A stretch of 45,011 nucleotides of DNA from the NCBI GenBank assembly GCA_030550675.1, contig JAUQOW010000005.1:1-45011 (forward strand). Reading direction: 5' to 3'. The stretch's first letter is position 1. Every line of letters begins with the position of its first letter. The DNA comes from Chloroflexota bacterium (GTDB lineage: Bacteria; Chloroflexota; Chloroflexia; Chloroflexales; Roseiflexaceae). Below are positions 1-45,011 of this stretch, piece after piece. The translations under genes were made by a program, and so were the position numbers. The notes below the pieces were generated by a model. The model did not search any database. It was not told the DNA's origin and saw only the letters and a program-made list of their open reading frames with translations.

Positions 1-21
1 ATGATGCTTGAAATGGGCAAC

Positions 22-1725
22 TCAACGTGCGGGCGTGACGAAACAATCCATCCCTGCGCGCCCTATCTCCCTTGCCAACACCCCTTCCAACTCCCCAACA
101 GCCCCCGGCAGCAGCGGGATGGCGCCGGCGCCGCCGGGGTAGCGTTCGGCGTCGCCTGTGCCCGGATACAGGATCAGCGCAGCGGCGACAGCGGGCACGC
201 TCGATGCGCCAATCGCGCTGGCATACACATATGCCTCCGCCAGGGCATCGGCGGGGACGCCGCGCCCGTCGGCATCCAGGCGGTATTTGGCATCCAGTAC
301 AATGACCCGCGGCGGGTGATCGGGTCGAACCAGTTCGATAGCGATGTCCGGGATGCGCATGTGGCGGTCGAGTGAGACCAGGGGAGAGTCATCCGCCGCC
401 TGCGACAGGCTCAGGCGGCGCTCTTGCGGACGTGGATCATCGTTGCGTCCATGTGATATCGGACGATACTGCGGTTGGTAGCGCAACCGCAGCGTCCAGC
501 CATTCCATGTGGCGATCAGCAGCGGCTCATCACGCCGAAGATTGAATGACCAGGCATCAGCGTCGTCTGCGGGAGGAACCAGCAGTGCGCAGGAATGCGC
601 TTCGATGCCCAGGTTCAGCAGCGCCTCGACGACCTGTAACACGCACCAGCGTTCGTACAAAAGCGGGAGATCGACAACCGGCAGATCGAACAGCGCACCC
701 GGATCGACGACCAGCGACTGGCGCAGTGCACGCCACATGCGGTACACCTGGCGATACGCAGGATCGCGCCGGATCAGCGGCGTGACCATAGGAGTCTGGC
801 GCAGCGTCGTCACCTGCTCGAAGAACGTCTCGGCGAGCAGGCTGGCAATGCGACGGGTGCACTGATCGCAGCGCGCAGCGATGGCGCGGGCGCGCGCGGC
901 GCGGGAGGAATCCGGCGCCACGGCAGTGAGACGGGCGATCTCGCGCTGCGCCCGATCTGCACAGCGCCGCGCGCGCCCGCGCAGAAGTTCCAGAGTGCGC
1001 TTTAGCAGACGATGTTCAGCCGTGTCATATGCGTCACGGCTGCACTCCTGCACCACAGTTCGCGGCAAGACGCCGCCTTCCGGTCGCACCAGGCGCTGCA
1101 CGTGCGGCGCTGCGTCCGGCGCTGCCGCTTCCAGGTCGCCCTGCACCGCGCGTTGCAGCGCCGTCGCCGAAAGTTCCCGCGCCTGTCCCAGCGGCACACG
1201 TTCATCATCGTGCTGCAGCGCGCTGCGGGGATGCGCCAGAATGCGCTGAACTGCCTGCTCGAACCGGTCGAATGACGAACCAAACAGCGCCATAGCGTCA
1301 TCAAACCACAAACGCGGTGTACCGTCGCTGCGTCCCAGTTGCGATCCGACAGCAGCGCCTGCCAGAGAACGCACCAGAGCGGGCGCCAGACGTTCGACAT
1401 CTTCCAGGATTGCAAGATACCGTTCACTATCGATTTTCCCCGGTGCAACCAGCAACCGCCATTGCCGCTCGTCACACCGTGCACCATCGACGAACATTGC
1501 CAGGTGCAGCGCATGCATGCCCACAGCCGCGCCAGGGTTCCATGCCCAGCGCCAGCGCATATCGCCGGGGCGGAGGAATGGCGACAATACCAGACCGTCA
1601 ACCGCCAGTTCCGGCGTCGCTCCGGCTGGCGGGGCGCACACAAACTCAACCGGCTGGTATTCGGCAATCGCTGGCAGATCGCCGTCTATTGCCGGTGAGA
1701 GTTCAATTTCCAGAGCAGTTCTCAT
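22..1725 (-). CDS. DUF2357 / PD-(D/E)XK nuclease-like protein
   Basis: A 567-residue protein resembling the DUF2357 (formerly DUF524) family. These proteins end in a restriction-endonuclease-like fold and are often encoded beside McrB-type AAA GTPases. The C-terminal part shows the expected core: IPDIAIEL from residue 458 (Asp460), then VIVLDAKYRL with Asp478 and Lys480, matching a PD-(D/E)XK active site. The middle holds the conserved YERWCVLQVVEAL segment. No signal peptide or membrane segment is seen. The ATG at 1725 gives the usual family length. The gene on its upstream side is the unrelated rdgB-like gene, so any GTPase partner would have to lie left of the window. Family is fairly sure; a DNA-cleaving defence role is inference. 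Confidence 0.75.
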   Translation of the reverse strand: MRTALEIELSPAIDGDLPAIAEYQPVEFVCAPPAGATPELAVDGLVLSPFLRPGDMRWRWAWNPGAAVGMHALHLAMFVDGARCDERQWRLLVAPGKIDSERYLAILEDVERLAPALVRSLAGAAVGSQLGRSDGTPRLWFDDAMALFGSSFDRFEQAVQRILAHPRSALQHDDERVPLGQARELSATALQRAVQGDLEAAAPDAAPHVQRLVRPEGGVLPRTVVQECSRDAYDTAEHRLLKRTLELLRGRARRCADRAQREIARLTAVAPDSSRAARARAIAARCDQCTRRIASLLAETFFEQVTTLRQTPMVTPLIRRDPAYRQVYRMWRALRQSLVVDPGALFDLPVVDLPLLYERWCVLQVVEALLNLGIEAHSCALLVPPADDADAWSFNLRRDEPLLIATWNGWTLRLRYQPQYRPISHGRNDDPRPQERRLSLSQAADDSPLVSLDRHMRIPDIAIELVRPDHPPRVIVLDAKYRLDADGRGVPADALAEAYVYASAIGASSVPAVAAALILYPGTGDAERYPGGAGAIPLLPGAVGELEGVLAREIGRAGMDCFVTPAR

Positions 1726-1753
1726 CGTGCCTGAACCACCTATTCACCATCGT

Positions 1754-1870
1754 GCATCCAGCGTCGGCTGAGCCTGTCGAAGCCAATGCCTGCCACACCT
1801 CTCCAGCGACCGTGCCAGCGCCTCTTCACCTGGCACGCTATGTCGGCTGAGCCTGTCGACGCCGACGCCT
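1754..1870. repeat. Two TCGACAGGCTC-family inverted repeats
   Basis: Between the DUF2357 gene and rdgB lie two copies of the dispersed hairpin repeat seen elsewhere in the window. One is at about 1754-1794 (GTCGGCTGAGCCTGTCGA core), the other at about 1837-1870, where GTCGGC (1842-1847) pairs with GCCGAC (1861-1866). No convincing gene fits the 203-base gap; a 62-codon frame here (1744-1932) is just the repeat being read through. Confidence 0.6.
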
Positions 1871-1928
1871 GCCGCACTTCTGGCAACAATCAGGGGCGGG
1901 CGTAGAACGAACGGCTGAAGCGGGAGAG

Positions 1929-2543
1929 TCACGGATCGAGCAGCCCTTCATCGAGCCAGCGGCGCAGCACGTCACACGCAGCGCGCGCGGCACTGGCGCG
2001 ATGGCTGATCTGATTCTTGCGCTCCGGCGGCAATTGCGCCAGGGTCGCATCCTCATCCAGCACGTAGAAAATCGGATCGTATCCGAACCCGTAGTGTCCC
2101 TTCGGCTCAAACTCAATGACGCCGTGGAGCACGCCTTCAACAAACTCAATAGGACCGCCGGGCAGCGCCAGCGCAATGACGCAGACGAAGCGCGCCAGCC
2201 GCGCGTGGAATGGCACGCCTTCGAGTTTGCGCAGCAGAAAGGCGTTGCGCTCGGCATCGGTCGCCTCAGGACCGGCATAACGCGCCGAGCGAACGCCGGG
2301 TTCGCCGCCGAGCGCCGCTACCTCCAGCCCGGAGTCGTCGGCGAGAGTCGGCAATCCGCTGCGCTGCGCGTAGTATTCCGCCTTGATGCGCGCGTTCTCG
2401 GCAAAGGTGGCGCCGGTCTCTTCGACATCATCCTGAATGCCCAGATCCGACAGGGTGTAGAGATTAAGCGGCAGATCGGCGAAGATCGCCGCGTATTCCC
2501 GCAGCTTGCCAGGGTTGGTTGTGGCTATCAGCAAACGAGGCAT
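1929..2543 (-). CDS. rdgB: RdgB/HAM1 non-canonical purine NTP pyrophosphatase
   Basis: dITP/XTP/ITP pyrophosphatase that removes deaminated purine nucleotides (e.g. dITP to dIMP plus pyrophosphate) before they enter DNA or RNA; cytosolic. The 204 residues match the family in length. The N-terminus MPRLLIATTNPGKLREY holds the substrate-binding TTNPGK loop. The LADDSGLEV motif supplies the catalytic Asp70, and GVRSARYAG follows. Near the C-terminus GYGFGYDPIF-type residues are present, then a KNQISHRASA segment that closes the nucleobase pocket. The frame is open up to 2645, but the ATG at 2543 is preferred because it begins the conserved strand and has AGGA eight bases upstream. Identification is secure. 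Confidence 0.95.
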   Translation of the reverse strand: MPRLLIATTNPGKLREYAAIFADLPLNLYTLSDLGIQDDVEETGATFAENARIKAEYYAQRSGLPTLADDSGLEVAALGGEPGVRSARYAGPEATDAERNAFLLRKLEGVPFHARLARFVCVIALALPGGPIEFVEGVLHGVIEFEPKGHYGFGYDPIFYVLDEDATLAQLPPERKNQISHRASAARAACDVLRRWLDEGLLDP

Positions 2544-2649
2544 GGCAATATCCTGTTCTTTCTGGTTTACTGGCAGAGTAGTCGTAAGATGGTGATATGT
2601 CAAGCGTTTGACGGGTGGCGCACGCTCCTCCAGAGAGTTTTCCAAAAAA

Positions 2650-2728
2650 GGACGCAGAAGCGCAGGGTCGCAAAGATATGGTTAATTGCGCTGCTGCGCC
2701 CTTTTGCATCTTTGTGCAACCTCTTCGC
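2650..2728. repeat. Octamer-repeat inverted element, degenerate copy
   Basis: Upstream of rdgB and before the prenyltransferase gene. A forward run of degenerate G[AG]CGCAAA octamers at 2650-2675 (GGACGCAGAAGCGCAGG then GTCGCAAAG) faces a reverse run at 2698-2728 (CTTTTGCATCTTTGTGC). It resembles the paired arrays at 18259-18326 and 31000-31320 but is more diverged. Confidence 0.45.
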
Positions 2729-2770
2729 AAAATGCTGTAGAATGGTGCAGGTCGTCCTGCATGCATAAGG

Positions 2771-3766
2771 ATGTTAGAAGAAATGGAACGTACCGCCGAC
2801 ATCGAAATAACACGGGCGCGCGGCGGCGCGATGCTCGTCGAACTGTTGCGCGCTATGCGCCCGAAGGAATGGATTAAGAACACATTCGTGTTCGCGGCGA
2901 TTGTGTTTTCGCAGCAACGACTGTGGACGCAGGTCGATGCCATCGTGACCGTCGTTTCCGCATTCGTTCTCTTCTGTATGGTTGCCAGCGCAATCTACCT
3001 GCTCAACGATCTGGTTGACATGGAGAAGGATCGGGCGCATCCGAAGAAGCGCAACCGTCCGCTGGCGTCCGGGCGTCTGAACCCGCGCATCGCGGCTGTC
3101 ACGGCGGTAGCGCTGGTCGCTATTGCGCTGCCCCTCAGCGTGCTGCTCGATCTGAATTATACGCCTCCTGGCGGCAGTGCAACCTGGTTTGGCTACAACT
3201 ATGACTTTCCAGTGGCGTTGCTGGCATATGCGCTCATCCAGGGCGTGGCGTATTCCTACTACTTCAAGCACGTCGTGATTATGGACGTTTTTACTATCGC
3301 TGCCGGTTTCGTGCTCCGGGCTGTAGCGGGTGCAATGGTGCTCGATATTGATATTACCCCCTGGCTGCTCATCTGTATGGGGTTGCTCTCGCTGTTCCTG
3401 GGGCTGGCAAAGCGCCGCGCTGAACTGGTGCTGCTGGAGAACGGCGCGGGCGCGCACCGGCGCATCCTGGACGAGTATTCGCTGCCGCTTCTCGATCAGA
3501 TGATGTCGATCGTGACCGCAGCCACAATTATCGCGTATACCCTCTTTACCTCGACTGCCGAAACGTTGCCGCACCGACCGTTTCCGGTGATGATGACCAC
3601 TGTACCATTTGTGGTCTACGCCATTTTCCGCTATCTCTACCTGATCTATAAGCAAGATGGCGGCGGCAGTCCCGCTGACCTGGTATTGAAAGACACTCCG
3701 CTGGCGGCGTGCATCATTCTTTGGGGTTTGACATCGGTGGCGATCCTGGCGATGTTTTCGTCATGA
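2771..3766 (+). CDS. UbiA prenyltransferase, decaprenyl-phosphate phosphoribosyltransferase-like
   Basis: Polytopic membrane enzyme of the UbiA superfamily, 331 residues. The first aspartate-rich motif is NDLVDMEKDRAHPKKRNRP (Asn79, Asp80, Asp83, Asp87). The HPxKxxRP extension and the RPKEWIKN start are typical of the branch containing mycobacterial decaprenyl-phosphate 5-phosphoribosyltransferase (Rv3806c type), which moves phosphoribose onto a polyprenyl phosphate. Seven to nine hydrophobic segments follow. The neighbouring isopentenyl phosphate kinase fits an isoprenoid theme but is not in a tight operon (about 170 bases between). Start is uncertain: ATG 2771, or ATG 2783 with AAGG about a dozen bases upstream. 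Superfamily sure; exact substrate inferred from motif similarity. Confidence 0.85.
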   Translation: MLEEMERTADIEITRARGGAMLVELLRAMRPKEWIKNTFVFAAIVFSQQRLWTQVDAIVTVVSAFVLFCMVASAIYLLNDLVDMEKDRAHPKKRNRPLASGRLNPRIAAVTAVALVAIALPLSVLLDLNYTPPGGSATWFGYNYDFPVALLAYALIQGVAYSYYFKHVVIMDVFTIAAGFVLRAVAGAMVLDIDITPWLLICMGLLSLFLGLAKRRAELVLLENGAGAHRRILDEYSLPLLDQMMSIVTAATIIAYTLFTSTAETLPHRPFPVMMTTVPFVVYAIFRYLYLIYKQDGGGSPADLVLKDTPLAACIILWGLTSVAILAMFSS

Positions 3767-3934
3767 CCGTATAACAGGCGAGAGGCGAGCAGCGGCGGAT
3801 TGAAGGCGCCAAGGTTGAAGGCGGAAATGCGTGGCGCGACGGATACGGGAGACAAGAAGCGTGAGATAGACAGGCGCGCAGGAGTATGCAGGGTCTCTGT
3901 GTCGTTGCGGTCTGAAAGCGCTCCGGACGAGCAT

Positions 3935-4744
3935 ATGATTGCGTTCGTTAAGTTTGGCGGTTCGATTATCACCGATAAAACACAGCAGGAGCGCGCCGAT
4001 GTCGAGACCGTGCGCCGTCTGGCGGGCGAAGTGCGGCAGGCGCTGGACGCCGCGCCGGAGATGCGGATCATCATCGGGCATGGCAGCGGTTCATTCGGTC
4101 ACGTGTACGCACAGCGGTACGGCATCCACTGTGGTCTGCCGCCGGACGCTGACTGGATGGGATTCGCGCTGACCTCTGCCGCAGCGCTGCGCCTGAACCG
4201 GATTGTAGTCGATGCACTGCTGGCGGCTGGCGTTCCGGCGCTGGCGCTGCAACCCTCGACAACGCTGGTTGCACGCGGCGGACAACTGGCGCGCTGGGAC
4301 ACCGACGCCCTCGAACGCGCGCTGCAACATCGACTGGTTCCCGTCGTTCATGGCGATGTCGCCTTCGATGAAATCCAGGGCAGCGCCATCATTTCGACCG
4401 AGCAACTGCTGGCGCATCTGGCGACGCTGCCAGCGCTTCGCCCCACCCGCATCGTTCTGGTTGGCGAATCCGGCGTCTACACCGCTGATCCGCGCAGTCA
4501 TCCGCATGCAGAACGGATTGCGCGGATTGACCGGCGCAACATCGCTGATGTTCTGGCAGGAACCGGCGGTTCGCACGGCATCGATGTCACCGGCGGCATG
4601 CGCAGCAAAGTCGAACTGATGTGGCGCCTGGCGCAGGCGATCCCATCGCTGCAGGTCTATCTGATTGGTCCGGCGCCGGGGTTGTTATGCCGCGCCCTTC
4701 TTGGGGAAGCGGTAGAAGAGGGGACGGTGATGGTCGCGGATTGA
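3935..4744 (+). CDS. Isopentenyl phosphate kinase
   Basis: Amino-acid-kinase-fold enzyme that phosphorylates isopentenyl phosphate to isopentenyl diphosphate, the last step of the alternative mevalonate route. The 269 residues start MIAFVKFGGSIITDK, with Lys6, the glycine loop and Lys15. The GHGSGSFGH loop (48-56) ends in the conserved active-site His56. The C-terminal DVTGGMRSKVELM segment binds nucleotide, as in archaeal enzymes. The frame opens at 3800, but ATG 3935 begins the conserved strand; the bases before it offer only a weak ribosome site. Roseiflexus castenholzii is known to have such a kinase with a phosphomevalonate decarboxylase; that partner is not in this window. Confidence 0.92.
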   Translation: MIAFVKFGGSIITDKTQQERADVETVRRLAGEVRQALDAAPEMRIIIGHGSGSFGHVYAQRYGIHCGLPPDADWMGFALTSAAALRLNRIVVDALLAAGVPALALQPSTTLVARGGQLARWDTDALERALQHRLVPVVHGDVAFDEIQGSAIISTEQLLAHLATLPALRPTRIVLVGESGVYTADPRSHPHAERIARIDRRNIADVLAGTGGSHGIDVTGGMRSKVELMWRLAQAIPSLQVYLIGPAPGLLCRALLGEAVEEGTVMVAD

Positions 4745-4863
4745 CGGCGGGAAAGCGTCGCTCGACCATTGCACGTTCCGCAGCCCGGCGGCTCTGTATC
4801 CCCGAATGTGTAGAGACGGCGACGCGCATCTTGTCCGGTCGAATGCGCGACCGCCCCTGACGG

Positions 4864-6159
4864 CTACCGCTCCGCACATGCCATCGCCCGCCGCTGCATG
4901 GCGGCGGCGGTGTCGGCTGCGGTACGCCTGCCGAGCAGCAACGACGGCAATTCAATTTCAACAGCATCCCAGGCGCAGCGGATGGGACGGGTTGGCGGGA
5001 TGCCAGGCGCACTGCGGGCATATGTCGCGGCTGCCGCCAGCGCTGGATCGTCGGTGACCACAGGATCGTTCAGAGCGGTGATGGATGCCGGGAGCATGCC
5101 CAGATCGCGGGCAATGCGCGCCTGCCATGCCGGTTCGCGGAGGGTCGTCGCCAGCGTCTCCGCCTGCGCCAACCGTTGACCGTCAAGCGCAGCGCCATAC
5201 ATCAGGTAGACGCCGGTGAGCGGCGCGGTCGCCGGTGTGCCGCGATTCGTGAGCGGCAGCGGCGCAATCCCCAGCTCCAGGGTGTCGGTCAATCCACGGT
5301 AGCCTTCCAGCGCCCAATCGCCATCGATTGCCAGCGCCGCCCTGCCGCGCCGGAAGAAGCGCGCGCCCTCGTCGTACGTCGAGGGGGGTGTCGGTCCATA
5401 CCGCCGCACAGTGCGCAGCAGTTCGAGCGCAGCGACAACTGCGGGTGCATCGAGGGAGGGCATGCCATTCGCGTCGAGCATCTCTCCTCCTGTTATGTCG
5501 AGCCAGAAGGCAAACCAGCGCGCTTCGGTCCATCCGGCGACCAGTCCGAACCTGCCGCTGCCGGTATTGGCGCGCGCCACGGCGATCAGCGCGTCAATGG
5601 TGCGCGGCGGACTCTCCACGAATTTCCGGTTGTAGAGCAGCAGCAGAAACCCCTGTGCGCCGACTGGCGCGCCCCACTGCTGATCATCGGCGGTGGCGCC
5701 AGTGATCACGGCGGGCAGTGTATCATCAGCAGGCGTTGGACGCACTGCCTGAATCAGACCCATGGTGCGCAGGATAGCCAGGTCGTTGCCATCACCCCAG
5801 ATGACGTCCGGCGGCGGTTGTCCATCGATCTGATCAACGCGCAGGCGGGCGATCATGGCGTCGGAAGTGCTGCTGCGGATGCGGATCGGCACGCCCGCGT
5901 CGGCGGCGGCATCGGTCAGCAGCCGTGCGAGCGCGTCATGGTGCGCTTCGTCGCCCGCCGCCCACACCGTCAGCGGTTCCGGTTCAGGAGTCTGTGTCGG
6001 AGGCGAAGCGGTCGGCGGCGCAGCGGTTGGCGAAGGAAGCGGCGTCCGTGTAGCAGCAGGCGTTGCGGCTGGCTCAGGAGACGGCGTCGGCGCGGCTGCG
6101 GGTTGAGAGCAGGCGGTCAGGAGAAGGATAAGGATCAGAACACGCGCATAGAGCGCCAT
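4864..6159 (-). CDS. Extracellular solute-binding lipoprotein (ABC sugar uptake type)
   Basis: A 431-residue type 1 solute-binding protein, the extracytoplasmic receptor of an ABC importer, most like oligosaccharide binders. The N-terminus has a short hydrophobic stretch and lipobox LTAC, with Cys17 as the lipid anchor. A Pro/Thr/Ala-rich tether of about 50 residues follows, then EPLTVWAAGDEAHHDAL, a typical first strand. DVIWGDGNDLAIL and an FFRRGRAALAIDGDWALEGY segment match the domain-hinge region of sugar binders. ATG 6159 is chosen over the longer frame to 6207 because it places the signal peptide at the N-terminus. No permease or ATPase gene lies nearby, so it looks orphaned. The fucosidase operon upstream suggests a sugar ligand, but this is unproven. 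Confidence 0.88.
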   Translation of the reverse strand: MALYARVLILILLLTACSQPAAAPTPSPEPAATPAATRTPLPSPTAAPPTASPPTQTPEPEPLTVWAAGDEAHHDALARLLTDAAADAGVPIRIRSSTSDAMIARLRVDQIDGQPPPDVIWGDGNDLAILRTMGLIQAVRPTPADDTLPAVITGATADDQQWGAPVGAQGFLLLLYNRKFVESPPRTIDALIAVARANTGSGRFGLVAGWTEARWFAFWLDITGGEMLDANGMPSLDAPAVVAALELLRTVRRYGPTPPSTYDEGARFFRRGRAALAIDGDWALEGYRGLTDTLELGIAPLPLTNRGTPATAPLTGVYLMYGAALDGQRLAQAETLATTLREPAWQARIARDLGMLPASITALNDPVVTDDPALAAAATYARSAPGIPPTRPIRCAWDAVEIELPSLLLGRRTAADTAAAMQRRAMACAER

Positions 6160-6184
6160 GGTTATAGCGTTTCCTGGAAATATT

Positions 6185-6320
6185 GACACAAAGACGCAAA
6201 GACGCAAAGAGCCTTATGGACGGTCGTCTTGTCAGCCTTCACGGGAAGAACCTCAACCTGGACAATCACGCTTCCGCCTGCGGAGTGGTTGGCGCTGGCT
6301 TCGACAGGCTCAACCACCGC
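6185..6320. repeat. Octamer array and TCGACAGGCTC-type hairpin
   Basis: The 193-base spacer between the sugar kinase and the binding protein has no gene. It holds three octamers at 6185-6209 (GACACAAAGACGCAAAG and a further GACGCAAAG overlapping it) and a hairpin-repeat copy at about 6285-6320, where GTGGTT (6285-6290) pairs with AACCAC (6312-6317) around the invariant TCGACAGGCTC. Confidence 0.55.
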
Positions 6321-6352
6321 CGATCACAAGATCGTCCAACATCAGCTCACGG

Positions 6353-7351
6353 TCATTTACCTCTTGTTTGAAACCAGAGACGCGCTTCTTCCAGTAGGCG
6401 CACGCAGAGTATTGGCGGCGTCGGGATGCCCGCAGCATCAAATGCCAGCAGGACGCTCCCGGCGACTGGCGGCGCCTCCAGCGGCGCCACCCGCGCTTTT
6501 AGTGCACATAAATGAACATGTTCAGCCAGGGCATCGACTAACAGCCGACTCTGCGCCCGAAAGACGCCCCCCGCCAGCACTACATCAAACGCTTCGTCTT
6601 CGAGCGCGAGTTTGCGCGCAACCGCCGCAGCCGTCTTCCCCAATTCCTCGCCCGCCTGCCGGACGATACGGCAGGCGACCTCATCGCCAGCATCGGCCGC
6701 TGCAAACACCAGCGGCGCCAGGCGTCCATCGGGCGGCGGAGCAGCGCCACGCGACACCCGTTCGACCAGATCGGGCACATCAGCCACGCCATATGCCTGC
6801 ACAAAAGCGGCACTCAGCGCCGTCGCCGGTCCGCGTCCGATCCAGGCATGCCCGATCGCACGGGTCGCTGCCAGCACCAGATCAGTAGCGCCATTGAAAT
6901 CGCCCCAGTGCGTCCCAAGCCCAAAGGTGCGGAAGGTCGCACCGCTGCGGTTGCGTCCGGCGACGGTCGAGCCGGTTCCGGCGATCACCACCACGCCGCA
7001 TCCGTCGGCGGAACCGGCGCGGAGCGCTCCGAAGGCGTCGTTGATCAGCACGTAGGGCACAGGCAATCCCAGGCGGACAATCACCGATTCGAGCCGCGCA
7101 ATGTCGCTTTCCCAGTCGAGACCTGCCAGTGCATACCCGGCGGCGATGATGTCATTGCGCATGATGCCAGCCGCGCGGAGTGCGCAATCAATCGCCTGCG
7201 CATATGCGGCGAACGCTCCATCGAGACCAACCACTTCCCAGTTGCCCGGTCCGCTCTCGCCGCCGCCGACGACGCGCCCGTTCCGATCGGCGATCAGGGC
7301 ATGCGTCTTCGTGCCGCCCGCGTCAATGCCGAGCAGATACCCGTCGCTCAT
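6353..7351 (-). CDS. BadF/BadG/BcrA-type sugar kinase, N-acetylglucosamine kinase-like
   Basis: ASKHA-fold ATP-dependent kinase of 332 residues. The phosphate-1 loop is LLGIDAGGTKTHALIAD (DAGGTKT at 10-16). Later GVVVIAGTGSTVAGRN carries the phosphate-2/adenosine signature, with GLGTHWGDFNGA-type residues as in N-acetylglucosamine kinases, and FDVVLAGGVF near the end matches the adenosine motif. It probably phosphorylates a free amino sugar or hexose. The reading frame also allows a GTG at 7360 that would overlap the fucosidase stop as GTGA; ATG 7351 fits the family N-terminus better. Either start implies translational coupling to the fucosidase gene. Substrate is inferred. Confidence 0.85.
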   Translation of the reverse strand: MSDGYLLGIDAGGTKTHALIADRNGRVVGGGESGPGNWEVVGLDGAFAAYAQAIDCALRAAGIMRNDIIAAGYALAGLDWESDIARLESVIVRLGLPVPYVLINDAFGALRAGSADGCGVVVIAGTGSTVAGRNRSGATFRTFGLGTHWGDFNGATDLVLAATRAIGHAWIGRGPATALSAAFVQAYGVADVPDLVERVSRGAAPPPDGRLAPLVFAAADAGDEVACRIVRQAGEELGKTAAAVARKLALEDEAFDVVLAGGVFRAQSRLLVDALAEHVHLCALKARVAPLEAPPVAGSVLLAFDAAGIPTPPILCVRLLEEARLWFQTRGK

Positions 7352-7356
7352 AGCGT

Positions 7357-8646
7357 TCACCGAAGAAACAATTCGATCACCGGCACAGTCACACGGGGCT
7401 TGACTACCGGCAACTCCAGGGTCAGCGTATCGGCTGCGGTCTCAGCAATGCTCCATTCGGCGTGTTTACCTGGTTCGAGCAACCGCACCTCGCTGGCGTC
7501 GTGGAGCAGTTGCGCGTACTCCACTCTGCCTGCAAGCCCGTCGAGATGAATGTGACGGAAGGGCCAGGAGAAAATATGGAGGTAAAGTCGCTTCCCATTC
7601 TGGGTGAAACGGCAGTCGGTCGGCGCCGTGAATTCGCTCTGAGTACAGCCGTAGATCGAACGGCTGTGCAGGCGCATCCAGTCGGCGTAGACTTTGAGCG
7701 CCGCCAGCGCGCGGTCGTCGAACGTCCCGCGCGCTGTCGGACCGACATTCATCAACAGGTTGCCGCCGCACGCCACGGAGTTGATCAGCATCTGGATCAG
7801 TTGTTCCGGGCTTTTCCAGGTCATTTCGTCGCGGTGATAGCCCCACGAGCCGCTGAAGGTCTGGCACGTCTCCCACACGACCGGCTCGCCATCAACGTGA
7901 ACCCACTCGCGCGGCTGGAACTGTTCCGGCGTATGCACATCGGCGAACTCGGTGGGCAGGTCGAGACGGTTATTGACAATAATATCGGGTCTCAGATCGC
8001 GCACCAGGCGCAGGAGCGCTTCGCTTTCCCAGTCGGCGCGCCCTTTGCCGGGCAGCCCATTGTACTCGCGGTTCGGGTAGGAAAAATCGAACCAGATGAT
8101 GTCCACCGGTCCGTAGCTGGTGAGCAGTTCGCGCACCTGATTGCGCATATATGCGGCATATCGACGCATATTACGACGGGCGTTCAATTGCGCGACGTTC
8201 GGATGGTCGCGCAGCGGATGGAAGATATCGATCAGAAAATCGGGGTGATGCCAGTCGATAAGCGAATAATAGAACCCGATGCGCAACCCCTCGGCGCGAA
8301 ACGCCTCGACAAACGGCTTCAGCAGATCACGTTTTGCAGGCGTATTTGGCGCTTTGTAATCGGTGTACTGCGAGTCCCACAGGCAGAACCCTTCGTGATG
8401 CTTGGTCGTGACGACCACATACTTCATCCCCGCCTCGCGTGCCGCGCGCGCCCACATGCGCGGGTCATACAGGTCGGGGTCGAAATGGTCGAAGTAGCGC
8501 TGGTAGGTTTCATCGTCGATTTTCTCACGGCTCTTGACCCACTCGTGACGCGCGGCGAGGGAATACAACCCCCAGTGAATGAACATGCCAAATCGGTCGT
8601 GAACAAACCAGGACGTGTCGCCGCGTGTTGGCGCCGGTGTAAGCAT
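7357..8646 (-). CDS. GH29 alpha-L-fucosidase
   Basis: Retaining glycoside hydrolase of family 29 (429 residues), which releases alpha-linked L-fucose. The N-terminus reads DRFGMFIHWGLYSLAARHEW, the hallmark of the family. TKHHEGFCLWDS (His83, His84) lines the substrate pocket, and VDIIWFDFSYP places the catalytic nucleophile at Asp187. GGNLLMNVGPTARG follows, as in typical GH29A enzymes, before a beta-rich C-terminal domain. No signal peptide is visible, so it is probably cytoplasmic and acts on imported oligosaccharides. It sits 36 bases after the dehydrogenase gene and overlaps the kinase gene, which supports an operon for fucose-containing glycans. Confidence 0.93.
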   Translation of the reverse strand: MLTPAPTRGDTSWFVHDRFGMFIHWGLYSLAARHEWVKSREKIDDETYQRYFDHFDPDLYDPRMWARAAREAGMKYVVVTTKHHEGFCLWDSQYTDYKAPNTPAKRDLLKPFVEAFRAEGLRIGFYYSLIDWHHPDFLIDIFHPLRDHPNVAQLNARRNMRRYAAYMRNQVRELLTSYGPVDIIWFDFSYPNREYNGLPGKGRADWESEALLRLVRDLRPDIIVNNRLDLPTEFADVHTPEQFQPREWVHVDGEPVVWETCQTFSGSWGYHRDEMTWKSPEQLIQMLINSVACGGNLLMNVGPTARGTFDDRALAALKVYADWMRLHSRSIYGCTQSEFTAPTDCRFTQNGKRLYLHIFSWPFRHIHLDGLAGRVEYAQLLHDASEVRLLEPGKHAEWSIAETAADTLTLELPVVKPRVTVPVIELFLR

Positions 8647-8682
8647 CGTCGTCTCCTGTGCGTCAATGAATACGGTGTGATG

Positions 8683-9639
8683 TCAGTAACCTGCCGCCTT
8701 GTCCACCACATTGAGCAGCGGCTCGCCGTTCAGGTAGCGGCGCAGGTTCTCGAAGAACAAATTGACCGTGCGCTCGCGGGTGCGCGGCGACGAGTAGGAG
8801 ATATGCGGCGTGATCCAGACATTCGGCGCCTTCCAGAGCGGATGGTCGGGAGGCAATGGCTCGACCGGCAGGGCATCGAGCGCCGCGCCAGCGATTCGCC
8901 CGCTGTGCAGCGCCTCCAGGAGCGCATCGGTGTCAACGATTTGCCCGCGTGCGATGTTGATCAGGTACGCGCTCGACTTCATACGCCGGAAAGCGTCGGC
9001 GTCGAACATCCCGCGGGTTGCGGCGGTCAGCGGCGTGGCGATGACGACATAATCCGCCTGTGGGAGGAGGTCGCGCCAGCCGTTCTCGCCGACCATCAGA
9101 TCGACCCCGTCAGTCGGTCGGGGATGGCGGCGGCTGGCGAGGATCCGCATGCCGAAGGCGCGCGCTCGTTTTGCGACTTCGGCGCCAATATTGCCATAGC
9201 CGATGATCAGGAGGGTGCGCTCGAACAATTCATCGCACGGAATATCGTCGCCGCGATCCCACTCTTCGGGCGCCAGCGCCTTGAAGTCGAAGGCGCGCTT
9301 AGCGTGGTTCAGCATGTACATGAGGACGAACTCAGCAATGGGAATGGCTTGCGCCCCAGCCGAGTTCGTCAGCACAATATCGCGTTCGAGGATCTCAGGG
9401 ATCAGAAGATGCTCGACGCCAGCGCTCGGCGTATGGATCCAGCGCAGGTTCGGCGCCGCCGCCAGGACGCGGCGCAGCGCGCTGACCGGCGTCCACCAGC
9501 GGAGCAGCATCGTCACGTCGCTGACATCACCCTCCGGTTCTCCGGTATCGTCGAAGCGCACCACCTCCAGGTCCGGCGCCATCTCCGCCAGGCGTGGTTC
9601 GATCAGGGGTGCGAGAGCCTGCGGAATGAGCAATTTCAT
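8683..9639 (-). CDS. D-isomer-specific 2-hydroxyacid dehydrogenase
   Basis: NAD(P)-dependent dehydrogenase of 318 residues that interconverts a 2-hydroxy acid and a 2-keto acid. The Rossmann motif GYGNIG is at 147-152. The catalytic triad can be read as Arg231 (INIARGQIVD), Glu260 (DALPVEPL) and His279 (ITPHISYSS). The segment NSAGAQAIPIAEFVLMYML is typical of the family. The residue after the glycine loop region is SRRHP, with arginines that would favour NADPH. It lies 30 bases after the MBL hydrolase gene and 36 before the fucosidase, so it is probably co-transcribed. Its substrate cannot be told from sequence; an oxidised sugar acid would fit the operon. Confidence 0.9.
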   Translation of the reverse strand: MKLLIPQALAPLIEPRLAEMAPDLEVVRFDDTGEPEGDVSDVTMLLRWWTPVSALRRVLAAAPNLRWIHTPSAGVEHLLIPEILERDIVLTNSAGAQAIPIAEFVLMYMLNHAKRAFDFKALAPEEWDRGDDIPCDELFERTLLIIGYGNIGAEVAKRARAFGMRILASRRHPRPTDGVDLMVGENGWRDLLPQADYVVIATPLTAATRGMFDADAFRRMKSSAYLINIARGQIVDTDALLEALHSGRIAGAALDALPVEPLPPDHPLWKAPNVWITPHISYSSPRTRERTVNLFFENLRRYLNGEPLLNVVDKAAGY

Positions 9640-9669
9640 GGATGCCTCACAGAAGAGCGACCCCGCCGC

Positions 9670-10404
9670 TCAACTGACCGACTCGCCCGGTTTCAGGTCG
9701 ATCACGGTCACATCGACGCCGAAGGCGCTGCAATGCTCGCGGAGCTGATCCGGAGTCCCGCGCAGGATCGGGAAGGTGCCATAGTGCTCCGGGATAGCGA
9801 ATTTCGGTCGGATCAACTTCAGCGCATAGGCAGCCTGCATCGGATCCATGGTAAAGTGATCGCCAATTGGCAGAATGACCAGTTCGGGGCGATAGAGATC
9901 GCCAATAATCTGCATATCCATCGTTACGGCGGTATCGCCAGTATGATAGATGACGAAACCGTTCTCCATGCGCAGCACATAACCGGCTTCCGCGCCCATG
10001 GGGACAATCACGCCATTGTCGGTGAAAGTGCTGCTATGGGTCGCGTGGGTCATCGTGGCGCGAATGCCCGCCACTTCGACCGTGCCGCCTTTGTTGAACC
10101 CGACCAGTCGGTCCTGACTGACGCCTTTCGACGCGATCCAGCCAGTAATATCAAACTGTCCGACGATCGTGGCGCTCGTTTCATTCGCAAGTGCCAGAAT
10201 ATCAGCGATGTGGTCAAAGTGTCCGTGGGTCAAGAAAATGACATCAATCCCTTCGCTGCGCACCCGCTGCTTCCACTCATCGGGGCAGGAGGGGTTGCCG
10301 TCAACCCAGGCGTCGATCAGAACCTTCTTCCCTCCAGGGGTCTGGATATGGAACGTACCGTGCCCGAGCCAACTGATCGTTGTGTCACGACCAATCGTTG
10401 CCAT
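9670..10404 (-). CDS. UPF0173 metal-dependent hydrolase (MBL fold)
   Basis: A 244-residue metallo-beta-lactamase-fold protein of the UPF0173/YtkL type. The N-terminus TISWLGHGTFHIQTPGGKKV is characteristic. The metal site is FLTHGHFDHIADI with His60, His62, Asp64 and His65. A second metal ligand set is suggested by ATMTHATHS and YHTGDTAVTMDM. ATG 10404 is chosen because AAGGAGGAG lies a few bases upstream and the conserved start follows; the longer frame to 10458 is unsupported. It heads a four-gene minus-strand cluster (dehydrogenase, fucosidase, sugar kinase). The reaction is unknown for the family; a lactonase-like role in sugar oxidation is only a guess. Confidence 0.88.
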   Translation of the reverse strand: MATIGRDTTISWLGHGTFHIQTPGGKKVLIDAWVDGNPSCPDEWKQRVRSEGIDVIFLTHGHFDHIADILALANETSATIVGQFDITGWIASKGVSQDRLVGFNKGGTVEVAGIRATMTHATHSSTFTDNGVIVPMGAEAGYVLRMENGFVIYHTGDTAVTMDMQIIGDLYRPELVILPIGDHFTMDPMQAAYALKLIRPKFAIPEHYGTFPILRGTPDQLREHCSAFGVDVTVIDLKPGESVS

Positions 10405-10521
10405 CACACTCCTCCTTTCCGTATACGAGGGTAACCTGGGGAGCGCCTGAGACGCCATATTCCGCCTGCGTCGCTGTGCGGCGATTGGCGCAGTTCTGAT
10501 GTTGCGGCATCCGGCGAAAGT

Positions 10522-10530
10522 AGTATAGCA
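10522..10530 (-). promoter_or_regulatory. Extended -10 promoter candidate for the MBL-fucosidase operon
   Basis: On the minus strand TGCTATACT matches the extended -10 form TGnTATAAT (hexamer at 10522-10527). No good -35 is seen at the usual spacing. Transcription would begin near 10515, giving a leader of roughly 110 bases before ATG 10404. Confidence 0.4.
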
Positions 10531-10552
10531 CAGGTTGAGACGGGGCGCGAGG

Positions 10553-10600
10553 CACGAGAGGTTCAGGTTGCAGGTGCGAACGTTGCAGGTTGAAGGGTCC
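10553..10600. repeat. Heptad-phased repeat array
   Basis: Seven-base periodic sequence in the spacer between the disulfide oxidoreductase and the MBL hydrolase, with units such as AGGTTCA, GGTTGCA, GGTGCGA, ACGTTGC, AGGTTGA. The 336 or so bases between the genes otherwise hold only a promoter candidate and a 21-codon frame (10663-10728). Confidence 0.5.
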
Positions 10601-10662
10601 TTCGTGTGTGCTTATCTGAGAGGCATTGTCTCTGACCTCATTGGAACTCAAAGGACATTAAG

Positions 10663-10728
10663 ATGGGCACATTACGGGCATTCTTGAGACAGTTGGGCAT
10701 TAATTGGGATGAGTTCCACAAGCGATAG
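10663..10728 (+). CDS. Possible 21-codon ORF
   Basis: ATG at 10663 with AAAGGA nine bases upstream opens a 21-codon frame starting MGTLRAFLRQLG. It lies alone in a repeat-rich spacer. It has a good ribosome site but no recognised family. It may be a relic of a longer gene or chance. Confidence 0.2.
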   Translation: MGTLRAFLRQLGINWDEFHKR

Positions 10729-10752
10729 TCTGACGAAGATATTGGAAGGTGC

Positions 10753-10787
10753 GAACGTTGAACGTTCAACGTTGAACGTTCAACGTT
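10753..10787. repeat. Five [GC]AACGTT heptads
   Basis: Five exact seven-base units, each containing the palindrome AACGTT, alternating GAACGTT and CAACGTT. The whole block can fold on itself. It ends nine bases before the stop codon of the disulfide oxidoreductase gene, so it may be part of that gene's 3' end. Confidence 0.8.
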
Positions 10788-10795
10788 CCACCCCC

Positions 10796-11455
10796 CTACG
10801 CCGCCATCAGCGCCTCACGCAATTTGCCGACGACCATGCTCTCCGGCGCAGCGCCCTCGATGTGCACCACGTCGTCGATAACCGTGCGCGGCACGCCCAT
10901 GACCTCGTAGCGCTCGCCAAGGTCGGGGAACTCGGTGACTTCGACAACATCGGCGGTGATCAACGGGCTGGCGTATGCCAGGCGGTGCGCCAGCACCCCG
11001 GCGCGCGGGCAGTACGGGCATCCCGGCGTCACAAACACCTGCAGGTGCATCGGTTGCTTCAGTTCGCTCAGAAACTTGCGCGTCGCCGGTTGCAGCTCCA
11101 CCGTGTCGCTCCCGACCATCCGCAGCGCTTCGAGCAGGGTTACGAACTCGTAACCGCTCGGAATGCCGTAGAAGCGCACGCCGTAGTTCTGCCCCTCTTC
11201 GCCGCCAAGAATGACGATGGCAGGCGCCTTATCGACGCCAAGTTCGGCGGCGCGCGCCGCGTCCGCCTGCAAATCATATTTCTCAACCCGCAGCAACGGG
11301 TGAATGCCTGCAACCTCTTCGACTAACTCGCCGGTGACATCGCACAGCTCGCAGTTTTCTTTGCTGCTGAAAAATGCCATCGTCACCGGTCGCTTCAACC
11401 CTTCGTCAAGTTGCTCGCGGACAATTTTCCGATCCTTATCGTTCAAGAGCGCCAT
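10796..11455 (-). CDS. Protein disulfide oxidoreductase, double glutaredoxin-like fold
   Basis: A 219-residue protein made of two thioredoxin-like folds, as in the protein disulfide oxidoreductases (PDO/GrdA-like) of thermophiles, which make or shuffle disulfide bonds in cytoplasmic proteins. The N-terminal unit has SSKENCELCDV with Cys35 and Cys38. The C-terminal unit has VTPGCPYCPRAG with Cys146 and Cys149, followed by the cis-proline motif GVPRTVID. ATG 11455 is preceded by AAAGGAGGAG at good spacing; the upstream extension to 11515 is not needed. Identification is strong. In hot-spring bacteria this enzyme goes with disulfide-stabilised proteins. Confidence 0.92.
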   Translation of the reverse strand: MALLNDKDRKIVREQLDEGLKRPVTMAFFSSKENCELCDVTGELVEEVAGIHPLLRVEKYDLQADAARAAELGVDKAPAIVILGGEEGQNYGVRFYGIPSGYEFVTLLEALRMVGSDTVELQPATRKFLSELKQPMHLQVFVTPGCPYCPRAGVLAHRLAYASPLITADVVEVTEFPDLGERYEVMGVPRTVIDDVVHIEGAAPESMVVGKLREALMAA

Positions 11456-11523
11456 TGGACTCTCCTCCTTTGTGCATGCGGTTATTCTGCGGATATGATG
11501 TGCGAAGCTCGGCAAACGTTACA

Positions 11524-12249
11524 TTACCCGTGCAGCGCAGGCAGGAAGACGGTCGGGCTGCGCACGAGCAACGGACTCTGGCTCTTGAACGCTTCGGCAT
11601 ACGCCACGCCGAAGAGCCGCCCGATGTAGGCGTCTTCCGCTTCGTACAGGGTCAACAACCGGTCGCGCCCTCCCTCAACCCTGAAGATCGAGCCGTACTC
11701 CGCCAGTGCTGCGCGTTTGCGGTCGTAGGTGGCGCTGACATCCACCGCAAAGGCGAAGTCGCGTCCCCATGGCGGCTCCATCTTGCAATGCGGATAGAAC
11801 AGGCGCTCGACCGCCCAGGGTTGCGTATCACTGAGCGTCTCCCCTCCCGGCACGCGATCCCAGTGGTCGAGACGCGCATAGAACACTGCGGCGCTCACCA
11901 GGCTGCCGACAGCCGCGTGATCCGGGTGCACGCATGCGTCGGTAGTGGCAAAGACGAGGGTCGGGCGATGGATGCGGATCAGGCGAGCGATTTCGAGACG
12001 TAGATGGATCGTGTCGGTGATCAGGCGATCCTGACCGTCAAGAAACAGGCGATCGGCGCCCAGGTGCGCCGCGGCGCGCCGCGCCTGTTCAACGCGCACT
12101 CCTGGCGCTGCAAAATCGCTAGGCTCGCCATCGCACAGATCGACCAGCAACACCCGTTTTCCCTGTTCCGTCAGCAGCGCGATCGTGCCGCCCATCTGCA
12201 CTTCAGCATCATCGGGGTGCGCGGAGATGACCATGACATCGTATGACAT
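11524..12249 (-). CDS. PIG-L/LmbE deacetylase, BshB1-like
   Basis: Zinc-dependent N-acetylglucosaminyl deacetylase of 241 residues. The AHPDDAE motif (10-16) and VHPDH (His108, Asp110, His111) hold the metal ligands and the catalytic Asp. The end of the protein, GRLFGVAYAEAFKSQSPLLV, closely resembles BshB1, which deacetylates GlcNAc-malate in bacillithiol synthesis. ATG 12249 has AAAGGGG upstream. No other bacillithiol gene (bshA, bshC) is nearby, so the substrate is uncertain; mycothiol-type or detoxification roles are alternatives. It lies 68 bases upstream of the disulfide oxidoreductase and may share its transcript, which would make a thiol-redox pair. Confidence 0.88.
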   Translation of the reverse strand: MSYDVMVISAHPDDAEVQMGGTIALLTEQGKRVLLVDLCDGEPSDFAAPGVRVEQARRAAAHLGADRLFLDGQDRLITDTIHLRLEIARLIRIHRPTLVFATTDACVHPDHAAVGSLVSAAVFYARLDHWDRVPGGETLSDTQPWAVERLFYPHCKMEPPWGRDFAFAVDVSATYDRKRAALAEYGSIFRVEGGRDRLLTLYEAEDAYIGRLFGVAYAEAFKSQSPLLVRSPTVFLPALHG

Positions 12250-12334
12250 GGTTCGCCCCTTTCCAGCGCGAGGACTCATCTGGTTATGGATATGATGCAG
12301 GAAAGCGGTTCATCGTTACGCTCAAAGGCGTCGG

Positions 12335-12343
12335 TGGTATAAT
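12335..12343 (+). promoter_or_regulatory. Extended -10 promoter, TGGTATAAT
   Basis: Perfect extended -10 (TATAAT at 12338-12343 with TG one base upstream). The -35 region is weak. A start near 12350 would give a 35-base leader with AAAGGAGA before ATG 12385. Confidence 0.6.
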
Positions 12344-12384
12344 TGCTGCTCCTGATCCAGCGATGTGTTGAAAGGAGACTGGCG

Positions 12385-12819
12385 ATGGGAGCGTGGTCGG
12401 AACTGGACGCGGTGTACCCGCCGGGCGCGCTGACGCCTGGCGCGGCGCTGGTCGTGGCGCTGGCGCACCTGCACGGCGCGACAAGCCTGTACGACGAGCA
12501 GGGCAGACTGGCGCGGTTTGTGCCGGATGCGCGGCGCGGTCTGGCGCTGGACCGCGATCTGATCGACCGGATCGAACCGTATCTGGCGCGTGTACCGTTC
12601 AATGATTTCGTCTGTGAAGCGCGCGAGCGGCTCAATCATCAGCAATTGCGCTGCCTGGCGCTCAACCTGCTCGACGCCGCGCTCGCTGCTGGCGAACGCC
12701 CCGAAGCGCACCCCCGCTACCGTGCGCTGATCGAAGGACTTGGCATCACCGCCGAGATGATTGATCCCTACCGGCATGCCCTCGGGTTGAAGAACGATCT
12801 GAGCATCTTCCCGCAATAA
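12385..12819 (+). CDS. TerB-like hypothetical protein
   Basis: A 144-residue soluble protein with no catalytic motif that I recognise. The C-terminal half, from DFVCEARERLNHQQLRCLAL through LLDAALAAGE to the LKNDLSIF end, reads like the all-helical TerB (tellurite-resistance/DjlA N-terminal) domain. It has the usual LLDxALADGE core, but Asp is replaced (AAGE), so acidic metal ligands look weak. The N-terminal half is rich in Ala and Leu. The start at 12385 has AAAGGAGA upstream. The stop codon is followed directly by the ATG of the MFS gene, so the two are co-translated and may work together. The family assignment is inference. Confidence 0.7.
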   Translation: MGAWSELDAVYPPGALTPGAALVVALAHLHGATSLYDEQGRLARFVPDARRGLALDRDLIDRIEPYLARVPFNDFVCEARERLNHQQLRCLALNLLDAALAAGERPEAHPRYRALIEGLGITAEMIDPYRHALGLKNDLSIFPQ

Positions 12820-14061
12820 ATGACCATCACACCGTCGCGGCGCAGCGCGTTTGCCGCAAGGACATTCGCGGCGTTACGTTATCGCAACTATCGTCTCTGG
12901 TTCTTCGGGCAGATGGTGTCGCTCTTCGGCTCGTGGATGCAAACCACTGCCCAGGGATTTCTGGTCTTCCAGTTGACCGGTTCGCCCGCGTATCTGGGGT
13001 ACGTGGGATTTGCCGCTGGCGTGCCCGCGTGGGCGCTGACCCTCTACGGCGGCGTGGTCGCTGACCGCGTGCCGCGCCGCACCCTCTTGATGATCACGCA
13101 GACGGCGCAGATGGCGCTGGCGTTCATGCTGGCGGCGCTTGTGTTCACCGGCGTCGTGCAGCCCTGGCATATTGTCGCGCTCTCGTTCCTGCTGGGAGTC
13201 GCCAACGCCTTTGACGCACCGGCGCGCCTGGCATTCGTGCGCGAACTGGTGGATAAAGAGGACCTGACGAATGGCATTGCGCTTAATGCGACCATGTTCA
13301 ATCTGGCTACAACGACTGGACCGGCGATGGCGGGAGTGACCTATAACCTGGCGGGACCGGCGTGGTGTTTCATGCTCAACGGCATCTCGTTCCTGGCGGT
13401 GCTCGGCGCACTCTGGCGCATGCGGATCGCGTCGAAGCCAGCGGCGCCGCGCAGTGCATCGGCGTGGCGCGACCTGCGCGAAGGGCTGAGGTACATCCTG
13501 CACGAACCGGTGGTGCGCACATTGATAGCGCTGGTTGGGGTGACGAGTTGCTTTGGCATCTCGTTTGCGACGCTCTTCCCGGCGTGGGCAGTGCGCATTC
13601 TGGGAGGCGACGCGACCACAACCGGACTCTTGCAGTCGGCGCGCGGTTTGGGGGCGCTGTTGGGCGCGTTGCTGATCGCGTCGCTTGGGCGCTTTCAGTT
13701 CAAAGGACGGCTGCTCACCGTTGGCACATTTGCATTCCCGACGCTGCTCATCCTGCTGACGTTCACGAACTGGCTGCCGCTGACGCTCGTGATCCTGGTG
13801 GCTTCCGGGCTGGCGGTCATCCTGATTATGAACCTGGCAAACGCGCTGGTGCAGACGCTGACGCCCGATGCGCTGCGCGGTCGGGTGATGGCGGTCTACA
13901 GCATGGTGTTCTTCGGGATGATGCCGGTTGGCGCGCTCTGGGTTGGGCTGATCGCTGAGCAGGCAGGCGAACCGACGGCGGTGATCAGTGGGGCGCTGGC
14001 GGTGCTTGGCGCTGCGACGCTGATCTTTGTCGCCGTGCCGCAGATACGGGAGTTGCCGTGA
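12820..14061 (+). CDS. MFS transporter, EntS/MFS_3 type
   Basis: A 413-residue major facilitator with about 12 membrane segments, from the branch of EntS and macrolide exporters (DHA3/MFS_3). The N-terminus FAALRYRNYRLWFFGQMVSLFG SWMQ is diagnostic (run shown in two pieces). GGVVADRVPRRTLLM is the loop 2-3 signature, and DAPARLAFVRELVDKEDLTN the loop 4-5 signature. It probably expels a drug, siderophore or other small molecule by proton exchange in the cytoplasmic membrane. Its ATG follows the TerB-like gene's stop with no gap. Substrate cannot be told. Confidence 0.9.
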   Translation: MTITPSRRSAFAARTFAALRYRNYRLWFFGQMVSLFGSWMQTTAQGFLVFQLTGSPAYLGYVGFAAGVPAWALTLYGGVVADRVPRRTLLMITQTAQMALAFMLAALVFTGVVQPWHIVALSFLLGVANAFDAPARLAFVRELVDKEDLTNGIALNATMFNLATTTGPAMAGVTYNLAGPAWCFMLNGISFLAVLGALWRMRIASKPAAPRSASAWRDLREGLRYILHEPVVRTLIALVGVTSCFGISFATLFPAWAVRILGGDATTTGLLQSARGLGALLGALLIASLGRFQFKGRLLTVGTFAFPTLLILLTFTNWLPLTLVILVASGLAVILIMNLANALVQTLTPDALRGRVMAVYSMVFFGMMPVGALWVGLIAEQAGEPTAVISGALAVLGAATLIFVAVPQIRELP

Positions 14062-14066
14062 CGTGA

Positions 14067-14095
14067 TTGACAATTCTCCCTGGCTATGCTACCTT
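14067..14095 (+). promoter_or_regulatory. Sigma-70-type promoter of the DegT-MEMO pair
   Basis: TTGACA at 14067-14072, a 17-base spacer, and TACCTT at 14090-14095 with an extended TGC upstream. A start near 14102 leaves a 36-base leader with GGGGAG before ATG 14138. Confidence 0.65.
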
Positions 14096-14137
14096 GCAAT
14101 GGCGTTTATCGCTTTCTGACGGTAGCCGGGGAGAACT

Positions 14138-15331
14138 ATGGCAACCCTCGCAATCAACGGCGGCGCGCCGGTGCGCACCCGTCCCTGGCCCCGCTGGCCT
14201 CAGTGGGACGCACGTGAAGAACAACGGGTCCTTGATGTGCTGCGTAGCGACGACTGGGGCGGGTTCGCTCCGGTCGTCGCAGAGTTTGAGCGCGCATTCG
14301 CGCAGCGCCATGATGCTGCGTTTGGCATTGCCGCAGTCAACGGCACGCAAACGCTGGTCGCCGCGCTCATGGCGGCGGGCATCGGTCCTGGCGATGAGGT
14401 GATCGTCCCCCCTTACACCTTCATTGCCACAGCATCGGCGGTGCGGCTGGTCGGCGCCACGCCGGTGTTCGCCGATATTGAAGCGGATACCTATAACCTC
14501 GACCCTGATGCGGCGGAAGCAGCGATTACATCGCGTACACGGGCGATCATTCCGGTTCACTTCGCCGGTCACGCGGCGGATATGGACCGACTGACGGCGC
14601 TGGCGCGACGCCATGCGCTGCTGCTGATTGAAGACGCAGCCCACGCGCACGGCGCATCGTGGCGCGGTCGGAAGTGTGGGTCGCTTGGCGATGTCGGGTC
14701 GTTCAGTTTTCAGAGCAGCAAGAATATGACGGCGGGCGAAGGCGGCGTCCTGACAACGAACGATCAGGCGCTTGCCGACGCGATCCGCAGCCGCGTGAAC
14801 CAGGGACGCGCTATCGGCGGCGCCTGGTATGAACACCCGAACCTGGGCACAAACATGCGTCTCTCCGCCTGGCAGGCGGCTGTTCTTCTGGCGCAACTCG
14901 AACGTCTCGATGAGCAGACCAACCGACGCATGGCGTGCGCCCGACGCCTGAATGCGTTTTTTGCCGATGTCGAAGGCATTCAGCCGATGCGCTGGGACGA
15001 ACGCGCTGATCGGCACGCCTTCCATATCTATATGGTGCGCTACGATGAACGCGCTTTCGGCGTGCCGCGCGATCTGTTCGAGCAGGCGCTCGAAGCCGAA
15101 GGCATCCCGTGCTCGACGGGATACCCCTTCCCGCTCTACCGTCAGGAGTCGCTCGGTCCGGCAGTCGCGCGCGCTGGCGCCTGCCCGAACGCCGAGCAGG
15201 CATGCCGCGAGGCGATCTGGCTGCCGCAGTGGCTGCTGCTCGCCGAGCCTGACGAAATGGACGATGTGGCGGCTGCGATTATCAAAATCCGCGATCATCG
15301 GGACGAATTGCGCTATGTGGCTTCCTCCTGA
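14138..15331 (+). CDS. DegT/DnrJ/EryC1/StrS aminotransferase
   Basis: PLP-dependent aminotransferase of 397 residues, from the family that aminates nucleotide-linked keto-sugars. PLP is bound as a Schiff base by Lys195 in FSFQSSKNMTAGEGG. Asp166 in LIEDAAHAHGA contacts the pyridine nitrogen, and TQTLVAALMAAGIGPGDEV and PPYTFIATASAV are conserved fold elements. The C-terminus ends in a typical YPFPLYRQ segment. It has the promoter at 14067 and GGGGAG ahead of its ATG. It overlaps the next gene by 17 bases. No sugar-nucleotide genes are nearby, so the amino sugar made is unknown; members also act on inositols and peptides. Confidence 0.92.
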   Translation: MATLAINGGAPVRTRPWPRWPQWDAREEQRVLDVLRSDDWGGFAPVVAEFERAFAQRHDAAFGIAAVNGTQTLVAALMAAGIGPGDEVIVPPYTFIATASAVRLVGATPVFADIEADTYNLDPDAAEAAITSRTRAIIPVHFAGHAADMDRLTALARRHALLLIEDAAHAHGASWRGRKCGSLGDVGSFSFQSSKNMTAGEGGVLTTNDQALADAIRSRVNQGRAIGGAWYEHPNLGTNMRLSAWQAAVLLAQLERLDEQTNRRMACARRLNAFFADVEGIQPMRWDERADRHAFHIYMVRYDERAFGVPRDLFEQALEAEGIPCSTGYPFPLYRQESLGPAVARAGACPNAEQACREAIWLPQWLLLAEPDEMDDVAAAIIKIRDHRDELRYVASS

Positions 15332-16532
15332 TCAGTATCCGAAACTGCGCGCCATCGATATTCGCCAGGTGATGCACGAAGGACAGCCATCGCTGCTGTT
15401 GCGCGATCCGCTCCAGATTTCAGACCGCTTCCTGGTGATTTCCCAGGGACTCGGTCCGGCGTTGCTTTTCTGTGATGGAAAGCACCATCGAGCGACAATC
15501 GCCGGGAAACTGCGTTCGATGCTCGGCATGCCGGTGGACGTTGCGCTGATTGATCGTCTGGTTGATGCGCTTGATGAAGCGTTCCTGCTGGATAACCTGC
15601 GCTTCAGGGCAGAACACGCACGAGCGCTCGCCAGGTATCGCGCGGCGCCGTTCCGTCCGCCGGCGCTGGCGGGGCAGTCGTACCCGGCTGATCCGGCGGA
15701 ACTCCGGCGATTGCTCGATGGTTTTGTTGCGGCGGTCGGTCCGATCGCCCCCGCGCCGCCAACCGGTCGCGGCGTTCTCAGCCCGCACATCGACTACGCG
15801 CGCGGCGGTCGGGTGTATGCGCAGGTCTGGCAACGCGCCGCAGAAATGGTGCGCGCGGCTGAGGTCATTCTTCTGATCGGCACCGACCACTACAGCCCTG
15901 AACCGATCACGCTGACGCGCCAGAGGTATGCCACGCCGTTCGGCGTGTTACCGACCGATGAGGCGATTGTTGATGAACTGGCGGCAGCTCTTGGAGAAGA
16001 AGCCGCTTTTGCAGGCGAATTGTATCACCGCGTGGAACATTCGCTCGAACTCGTGGCGGTGTGGTTACAGTACATACGCGGACAGGCGCTTTGTCCGGTG
16101 ATTCCCATCCTGGTCGGATCATTTGCGCGCTACATGAACGGCGGCGATCCGGTGACCGATCCCCGGCTGGAGGCGTTAATCACCGCGCTGCGGCGAGTGA
16201 CCGCTTCCCGGCGAGCGCTGGTGGTCATCTCCGGCGACATGTCGCACGTCGGTCCGGCATTCGGCGGCGCACCGCTGAACGATGCCGACAAAGAGGCGCT
16301 GCGGCACTCCGATGATCTGGTGATCGACCGCATGCGCGCCGGTGACGCCGCCGGGTTCTTCCGCGTCATCGCCGACACCGGCGATCGCCAGAATATCTGC
16401 GGGCTGCCGCCGACGTACCTGGCGCTGCGCCTGATGGACGCCGTCGAAGGCGAGCTTGTCGGGTATGCGCAGTGCCCGGCGGACGATGAGGGCGCGTCAG
16501 TGGTGTCGATCTGCGGGATGGTGTTTGGGTGA
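15315..16532 (+). CDS. MEMO1-family protein (AmmeMemoRadiSam system B) with N-terminal PqqD-like domain
   Basis: 405 residues in two parts. Residues from about 115 on form a MEMO1 domain: PPALAGQSYPADPAELRRLL, then SPHIDYARGGRVYA, GTDHYSP, YHRVEHSLEL, SGDMSHVGPAFG. These His residues match the metal site of human MEMO and bacterial AmmeMemoRadiSam protein B. The first 110 residues are extra. They contain ALLFCDGKHHRATIAGKL and LIDRLVDALDEAFLLDN, which read like a PqqD/RRE winged-helix, a peptide-binding fold. ATG 15315 lies inside the aminotransferase gene (17-base overlap), so translation is coupled. The protein A and radical-SAM partners are not in the window. Function of the family is unsettled. 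Confidence 0.85.
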   Translation: MWLPPDQYPKLRAIDIRQVMHEGQPSLLLRDPLQISDRFLVISQGLGPALLFCDGKHHRATIAGKLRSMLGMPVDVALIDRLVDALDEAFLLDNLRFRAEHARALARYRAAPFRPPALAGQSYPADPAELRRLLDGFVAAVGPIAPAPPTGRGVLSPHIDYARGGRVYAQVWQRAAEMVRAAEVILLIGTDHYSPEPITLTRQRYATPFGVLPTDEAIVDELAAALGEEAAFAGELYHRVEHSLELVAVWLQYIRGQALCPVIPILVGSFARYMNGGDPVTDPRLEALITALRRVTASRRALVVISGDMSHVGPAFGGAPLNDADKEALRHSDDLVIDRMRAGDAAGFFRVIADTGDRQNICGLPPTYLALRLMDAVEGELVGYAQCPADDEGASVVSICGMVFG

Positions 16533-16542
16533 GGGGGTTATC

Positions 16543-16577
16543 AGGTTGCAGGTTGCAGGTGGGAAGGTAGAAGGTAG
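16543..16577. repeat. Heptad array AGGTTGC/AAGGTAG
   Basis: Five seven-base units directly after the MEMO gene: AGGTTGC twice, AGGTGGG, then AAGGTAG twice. It begins a 700-base spacer (16533-17238) that consists almost wholly of repeats and has no credible gene. Confidence 0.75.
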
Positions 16578-16580
16578 AGA

Positions 16581-16690
16581 CGGTGCACCGCACTGTCTCT
16601 CCCAGCGGTGCGATGCACCATCTCTCCCAGCGTTGCACCGCACCGTCTCTCCCAGCGTTGCACCGCACCGTCTCTCCCAGCGTTGCACCG
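16581..16690. repeat. 25-bp tandem repeat, about 4.4 copies
   Basis: Exact 25-base period: copies at 16581-16605, 16606-16630, 16631-16655 and 16656-16680, then a partial copy. Each ends in TCTCTCCCAG. Copies three and four are identical (start CGTTGCACCGCACCG). Copy two is the most altered. Confidence 0.92.
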
Positions 16691-16846
16691 CGCTATCGTC
16701 GCCAGAATGTCAACGTCGAATGCGGGAAGGTGACACGCAGGGGCGCGTCGCGGGTGCGCCCACAGGAATTTGGAACGTTCGAGAACGTATTCGACCTTTG
16801 AGGTCTGCTCCACGCATGTTGCCGCGCCAGAAGTCTTTGCTGGCGG

Positions 16847-17194
16847 AAAGGCTCGCCTCCCCTGAGTACCCGTCGCCGCGCCCTCAAAGGTCTGCGCCGC
16901 GGAACGTTGCAAGCGGAAGGTTGCGAGCAGGAAAGTGGCAGGTGCGAACGCAGGAAGGTTGCAGGTGAAAGGCTCGCCTCCCCTGAATACACGTCGCCGC
17001 GACCTCACAGGTCTGCGCCACGCAACGTTGCGAGCGGAAGGTTGCAGGCAGGAAAGTGACGGTTGTGAAGGCAGAAGGTTGAAGAGGAAAGGAGCGCTTT
17101 CTCTGAATCCACGTCGCCGCAACCTCACAGGTCTGCGCCATAGAACGTTGCGAGCAGGAAAGCGGCACGTGCGAACTCGGGAAGGTTGCAGGTG
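16847..17194. repeat. 120-bp direct repeat, three copies
   Basis: Copies at 16847-16967 (121), 16968-17087 (120) and 17088-17194 (107, shortened). Each begins AAAGG, passes through CGTCGCCGC and AGGTCTGCGCC, and ends in purine-rich GGTTGCAGG units. Sequence at about 16730-16846 looks like a more diverged fourth copy. Open frames across it on both strands have strange, repeating compositions and are not believed. Confidence 0.85.
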
Positions 17195-17238
17195 AAAGGT
17201 TTTGGCAACCCTTAACCCCTGACTGACAGACTGGCGCT

Positions 17239-18033
17239 ATGCTGCATCCACGACACATCATGGGGATCATCGCACTGCTCCTGGCGCTTGCGGGATGCGG
17301 CGGCATACCGCTGCCCGGAGTCGGCGGCGCGCCGATGGCGGTCGAGCAACCGACGCTTCCGCCTGGTACCGATACGCCGGTTGTTCCTCCTCCAACCGAC
17401 ACCGCCGCGCCACAGCCCTCGCCAGAGACGACGCCGACCGTAGCAGCGACGCCGACCACAGCAACAACACCGGTCGCTGAAGCGCCCTCGCCCACGGCGC
17501 CAGCGCCTGAGCCGACTGCAACCGCTGTACCGACGCCTTCGCCAACCGCAACCGCAGCCGCGCCGACTGACACCCCTGGACCGACCGAAGAACCACTGTA
17601 CCTGCAACCGTCGCCAATCCCCGGCTTGCCGACTGCGCCTCCGCCGACCAATACGCCCACTCCAAGCGCAACCTCGACCGCGACGCCAGCGGCTTCACCA
17701 ACGCCGGATGTCAGCGTGCCGCCCACATCGACGCCAACTCCGACCTACCCGCCGGTGCCGATTGTGTCGTCACTGCGTGGAACCGTGGCGAATCCCGGCA
17801 ATGTGCGCGCTGATCCGAATGTCAGCGCAACCCCTATCGACCGCGTGAACCAGGGTGAAGAGGTGCAACTGCTGGGGCGCAGCGAGAATGGACGCTGGTA
17901 TCTGGTCTTGACTGTGCGCGGCGTGGCTGGCTGGGTCAGCGCCACGCTCCTGAATGTGCCGCCGGAGACGGCAGCGCTGGTGCCGGTCAACCCCGACATC
18001 GCATTGCCGACGCCGCCCGGCGGCGCGCCATAG
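17239..18033 (+). CDS. Lipoprotein with Pro/Thr linker and bacterial SH3 domain
   Basis: A 264-residue surface lipoprotein. A short signal peptide ends in lipobox LAGC (Cys20). Residues about 30-170 are a low-complexity linker of Pro, Thr, Ala and Ser (repeated TPTP- and ATPT-like units), a common cell-surface tether in Chloroflexota. The C-terminal part from about 173 is an SH3_3-type domain: LRGTVANPGNVRADPNVS, then VNQGEEVQLLGRSENGRW and GVAGWVSATLL. Such domains usually bind cell-wall or surface polymers. The start is the first ATG before the hydrophobic stretch. It stands alone between repeat regions. Role inferred as an envelope-binding protein. Confidence 0.88.
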   Translation: MLHPRHIMGIIALLLALAGCGGIPLPGVGGAPMAVEQPTLPPGTDTPVVPPPTDTAAPQPSPETTPTVAATPTTATTPVAEAPSPTAPAPEPTATAVPTPSPTATAAAPTDTPGPTEEPLYLQPSPIPGLPTAPPPTNTPTPSATSTATPAASPTPDVSVPPTSTPTPTYPPVPIVSSLRGTVANPGNVRADPNVSATPIDRVNQGEEVQLLGRSENGRWYLVLTVRGVAGWVSATLLNVPPETAALVPVNPDIALPTPPGGAP

Positions 18034-18095
18034 CAGGCTTCTCATCGGGCGATCAACCAGCGTTGCACACTCTTCACTATGGCGACCATTTCAGG

Positions 18096-18132
18096 GCTGG
18101 CGTTGGCTTCGACAGGCTCAGCCGACGCCAGC
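18096..18132. repeat. Hairpin repeat, 13-bp stem
   Basis: GCTGGCGTTGGCT (18096-18108) and AGCCGACGCCAGC (18120-18132) pair around the 11-base loop TCGACAGGCTC, with one G-T pair. It could act as a terminator for the SH3 lipoprotein gene but has no T-run. Confidence 0.8.
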
Positions 18133-18166
18133 TTCGCCTAATGATAGCGTTGTTTATGAGCAACCA

Positions 18167-18205
18167 GGCTGGCGCTGGCTTCGACAGGCTCAGCCAGCGC
18201 CAGCC
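18167..18205. repeat. Hairpin repeat, 14-bp perfect stem
   Basis: GGCTGGCGCTGGCT (18167-18180) pairs perfectly with AGCCAGCGCCAGCC (18192-18205) around the same TCGACAGGCTC loop as its neighbour 60 bases to the left. The stem differs from that copy in a way that keeps pairing. Confidence 0.85.
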
Positions 18206-18258
18206 TCTCCGCATCCTTGATTGTCCAGGTTCAGGTTGATTGCTCTATCAGAGCGACT

Positions 18259-18326
18259 GACGCAAAGGCGCAAAGACGCAAGGATTCGTCAGTCGGCAAG
18301 ACTTTGCACTTTTGCGTCTTCGCGCC
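18259..18326. repeat. Paired octamer arrays facing each other
   Basis: Forward units GACGCAAAGGCGCAAAG plus one more at 18259-18283 face reverse units at 18302-18326 (CTTTGCACTTTTGCGTC). The element ends 33 bases from the stop of the dioxygenase gene. The 325-base gap 18034-18358 is filled by these repeats and has no gene. Confidence 0.65.
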
Positions 18327-18358
18327 GCATGTTGGCGCGGCTGCCTGAACGCCTGGCA

Positions 18359-19828
18359 TTACGTCGTCATCGCCAGTTCCGGGCGAACCGTCTCGTACTT
18401 TCTGGCGTAGTCGCTCATCCCCTGAGGCGCAATGTCAACGACGTCATTGTACCCCAGACGTTTCAGCAGGCTGGCAACGGCGCTTGCCCGCGTGCCGCTC
18501 TCGCAGACGATCACGATGGTGCGATCAGCAGGCAATTCGCGCCATCGCTGCCTGATCTCGCTGAATGAAATCAGACGCACATCGGCGGGATCGCCGGGAA
18601 TAACCCCTTTTTCCCACTCGAACGGTTCGCGCACATCCAGAATGAGCGCATCGCGGTTGAGGGCGTAGCGATGGAGCATCTCCAGGTCGCCGATGGCGAT
18701 CCGTTCAACCGGCAAGCCGCCTGTCAACCAAACATTGACCGGTTCCTGCACATACCCGGCGACGGTAAATCCTTCTTCGCTGAACAGGTGCGCGGTTTCC
18801 TGCGCCAGCAGCGGAACATCGCTGATAAACATCAGCGGCGCATCGGCGCCGAGCAGCATCCTGGCGCGCTCCACCATGTTGCTCTTATTGAACGCAATGT
18901 TGATCGCGCCAGCCGGGTGACCATCAGCGAATGCCAGCGCTGGTCGCAGATCAATCAGGATTGCACCGTTCTGCATCGCGTCATACGCCTGTTGAACAGA
19001 GAGCGCCGGTACATCGGCAGACGGGTGGCGATGGTGATGCACAGCCGGATGGGTCGCTTCAGCAGGGAGCGGGAGGACGCCGCGGTTCGCATTGCGGTGG
19101 ATGAGCACCGATTCAACCGCTTCACGCGGCACGACGCCGCTGAGTTCAACGAATTCCTGCACGCTGCGCGCCTGCAACATCCAGTTGAAGCGTCGCTCGA
19201 ACCCGATGGTGCTGATCGGCTTGCCGCTCATCTGCTTGCCGCCGCATGCCGAACCGCCATAGTGCGCCGGGTAGATCTCGCAGTAATCCGGCAGTTCCAG
19301 CAGTCGCTGAAGGCTGTTGAACATCACCTCAGGTCCGGTCAGCGGCAGGTTGACCAGATCGGTGCGCGCCACATCGTTGATAAAGAGCGAGTCGCCGGTC
19401 AGGACCATCCAGGGCTGATCAGAACGCGGCGTATCGATGACAGCATACGCCATGTGCTCCGGCGTGTGTCCGGGAGTATGGATCGCCCGGAGAATGACGT
19501 TGCCGATCCGAATCTCGTCGCCGTCGCGCACGCGCGTGTGCGGATAGTGAACCGATGCGCCCGTGATCTCATTCTCGATGTCGTCCCGACTCGGCGCGTA
19601 GATCGTCGCGCCGGTCAACGCCGCCAGCGCCCGTCCGGTCGAGAAATAGTCGGCGTGAAAGTGCGTCTCGACAATCGCCGTAATGCGCAGCCCCCTGTCG
19701 GCAGCCGCCATCAGATACTCCTCCGGCGGCAGACCCGGATCGACCACCGCGCTCTCGCCGGTTTGCACGCATCCAATCAGGTACGATGCCGCCGAGACCG
19801 CCTCATTGAGGAATTGACGAAAGATCAT
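18359..19828 (-). CDS. CstB-like persulfide dioxygenase-rhodanese fusion
   Basis: A 489-residue, three-domain protein: MBL-fold persulfide dioxygenase (about 1-240), an inactive rhodanese-homology domain (about 262-350, no active Cys) and an active rhodanese (about 375-480). The iron site starts VETHFHADYFSTG (His56, His58, Asp60; Tyr61 where classic MBL enzymes have His). The C-terminal loop CESGTR gives active Cys442. This order matches CstB of Staphylococcus aureus, which turns low-molecular-weight persulfides into thiosulfate. AAGGAGG precedes the ATG. It follows the SQR gene by 18 bases, so SQR would make persulfide that this enzyme then oxidises. Exact products are inferred. Confidence 0.88.
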   Translation of the reverse strand: MIFRQFLNEAVSAASYLIGCVQTGESAVVDPGLPPEEYLMAAADRGLRITAIVETHFHADYFSTGRALAALTGATIYAPSRDDIENEITGASVHYPHTRVRDGDEIRIGNVILRAIHTPGHTPEHMAYAVIDTPRSDQPWMVLTGDSLFINDVARTDLVNLPLTGPEVMFNSLQRLLELPDYCEIYPAHYGGSACGGKQMSGKPISTIGFERRFNWMLQARSVQEFVELSGVVPREAVESVLIHRNANRGVLPLPAEATHPAVHHHRHPSADVPALSVQQAYDAMQNGAILIDLRPALAFADGHPAGAINIAFNKSNMVERARMLLGADAPLMFISDVPLLAQETAHLFSEEGFTVAGYVQEPVNVWLTGGLPVERIAIGDLEMLHRYALNRDALILDVREPFEWEKGVIPGDPADVRLISFSEIRQRWRELPADRTIVIVCESGTRASAVASLLKRLGYNDVVDIAPQGMSDYARKYETVRPELAMTT

Positions 19829-19846
19829 GACGTCCTCCTTGATACC

Positions 19847-21037
19847 TTACATGCGTCCGCGCAGCATGCCATTCCAGTACATAGCGGGCAAGCCATAGGC
19901 TTTCAGCGCATACATGCTGTAGCGCTCACGCGATTGATCGAACGGGAACGACTCTTTCGGCGTCAACTGGTAGTCGAACTCCGCCAGAATCAGACTGCCA
20001 TAGCCGGTCACCAGCGGGCAGGACGTGTACCCGTCATAAACGGCTTCGAGCGGTCGTCCTTCCATCGCGGCGACAAGATTCTCCGCCACGACCGGCGCCT
20101 GCTTGCGGATGGCTGCGCCGGTTTTCGACGTTGGCAGGTTGCTGCAATCGCCAAGGGCGAACACATTCGGGTAGCGGACGTGCTGCAACGAGAATTGATC
20201 AACCTCCACCCACCCGGTTGAAGCCGCCAGCTTGCTCTGCTTGATGACATCCGGGCTGCTCATCGGCGGCGTGACGTGGATCATATCATAGTGCACTGTA
20301 ACCTGTTCGCCGCTGGCAAGATTCTGGAAGACCGCCTCCTTCCGCCGATGGTTGATCTCAATCAGTTCGTGCTGGAAGTGCGCTTCAATCCCTTTGCGCC
20401 GGTACACATTCGTCAGAGCGTCAGCATATTTCTTAACCGAGAAGATGGTGGCTGAACCGGAGAAGAACTTGATGGTCGACCGATCACGCACACCAGCGCG
20501 GCGGAAGTGATCGTCCGCAAGGTAGGCGATCTTCTGCGGCGCGCCGCCGCACTTGATCGGCGTCGAAGGTTGCGTGAACACCGCCACGCCGCCCCTGAAC
20601 GAACGGATATTCTCCCATGTGCGATCAACCGTGTCGTACGAATAGTTGCTGCACACGCCATTGCGTTCAGCCAGCGCCTCGCGCAGCCCTTTCACTTTGT
20701 CCCAGTCGATCTGAATGCCGAGCGCTACGACCAGATAATCGTAGGTGAGCGCATCGCCGTTCTTGAGCACAACCCGGTTCTGATCCGGCTCGAAGGCGCT
20801 GACATACTCTTGAATCCAGGTCACGCCGGGAGGAATGAAATCCGCCTCATTGCGCATGGACTCTTCTTTGGGAAAAACGCCGCCGCCGACGAGAGTCCAG
20901 AGCGGCTGATAAAAGTGATAGGCGCTCGGCTCGATTAAGGCAATCCGGGACGGATCGATGGATTTGACCAGATGAGCGGCGACGGTCAGCCCCGCAGTGC
21001 CGCCGCCAGCAATCACGACAGGATAATGACGCTGCAT
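19847..21037 (-). CDS. sqr: Sulfide:quinone oxidoreductase, type II
   Basis: FAD flavoprotein of 396 residues that oxidises sulfide at the membrane and passes electrons to quinone. The N-terminal Rossmann motif is VVIAGGGTAGLTVA. YHFYQPLWTLVGGG and TPIKCGGAPQKIAYL are typical of type II (mitochondrial-like) enzymes. Cys163 and Cys340 (DGYTSCPLVTGYG) form the expected redox pair, with no third Cys of the type I layout; ALGDCSN holds the second FAD motif. ATG 21037 has AAGGAGG just upstream and starts 11 bases after the DUF1641 gene. Downstream is the CstB-like gene. Together they form a sulfide-removal operon. Confidence 0.93.
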   Translation of the reverse strand: MQRHYPVVIAGGGTAGLTVAAHLVKSIDPSRIALIEPSAYHFYQPLWTLVGGGVFPKEESMRNEADFIPPGVTWIQEYVSAFEPDQNRVVLKNGDALTYDYLVVALGIQIDWDKVKGLREALAERNGVCSNYSYDTVDRTWENIRSFRGGVAVFTQPSTPIKCGGAPQKIAYLADDHFRRAGVRDRSTIKFFSGSATIFSVKKYADALTNVYRRKGIEAHFQHELIEINHRRKEAVFQNLASGEQVTVHYDMIHVTPPMSSPDVIKQSKLAASTGWVEVDQFSLQHVRYPNVFALGDCSNLPTSKTGAAIRKQAPVVAENLVAAMEGRPLEAVYDGYTSCPLVTGYGSLILAEFDYQLTPKESFPFDQSRERYSMYALKAYGLPAMYWNGMLRGRM

Positions 21038-21048
21038 TGACGCCTCCT

Positions 21049-21732
21049 TCAGACGCCGGTTTGACAACGGCCGCCAAACGATTTTGCGAACGCGAGGAAA
21101 AATCCAAGGGCGCGCTGCACGTCGGGATCACCCAGGGCGCGCAACAACCCAAACGCCGAAACGGGGCGCGCAGTGCAGGCGCTGTCCGCCAGCGATTGCG
21201 CGGCATTGCTGATCACGGCAACCGCCGAGTCTTCGAGCACGTTGGAGTCAATCAGCGCTTTCGCCGCCTTCAGACCCCTGCGCCCCAGATGCTCAATGTC
21301 CACGCCTGCCTCGCGCAGACGCATCACCAGGTCGTCGCCGGTATCCACCAGCGTTGCAACCGCGCCCGGCGCCTGTTGAACCAGCGCGCCGAGCGTGGGG
21401 AGCATCTTGAGCAGCGCATGGAGCGCCTCCATCGATTGCGGCGCCGTCAATTCGACGAGGAGGCGCAGCGACTCCTTCGCCCGCTCATCGACGTCGATGC
21501 CGGATTGTTTCAGATCGTGCATCCATCCGTCGATAGTGTCGGTCATCATCGCCGCCATCGGCAATCCTTGCTGAATAAGCGCCTCATAGCGATCGAGGCG
21601 CTGTTCTATTCGCTCCAGCCTGGCGAGAATGAGTGCGAGGATTTCGGTTTTGCCATCGCCGTTTGACGCAGGCAGGGCGCCGTTACCTGGCGGCGCTGTT
21701 GCGCCTGTCGTTGGGGAGGTCAAGGTCGTCAT
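21049..21732 (-). CDS. DUF1641 protein
   Basis: A 227-residue, mostly helical protein. Residues about 75-215 match DUF1641: ESLRLLVELTAPQSMEAL, then a long amphipathic part ending ALGDPDVQRALGFFLAFAKSFG. The first 25 residues are Thr/Pro/Gly-rich and disordered; 27-60 is likely coiled coil (ILARLERIEQRLDRYEALI). No transmembrane segment is clear, but the C-terminus is amphipathic. The family often sits next to SQR or formate dehydrogenase genes, and may help bind them to the membrane or each other; its function is not known. It is the first gene of the operon, with AAGGAG before its ATG. Confidence 0.85.
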   Translation of the reverse strand: MTTLTSPTTGATAPPGNGALPASNGDGKTEILALILARLERIEQRLDRYEALIQQGLPMAAMMTDTIDGWMHDLKQSGIDVDERAKESLRLLVELTAPQSMEALHALLKMLPTLGALVQQAPGAVATLVDTGDDLVMRLREAGVDIEHLGRRGLKAAKALIDSNVLEDSAVAVISNAAQSLADSACTARPVSAFGLLRALGDPDVQRALGFFLAFAKSFGGRCQTGV

Positions 21733-22030
21733 CGTTCGTATGCTCCTTCGCGTGATTGACGGACCATCATCGCTTCAGCCGCGCCAGGACGCGGCGCGCC
21801 AGCAGCGCCGCAGTCGCTCGCATCCGCTGCTCCCGGCGCCGCCTGGCGCACATGGATTGGACGATCCCCGCTGCAACACACTCGCATGGCGGGCAGGGAC
21901 GGTGACAGAACCGGGTCGCAGCCGCTCGACAGTCAGGGATCAATCTGGCAGATCGTTTGTCCATGGCTCTGTGTGCGGCGGGATTATGGTGAAGGACAGC
22001 ACAAAAAATATACTGGAAACCCTCGTTCTC

Positions 22031-22039
22031 TGGTATACT
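22031..22039 (+). promoter_or_regulatory. Extended -10 promoter of the LysR gene, TGGTATACT
   Basis: TATACT at 22034-22039 with TG one base upstream. Predicted start near 22046, about 30 bases before the ATG. No clear -35. I could not fix a promoter for the opposite, sulfide-operon direction in the 343-base divergent gap; AT-rich sequence near 22000-22010 is a weak candidate. Confidence 0.5.
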
Positions 22040-22056
22040 TCCTTTAATATCGCCGC

Positions 22057-22073
22057 CATAATTTGAACTTATG
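22057..22073. promoter_or_regulatory. Candidate LysR-type operator, CATAA-N7-TTATG
   Basis: A perfect 5-bp dyad with T-N11-A spacing (T22059 to A22071), the standard LysR binding form, located two bases before the regulator's ATG. It would cover the ribosome site and the early transcript, consistent with self-repression. Confidence 0.45.
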
Positions 22074-22075
22074 CC

Positions 22076-23062
22076 ATGCTGACCCTGCACAAACTTGAAC
22101 TGTTTGTCTATGTGGCGCAGGCGGGCAGCATCAGCAAGGCTGCCGACCATTTCCTGATGTCGCAGCCGAATGTGAGCCAGCATATCCAGGACCTGGAAGC
22201 CGAGTTTGGCGAGCAATTGCTGATCCGCAAGCACCGCGGGATCGAGTTGACGCCTGCCGGGAAAACACTCCTCCAGTATGCGCAGGAGATTATCAGGCTG
22301 GCAGCGGAGGCGAAACTGGCGATCACCAATGTGTCACGCCTGAGCGCAGGCAGCCTGGCGCTCGCAGCGACGCCTGGGGTCGGCATTTATGTGCTACCGG
22401 AATGCGTCGAACAGTTCCGCATCCGCTACCCGCAATTCACCATCTCGATCAAGACGAGCACCACGTCCGAGGTTATCGACCTGGTCGCTGATCGCCGGTG
22501 CGACGTTGGTTTTATCGAGGGAGAGTTGAACGGCATTCGCCTGCCGCCGCGACTTGGCGTGCTGATTCTGGAAGATGTGCGGCAATATGTGGTTGTCAGC
22601 CAGGCGCACCCCTGGTGGAACGCAACCTCATTGAGCATTCGGGCGCTCGATGACCAGCCGGTGATCCTGCGGCAGATCGGCAGCCAGAGTCGCGCCTGGC
22701 TCGACCGGATTCTAAAGGATCACAACGTTCGTCTCCGGTATGTGGGTGAGTTCGACAACCCCGAGACAATCAAGCGCGCGTTGCTGGCAGGCGGCGCCTT
22801 CGCCATCCTGCCCGCCTACGTGGTGCGCCATGAAGTGGAGTTGGGGATATTGCGCCTGCTGCCGGTGAGCGATTGCGACCTGCAGCGCCAGTTGAAATTG
22901 ATCTGGAACAAAGAATGGCCTCTTTCGCCCATTGCCTATGCGTTTTTGCAGCATCTGGCGCACGAATATCCAGCCATTCGCGCTTTGCTCGACTCTGCTG
23001 GTCGCCGCATAACGAAGGCTGAATCATCTACACTCCGAATGCCTGCTGCTTCCGGGGAGTAA
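22076..23062 (+). CDS. LysR-family transcriptional regulator
   Basis: A 328-residue LysR-type regulator. The N-terminal winged helix-turn-helix is plain: LELFVYVAQAGSISKAADHF then SQPNVSQHIQDLEAEFGEQL and RGIELTPAGKTLLQYAQ. A two-lobe effector-binding domain follows, with GVGIYVLPECVEQFRIRYP and GRCDVGF-like VADRRCDVGFIEGEL. It is divergent from the DUF1641-SQR-dioxygenase operon and its dyad site lies between them, so control of sulfide oxidation is likely. The C-terminal 30 residues are unusual and probably disordered. Effector unknown; a sulfur compound is inferred. Confidence 0.9.
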   Translation: MLTLHKLELFVYVAQAGSISKAADHFLMSQPNVSQHIQDLEAEFGEQLLIRKHRGIELTPAGKTLLQYAQEIIRLAAEAKLAITNVSRLSAGSLALAATPGVGIYVLPECVEQFRIRYPQFTISIKTSTTSEVIDLVADRRCDVGFIEGELNGIRLPPRLGVLILEDVRQYVVVSQAHPWWNATSLSIRALDDQPVILRQIGSQSRAWLDRILKDHNVRLRYVGEFDNPETIKRALLAGGAFAILPAYVVRHEVELGILRLLPVSDCDLQRQLKLIWNKEWPLSPIAYAFLQHLAHEYPAIRALLDSAGRRITKAESSTLRMPAASGE

Positions 23063-23220
23063 TCAGGCGGATTCGGGCATGAATCGTCAGGCGACAACCC
23101 GACGCTGAACTGTCGGGCTGATCGCAGAAAAGGCGCTCTCGCGCCCTTCCTCTTCATGCAGTCCCGCTGATGCAGGGCTTCGAGCGTTCTACTCCGCTCT
23201 CCGCCTATCCGCCCGGCGGT

Positions 23221-23400
23221 TGATGAGGATCAAGACATACATCCGGCATACTCGTGCTGACCGGTCGCGTATTCTTGAGGCTGCGGGTTACGGGAAGATT
23301 AATCCTCATCAGCCCTGGCAGAAATCGTGCCAGCCCCGGAGGGGTTTCAATGGACTCAGCAAGGGCTTTAGCCCGCAGCCTAAAGAACGCGCGACCTGAC
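23221..23400. repeat. Complex inverted-repeat element
   Basis: In the 363-base gap 23063-23425, which has no gene. A 29-base imperfect inverted repeat (arms about 23259-23287 and 23372-23400, 24 of 29 matching) encloses a second inverted repeat, TGATGAGGAT at 23221-23230 with ATCCTCATCA at 23302-23311, and short hairpins (GGGCTTTAGCCC, CCCCGGAGGGG). The part 23305-23380 read on the minus strand is homologous to 34461-34530. Confidence 0.7.
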
Positions 23401-23425
23401 AGCGCAGGCATCCCGGACTTCTACG

Positions 23426-23950
23426 CTACATTCGCTGCTCGCGTCTCCGACGCAGCAGCAGAATGCCCAGCAATCCCAGCAGACCGCCGATTTTGAGCAG
23501 TTTGAATATGGCATCGAGCAGCGTGAGGCCGCCTATCACCGCGATAAAACCGCCAAACCCCATCACAATTGTCGAAGGCAGCCAGATCATCCACGAGTCG
23601 ATCATTGCCGACTGCGGCGTTTGCGGATCGTACAGCACCTCGACTGTATCACCAACGCGGTAAGCTGACGGGTTGCTGCCCGCGTCGTTCTCGAAGCGAA
23701 TCGCCTCGCCGTTCGCCGTGCGAAATTCCACAATCGGGTAGAAAAGCGTTCTGCGTTCTCCATCCCGGAGTTTTGTGCGTGCAACCACTTCCACGACCGT
23801 GCCCTGCGTCTTGACCATTGCAGCGATCTGCTGTTGCGTGTGCGTACGCCACTGCTGCCCCAGGTACAGAACGCCCAACCCGATAGCCAGCGCAATGAGA
23901 CCCGACACGAACGCCGAAAAAGGATTCCAGTGGCGTACTCGAACGTTCAT
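23426..23950 (-). CDS. DUF3592 membrane protein
   Basis: A 174-residue protein with the DUF3592 layout: an N-terminal membrane helix (about 11-30, FVSGLIALAIGLGVLYLG), an exposed beta-rich part with GTVVEVV, RTLFYPIVEFRTANGE and VGDTVEVLYDPQ, then two hydrophobic helices (about 120-165) and a basic tail, RRRREQRM. The DPQTPQSAMIDSW motif is typical. ATG 23950 has GGAGAAAG upstream; the longer frame adds sequence unlike the family. Function is unknown; these proteins usually sit in the cytoplasmic membrane and have no known partner. The next gene upstream, on the same strand, is the DUF6345-like gene, separated by a hairpin. Confidence 0.85.
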   Translation of the reverse strand: MNVRVRHWNPFSAFVSGLIALAIGLGVLYLGQQWRTHTQQQIAAMVKTQGTVVEVVARTKLRDGERRTLFYPIVEFRTANGEAIRFENDAGSNPSAYRVGDTVEVLYDPQTPQSAMIDSWMIWLPSTIVMGFGGFIAVIGGLTLLDAIFKLLKIGGLLGLLGILLLRRRREQRM

Positions 23951-24004
23951 AGATGTGCTTTCTCCTTCAGTTTTTTTTCCAGGAATGAGCGATGGCGGAG
24001 ATGC

Positions 24005-24035
24005 GGGAGAGACGTTGATTAACAACATCTCTCCC
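24005..24035 (-). terminator. Hairpin after the DUF6345-like gene
   Basis: GGGAGAGACGTTG (24005-24017) and CAACATCTCTCCC (24023-24035) form a 13-bp stem (one G-T) with loop ATTAA. It lies 52 bases past the stop. There is no T-run, so termination may be inefficient. Confidence 0.5.
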
Positions 24036-24086
24036 ATGGATACCGTTCCAGCCCGCGCTGCGTTGCGCCAACGCCTGTCAGATCAC

Positions 24087-26300
24087 TCAAAACTCCCACC
24101 AGACCCAGTGGTACGACGTGACCGGCGTCGGGCGCGGCGGCATCGGCTGACCCGGCTTCGGCAGTTTGTCGTTCGCAGGATTGGCGCTGGCGCTGCGCGC
24201 GTAGATGAAGGCGGGACTGCCAGCGCCTAACTGGAACGTTGTATTGACCCAGGCCTGCGCGATCGTTTGCTGCACCCAGGGAAACTCGATGCCCAGGAAT
24301 GAGGGAACGCGCATATTGTCCACCAACCGACCGCCGAACGCGACGTCTGCCATATCACTGTTGAAGCCGAGCAGCATATGCGCACCCTGGAAGGCGTCGA
24401 ACCACCGGCGGATTGGTTCGCGTCCTGGCGGGAAACCCTGCACCCGCAGCGTCTGGCACGACGCGAAACCGACCCAGCGCAACGTCTGGAAGCGGGCGTT
24501 TTGCGCGAGGAACCAGCGGTTGTCGCTGGAAGAGGCGAACAGAATGCCAGCCGCGCCGCCGTGACCGGCGAAGTAGACGAAATCCGCCCGATCCACGCCT
24601 CCTGTACAGTCGATGCCTCCCAGAGCGCAATCGCGCCAGTCGCGTTCCCACGCCAGACCTTCGTTCCAGGAGAAACGCCGGGTGTACCCGTAGCGGATCA
24701 TCCCTTCGCGGAAGCCGCTGGCATCGGGGATAACGCCAGGAAGGTCGCCAGGCAGATTCAGCACGCCGGTTGGCGGATAGTCCGAGACTGACTCAATGCC
24801 AAAGCTATGTCCGGTCGATTGCGGCGCTACCAGGATGTCTATGACTCGCTCGCTCACGCGCTCATTGCCATGGCTGCTCGTCGCCGCACCTGCGCCGCCG
24901 CGCGTGATCAGCGGAAGATGGAGTATGTTGAAGGGGATTAGCGTGATCCGATCCTGGCGAACAGCCCCCTCATTGTCGGTCACGCGCAACGTTACCGTCG
25001 TCGGTCCTGGCATCCCATCCCGGTTCTCGGCAGGGAGGTTATTCGTCGTCACCGTCACCTCGCCGGGAGTGTTGAGAGTCGCGGACTGGATCGTTTCGCC
25101 CTCCCCGTTGAGCCATTCGACGCGGTAGGGCGCTGCGCCATCGCGCACCTCGCCGCGCAGCGTGATGCTGGCGCCAGGCGCAAAGCGTGAGCCGTTGGAA
25201 GGTGAGATAATGCGCACCGACGGACCAAACCCGCCTGATCCGCCTTCGAGCAGCGGCAGAGTAATACCGCGCAACACCACCGTCTCGCCGCCGATCGTCA
25301 CCTCGATGCCGTTGAATTCGAGCACCGGTTCCAGAACGCGCTGCTCGACAGCGGCATCAGCTACGTAGTAAACGAGACTGGGATCAGGCACATTAATGGT
25401 GCTGGCATCGGGGTACGCCGCGCGCACCTGCTGGCGCACCTGATTGAGCAACGCATTCGGGTCTTGAATGGCCACATCGCGTATGCGCGTCAGTTCGCGA
25501 CTGAAGAACGGCATCGCAATCGCTGTCAATCCCGGTACGGCATTATCGAGACTAAAGCCGTTATCAGGAACAGTCGCCGTGAACATCAGCGAAACATGTC
25601 CACCTGGTCCGCCTAGCGGCACGGCGCTGGCAGCCGATCCCGGCGGCAGCGGGATCGTCATCGGCACATCAACGACCACGCCGACAATCTGCTCCGTCGC
25701 TGGCGCGCCCGGCGCGCTGGCAGAAACGGTCGCAGCCTTGATCAGGCGCGTCGGGTAACGCGGCTTATTCGGATCGGGGGTGAACTGGCATCCCTGCGGA
25801 TCAGGGGTTGCAACCCCCTGTGGCGCCTGCGTTTCGAGCAACAGAGCGCCCTGACCATCCATGAATCCGTTCTGGAGCAGAAACTGACAGGCAAGGAGTT
25901 CGGCGACGCCGCGATCAATCGTTCCGCGTGGCGTCTCCCGTCCCAGATCGTTGAGATTGAAGGCGTAAAAGCCGCCGCTGGCGCTGTAACGGATCAGGAG
26001 CGACCTGGTGTCAGTATTTGGAACGGTAAACCGCATCCGACCCACATACTCGTCTTGCACTGCAGCTTGATTACCGATCCCGCTCAAACGTTGCGCCAGG
26101 TTCTGCGTTGCAGCGCCGGTGACATTGGGGACGCTCAACCGGAAGACTGGCAGTGTCTGACCCTGCTGCAACACAATATTGTTTGTCGTCACAAAGGAGA
26201 ATGGAGCGGAACGTACTGTCAGGACGCCGCCAGACGCCGGAATAATCGCCAGCGCCAGCAGCAGAACGCGAATCGCTCCACGGAGCGTGTGGGCAAACAT
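24087..26300 (-). CDS. Secreted protein with Ig-like domain and DUF6345-like caspase-like C-terminal domain
   Basis: 737 residues with an N-terminal signal peptide (IRVLLLALAIIPASGG). The N-terminal half is unrecognised. A beta-sandwich of the PKD/Ig type follows (about residues 360-470: ISPSNGSRFAPGASITLRGE, later VTLRVTDNEGAVRQD). The last 200 residues resemble DUF6345: VDRADFVYFAGHGGAAG, then a FASCQTLRV segment and FNSDMADVAFGGRL. His580 in GHG and Cys615 in FASC are spaced like the dyad of clan CD (caspase/gingipain/CHAT) peptidases. No substrate pocket can be judged. The ATG at 26300 has TTGGAGG upstream and begins the signal peptide, so the frame's extension to 26855 is rejected. Peptidase activity is inference. 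Confidence 0.75.
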   Translation of the reverse strand: MFAHTLRGAIRVLLLALAIIPASGGVLTVRSAPFSFVTTNNIVLQQGQTLPVFRLSVPNVTGAATQNLAQRLSGIGNQAAVQDEYVGRMRFTVPNTDTRSLLIRYSASGGFYAFNLNDLGRETPRGTIDRGVAELLACQFLLQNGFMDGQGALLLETQAPQGVATPDPQGCQFTPDPNKPRYPTRLIKAATVSASAPGAPATEQIVGVVVDVPMTIPLPPGSAASAVPLGGPGGHVSLMFTATVPDNGFSLDNAVPGLTAIAMPFFSRELTRIRDVAIQDPNALLNQVRQQVRAAYPDASTINVPDPSLVYYVADAAVEQRVLEPVLEFNGIEVTIGGETVVLRGITLPLLEGGSGGFGPSVRIISPSNGSRFAPGASITLRGEVRDGAAPYRVEWLNGEGETIQSATLNTPGEVTVTTNNLPAENRDGMPGPTTVTLRVTDNEGAVRQDRITLIPFNILHLPLITRGGAGAATSSHGNERVSERVIDILVAPQSTGHSFGIESVSDYPPTGVLNLPGDLPGVIPDASGFREGMIRYGYTRRFSWNEGLAWERDWRDCALGGIDCTGGVDRADFVYFAGHGGAAGILFASSSDNRWFLAQNARFQTLRWVGFASCQTLRVQGFPPGREPIRRWFDAFQGAHMLLGFNSDMADVAFGGRLVDNMRVPSFLGIEFPWVQQTIAQAWVNTTFQLGAGSPAFIYARSASANPANDKLPKPGQPMPPRPTPVTSYHWVWWEF

Positions 26301-26444
26301 AGAGCCTCCAATCGTATGATGATCGAACCGAAGATCACTTGCTGATACGCTCTCCGGTTGTCGTGCATCGTACACGGCAGGCGTCCACACAGCGTCTACA
26401 TCCGGATGACGGCAGGGCGTCAGTACGACAGTCCATCGCACGAA

Positions 26445-26467
26445 GCGCCGTTGCATCGCAACGGCGC
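26445..26467. terminator. 10-bp perfect hairpin
   Basis: GCGCCGTTGC, loop ATC, GCAACGGCGC. It stands 17 bases from a second hairpin with the same GCCGTTGC core, between the SARP regulator's 3' end and the start of the secreted DUF6345-like gene. No T-run. Confidence 0.55.
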
Positions 26468-26483
26468 CATTGTCATCGCACAA

Positions 26484-26516
26484 GCAGAGAGCCGTTGCAA
26501 TGCAACGGCTCTCTGC
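26484..26516 (-). terminator. 15-bp perfect hairpin after the SARP regulator
   Basis: GCAGAGAGCCGTTGC (26484-26498), loop AAT, GCAACGGCTCTCTGC. It starts 20 bases after the regulator's stop on the minus strand and is the most likely end of its transcript, though only TTGTG follows the stem. Confidence 0.65.
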
Positions 26517-26535
26517 ACGCCGCTGTAGAATGCCA

Positions 26536-29500
26536 TCAGACGAGCATCGGCGGGTCGGGCCAGATGTCTTCGGCGGCTGCCCGGAGGATTGCACGGTTGA
26601 AGGCGAACGCAGCGCAGTAGCGTTCGCGTTGCGGCGGAGGCTGTTGTTGTTCAGCGCGACGCAGACAGTCCACGGCGGATGCCAGAGCGTCTCTGGCTTC
26701 GTCCAGCCGTCCCAAGGCGCGGAGCGTCTGCGCGCGGGCGAACCATACCTGTTGCGGGTTTTCGACCTGCGGCGCGCGTTGCAGATCGTCCAGGGCGCGC
26801 GCACTCTGGACATCTGCGGCTTCGAAATCCCCCTGGCGCAGGCAGGCGATCGCAAGAAAAGCGCGGTCGATGCTCACATCGATATGCCCTTGCGCCTCAC
26901 GCAATGCCAGCCCCTGTTCCATCGCCTGGCGCGCTTCGGCAGGGCGCCCCTGTTGCAACAGGGCAGCCCCCAGGTTCGCCAGCGCCGCCGCCTGTTGCGC
27001 TGGCAAATTGAGCGCCCCGGCGCGCTCGCAGGACTCGCGCAGCCAGACTTCGGCTTCGGCGCCACGCCCCATCCAGACCTGCGCCGCGCCGATGTTGCTG
27101 GCAGCCACGCACATGCCGCGCACGTCGTTGATTGAGCGGAACAGATCATAGGCTTCCTGCGCTATGCGGACGCCCTGCTCGAACTCCCCCATGCGCAGCG
27201 CCAGGGTGCATGCATTCACGCGGCTGGCGGCCATCCCCTGCCGCAGATCAAGCGCAGCATACCCCGCATAGGCGGACTGGTACGCCGCCAGCGCCTCCTC
27301 CAGACGCCCCAGACGCGCAAGCATGCGCGCCGCCAGAACGCCGGCAGACGCCTCGCTGTCGGGCAGACCGCGCTGTGCAAACAATCGCCGCGCTTCCTGA
27401 GCATACATCAGGGCGCTGTCAAAATCGTTGCGCACCCCGGTCAGGTTGCCCAGCGCCAGCAGCAGGTGCGGCAACATTGGCGATGCATGCCCTGCCAGAT
27501 GCACAGCCTGTTTCAGCGCGTTCTCGGCAGCGTCGAAGCGTTCACGCGCCTGCTCGACATCCGCGCACGTCAGCCAACCGCGCACCAGCGCATCGCGGTC
27601 GTTCCGTTGCTGCGCCAGCGCCAGGGCGCGTTGCACGGCGTCACTGGCTTCGTTCCATTGCTGCGCATGCATCAACGCACGGGCAAGCAGACACAGTATC
27701 TCATCATTTTGGTGCAACGTGAGCGCCGCTGCCCGTCGCAAGGCATCCACTGCCTCCCCCCACGCATTGCGCGCCAGTGCGTATCGTCCGCGTCTGCGGT
27801 AGACTTCGGCGCGCCATTCAGGACGATCAGGCGACTGCTCAATCAGTCCTTCAAGGGCAGCCAGCGCCGTCTCCTGTTCCGCACGCAACCCATGGTCGTG
27901 CAAGATCGCCTCTTGTTCGCTCAACAGGTCGAACTGCGTCCGCCGATCAGTCGCCAGACGCAAACCGTGCTGAACGGCGACCAGGGCTGCGTCGCGGGCG
28001 TAGAGCGATCGCGCGCGGCGGGCTGCCTGAAGCCACATTGCCGCCGCCTCGTCCGGCTGATCGGCGGCATCCAGGTGATACGCAATGCGGGCGGGATCGG
28101 CGTTGTGCTGGCGCAGCAACGCGGCTGCCTGACGATGCAGCCGCTGACGACGCACCAGGCTCAGGTTCTCCAACACTGCGGCGTGCACTTCTGGATGGGC
28201 GATGGCATACCACGCGCCGACCATGGTAAGCCAGTCGTGGTCGATCAGTCGTTCGCAGGCATGCTCCACCTCTTCTCCAGCGCGTCCGCTGACGTGCTGA
28301 ATCCACAGCGCACTGCCGCCTGTCAGCACCGCAACGGCTTCCAGAACCTGGCGCGCGGTCGAATCAAGCGACTGAAGGTGCGTCAGAAGCGCCTCGTGCA
28401 GCGAGGACGGAATGCGCGACTCGCCGGCAGGTCCGGCGGACAGCGTGGCAGCGTACAGCATCTCGCGGGTCGCCAGCGGCGCTCCATGCGCCCGGCGCCA
28501 GATCGCTTCCCCCAGCGTCGCGGGCAGACCGGCGTTCTCCGCCAGTTGCAGAACCATTCCCTGATCAAAGGCAGGGATGGTCTGCATCCGCAACACACCC
28601 CGTGTGCGCAACTGATCCAGCATCTCCGCCAGCGCACCGTCGGTGGTGCGACAGGTGATCACCAGCGCCAGATGCGTGTCTGGCAGAGCGTTCATCAGCC
28701 AGCCAGTCGCCTCGATCGAGAGCGGATCGGTCTGATCCAGGTCCTCCAGGACGATGATTGTCGGATCATCGCCTTGCAGGGCATGCAGCGCACGCGGCAA
28801 CGCCTGCAACAACCGCCGGCGCGCCAGTTGCTGCGGGGCGGACTCGTGGCCGCTTTGCGACTGAAGCGGCAGCAAATGCGGAAAAACAGCGCGCAATTCC
28901 GGCAACAGGCGCAGCGCCTCGGTCATCCGCAGATCAACCGGAAGCGCATCGCTCCTTGCCTGACCGCGAGGGCGATTCAAGCGCTCACGAAGTGCGGCGT
29001 CGAACAGATCCGCCATCAGTCCAAAGGGGAGCGCATGCCCGGTTTTACGCGCGCCAGCAGACCAGACCAGGACATCCGGCAATGTCTGTCGAATACGCTC
29101 CAGCGCCTCGCGAACGAGCCGACTCTTGCCAGCGCCGGCAGGTCCCTGGATGCAGGCAACCAGCGTTGCGCCGGTCAATGCCTGATGCATGGCTGCGACC
29201 AGTTCATCGCAAAGAGGCGCACGATCGGGCGGGCGCAGGATTGCCAGCGTGCCGCGTGCGGCGGAAAGGGCAATGGATGATGGCGCTTCAGAGGGGTGCG
29301 CTCTGAACGCCAGTGATTGCGCTTCATCGACGCGGTCATCGAGAATCGCGCGGTACAGCGCTGCGGTGTCGGCATCCGGCTCGATTCCCAGTTCGCGATC
29401 CAGGAGCGAAGCGCAGTGAGCAAACTGCCGAACGGCATCGCCGCGCCGTCCCGTCTTCGCATACAGCCACATCGCTTTGCGGTGCAGCTCTTCGGAGAGA

Positions 29501-30120
29501 GCATCCATTGACAGCACACGTTCGATAGCGGCGATCGCGCGAGTAAAGTCTCTGATGTACGTATACCCATCGACGATGCGACGCCACATATCGAGTTGAA
29601 TGCGCTCAAAACGCTCACGCTGTTGGAACAGCCAGTGATCGAACTCTGGCGATGTATCGAGCTCCAGCCCGCTCAGCAAGGGCGCTGTATAGAGACGGGT
29701 CGCCTGTTCGGCGGCGCGCAGTCCGTCAGGATTCGGCGCTTCACGCGCGCGCGTTGACAGATGCAAAAACGTGCGCGCATCGACGCGACATGCATTCGGA
29801 TCAAAACGCAGAAGATGACCGCTCGTCCCCACACTGGTCAGCAACCGATCCGCCCATGGTTCGACTGACTGCCGCAATTGCGAAAGCGAACGGCGCAAAC
29901 GCTGCCGCCCCACCCCCTGTGGCGCGTCGGGCCATAGCAGATAGGTCAGTTCGTCACGGTTGACAGGACGCTCACTGAGCGCCAGCACAGCCATAATCGC
30001 CAACGGTTGACGGCGTTGAAACGGGACTTCGCGCTGGTCAAGCAACAGACGCGGCGCGCCGAAGAGCTTGAGTTCGAACGATGGATGGGGAAGAATGAAC
30101 ATCTGGCATTCCGGTCTCAT
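26536..30120 (-). CDS. SARP/BTAD regulator with AAA-type ATPase and TPR domains
   Basis: A large (1194-residue) regulator. In order: winged-helix DNA-binding domain of the SARP type (about 15-105; PFQRRQPLAIMAVLALS, ELTYLLWPDAP), bacterial transcriptional activator domain (about 110-260, with HRKAMWLYAKTGRRGDAVRQ), STAND/AAA ATPase (Walker A GPAGAGKS near 326-333, Walker B TIIVLEDLDQTD near 455-465), then about 15 TPR-like helical repeats to the end. This is the layout of signal-responsive activators that assemble on ligand binding. The start could be GTG 30123, ATG 30120 or ATG 30102; none has a strong ribosome site. Its target genes are unknown; the secreted DUF6345-like gene downstream is the nearest candidate. 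Confidence 0.88.
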   Translation of the reverse strand: MRPECQMFILPHPSFELKLFGAPRLLLDQREVPFQRRQPLAIMAVLALSERPVNRDELTYLLWPDAPQGVGRQRLRRSLSQLRQSVEPWADRLLTSVGTSGHLLRFDPNACRVDARTFLHLSTRAREAPNPDGLRAAEQATRLYTAPLLSGLELDTSPEFDHWLFQQRERFERIQLDMWRRIVDGYTYIRDFTRAIAAIERVLSMDALSEELHRKAMWLYAKTGRRGDAVRQFAHCASLLDRELGIEPDADTAALYRAILDDRVDEAQSLAFRAHPSEAPSSIALSAARGTLAILRPPDRAPLCDELVAAMHQALTGATLVACIQGPAGAGKSRLVREALERIRQTLPDVLVWSAGARKTGHALPFGLMADLFDAALRERLNRPRGQARSDALPVDLRMTEALRLLPELRAVFPHLLPLQSQSGHESAPQQLARRRLLQALPRALHALQGDDPTIIVLEDLDQTDPLSIEATGWLMNALPDTHLALVITCRTTDGALAEMLDQLRTRGVLRMQTIPAFDQGMVLQLAENAGLPATLGEAIWRRAHGAPLATREMLYAATLSAGPAGESRIPSSLHEALLTHLQSLDSTARQVLEAVAVLTGGSALWIQHVSGRAGEEVEHACERLIDHDWLTMVGAWYAIAHPEVHAAVLENLSLVRRQRLHRQAAALLRQHNADPARIAYHLDAADQPDEAAAMWLQAARRARSLYARDAALVAVQHGLRLATDRRTQFDLLSEQEAILHDHGLRAEQETALAALEGLIEQSPDRPEWRAEVYRRRGRYALARNAWGEAVDALRRAAALTLHQNDEILCLLARALMHAQQWNEASDAVQRALALAQQRNDRDALVRGWLTCADVEQARERFDAAENALKQAVHLAGHASPMLPHLLLALGNLTGVRNDFDSALMYAQEARRLFAQRGLPDSEASAGVLAARMLARLGRLEEALAAYQSAYAGYAALDLRQGMAASRVNACTLALRMGEFEQGVRIAQEAYDLFRSINDVRGMCVAASNIGAAQVWMGRGAEAEVWLRESCERAGALNLPAQQAAALANLGAALLQQGRPAEARQAMEQGLALREAQGHIDVSIDRAFLAIACLRQGDFEAADVQSARALDDLQRAPQVENPQQVWFARAQTLRALGRLDEARDALASAVDCLRRAEQQQPPPQRERYCAAFAFNRAILRAAAEDIWPDPPMLV

Positions 30121-30154
30121 CACAGTGACAGAACAGCCGGATTCCTGGAGGCAG

Positions 30155-30163
30155 TGGTATTAT
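30155..30163 (+). promoter_or_regulatory. Extended -10 promoter of the RNase H gene, TGGTATTAT
   Basis: TATTAT at 30158-30163 with TG one base upstream; predicted start near 30170, 26 bases before ATG 30196. It lies in the short divergent gap with the SARP regulator. Confidence 0.5.
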
Positions 30164-30195
30164 ACCCATATCGAGCCAGACGCACAGGAACGCTT

Positions 30196-30861
30196 ATGAT
30201 CGACATCTACACCGACGGCGCCTGTCGCGGCAACCCCGGACCCGGCGGGTGGGCGGCGATCATTGTTCGCAATGGCGACGTGATCGAGATTGGCGGCGCT
30301 GAAGAACAGACGACCAACAACCGGATGGAACTGCGCGCAGCGGTTGAGGCGCTGCGCCGCGTTCCCGCTGATGCGCCTGTGCGCCTGACCACCGACAGCG
30401 CCTATCTGCTGCACGGCGCGACCCGCTGGCTGCCGTTGTGGAAACAGCGCAACTGGCTCACTGCCGACGAAACACCGGTCGAGCACCGCGACCTCTGGGA
30501 GGAACTCGATGCGCTCGCCGGGCAGCGCGTGACCTGGAATTATGTGCGCGGGCACAGCGGCGATCCGTGGAACGAACGCGCCAATCTGCTTGCCCAGGCG
30601 TATGCCGATAGTCGCACAGGAACATCATCCAGCGCACCAACCCGCCGACGCATCTCCTACCTGAGCCTGGTACAGGGCGAACTGGCGCGCCATGCCACAT
30701 GGGAAGAGTGTCGCGCGCGGGTTCACGGAGTTTCCGGCGCGCGCTGGAAAAAATGCACCTCTCCAGAAGAAGAACGAGCCACAGTCATCAATTGGGGCAT
30801 GCCAGCCGAAGCGCTCGCGGCGCTGGACGCCGAAGACGACCAGGACACCAGCGTTGTCTGA
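30196..30861 (+). CDS. rnhA: Ribonuclease HI with C-terminal viroplasmin-like hybrid-binding domain
   Basis: 221 residues. The N-terminal RNase H fold (1-140) cleaves RNA in RNA-DNA hybrids: IYTDGACRGNPGPGGWA (Asp7), NNRMELRAA (Glu45), TTDSAYLL (Asp67), YVRGHSGDPWNERAN (His120). The fourth acid, Asp134 of the E. coli enzyme (NERCDELA), is Asn130 here. Residues about 155-200 (LARHATWEECRARVHGVSGA then RWKKCTSPEE) closely resemble the viroplasmin/hybrid-binding domain that usually sits at the N-terminus of RNase H1; here it is at the C-terminus. ATG 30196 has AGGAA upstream. The acidic tail ends DAEDDQDTSVV. Confidence 0.93.
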   Translation: MIDIYTDGACRGNPGPGGWAAIIVRNGDVIEIGGAEEQTTNNRMELRAAVEALRRVPADAPVRLTTDSAYLLHGATRWLPLWKQRNWLTADETPVEHRDLWEELDALAGQRVTWNYVRGHSGDPWNERANLLAQAYADSRTGTSSSAPTRRRISYLSLVQGELARHATWEECRARVHGVSGARWKKCTSPEEERATVINWGMPAEALAALDAEDDQDTSVV

Positions 30862-30907
30862 TAGGACGATCAACCAGATATTGGACAATCTCGTGATCGG
30901 CTTTGGC

Positions 30908-30945
30908 TTCGACAGGCTCAGCCAGCGCAGGTTGAGCCTGTCGAA
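30908..30945. repeat. Inverted pair of TTCGACAGGCTCA
   Basis: TTCGACAGGCTCA at 30908-30920 and its exact reverse complement at 30933-30945, with a 12-base loop. It is the same family as the 18.1 kb hairpins, but here the core sequence itself forms the arms. Confidence 0.85.
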
Positions 30946-30999
30946 ACCGACGTCAACCGCTCCTCAGGTGCAGGCGTGATTGCCCAGGTTTTAGAGGTT

Positions 31000-31320
31000 G
31001 ACGCAAAGACGCAAAGGCGCAAAGCGTTGCGATCAATACCTCACACTTTTGCGGGTGCAGGCATGAATTGTCAGGCGGCAAGCAAGCACGTTTTTGAGGC
31101 ATGCGCCCTGGCTGGCGCCTGAAGTCGCGCCGGGCAGACGTTCCGCCGAGCGTCCACCTGCGCGGTTCGACACGCTCACTGCGCGTGGACGCCGCCGTTC
31201 CCGTCCGCGCAGGCGGACGGTCGGCCGCAGGCCCGCCAGGAGCGATTTCAATCGCTGGCAGCCGGAGCGTCGTTTCCTGACACATCATGCCTGCACCCCG
31301 CCTTCGCGCCTTTGCGTCAG
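31000..31320. mobile_element. MITE-like element with two nested pairs of inverted ends
   Basis: Outer ends: octamer array at 31000-31024 (GACGCAAAGACGCAAAGG and onward) and its reverse at 31301-31320. Inner ends: GCGGGTGCAGGCATGA at 31051-31066 continuing to 31075, against a near-perfect reverse copy at 31276-31301. The core holds palindromes (CCGTCCGC/GCGGACGG and CGTCCAC/GTGGACG) and no gene. The inner-end sequence also occurs near 23076-23098. The 515-base gap 30862-31376 is otherwise empty apart from the inverted pair at 30908. Confidence 0.55.
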
Positions 31321-31376
31321 TTCGGCTGAACAACCCTCCAGGATCGTCTGATGCGCTTCCGGTGATGGAGCGTCCC

Positions 31377-33731
31377 TCAAATCGTCGGCATCACCCGCAG
31401 GTCCATCATATCCTCAACTGGCGACGGCTCGCGTTCCGCCGCTTTTGCAGCGCGCACCTTTTCGGCGTGCATCGCGCTGAGCCACTGCTGCAAGCCGCTC
31501 AACGCTTCCTGATCGTCGGGGTGATCAAGCAGGCGCGCCAGGTCCTGGAGCGTCTGTTTGTTCATGCGCAACAGGATCGCGTTGAGGCGCGCTGTCGTCT
31601 CTTCATCGAGACCGCTCCACAGGGTGTAGAGCGCAATCAAAGCCTCGATGCGTCGCGCAAAGAGCGCGCGTTCTTCGGGATTGCCAAGGTAATACGGCGG
31701 GCAAACCGGCAGATGGTCGTTCGTCAGCGCTTCGCGCAAAAATGATGGGTAATCCGCCTGAACATCGTCGTAGGCAGCGCGCATGTCACGGAGTTGCTGA
31801 TCGATCTCTGAGAGGAGCGTCACCAACCGCACCCAGCGATGATCGTCGAAACGAAAGCCGCCGCGTCTTCGTCCAGCCGCTTCCGGTTCCTGCGGCAGCA
31901 ATGCGCGTCCGGCAAGCCGCCCCTTGCGCACGATCTCGGCGACGATCCGGGGCGGCATGCGCAGGTTGAGACCGCCTTCCTCCGGTCGCAGCCGCACCCG
32001 CACCACCCGCTCGTTGTATCCCGGCAGCCGCGCCTGCGCTGCATCGCGGTAGTTCTGCGCCGTGCCGAAGATCGACCAGAAGAACGCTGGAAGACTGGCA
32101 ATCGCCTTCCACTCGATGTAATCTTCACCCGGTCCGGCGGGCGGCAGATAGACCTCACCCTGCGGGTCGCCGAACGGCGCCACGGCGCGGGAAGGCGGAG
32201 GCGGCTGCGGCGCTGCGGCGCGAAAGTTAGCGCGCCCCAGATACGCCTGCTTGACAATCACGCCGGGCTTCAGCGCCTCAGCCGACGCCCTGGTTCCATC
32301 GTCCGTCAGCAATGTTTGGAGGAACTGATCATTGTCGATCTCGTTGGCAGGCAACTGCACCAGGTTAATGCCGAAGGTCGGATGGGTCGGCAGCCAGCGG
32401 TCGAAAAAGTGGATCGGAAAATTGCTGGCAATCCCGCCATCACTGAATAGATGGCGCTGAATATGCTCTGCGCGCAGCGTTCTCCCGGCGCTCGCTTCGC
32501 GCTGCCCGGCGACGCTGATCGTGTACAGCGGCACGGCGGCGATCAGCAGCGGAAAACTCAGGCTGAGGCGCGCACCGACAATCACTGGAAGATCGCGCCA
32601 TGCGGGGAGGGGGAGCAGCGTGCGCACCGCGCCGCGTTCATCCTTGACCTGGTACGCTGCGCCTGCGCTTCGCACTCGCATATGTTCAACGACGATCTCC
32701 GGAAACAAACGCTCAAACTCGGTCGGATCGAAGAGGAAGCGACCCAGGTCTTTGGGCAGCACATACGGCATATGCTCACTCAGATTGCTGGTCATCATGC
32801 GCAGTGAGATGGTTCGACCATCCGGCGCGTCCGCCAGTTCGCCGAACGTCAGCGGCGGCTCGCAGGCATCGCGCCCCGCCAGCCCATTAATCACCGCGTG
32901 GAGCCAGTCGGTCAACGCTGGCGGCCTGCCGCGCCCTTCAGCATCTCCCAGCGTCGGCGGCCACCCCTGCGGCGTCGCGCCTGCCGTATGACCGCTGCAC
33001 AACCCAAACAGACTGCGCGGCAGTTCCGCAGCAGCAATCCACGCAAGGTGCGCTACCCCCGCTACCACGCCGATAATCAGACCGACCAGGATCGACAACG
33101 CTGCCCGCCCGACGACGATCAGCGGTTGCACAGGAGGGTTGCTCAGGAGGGAGGGGAACATCCAGATCGCTGCAATCATCAGCGCTGCCGCCACGCCGAC
33201 TCCCAGCGTCACTGCTGTGTTGTGCTGTATCAGCAATCGGGCAGCGCGGGCGAAGAGCAAAAGCGCACGCCAGACGAAGCGGAGCGCGGCGCCAGGAACG
33301 CGAAGCGCAGATGGCAGGCGGAGAGGCGCAGAGGTGCGTCCTGGCGGCGGCGACGTTCTGGAAGCGATCACGAGGTCGAGCAGCGTGTGAAACAATGGCT
33401 TCAGTTCAGGGGAAGGCTGAAACAATCCTGCCAGATTGCCTTCGCTCGCACCAAGCCAGACGCGCAGCCGGTCGAGTCGCTGGAAGCCGCTGCGGCTCCC
33501 GGCGTAGGGGATGGCGCGTCCATACTCCGCCGCTGCCGCCGCCGCCGCTGCAATCGCCCCTGCCGATGTGCCGCCGATGTTGACAAACCGATAGCGGGTT
33601 GCCAGTTCGATGATCGCAGGCGGGTAGACCACGCCGCTGGCGATGCCGCCCTTCATCACCAGATCACAGCGCCGCAGGTCATCTTTGATGAAATCGGCGT
33701 CAGTGTAGATGGGATCGCTGTCGTGACTCAT
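31377..33731 (-). CDS. Membrane-anchored patatin-like phospholipase
   Basis: 784 residues. The patatin lipase dyad is clear: DLVMKGGIASGVVYPPAI (oxyanion glycines), NIGGTSAGAIAA with nucleophile Ser56 in GTSAG, and FSDGGIASNFPIHFF with Asp431. Two hydrophobic stretches (about 173-192 and 204-235) are inserted between them, so the chain probably crosses the membrane twice. About 300 residues after the dyad are unique, with Pro/Ala-rich and helical parts. It probably hydrolyses acyl esters of membrane lipids. ATG 33731 is the last start before the conserved region, with AAAGG upstream. Patatins of this size and layout are seen in Chloroflexota; role in lipid turnover or defence is not decided. 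Confidence 0.87.
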   Translation of the reverse strand: MSHDSDPIYTDADFIKDDLRRCDLVMKGGIASGVVYPPAIIELATRYRFVNIGGTSAGAIAAAAAAAAEYGRAIPYAGSRSGFQRLDRLRVWLGASEGNLAGLFQPSPELKPLFHTLLDLVIASRTSPPPGRTSAPLRLPSALRVPGAALRFVWRALLLFARAARLLIQHNTAVTLGVGVAAALMIAAIWMFPSLLSNPPVQPLIVVGRAALSILVGLIIGVVAGVAHLAWIAAAELPRSLFGLCSGHTAGATPQGWPPTLGDAEGRGRPPALTDWLHAVINGLAGRDACEPPLTFGELADAPDGRTISLRMMTSNLSEHMPYVLPKDLGRFLFDPTEFERLFPEIVVEHMRVRSAGAAYQVKDERGAVRTLLPLPAWRDLPVIVGARLSLSFPLLIAAVPLYTISVAGQREASAGRTLRAEHIQRHLFSDGGIASNFPIHFFDRWLPTHPTFGINLVQLPANEIDNDQFLQTLLTDDGTRASAEALKPGVIVKQAYLGRANFRAAAPQPPPPSRAVAPFGDPQGEVYLPPAGPGEDYIEWKAIASLPAFFWSIFGTAQNYRDAAQARLPGYNERVVRVRLRPEEGGLNLRMPPRIVAEIVRKGRLAGRALLPQEPEAAGRRRGGFRFDDHRWVRLVTLLSEIDQQLRDMRAAYDDVQADYPSFLREALTNDHLPVCPPYYLGNPEERALFARRIEALIALYTLWSGLDEETTARLNAILLRMNKQTLQDLARLLDHPDDQEALSGLQQWLSAMHAEKVRAAKAAEREPSPVEDMMDLRVMPTI

Positions 33732-33762
33732 AGGTTGCCTTTGCTTCCCGAACGCACGACCT

Positions 33763-33830
33763 TCCACCTGTAACCTTCAACTTTTCCGCCTTTCTCGCCC
33801 CTTGCCTCTCGCCTCCAACTCCGCCAGTCT
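33763..33830. repeat. Heptad-phased pyrimidine array
   Basis: Degenerate seven-base periodic run between the patatin and phosphatase genes (units such as CCTTCCA, CCTTCAA, TCGCCTC). It is the reverse-strand form of the GGTTGAAGG-type arrays elsewhere. Confidence 0.4.
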
Positions 33831-33839
33831 ACCACAATC

Positions 33840-33848
33840 TGGTACAAT
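33840..33848 (+). promoter_or_regulatory. Extended -10 promoter, TGGTACAAT, next to the start codon
   Basis: TACAAT at 33843-33848 with TG one base upstream. Only seven bases separate it from ATG 33856, so RNA would start at or beside the ATG (leaderless). Confidence 0.5.
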
Positions 33849-33855
33849 GTTCAGT

Positions 33856-34383
33856 ATGTTGACTGAACTGTTTTTGATCCGACACGCTGAACCAGACCGC
33901 ACGACCGGTCTGCCGTATGCCGTAATGCCAGGACCGCCATTGACGCTGCGCGGCGAAGAAGAGGCGGTGCAGGCGGGTCACTGGCTGCGCGAGCGCGGCA
34001 TCGAACGGCTGCTCTCGTCGCCGTTTACCCGCGCCCGTGCGACTGCCGCGACCATCGGGCAACTGATAGGATTGGAACCGACCCTGATAGAGACGCTGCG
34101 CGAAGTTGCGCCAGGGGAAACGCATCCCGAGGTGCGGGCGCGCATTGCTGATCTTCTCAGCCAGCTTGACGATTCGCCGCTGCAGCGTGTGGCGCTTGTC
34201 ACCCACGGCAGTTGCATTCTTGCGGCGTTGCAGCACACAACGAACGATCGTATTGACCTGAGCGGGCATCGCTACGACTTTGGGAATCACACGCCGACGG
34301 CTGGCGTCTGGCACGGCGTCCGCACCGAACATGGCTGGCGCTGGTCGCTGGCGTTTCATCCGCGCATGTCGGCGGAGAGTTGA
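33856..34383 (+). CDS. Histidine phosphatase (phosphoglycerate-mutase-like)
   Basis: A 175-residue branch-1 histidine phosphatase. The N-terminus ELFLIRHAEPDR has the RHG-type motif with Arg9 and catalytic His10. LLSSPFTRARATA binds phosphate with Arg, and VALVTHGSC supplies the second His. The size and single domain match small CobC/GpmB-like phosphatases acting on small phosphorylated metabolites; substrate unknown. ATG 33856 is preferred to 33847 because the promoter -10 overlaps the earlier codon; the frame back to 33802 would be untranscribed. No ribosome site precedes it, consistent with a leaderless message. Confidence 0.88.
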   Translation: MLTELFLIRHAEPDRTTGLPYAVMPGPPLTLRGEEEAVQAGHWLRERGIERLLSSPFTRARATAATIGQLIGLEPTLIETLREVAPGETHPEVRARIADLLSQLDDSPLQRVALVTHGSCILAALQHTTNDRIDLSGHRYDFGNHTPTAGVWHGVRTEHGWRWSLAFHPRMSAES

Positions 34384-34396
34384 TCGGCAAGGTCGG

Positions 34397-34438
34397 AAAG
34401 GTTTCACATTGAACGTTGCAGGCAGGAAGGTGAAAGGT
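34397..34438. repeat. Heptad-phased array
   Basis: Degenerate units GAACGTT, GCAGGCA, GGAAGGT, GAAAGGT just after the phosphatase gene, related to the arrays at 10.7 and 16.5 kb. Confidence 0.4.
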
Positions 34439-34460
34439 ACGTCAGCAGCACCAGGACGCC

Positions 34461-34530
34461 GCAGGCTGAAGCCCTGGCTGAGATCATGACACCCCTTCGG
34501 GGCTTCCACGTCCTGAGCGAGGGCTTATGC
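34461..34530 (+). repeat. Double-hairpin repeat, second copy
   Basis: AAGCCCTGGCTGAG and CTGAGCGAGGGCTT bracket an inner CCCCTTCGGGG hairpin. The block is homologous to the reverse strand of 23305-23380: both carry AAGCCCT[TG]GCTGAG, then nine bases, then CCCCT[CT]CGGGGCT. No gene is seen in the 488-base gap 34384-34871. Confidence 0.65.
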
Positions 34531-34567
34531 AAACCTTCGGCACACGCTATTGCCCGTACCCTGAGCT

Positions 34568-34707
34568 CTGAGCCTGTCGAGGGGGCGAAGGGCGAGCGGC
34601 GGCGCGCCCCCTTCGACAGGCTCAGGGGGCGCGCCGCCTCATGTCCTACTTCCAGTACCTCAACGGGACTGAAGCGCGGAGTCTTTGCGCCTTTGCGCCT
34701 TGGTGTG
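34568..34707. repeat. Inverted TGAGCCTGTCGA pair and reverse octamer array
   Basis: CTGAGCCTGTCGAGGGGGC (from 34568) pairs with GCCCCCTTCGACAGGCTCAG (ending at about 34625). Further right, 34678-34707 is a reverse octamer run (TCTTTGCGCCTTTGCGCC). Confidence 0.65.
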
Positions 34708-34871
34708 AGCTTATTTGAAAGGTATTGGTCCTCAATCCCCACCAACCCGCAGCAAGACGGCGACTCCTGCCAGGACTGCATCCGCAGCGCTTGCCACTTC
34801 TCTTGCGCCGTCGTAAAATACGATGCACCATAGTAGATACCAGTCACGCCTGCCATCAGATCGAGCACTCT

Positions 34872-35621
34872 ATGAACCACACGCTCTGTTCCCGCCCCTG
34901 CCCCGCAGTTGCCGCCACGCGCCACGATTTCACTGCATTGCGCGACCACCTTGCCGCCGGTCATCGCTGCGTCGACGCCTGGCTGGCGCTGGCGGACCTG
35001 GTGACTGTGCCAGCGCATCGGCTCGACTGCCTGGCGCGCGCCAGCGCGCTCGCGCCGGATGATATCGAACTGGAAATCGCATACCTGGAACAGCGTCTCG
35101 TCATCGATCCCGGTGACACTGAAGCGTCAGGAGCGTTACGCGCAGCGCGCGCGCGGCGGGTGCTGATGGGACACAAGCCGCGCATCTTCAAGCAGATGGA
35201 TGCCTCCCCAACCCTGGGTTCGATCCTGGTCGAGATGGGCGCCCTTACCGCACAGGAACTGGAGTGGCTGCTGGAAGAGCAGGCGGCTGTCCGGCGACGC
35301 GGAGATCAGATGATGTTCGGCGATGTGGCGGTGTCGCGCGGCAAGGTGACGCCGGAAACGCTGGCGCGTGCGCTGATGATGCAGATCCAGCGCCGGGTCA
35401 GCAACGACGCGGCGCCCCGCGCCCTGGGCGAATATCTGATCGCAAACGGTTTGCCGCCGGAACGCCTCGAACAGGCGCTCACCGAACAGATCTACCTGCG
35501 ACGTGTCGGGCGGCGCGAAACGCTCGGCGAAATCCTTCTGCGACGGCGCTGGGTCACGCGCGATCAGCTTGAACGCGCACTGGCGCAGCAGCGCCAGGAT
35601 GCGATGTCGCTGTTCCGTTGA
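34872..35621 (+). CDS. Protein with four MshEN/T2SSE-N-like repeats
   Basis: A 249-residue soluble protein. The first 105 residues are helical and may form TPR-like hairpins (WLALADLVTVPAHRLDCLAR then LEQRLVIDPGDTEASGALR). Four repeats of the pattern LGxxLxxxGxxTxxxLexAlxxQ follow at about 115-137, 149-171, 185-206 and 218-240, for example LGSILVEMGALTAQELEWLL. The pattern matches the N-terminal MshEN domain of type II secretion/pilus ATPases, some of which bind cyclic di-GMP. No ATPase domain is attached. ATG 34872 is the last start before the protein-like part; its ribosome site is weak. A regulatory or adaptor role is inference. Confidence 0.72.
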   Translation: MNHTLCSRPCPAVAATRHDFTALRDHLAAGHRCVDAWLALADLVTVPAHRLDCLARASALAPDDIELEIAYLEQRLVIDPGDTEASGALRAARARRVLMGHKPRIFKQMDASPTLGSILVEMGALTAQELEWLLEEQAAVRRRGDQMMFGDVAVSRGKVTPETLARALMMQIQRRVSNDAAPRALGEYLIANGLPPERLEQALTEQIYLRRVGRRETLGEILLRRRWVTRDQLERALAQQRQDAMSLFR

Positions 35622-36447
35622 ACGTGGCGCACCGCCAACGAAGCGGACATCCGCCGCATCCCAAGCAGTGAGCAGCGCATTTACGGTGATCAATAAAGGA
35701 TCGTCGCAGACCGGGCTGATTGCAGCGCGGATTGCGCGCCAGGCAATGGTGGACGCACGCTTCGATGATCAGCGCATGAAACTGAGCGAAGAAGAAAGCA
35801 GCGTTCCCGTTCGTTTCAACGGCTCGATGAACGTGGAAGTTTTCTCTGGCAGTCGTCGCTATTGCAGGAAGAAATGGCGCCAGTGCGCGTTCGATCAGAC
35901 GTTGCACTGTATCATACGGCGCACGAAGAAAGTCGAACCCTGGCGCGAGATCGAGGCGCGCAAATAAGCGGCGCGCATAGGAGTCGACCACAAACACGGG
36001 CAATCCGCCGCCATAGAGCATGATTGTGTCCGCCGTCTCGCGCCCGATGCGCGGCAGCGCCAGCAACCGCGCGCGCACCTCGTCGCGTTCGCCGCAGAAC
36101 AAGCGGGTTGTGTCGCCGTCATACCGCTGAACGATCTCGCGGCAGATAGCCTGGACGCCAGCGGATTTCTGCGCGTGAAATGCACAGGGACGAATCAGCG
36201 CCGCCAGGGTGTCGGCATTAATCGTCGCCAGCGCCATTGGCGACATCAATCCGGCGTCACGCAACCGGACAATCGCCGCCTCGACGGTCTCCCAGCGCGT
36301 CTGCTGGACAAGCACGGCGCCGATCAGCACCTCGAACGGCGGATCATCAGTGATGACGGGCCACCAGTGGGGTTCGTGCCCGAAATGCTCGTCGAGAGCG
36401 GCGAAGCACGCGAGCAGTCGCTCTCCCAGTGTCGAGTCGCCAGTCAC
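35554..36447 (-). CDS. Endonuclease III-superfamily DNA glycosylase (MagIII-like)
   Basis: A 297-residue HhH-GPD base-excision glycosylase. The helix-hairpin-helix is LPRIGRETADTIMLYG (131-146), and VVDSYARRL gives the catalytic Asp155. Where EndoIII has its lyase Lys (GRKTA), this protein has Glu137 (GRETA), as in the MagIII 3-methyladenine branch, so it is probably a glycosylase without AP-lyase. The C-terminus is Cys-rich: CLARNPRC (235-242) and then CAAHCLGCGGCPLRWRC (257-273), which contains an exact C-X6-C-X2-C-X5-C iron-sulfur pattern. The start is GTG 36447, overlapping the DUF4127 stop as GTGA, so translation is coupled. The last 25 residues are disordered. Confidence 0.87.
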   Translation of the reverse strand: MTGDSTLGERLLACFAALDEHFGHEPHWWPVITDDPPFEVLIGAVLVQQTRWETVEAAIVRLRDAGLMSPMALATINADTLAALIRPCAFHAQKSAGVQAICREIVQRYDGDTTRLFCGERDEVRARLLALPRIGRETADTIMLYGGGLPVFVVDSYARRLFARLDLAPGFDFLRAPYDTVQRLIERALAPFLPAIATTARENFHVHRAVETNGNAAFFFAQFHALIIEACVHHCLARNPRCNQPGLRRSFIDHRKCAAHCLGCGGCPLRWRCATFNGTATSHPGAAAPVRVQADRA

Positions 36448-38000
36448 ACCAGTTCCAGAGCAAAATCCACTTCAAACAGGCGGCCCCACGGTAGGCGCGT
36501 GCTACCCGGCGTGATGCGCCAGTGACCTGCGAAACCGGGAAGTGCGCCAATGCGTGCATTCAGGTGAGTTTCGATCCAGCGGCAGATCGCACCGATGGTT
36601 GTATCGTCCGGCTCGCGCGCTCCGGTCATACGTTCGAGCATAGCGCGCGCAGCGCGACGCACGACGTGCTGGTACCCCCAATCCTCGACAAAACGGTGGA
36701 GCAGGAAACGCAGGTGAGCAATCTGCTGGGCGGGGGTTTTCGCCAGGAGGGCCGCGCACCCCTGCGCCAGCGCCGTGCCGATGGTATTGCCCGCTGTGTT
36801 CCACGCGCCAAATCCGGCAAGCCGGAGAAGATCGACCTTCTCGATCAACAGTTCCATCAGCACCGGATCAGCGCCGTTGGGGTAGGCGACATCCGCCACG
36901 ACCACCTGCTGCCCGTTCTCCTGTAGCTCGCTCACGCGCTCGACCAGAGCATCGAGATGATCGTACCGCTCATCACGTTCTTCGGCTGCAAACGTCTCGT
37001 CCCACTCAGTGCGACGCGGCGACGGCGTGTTGACTGCCAGCCACAGATCGGGGCTGGCATCATCCGGCGCAACCGTTCCGCCAATGGCGTGGATCTGTCG
37101 TTCGACCGTCAACCGGACGGGACCATCCTCATAAGGCGCGACAATCTCCTCATCGCCGGGAATAGCGTAAAGCGGCGCAATGCGCGGCGCACGACCAGCG
37201 CGCTGATTGATAATCCGCGCCAGCAGCGCGCACCCCACCTCGTCAGCGCCGGGATACATGAGCAACACGCCGGATGCACGCCCAGTCGTTTCCTGCCCAT
37301 CGCCCGCCAGGGGAGTTTGCCCCAGCGCCAGCAGATCCGCCCACCCCGCGAGCCAGCGTTTTTCGCGTGATCCCAACCCGAAAGGACTCGTGTCGTCCGA
37401 ACTGAGCGCCAGCAGATCGATCGCGCCTGAGTTGAGCAGATGGAGTGATGCCAGATTGACGATATGATTACGCAGCCGGCGACGCAGCATGTCGCGCAGC
37501 ACATCGGGAGGAATCTCGGCGCGCAGCGCGGCAATTTCATCGGTCAGCGGCTCACCCTGCGCGGCGCGGTCGAGCAGTTGCGACAGCCGATAGAGGCGCG
37601 TGCCGTAAGTTGACCAGTAGAGCGGTTCTTCAGTGTTGTCATCCGCATTCGATATGCGTGTAATCACGTTGAACGCCAGGATGGGAAGATCGGGCAGTTC
37701 GTGTTTGATTGCGCGCAGAACATCCAGGCGGCTTAACGCCGCTCCTGGCGGGTCATCGCTGATGCGCGACGCGATCAATCCGCCGAACGTCAGCATCTCG
37801 ACATCAACAATCAGAGCATCAAGCGCGGGGGCAATCGTGCGCAGCCAGGCAGCGAGATCATCGCAGCGCGCCGGTTCGCGCAGACGGCTCAACAGATCGT
37901 CGGGCGGCAGCGCCAGTTCGATCCCGGCGATCGCCGCGATCATCGCCGGATACCGGGTATTCACGGGCCGCTCATCGAGCGGAAGCAAACCAACCCTCAT
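36444..38000 (-). CDS. DUF4127 family protein
   Basis: A 518-residue cytoplasmic protein of DUF4127. The conserved start MRVGLLPLDERPVNTRYPA is clear, with LIVDVEMLTFGGLIASR and FNVITRISNADDNTEEPLYW further on, and VVVADVAYPNGADPVLMELL and FGAWNTAGNTIGTALAQG in the C-terminal half. The family is widespread in Firmicutes and Chloroflexota and has no proven reaction. ATG 38000 begins the conserved start and has AGGGGAG upstream; the frame to 38036 is not needed. It is translationally coupled to the glycosylase gene, which may only reflect shared expression. Confidence 0.88.
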   Translation of the reverse strand: MRVGLLPLDERPVNTRYPAMIAAIAGIELALPPDDLLSRLREPARCDDLAAWLRTIAPALDALIVDVEMLTFGGLIASRISDDPPGAALSRLDVLRAIKHELPDLPILAFNVITRISNADDNTEEPLYWSTYGTRLYRLSQLLDRAAQGEPLTDEIAALRAEIPPDVLRDMLRRRLRNHIVNLASLHLLNSGAIDLLALSSDDTSPFGLGSREKRWLAGWADLLALGQTPLAGDGQETTGRASGVLLMYPGADEVGCALLARIINQRAGRAPRIAPLYAIPGDEEIVAPYEDGPVRLTVERQIHAIGGTVAPDDASPDLWLAVNTPSPRRTEWDETFAAEERDERYDHLDALVERVSELQENGQQVVVADVAYPNGADPVLMELLIEKVDLLRLAGFGAWNTAGNTIGTALAQGCAALLAKTPAQQIAHLRFLLHRFVEDWGYQHVVRRAARAMLERMTGAREPDDTTIGAICRWIETHLNARIGALPGFAGHWRITPGSTRLPWGRLFEVDFALELV

Positions 38001-38096
38001 GACGTCGGCATCTCCCCTGGTGTGGATGGATAACAAGAAAACCGCACGATGGCAGCCATCATGCGGCTTCGGGACGCAACGACACGCGACACGGCA

Positions 38097-38261
38097 TTAC
38101 TTGGTTTCGCGATACAGCACGTGACGGCGCAGGATCGGGTCGTAGCGACGCAACTCAAGCCGGTTCGGGTCGTTCTTGCGATTCTTCGTCGTCGTATAGG
38201 TATGCGCGCTCTCAGTGCTGCGCAGTTTGATGATAATTCGGTTGCCCTTTTTGCTCGCCAT
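38097..38261 (-). CDS. rpmG: Ribosomal protein bL33
   Basis: A 54-residue 50S subunit protein. The translation starts [18 protein letters not shown], then [20 protein letters not shown] and ends LYRETK, which is typical bL33. It has no cysteines, so it is the zinc-independent type. AGAGGCAG lies before the ATG. It has its own promoter (38312-38340) and a 44-base leader. No other ribosomal gene is nearby. Confidence 0.95.
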
Positions 38262-38311
38262 AGTTCGTCTCTGCCTCTGAGGTCATCTGTTATCGTATAA
38301 CATCTTTTGGT

Positions 38312-38340
38312 ATTGTACCAGTAAGCGGCGGGGTTGGCAA
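38312..38340 (-). promoter_or_regulatory. rpmG promoter
   Basis: On the minus strand: TTGCCA (38335-38340), a 17-base spacer, then TGG-TACAAT (hexamer 38312-38317, extended -10). Transcription would start near 38305. It runs away from the acyl-CoA synthetase promoter, the two -35 boxes being about 10 bases apart. Confidence 0.75.
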
Positions 38341-38349
38341 GAGAAATGA

Positions 38350-38379
38350 TTGACAGCATCGGTTAACAACACGTATAAT
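38350..38379 (+). promoter_or_regulatory. Acyl-CoA synthetase promoter
   Basis: TTGACA (38350-38355), an 18-base spacer, then TATAAT (38374-38379): both hexamers are perfect. Predicted start near 38386, leaving about 60 bases of leader with AAAGGAGGG before ATG 38446. Confidence 0.8.
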
Positions 38380-38445
38380 TTCTCCAACTCCCCACTCTGC
38401 GCTCGAAGTGAATCGGACGTTGATGTTCATCAAAGGAGGGACTCG

Positions 38446-40008
38446 ATGCTGAATCTCGCCATCATTCTGGAGGAGAGCGCTCGCCGTTCGCCCGCGAAAA
38501 CCGCCGTCATTCTCGACAGCATCCGCCTGAATTACGCCGAACTGAACGGCGCCGCCAACAAGATCGCCAACGGACTGACCCGTCTCGGCGTGCGTCCAGG
38601 CGACAAAGTGGCGATGATGATCCCGAATACGCCGCACTTCCCGATGTGCTACTTCGGCATCCTCAAGGCTGGCGCGACGGTCGTTCCGCTCAATGTGCTG
38701 TTCAAGCGCGATGAGGTCCGGTACCATCTGGAAGACAGCGACTCGGTGGCGCTGATTGTCTGGGAAGGCTTCCTCGACGAAGCCGCTTCTGGCTTTCGCA
38801 TGGTCGACGCCTGCCGTCATCTGATTGTTGCACAGGCGCCTGGCTCGACGGCGACGCTCCCTGATGGCGCGATTCCGCTCGGCAGCCTCCTCGCCGAACA
38901 TCCTCCGGTCTTCGATACAGTCCAGACGATGCCGGACGACACGGCGGTCATTCTCTACACCAGCGGCACGACGGGTCGTCCGAAAGGCGCAGAGTTGACC
39001 CATGCCAACATGTTTCTCAACGCAACCATCTGCACCGATAAGCTGCTGAATGTCACCTCGGAAACGGTAGGGCTGGCAGTGCTGCCGTTGTTCCACAGTT
39101 TTGGGCAGACTTGCGTGATGAACAGCCTGATTTACGCGGGCGGGACGATCACGATGCTGCCGCGCTTCGAGCCGCAGAAGGCGCTGGAGGTGATGGCGCG
39201 CGACCGGGTGACCTATTTTGCTGGCGTGCCGACAATGTATTTCTATCTGCTCAACTTCCCCGGCGCGGATCAGTACGATCTGTCGGCGCTCAAGTTCTGC
39301 GTCTCAGGCGGCGCCGCTATGCCGGTCGAAGTCATGCATGCGTTCAACCGCAAATATAACGTTACCATCCTGGAGGGATACGGTCTCTCCGAAACATCTC
39401 CGGTCGCGTCGTTCAATCACCTCGACCGCGAACCGAAGCCGGGGTCGATTGGCGTGCCCATCTGGGGCATCGAGATGCGCGTGGTGGACGACCAGGGGCG
39501 CGAGGTTCCCAATGGCGAACTCGGCGAAATCGTCATCCGCGGGCACAACGTGATGAAGGGATACTACAAGCGCCCCAAGGCGACCGCCGAGGCGATCCGC
39601 AACGGCTGGTTCCACAGCGGCGACATCGCTTATCGTGACGATGACGGCTTCTTCTTCATCAAGGATCGCGTGAAGGATATGATCATCCGCGGCGGCTTCA
39701 ACGTCTATCCGCGCGAGATCGAGGAAGTGCTCTACGGGCATCCCGCTATCGCCGAAGCCGCCGTTATCGGCGTGCCTGATCAGGCGCTCGGCGAGGAGGT
39801 CAAGGCGGTGGTGGCGCTCAAACCAGGGCACACTGCGACCGAAACCGAGATCATCGAGTACTGCAAGGAGCGTCTGGCTGCCTACAAGTATCCGCGCATC
39901 GTCGAAATCCGCGATACGTTGCCCAAGACGGCGACCGGCAAAATCCTCAAACGCGAACTGCGCCAGGTGGACGCTGGCGTGCGTCAGATGGAGATGACCG
40001 CGTCGTAG
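38446..40008 (+). CDS. Long-chain fatty acid-CoA ligase family (AMP-binding)
   Basis: ANL-superfamily enzyme of 520 residues that activates a carboxylic acid as an acyl-AMP, then makes an acyl-CoA. The AMP loop is ILYTSGTTGRPKGAELTH (170-185). ILEGYGLSETSPV is the adenine/magnesium motif, YRDDDGFFFIKDRVKDMI the hinge, and LPKTATGKILKRELRQ ends with catalytic Lys499. It is closest to FadD-like long-chain ligases. ATG 38446 has AAAGGAGGG at ideal spacing and follows a perfect promoter; the frame back to 38350 begins at the -35 box and is rejected. No fatty-acid genes are adjacent. Strongly expressed by the look of its signals. Confidence 0.94.
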   Translation: MLNLAIILEESARRSPAKTAVILDSIRLNYAELNGAANKIANGLTRLGVRPGDKVAMMIPNTPHFPMCYFGILKAGATVVPLNVLFKRDEVRYHLEDSDSVALIVWEGFLDEAASGFRMVDACRHLIVAQAPGSTATLPDGAIPLGSLLAEHPPVFDTVQTMPDDTAVILYTSGTTGRPKGAELTHANMFLNATICTDKLLNVTSETVGLAVLPLFHSFGQTCVMNSLIYAGGTITMLPRFEPQKALEVMARDRVTYFAGVPTMYFYLLNFPGADQYDLSALKFCVSGGAAMPVEVMHAFNRKYNVTILEGYGLSETSPVASFNHLDREPKPGSIGVPIWGIEMRVVDDQGREVPNGELGEIVIRGHNVMKGYYKRPKATAEAIRNGWFHSGDIAYRDDDGFFFIKDRVKDMIIRGGFNVYPREIEEVLYGHPAIAEAAVIGVPDQALGEEVKAVVALKPGHTATETEIIEYCKERLAAYKYPRIVEIRDTLPKTATGKILKRELRQVDAGVRQMEMTAS

Positions 40009-40009
40009 G

Positions 40010-40078
40010 GGCAAGGCGCCCTATGCATGGGCAAGGCGCTGCCGTGCATGGGCAAGGCGCCGCCTTGCCCCCACCATA
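40010..40078. repeat. GGGCAAGGCGC tandem repeat ending in a hairpin
   Basis: Three units of GGGCAAGGCGC with 20-21 base spacing after the synthetase gene. The last, GGGCAAGGCG, pairs with CGCCTTGCCC. Lying between convergent genes, it may terminate both. Confidence 0.6.
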
Positions 40079-40093
40079 CGACCACCAGACGCA

Positions 40094-40873
40094 TCACGCT
40101 GCCGAACCTCCGACGTGCCGCGCCAGCGCCTGCCGCAACACCGGATACGGTTGCGCGCCGACCAATCGTTCCACCACCCGTCCATTCTTGAAGACGTAGA
40201 GCGACGGGATGCTGCGGATGCCGAATCGCTGCGCTGTGCGCGGGTTCTCGTCCACATTCAGTTTGGCGACCACGGCGCGTCCGGCGAACTCCTGCGCCAG
40301 GCGCTCGACCGATGGCGCCACCGCGCGACACGGACCGCACCACGGCGCCCAGAAGTCGACCAGCACCGGCTGCGTGCTGGCGCCGACGATCTGATCGAAC
40401 GTCGCGTCGCTGAGCGTCACCGGGGGCGAACCTGCCGCGCCATTCGCCGCTGTCTGGTGCGTCGCCGACGGTTCGGGCGTTGGACGAGGCGCCTGACGCG
40501 CCAGCGGCACGCTCGGACCCTGCGGCAGAGGCGGCGGTACGCCGCCGTCGGTCAGATGGGTCAGCCAGGCGCGCAACGCTTCCTCAGCGACAACGCCGCT
40601 TGTTCGCGCCACAGGTGCGCCGTTCTTCACGAAAACCAGCCCAGGGAGCGCGGCAATGCCGTATTTTTGCACCAGCGCCGGATTGTCGTCAGCATCCACC
40701 CGCGCCAGCAGCGCGCGCCCGGCGAATGCCGCCGCCAGTCGTTCGAGTGATGGATCGAGTTGCTGGCATGTCGGACATCCCTTTCGGTCGAATATCAACA
40801 GCACCGGCAGACCAGCGCGCAACACGCGATCAATGCTTTGCTCGCCTGTGCGAATAGGTGTTGAAAATGTCAT
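40094..40873 (-). CDS. Tandem thioredoxin protein
   Basis: A 259-residue protein of two thioredoxin domains. The N-terminal one has an atypical motif, KGCPTCQQLD (Cys33, Cys36), and then a normal thioredoxin core (VDADDNPALVQKYGIAALPG). A Pro-rich linker (about 110-150) follows. The C-terminal domain has the classic FWAPWCGPCRAVAP (Cys179, Cys182). There is no signal peptide, so it is cytoplasmic, and it probably reduces disulfides. ATG 40873 has GAGGACG upstream. The CPTC motif suggests a more oxidising first domain. Together with the disulfide oxidoreductase near 11 kb, it shows thiol chemistry is well supplied here. Confidence 0.9.
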   Translation of the reverse strand: MTFSTPIRTGEQSIDRVLRAGLPVLLIFDRKGCPTCQQLDPSLERLAAAFAGRALLARVDADDNPALVQKYGIAALPGLVFVKNGAPVARTSGVVAEEALRAWLTHLTDGGVPPPLPQGPSVPLARQAPRPTPEPSATHQTAANGAAGSPPVTLSDATFDQIVGASTQPVLVDFWAPWCGPCRAVAPSVERLAQEFAGRAVVAKLNVDENPRTAQRFGIRSIPSLYVFKNGRVVERLVGAQPYPVLRQALARHVGGSAA

Positions 40874-40992
40874 AATCGTCCTCACAAGAGTGATCGTGTG
40901 CACTGATGTGAGTCTACCGCACGTCTGTTGGTTTTGCAGTAGCGGCGCATTAGCAGGACGTTAGTATCGCGGTTGCTGTCCAACTGACGCCT

Positions 40993-43113
40993 TCAGCGCG
41001 ATGAGCCTGACATTTCCCAGGGCAATGCTGTCGTCTCGCCCCACCCAACCCTGACCTGTTGACCGTTGACGGTAACCGTTGCGTGCTGAGGGTGCGCTTC
41101 AATGAGGATCCGCGCCTGCGCGCCGCGCCAGTGCAGACGCACGCCGTATGCGCGACCTTCGACGCGCCAGGCGGGCGGCAGGTTAGGACGGATGACGAGT
41201 CGCTCGCGCTCCGGCGTGAGGCCAACCAGCACATGGAGCAACAGGTGAGTTGTGAACGCGCCCCAACCATACCCTTCGCCGCCGCAACGTCCATCAAGGG
41301 GCCAGTATTCGCACGCCACCCCTGGCAACGTGCGATCAGGATGCGCCTGACGCGCATCCCAGAACGTGTATGCCCGCTCAATCACCGCTCCAGCCAGCTC
41401 TGCAGCGTGGTCAGTCAACCCGACACGCAAAGCGGCTTCAGTCGCCGTCCACGCAAACATGGGCCATGTCAGCGTGTCAGGGTCAATCTGTGCAATCGCC
41501 GAGCGAAGCATGTCACACCGCTCTGGTCGGGCGACGCCCAGCGCAACCGGCGCCAGCAGCATCACATCATCGACATCGGTCGATCTGCCAGTGCGCGCGT
41601 CATAGTCGGCATAGCGATGAAGGGCGTCATGCCATAGCGCATCGGTGCGGGTTACATACTCTTCGGCGAGCGCCAACCACTCATGAGCGTCGGCGGGGCG
41701 TCCAAGCTCCCGTGCAATATCGCTCATCACCCGGCAGGCATGGGCAAAGGCCGCCTGTAGATCGACGGGGCGCACGTGGCGCACCGGGTGACCGCCGCCA
41801 AGCGGCTGATCGCCAAAACGCGGCGAGTCGTCCTGCCCCGACTCCCAGCTGCAGGCGTACACCAGCCATCCCTCTGCATCGCGTCGGTTCTCCAGCCACC
41901 AGTGCAGGTACGCAGTCAACGCCGGATAGATATTCGCCAGCCACTCGCGGCTGGGTTGCAGGCGAGCAAGCCAGTCTACCACGAGCCAGGGATAGCCCCA
42001 CTCCGGCGCTGTGCCGCAGACTGTGCCATCGGCGGCGACCATGTTGTAACTGCCATCTTCACGTGAACAGGGAACATTCGGTTCAGGCGCATCGAGAAAC
42101 GTGCCGAGCAGCAGATGTTGAGCGAGGGCAGGATCGGCATAAGCGATCAACAGCGCATCGATCGCTGCCTCAGCGAGCACGACGCGCGGCGCCTGAATCT
42201 GCATCGCATCCCAGATATGACGATAAATGCCAGCAGGCGCGCGGACCATCATCCGCAGCGTTTCGAGGTCGTACACCAACCCGCGGCGCCAGTGATCGGG
42301 CCAGTCGCCTTCCAGGATCGGCGCGCGCGCCCAGAACGCATCGTCTTCCGCCTGCTTGCGAGCGCGGTCCGCCGCTGCCATGCGCCGTGCGGCGCGCTGC
42401 CGGTGTTGCGCCATGCGCAGCGTCTTGCCGCGCGTCATGTACAGGTCAACCTGTTCGCACGGCGTCGCAAATCCGAGCGTGGCGAAGAGCGCCACGGTCT
42501 CGCCGCGCCGACCAGTGACCGTCACAAATCCTTCTCCAGGCAATCCTGGCGCCTGCGCCGCTGCCCAGGCGGCGGCGCGCGCCGGATCGGTCGTAATGCC
42601 GATGTCGGCAAACGACTGCGATGCATGCACGACGAAGGCATCGCCATCCTCAAAACTTTGAAGCACCAGATCGCCATCGACGATCCGACCGACCAGTCCC
42701 GACTCGCCCCACTCGCCGCTGGCGGCGATAGTGCGCGTGTACTCAACAACAACGGCGACGCGCGCTTCTCCCCGAATGGTCGCCGATGCGCAGAGGGCAT
42801 GCTCGCCAGCCAGGTGGAACGTCGTATGGAGCGTCGCACCGCTATGCGAGAGGTCGAGCGTGAACAGGTTCATCGAGTGGTATGGACTGGAGACGACATC
42901 AAACTCGGACAGTTCGAGCGCCCCTCCCAAAGCGAAGCGAAAGCCAGCGCGGTAGATTTCGCGCCTGCCGCCGTACATGCCCGCATGCGCCGGGTAGTGC
43001 CAGCGAAACCCGGCGCCGCATGAGCGCAGCACCCCGCGCGGCGAGAGGTTGCGCGTGTGCGTCGGCGTATTCAGATACCCGTGCGGCGTGTAGTCGTCGA
43101 TTGGAAATGGCAT
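40993..43113 (-). CDS. GH63-like six-hairpin glycosidase
   Basis: A 706-residue protein with an N-terminal beta-sandwich (about 1-280) and an (alpha/alpha)6 barrel. WESGQDDSPR at 423-432 is the signature of the GH63/GH37 clan (glucosidases, trehalase, mannosylglycerate hydrolase), and its Asp428/Asp429 include the likely general acid. LVIRPNLPPAWRVEG and a small beta domain end the chain. No signal peptide, so cytoplasmic. The substrate may be an alpha-glucoside or compatible solute such as trehalose or mannosylglycerate, but this is a guess. ATG 43113 is chosen because the frame beyond it is translated heptad repeat, and a promoter -10 lies just before it. Confidence 0.8.
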   Translation of the reverse strand: MPFPIDDYTPHGYLNTPTHTRNLSPRGVLRSCGAGFRWHYPAHAGMYGGRREIYRAGFRFALGGALELSEFDVVSSPYHSMNLFTLDLSHSGATLHTTFHLAGEHALCASATIRGEARVAVVVEYTRTIAASGEWGESGLVGRIVDGDLVLQSFEDGDAFVVHASQSFADIGITTDPARAAAWAAAQAPGLPGEGFVTVTGRRGETVALFATLGFATPCEQVDLYMTRGKTLRMAQHRQRAARRMAAADRARKQAEDDAFWARAPILEGDWPDHWRRGLVYDLETLRMMVRAPAGIYRHIWDAMQIQAPRVVLAEAAIDALLIAYADPALAQHLLLGTFLDAPEPNVPCSREDGSYNMVAADGTVCGTAPEWGYPWLVVDWLARLQPSREWLANIYPALTAYLHWWLENRRDAEGWLVYACSWESGQDDSPRFGDQPLGGGHPVRHVRPVDLQAAFAHACRVMSDIARELGRPADAHEWLALAEEYVTRTDALWHDALHRYADYDARTGRSTDVDDVMLLAPVALGVARPERCDMLRSAIAQIDPDTLTWPMFAWTATEAALRVGLTDHAAELAGAVIERAYTFWDARQAHPDRTLPGVACEYWPLDGRCGGEGYGWGAFTTHLLLHVLVGLTPERERLVIRPNLPPAWRVEGRAYGVRLHWRGAQARILIEAHPQHATVTVNGQQVRVGWGETTALPWEMSGSSR

Positions 43114-43119
43114 AACGCC

Positions 43120-43148
43120 AGTATAGCACATTGAGAACTGAGAACCAA
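43120..43148 (-). promoter_or_regulatory. Glycosidase promoter, leaderless type
   Basis: On the minus strand: TTGGTT (43143-43148), a 17-base spacer, then TGC-TATACT (hexamer 43120-43125). Six bases separate it from ATG 43113. The -35 box lies inside the heptad array. Confidence 0.55.
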
Positions 43149-43216
43149 GAACTGAGAACCAAGAACTGAGAACCGAGAACTGAGAACCAAGAACTGAGAA
43201 CCGAGAACTGAGAACT
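43133..43216. repeat. Twelve-unit heptad array [GA]AGAAC[CT]
   Basis: Exactly 84 bases, twelve seven-base units: GAGAACT, GAGAACC and AAGAACT in irregular order. It is the cleanest heptad array in the window and reaches into the glycosidase promoter. Confidence 0.92.
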
Positions 43217-43261
43217 GGCGCTGCCCGGTCGCACGTCTTTTGGACCAGGGAGTCTGTCCAC

Positions 43262-44230
43262 ACGAACGTTCAAGCGCGCCACCGCCTTGTCGGAGCTCGA
43301 CCGCAGTAAAATCTTGACTGCCGTGGCCGAAACGCCGGACGTGGACGACTCAACCGTGGCTATCTGGCAGAACGGATACCGCACCGATGGCTTAACCTTC
43401 CAAAGCGCTACAGTCAGGCCGCCCGATCACGATCGACGGCGGCGGTTGGTCAACAAGGGCGTGGAAGCCGGGTTCTGCGAGTCGATGTCGCATACCCATG
43501 TCGGCAACACCCTCAAAAACACGACCTGAAGCTGCATTTGACCCAGACATGGCGCCGGGACGATTGATGCCGCGTTTCTGACAGTGATGGAACCGGTGTT
43601 GGCGGTGTACGCTCCGCCCTCCGAATTCCTGCCTACCCGGTGGTCTGTTGTGATAAATGGCCGTGTTGCTTGATTGGCAACGAGCGTTCGCCGCTGCCGA
43701 GGCGGCCTGAACAGGAAAAAAGGAAGATTACGCCTCTACGAAGCACGGGTTGTGCGCATTGCTGGCCGCTATTGAACCGCGAACCGGACGCCGGATTGGG
43801 ATGGCGACGCCCCAGCGCACGATGGCGGAGTATACCTGGTTCTGTCAGGCGCTCGCCGCCCAAGATCCCGATGCGGTGAAGATCCGGGTCGTGCACGACC
43901 ACCGGAACTTCTATCACTCGCGCGCATTTCCCGCCCATTCGCCCGCTGATGAGGCCGTTGCGCTGGCGCAGCGGTTCGCGTTCATTGATGCGCCGAAAGG
44001 GGCGAGCTGGCTGACCATGATCGCGCGCGAGTTCGCGCCGATTGCGCGCCAATGTCTGAACCGCCGCGCTTCGACGGACGATGACGTGCGGACGCAGATC
44101 CTTGCGCTGCTGGATGAGCGGCAGGCGCAGCAGACCGTGATCGATTGGCAGTTCTCCTTGACCAGAGCGCACGCCTTGTTGAGTCGGCGCTATCGGAACG
44201 TCTACGCAGCGAACGAGAAATGCCAGGAAA
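43262..44230 (+). pseudogene. Decayed IS630-family transposase
   Basis: No single frame covers the region, but pieces in different frames line up in order with IS630 transposases. First the helix-turn-helix area (SKILTAVAETPDVDDSTVAI), then GFCESMSHTHVGNTLKN followed by the KLHLTQTW-like segment, MEPVLAVYA, CLIGNERSPLPRR, and finally an open stretch from about 43750 with VHDHRNFYHSRAF, RFAFIDAPKGASWL (catalytic Asp and fold) and EFAPIARQCLNRR (the final Glu of the DDE set). At least three frame breaks occur. No inverted ends were found. It is an old, dead insertion. Confidence 0.85.
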
Positions 44231-44338
44231 CTCAGTTTACTGACCTGATTATTAGCCCGCAGCTCAGCGGGCGTGCGACATGGCGGCGCGGGTTTGTCGG
44301 ATTTGTTGAGTTGCGTTCATTAGCCGCGATCGTTGATA

Positions 44339-44347
44339 TGATATACT
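44339..44347 (+). promoter_or_regulatory. Extended -10, TGATATACT, next to a start codon
   Basis: TATACT at 44342-44347 with TG one base upstream. Six bases lie between it and ATG 44354, so RNA would start at the ATG. It drives the Uma2 remnant and probably the MNT gene after it. Confidence 0.5.
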
Positions 44348-44353
44348 GGTGAC

Positions 44354-44601
44354 ATGACAACCGAAGCCATTCAGAGCAGCCCTGCCGTAGCGGACGCCAA
44401 TTCGTTCCGTTACGGCTGGCGCCTCGCGCTGCGCCTGAATCCCGATAATCTTCATCCCATCGAACAGGTTCCGCTTACCTGGAAAAGGAGGAGCGCTCTG
44501 CACAGACCGGAGTAGCACAGGATGCGACTGAAGCCAAAGCTCGTTTGCGCGCGCTGAGGAATGAACTGCGCCGTCTGCGCGGCGAGGAAGAGGGACGATG
44601 A
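44354..44601 (+). pseudogene. Internally deleted Uma2-family endonuclease remnant
   Basis: The first 42 codons (MTTEAIQSSPAVADANSFRY, then GWRLALRLNPD and EQVPLT) match the start of Uma2/DUF820 nuclease-like proteins, with the YGWR...EQVPLT signature. In that frame a stop comes at 44515. From TACCTGG near 44468, the next frame gives the family's usual charged tail (YLEKEERSAQTGV, then ATEAKARLRALRNELRRLRG) and stops at 44601. The PD-(D/E)XK core of about 140 residues is missing, so an internal deletion joined the ends. The tail's stop overlaps the MNT gene's ATG as ATGA. Confidence 0.75.
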
Positions 44602-45011
44602 ACGCAATGCTGCCCGTTGAGTCACTCGTTGCCTGGTGCAAAACGCATGACATTGCGCTCTGCGTACTGTTTGGCTCGCGGGCGCGAGGAACGGCGCGAC
44701 CTGAGAGCGACTATGATCTGGCGCTCAAGACGGTGCATGCGCCAGCGCCGCTCGACCGTCTCGCCTGGCAGGTCGAACTCGAGGATCTGCTGGGTGCGAA
44801 TGTCAGCGTAGTGCTGCTGACTCCTGTCACCGATCCGGTGCTGGGGTGGGAGATTGCGCGCGACGGGCAACTGATCTACGAGCGTGATCGCGGGTTATGG
44901 ATGCGGGAACGGGCGCGTCTCTGGCATCTGTACAACGATGCGCTTCCATTCCGCCGCGCCCTCGCCGAGTCGCTGCGGCGCTACGCCAATGAGGTGTTGC
45001 GTGGCTCGTGA
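44598..45011 (+). CDS. MNT-type nucleotidyltransferase (MntA-like antitoxin)
   Basis: A 137-residue minimal nucleotidyltransferase. CVLFGSRARGTARPESDYDL contains GSRARG (26-31) with the two catalytic acids Asp38 and Asp40. The third carboxylate usually found in a VDLV-type strand is not evident (ANVSVVLL). Such MNT proteins are the antitoxin partners of HEPN RNases (type VII MntA/HepT), adding AMP to the toxin. The stop TGA is at the last base of the window, and GTG codons at 45001 and 45008 may begin an overlapping HEPN gene outside. The ATG overlaps the Uma2 remnant's stop. Confidence 0.85.
   Translation: MNAMLPVESLVAWCKTHDIALCVLFGSRARGTARPESDYDLALKTVHAPAPLDRLAWQVELEDLLGANVSVVLLTPVTDPVLGWEIARDGQLIYERDRGLWMRERARLWHLYNDALPFRRALAESLRRYANEVLRGS

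Follow-up and report, generated by a model that had tools for sequence, protein, structure and literature searches.

The window, by which we mean the whole stretch of 45,011 nt analysed here, carries two hairpins at 18.1 kb between convergent open reading frames, one at 17239-18033 (+) with an SH3_3 domain and one at 18359-19828 (-) with rhodanese and Lactamase_B domains. Both hairpins enclose the same 11-nt core, TCGACAGGCTC, as their loop (Table 1), and folding of the + strand as DNA gives z values against shuffles of -3.8 for hairpin 1 and -5.6 for hairpin 2. The preliminary description of this DNA had proposed that the two stems differ and still pair. Both do fold, and one of the two differing positions is a T-A/C-G double change; the other is a T.G pair in one hairpin against T-A in the other. 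Inspection of the sequence finds no T-run after the stem of either hairpin, and a role as intrinsic terminator is therefore rejected. A terminator scan of 17950-18450, covering loops of 3-8 nt only, gave a single match, at 18381, away from the hairpins, and a search of the window against Rfam returned no family at the gathering threshold.

Table 1. Hairpin copies and associated features in the window
Feature	Coordinates	Strand	Exact core start	Details
Diverged copy	402..412	+		Loop GCGACAGGCTC; stem pairs 8/10
Core copy	1770..1780	-	1770-	Stem pairs 7/10
Core copy	1849..1859	-	1849-	Stem pairs 6/10
Core copy	6301..6311	+	6301+	Diverged element with arms A and B; weak fold
MITE-like element with both 18.1-kb hairpins	18042..18250			Degenerate terminal inverted repeats, consensus TCATAGGAAGATCAACC, 3 and 5 mismatches
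310-bp stretch missing at the orthologous intergenic site of G252 and G253	18045..18354			3 and 7 bp there
Hairpin 1	18096..18132	+	18109+	13-bp stem, one T.G pair; loop TCGACAGGCTC at 18109-18119
Hairpin 2	18167..18205	+	18181+	14-bp perfect stem; loop TCGACAGGCTC at 18181-18191
Arm A and two opposite cores, 25 bp apart	30868..30944	+	30909+, 30934-	Stem pairs 7/10 (30909) and 6/10 (30934)
Second, weak core beside the 34598 copy	34570..34580	-	34570-	Stem pairs 4/10
Core copy	34598..34638	+	34613+	15-bp perfect stem GGCGGCGCGCCCCCT/AGGGGGCGCGCCGCC, unrelated to the other stems

Nine exact TCGACAGGCTC cores are present in the window (Table 1), in agreement with the earlier estimate of at least seven, and when up to one mismatch is allowed the count rises to 12 against 1.37 expected, a number reached in 0 of 100 shuffles. 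Good pairing is not shared by every copy; the weaker ones pair at four to seven of ten positions or, at 6301, fold poorly (z -1.34, with 18 of 200 shuffles equally good). Measured against the element arms, the loop of the 6301 copy points in the less common direction. The loop had also been called invariant. It is conserved, not invariant: at 402 a changed loop sits on a stem pairing at 8/10 positions, and nine hairpins in the own-genome loci scanned combine good stems with non-exact loops bearing 1-3 changes each. A search with the exact loop misses such copies and so overstates the constancy of the loop.

The genome from which the window comes (5.06 Mb in 446 contigs) contains 314 exact 11-mer cores and 229 exact 17-mers, and the same patterns read backwards give 0 matches for the 11-mer and 0 for the 17-mer. 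Of the 251 Chloroflexota genomes sampled, 68 contain the 15-mer CTTCGACARGCTCAG and 27 have at least 10 copies of it, and within the Roseiflexus-like genus the counts run 264, 215, 50, 24, 1 and 0, so that two of the five congeners of the window genome have no copy or just one. A scan of public genomes returned at least 117 stretches carrying the hairpin; among the matches listed are Actinomycetota, alpha-, beta- and gamma-proteobacteria, Bacteroidota, Chloroflexota and others, with phyla assigned from the record names. All 35 named genomes, which were picked for carrying at least one 17-mer copy, contain the 15-mer (6-595 copies each, the control giving no more than one match per genome), the top count of 595 belonging to Microlunatus kandeliicorticis (G275, locus L081), which has no RAYT or Y1 match. 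One of the 35, Candidatus Oscillochloris fontis (G260), is also G012 of the Chloroflexota sample, with equal counts and an identical locus. An uncultured Roseiflexus sp. (L110) has the same arms as the element of the window genome, and the genus is termed Roseiflexus-like on this ground. These data show a dispersed, loop-tagged family of palindromic repeats with the core CTTCGACARGCTCAG in several phyla. In the main texts of the freely available literature searched, none of the matches listed, judged by title and opening lines of the abstract, is a paper on the core, its reverse complement or related forms, and the matches listed for searches on Roseiflexus and MITEs and on REPs and loop inversion contain nothing on the hairpin family.

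Covariation of the stems was measured on a sample fetched by the loop only, made up of the 11-mer copies on contigs C1-C105 and in the window (107 unique copies, 69 distinct stems). Watson-Crick pairs fill 530 of its 690 stem cells, compared with 430.0 after shuffling of the 3' letters within columns (sd 7.9; maximum 454 in 300 shuffles), a procedure that preserves column composition and not the relatedness of copies. A larger sample from the same genome (625 of 800 cells paired) likewise lies above every shuffle; part of it was fetched by the 17-mer, which fixes stem positions 1-3, and the loop-only sample is preferred for this reason. In the named genomes, 85 copies that do not match the fetching 17-mer (53 distinct stems) have 183 of 265 cells paired versus 119.0 (sd 6.3) after shuffling. 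Across the named genomes pairing is high only at positions 1-4 and drops at 5-6. Sliding the arms against each other leaves 20-30% of cells paired in the larger samples. The proposal of a hairpin family with strongly covarying stems is thus supported. Among the 160 cells at positions 9 and 10 of the larger sample the mismatches include 33 G.T and 11 A.C, and G.T mismatches are unequal between strands, 86 versus 48 in the own copies and 8 versus 20, the opposite direction, in the other genomes. As a mark of an RNA or single-strand function this asymmetry is equivocal, since the own and the other genomes disagree.

In the sampled part of the window genome many of the hairpins are the center of a larger element, in which one or more hairpins lie between two different arms bounded by terminal inverted repeats. 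Pairs of the TCATAGGAAGATCAACC repeat occur 60 times in the own sample, 58 of them enclosing a loop (79 loops in all), and the reversed repeat, used as a control in the same sample, gives 0 pairs; about half of the 157 unique exact-loop copies in that sample lie inside such an element. As is typical of MITEs, the element is short and non-coding, has many copies and carries terminal inverted repeats. The commonest size is 125-129 bp with one loop (27 of 58), followed by 150-152 bp (13 of 58), and nine of these 13 have two exact loops, from which it follows that elements of ~126 bp grow by 25-bp hairpin units. Tandem arrays of 3-4 hairpins are seen at L266 (G000:C86), L030 and L374, with spacing of 44, 72 and 54 bp.

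The orthologous 18.1-kb sites of two relatives (G252, 90% identity; G253, 89%) are empty, as evidenced by the missing 310-bp stretch, and that of a third, G163, holds other sequence with no hairpin. Two further own elements are absent from G253 (L364/L344 and L250/L189). The junctions in the empty-site alignments are ragged and no target-site duplication is established. Within the 310 bp missing from the relatives, window positions 18258-18330 hold a CGCAAAGGCGCAAAGACGCAAGG-type repeat with an inverted partner.

The loop is not palindromic, and its direction can be read against the surrounding arms. With the same arms and the same stem it is found in both directions; among single-hairpin elements it is + in 19, - in 6 and ambiguous in 2. 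Comparison of orthologous loci shows that such inversions occur in place. At L304 of G252 and L348 of G253, which are 96% identical over 1,991 bp, the loop reads GAGCCTGTCGA at one locus and TCGACAGGCTC at its counterpart, and the 10-bp stem differs by one base; the arms resemble those of other elements, this being a repeated element. At L253 of the own genome and L309 of G252 both flanks align, the loop is inverted, and the pair at stem position 5 differs as well (T-A against C-G), as do further positions in the arms. The 50-bp flanks of L253 have no match, other than the right-side ortholog, in the other fetched loci of the three genomes, a comparison that covered part of each genome. A third inversion (L266/L330) is aligned on one side only and is tandemly multiplied in the own genome. 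At seven more loci, where both genomes have a hairpin at one site, the loop orientation is unchanged, so that 10 loci were kept, 3 inverted and 7 same; in four of the seven (L255/L342, L259/L308, L260/L306 and L379/L318) the flanks are unequal or partly unaligned, and in a fifth (L030/L356) the hairpin is tripled in one genome. Matches over the repeat only, which may be paralogues, were left out of the count. These comprise L006, L007 and L195 with L339, which read inverted; L012 and L373 with L313; L238, L283 and L301 with L340; L360 and L385 with L283/L301; L367 with L304/L348; and L357 with L320. Also left out was L011/L303, where different elements occupy one site.

Polymerase template switching between inverted repeats, with homogenisation of the arms and inversion of the spacer, is described in two papers (PMC8604942, PMC8794818). 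Since matched arms together with an inverted spacer are the signature of a template switch, the covariation seen here does not on its own point to selection. A polymerase that switched strands within the hairpin would copy one arm from the other, which could homogenise the arms and produce the covariation; it could also invert the 11-nt loop in place, and might add hairpin units in 25-bp steps. Spread of the elements would fall to a candidate enzyme, with a non-autonomous MITE-like element, the carrier of about half of the sampled copies, probably moving by a route other than RAYT. On balance we consider it probable that this is a loop-tagged family which has a MITE-like carrier here, moves without RAYT and evolves in place by template switching. 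The inversions are seen where stems are ~10 bp, in the Roseiflexus-like genus, which fits template switching; the short-stem named genomes keep the GAACGG-type head one-sided, 116 of 240 copies having it on one side and none having it solely on the opposite side. These observations suggest that the hairpin arms stay matched through copying errors and not through natural selection alone.

Several findings count against template switching. Just two of the inversions could be aligned across both flanks. Flipped copies show no extra trace of correction, stems being equally perfect in both orientations (9.2/10). An arm-only tree of 28 elements requires five orientation changes; orientation is clustered on it (as few changes in 5 of 500 shuffles), and none of its branches is strongly supported. 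L304/L348 may reflect conversion between paralogues. The Bacteroidota-type flank is found on the opposite side in 2 copies versus 22, which is left unexplained. Finally, L362/L327 retains different uncompensated mismatches in the two genomes (C.A and T.G) with the loop in the same orientation; the preliminary description had taken stem mutation without compensation, across the genome, as the sign that would undo a selected fold, and it is found at this one locus.

The leading alternative is that selection on a folded RNA or DNA, such as an mRNA 3' end or a protein-binding site, maintains stem and loop and is indifferent to the direction of the loop. Selection would yield the same pattern as arm homogenisation in the loop-only sample (530/690 versus 430.0); covariation is strong and extends to the short stems found in other phyla, with no inversion relative to the GAACGG head seen there, and the loop is common to several phyla. 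Set against this are the absence of a T-tract terminator at the 18.1-kb hairpins, the opposite G.T/A.C strand asymmetries of own and other genomes, the failure of any family to reach its Rfam threshold in the window, and the two of five congeners with 0 or 1 copies, in which the element is hence dispensable. As the sole explanation we regard selection as unlikely, and the original argument from compensation to selection is weakened for the Roseiflexus-like genus, in which the orthologous loop inversions point to template switching. Template switching does not, however, account for a loop common to several phyla, for which a recognition factor or selection is needed. The cross-phylum loop and the covariation of the short stems call for such a factor or a function, and selection may still have a part.

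Ectopic gene conversion between oppositely oriented copies would also give an inverted loop with a matching stem, and the hundreds of similar copies per genome and the likeness of the L304/L348 arms to those of other elements speak in its favor. At L253/L309, however, the flanks are unmatched up to the stem in the part of the genomes fetched, which would confine the tract to ~30 bp. Such a tract is short for homologous recombination. The unmatched L253 flanks argue against conversion from another copy, and we judge this explanation somewhat less likely than selection.

A more conventional assignment, made in the preliminary description, is to REP/REPIN sequences, the hairpins being Y1 substrates of a RAYT (TnpA_REP) and the stems covarying since the enzyme needs a folded strand. 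The palindromes are dispersed, and in Proteobacteria they form inverted pairs with the head on one side. A search for a RAYT-like gene, which had been proposed as a check, gives eight NF047646 (RAYT-like) matches at five places in the own genome, none above the curated cut-off. NF047646 is matched in 19 of 27 Chloroflexota genomes with at least 10 copies versus 91 of the remaining 224 (Fisher p 0.004, uncorrected for kinship), and weak matches occur in two genomes, G091 and G217, that lack PF01797. PF01797 itself shows no association with copy number (13 of 27 versus 84 of 224; p 0.30). No NF047646 match is found in 13 of the 35 named genomes, which have 18-595 copies each (draft assemblies can miss genes), and PF01797 is matched in 0 of 19 copy-bearing genomes, namely these 13 and six further Chloroflexota that include G091 and G217.

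The RAYT loci have palindromes of another kind. A GTRG-headed stem occurs in 18 of 30 Chloroflexota RAYT loci from 15 genomes (two or more in 15), compared with 4 of 40 other own loci of ~3 kb (two or more in 1). Among the 30 RAYT loci taken from 22 named genomes, 9 have such a stem (two or more in 4). TCGACARGCTC, by comparison, is present in one of the 30 Chloroflexota loci (2 copies versus 2.43 expected by density) and in three of the 30 named-genome loci (4 versus 1.98), the expectations being slightly low from applying 15-mer counts to 11-mer matches. One locus is in both sets (L156 = L224), and across the 59 distinct RAYT loci the hairpin adjoins rayt genes at chance level only. Its foot does not carry the GT(A/G)G tetranucleotide; own flanks are mostly of GATC and AACC types, and the commonest head in the named genomes is GAACGG. 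A RAYT-like gene of 271 codons in the own genome (L031:106-918, G000:C24) contains in-frame GTAG-type palindromes, GTAGGGGCAACCCCCTGTGGTTGCCC, a feature reported in PMC6006769 for subclass 2.4 RAYT genes. With GTAG-type stems at the RAYT loci, the hairpin there at chance level and 13 genomes matching neither profile, we rejected RAYT as the cognate enzyme and consider the REP/REPIN reading improbable.

Other candidates for a partner enzyme were tried. At L225 (Sphingobium ummariense) a hairpin pair lies just outside an IS200 element, but it is absent at the other two IS200 copies, and the link was rejected. Among 40 open reading frames from 21 intervals between two hairpins, taken as the best frame per strand and hence many of them antisense, 24 Pfam families were found and no transposase or recombinase. 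A DUF222/HNH gene lies between family hairpins in Microbacterium mangrovi (L033:4785-6416); it could be mobile, or its position could be chance. A site-specific invertase would produce clean inversions between inverted repeats as seen here, but the arms vary widely (69 different 20-nt stem pairs in 107 copies), unlike recombinase sites, and we give this explanation very little credence.

The element resembles the bacterial MITE-like small mobile sequences that Delihas reportedly described in 2007 in being a ~126-bp non-coding element with terminal inverted repeats, and differs from them in a central hairpin common to other phyla, a 25-bp length step and an inverting loop. GTAG REPs, as two papers present them (Nunvar 2010, PMC2817692; Quentin 2018, PMC6006769), are likewise dispersed short palindromes of high copy number, a level that the 314 cores also reach, with inverted pairs in Proteobacteria. 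In contrast to them, the TCGACAGGCTC family has no GTRG head, has a conserved 11-nt loop that inverts in situ in the Roseiflexus-like genus, and shows no RAYT adjacency beyond chance, with no RAYT match in 13 named genomes. The text of Di Nocera 2013 (PMC3733652) describes GTAG and CGTC superfamilies, and there the CGTC REPs are said to lack a dedicated transposase; they share with the present family occurrence as palindromes in several phyla and a tag at one end. By that text, its consensus figures apart, CGTC REPs have a loop of 4-5 nt versus 11 nt here, a CGTC head, which is missing from the window-genome flanks, and an 8-9 bp stem starting AT. The nearest form to the CGTC REPs as described there is the Bacteroidota hairpin, GTCATGCT-GAGC.... 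Template-switch hairpins share arm homogenisation and loop inversion, and a passage of Monttinen & Loytynoja 2022 (PMC8794818) calls the combination of compensatory change and loop inversion extremely rare in rRNA; compared with the rRNA cases given there, the present one offers one orthologous pair, an abundant repeat and an 11-nt loop with readable direction. The hairpins are best described as a REP-like, loop-tagged family that is not tied to RAYT, has a MITE-like carrier in the genus and is probably edited by template switching. A broader claim, that CTTCGACARGCTCAG marks a third palindromic superfamily, one tagged by its loop and dispersed over several phyla at up to hundreds of copies per genome without Y1 or RAYT, in which template switching and not selection pairs the stems and flips the loop, is plausible but tentative.

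A compensatory change in a stem is commonly taken to prove that the structure is under selection. A non-palindromic loop reports when a hairpin has turned round, so that the mutational share of stem matching becomes measurable in nature, and if the template-switch reading is true these repeats are a natural, directly readable record of such events. They also constitute a widespread repeat family that the RAYT model leaves unexplained.

A few minor observations adjoin these results. In a phage collection, matches to part or all of the head-tagged consensus occur in 18 records of Caulobacter phages. At 26485-26515 the window has a perfect stem of at least 10 pairs around TTGCAATGCAA, which bears no relation to the TCGACAGGCTC family. 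Finally, window positions 31167-31177 belong to a sister hairpin family, also present at L259, L271 and L275, which has the loop TCGACACGCTC (TCGGCACGCTC in L271) and a stem near CCTGCGCGGT/ACCGCGCGTG.
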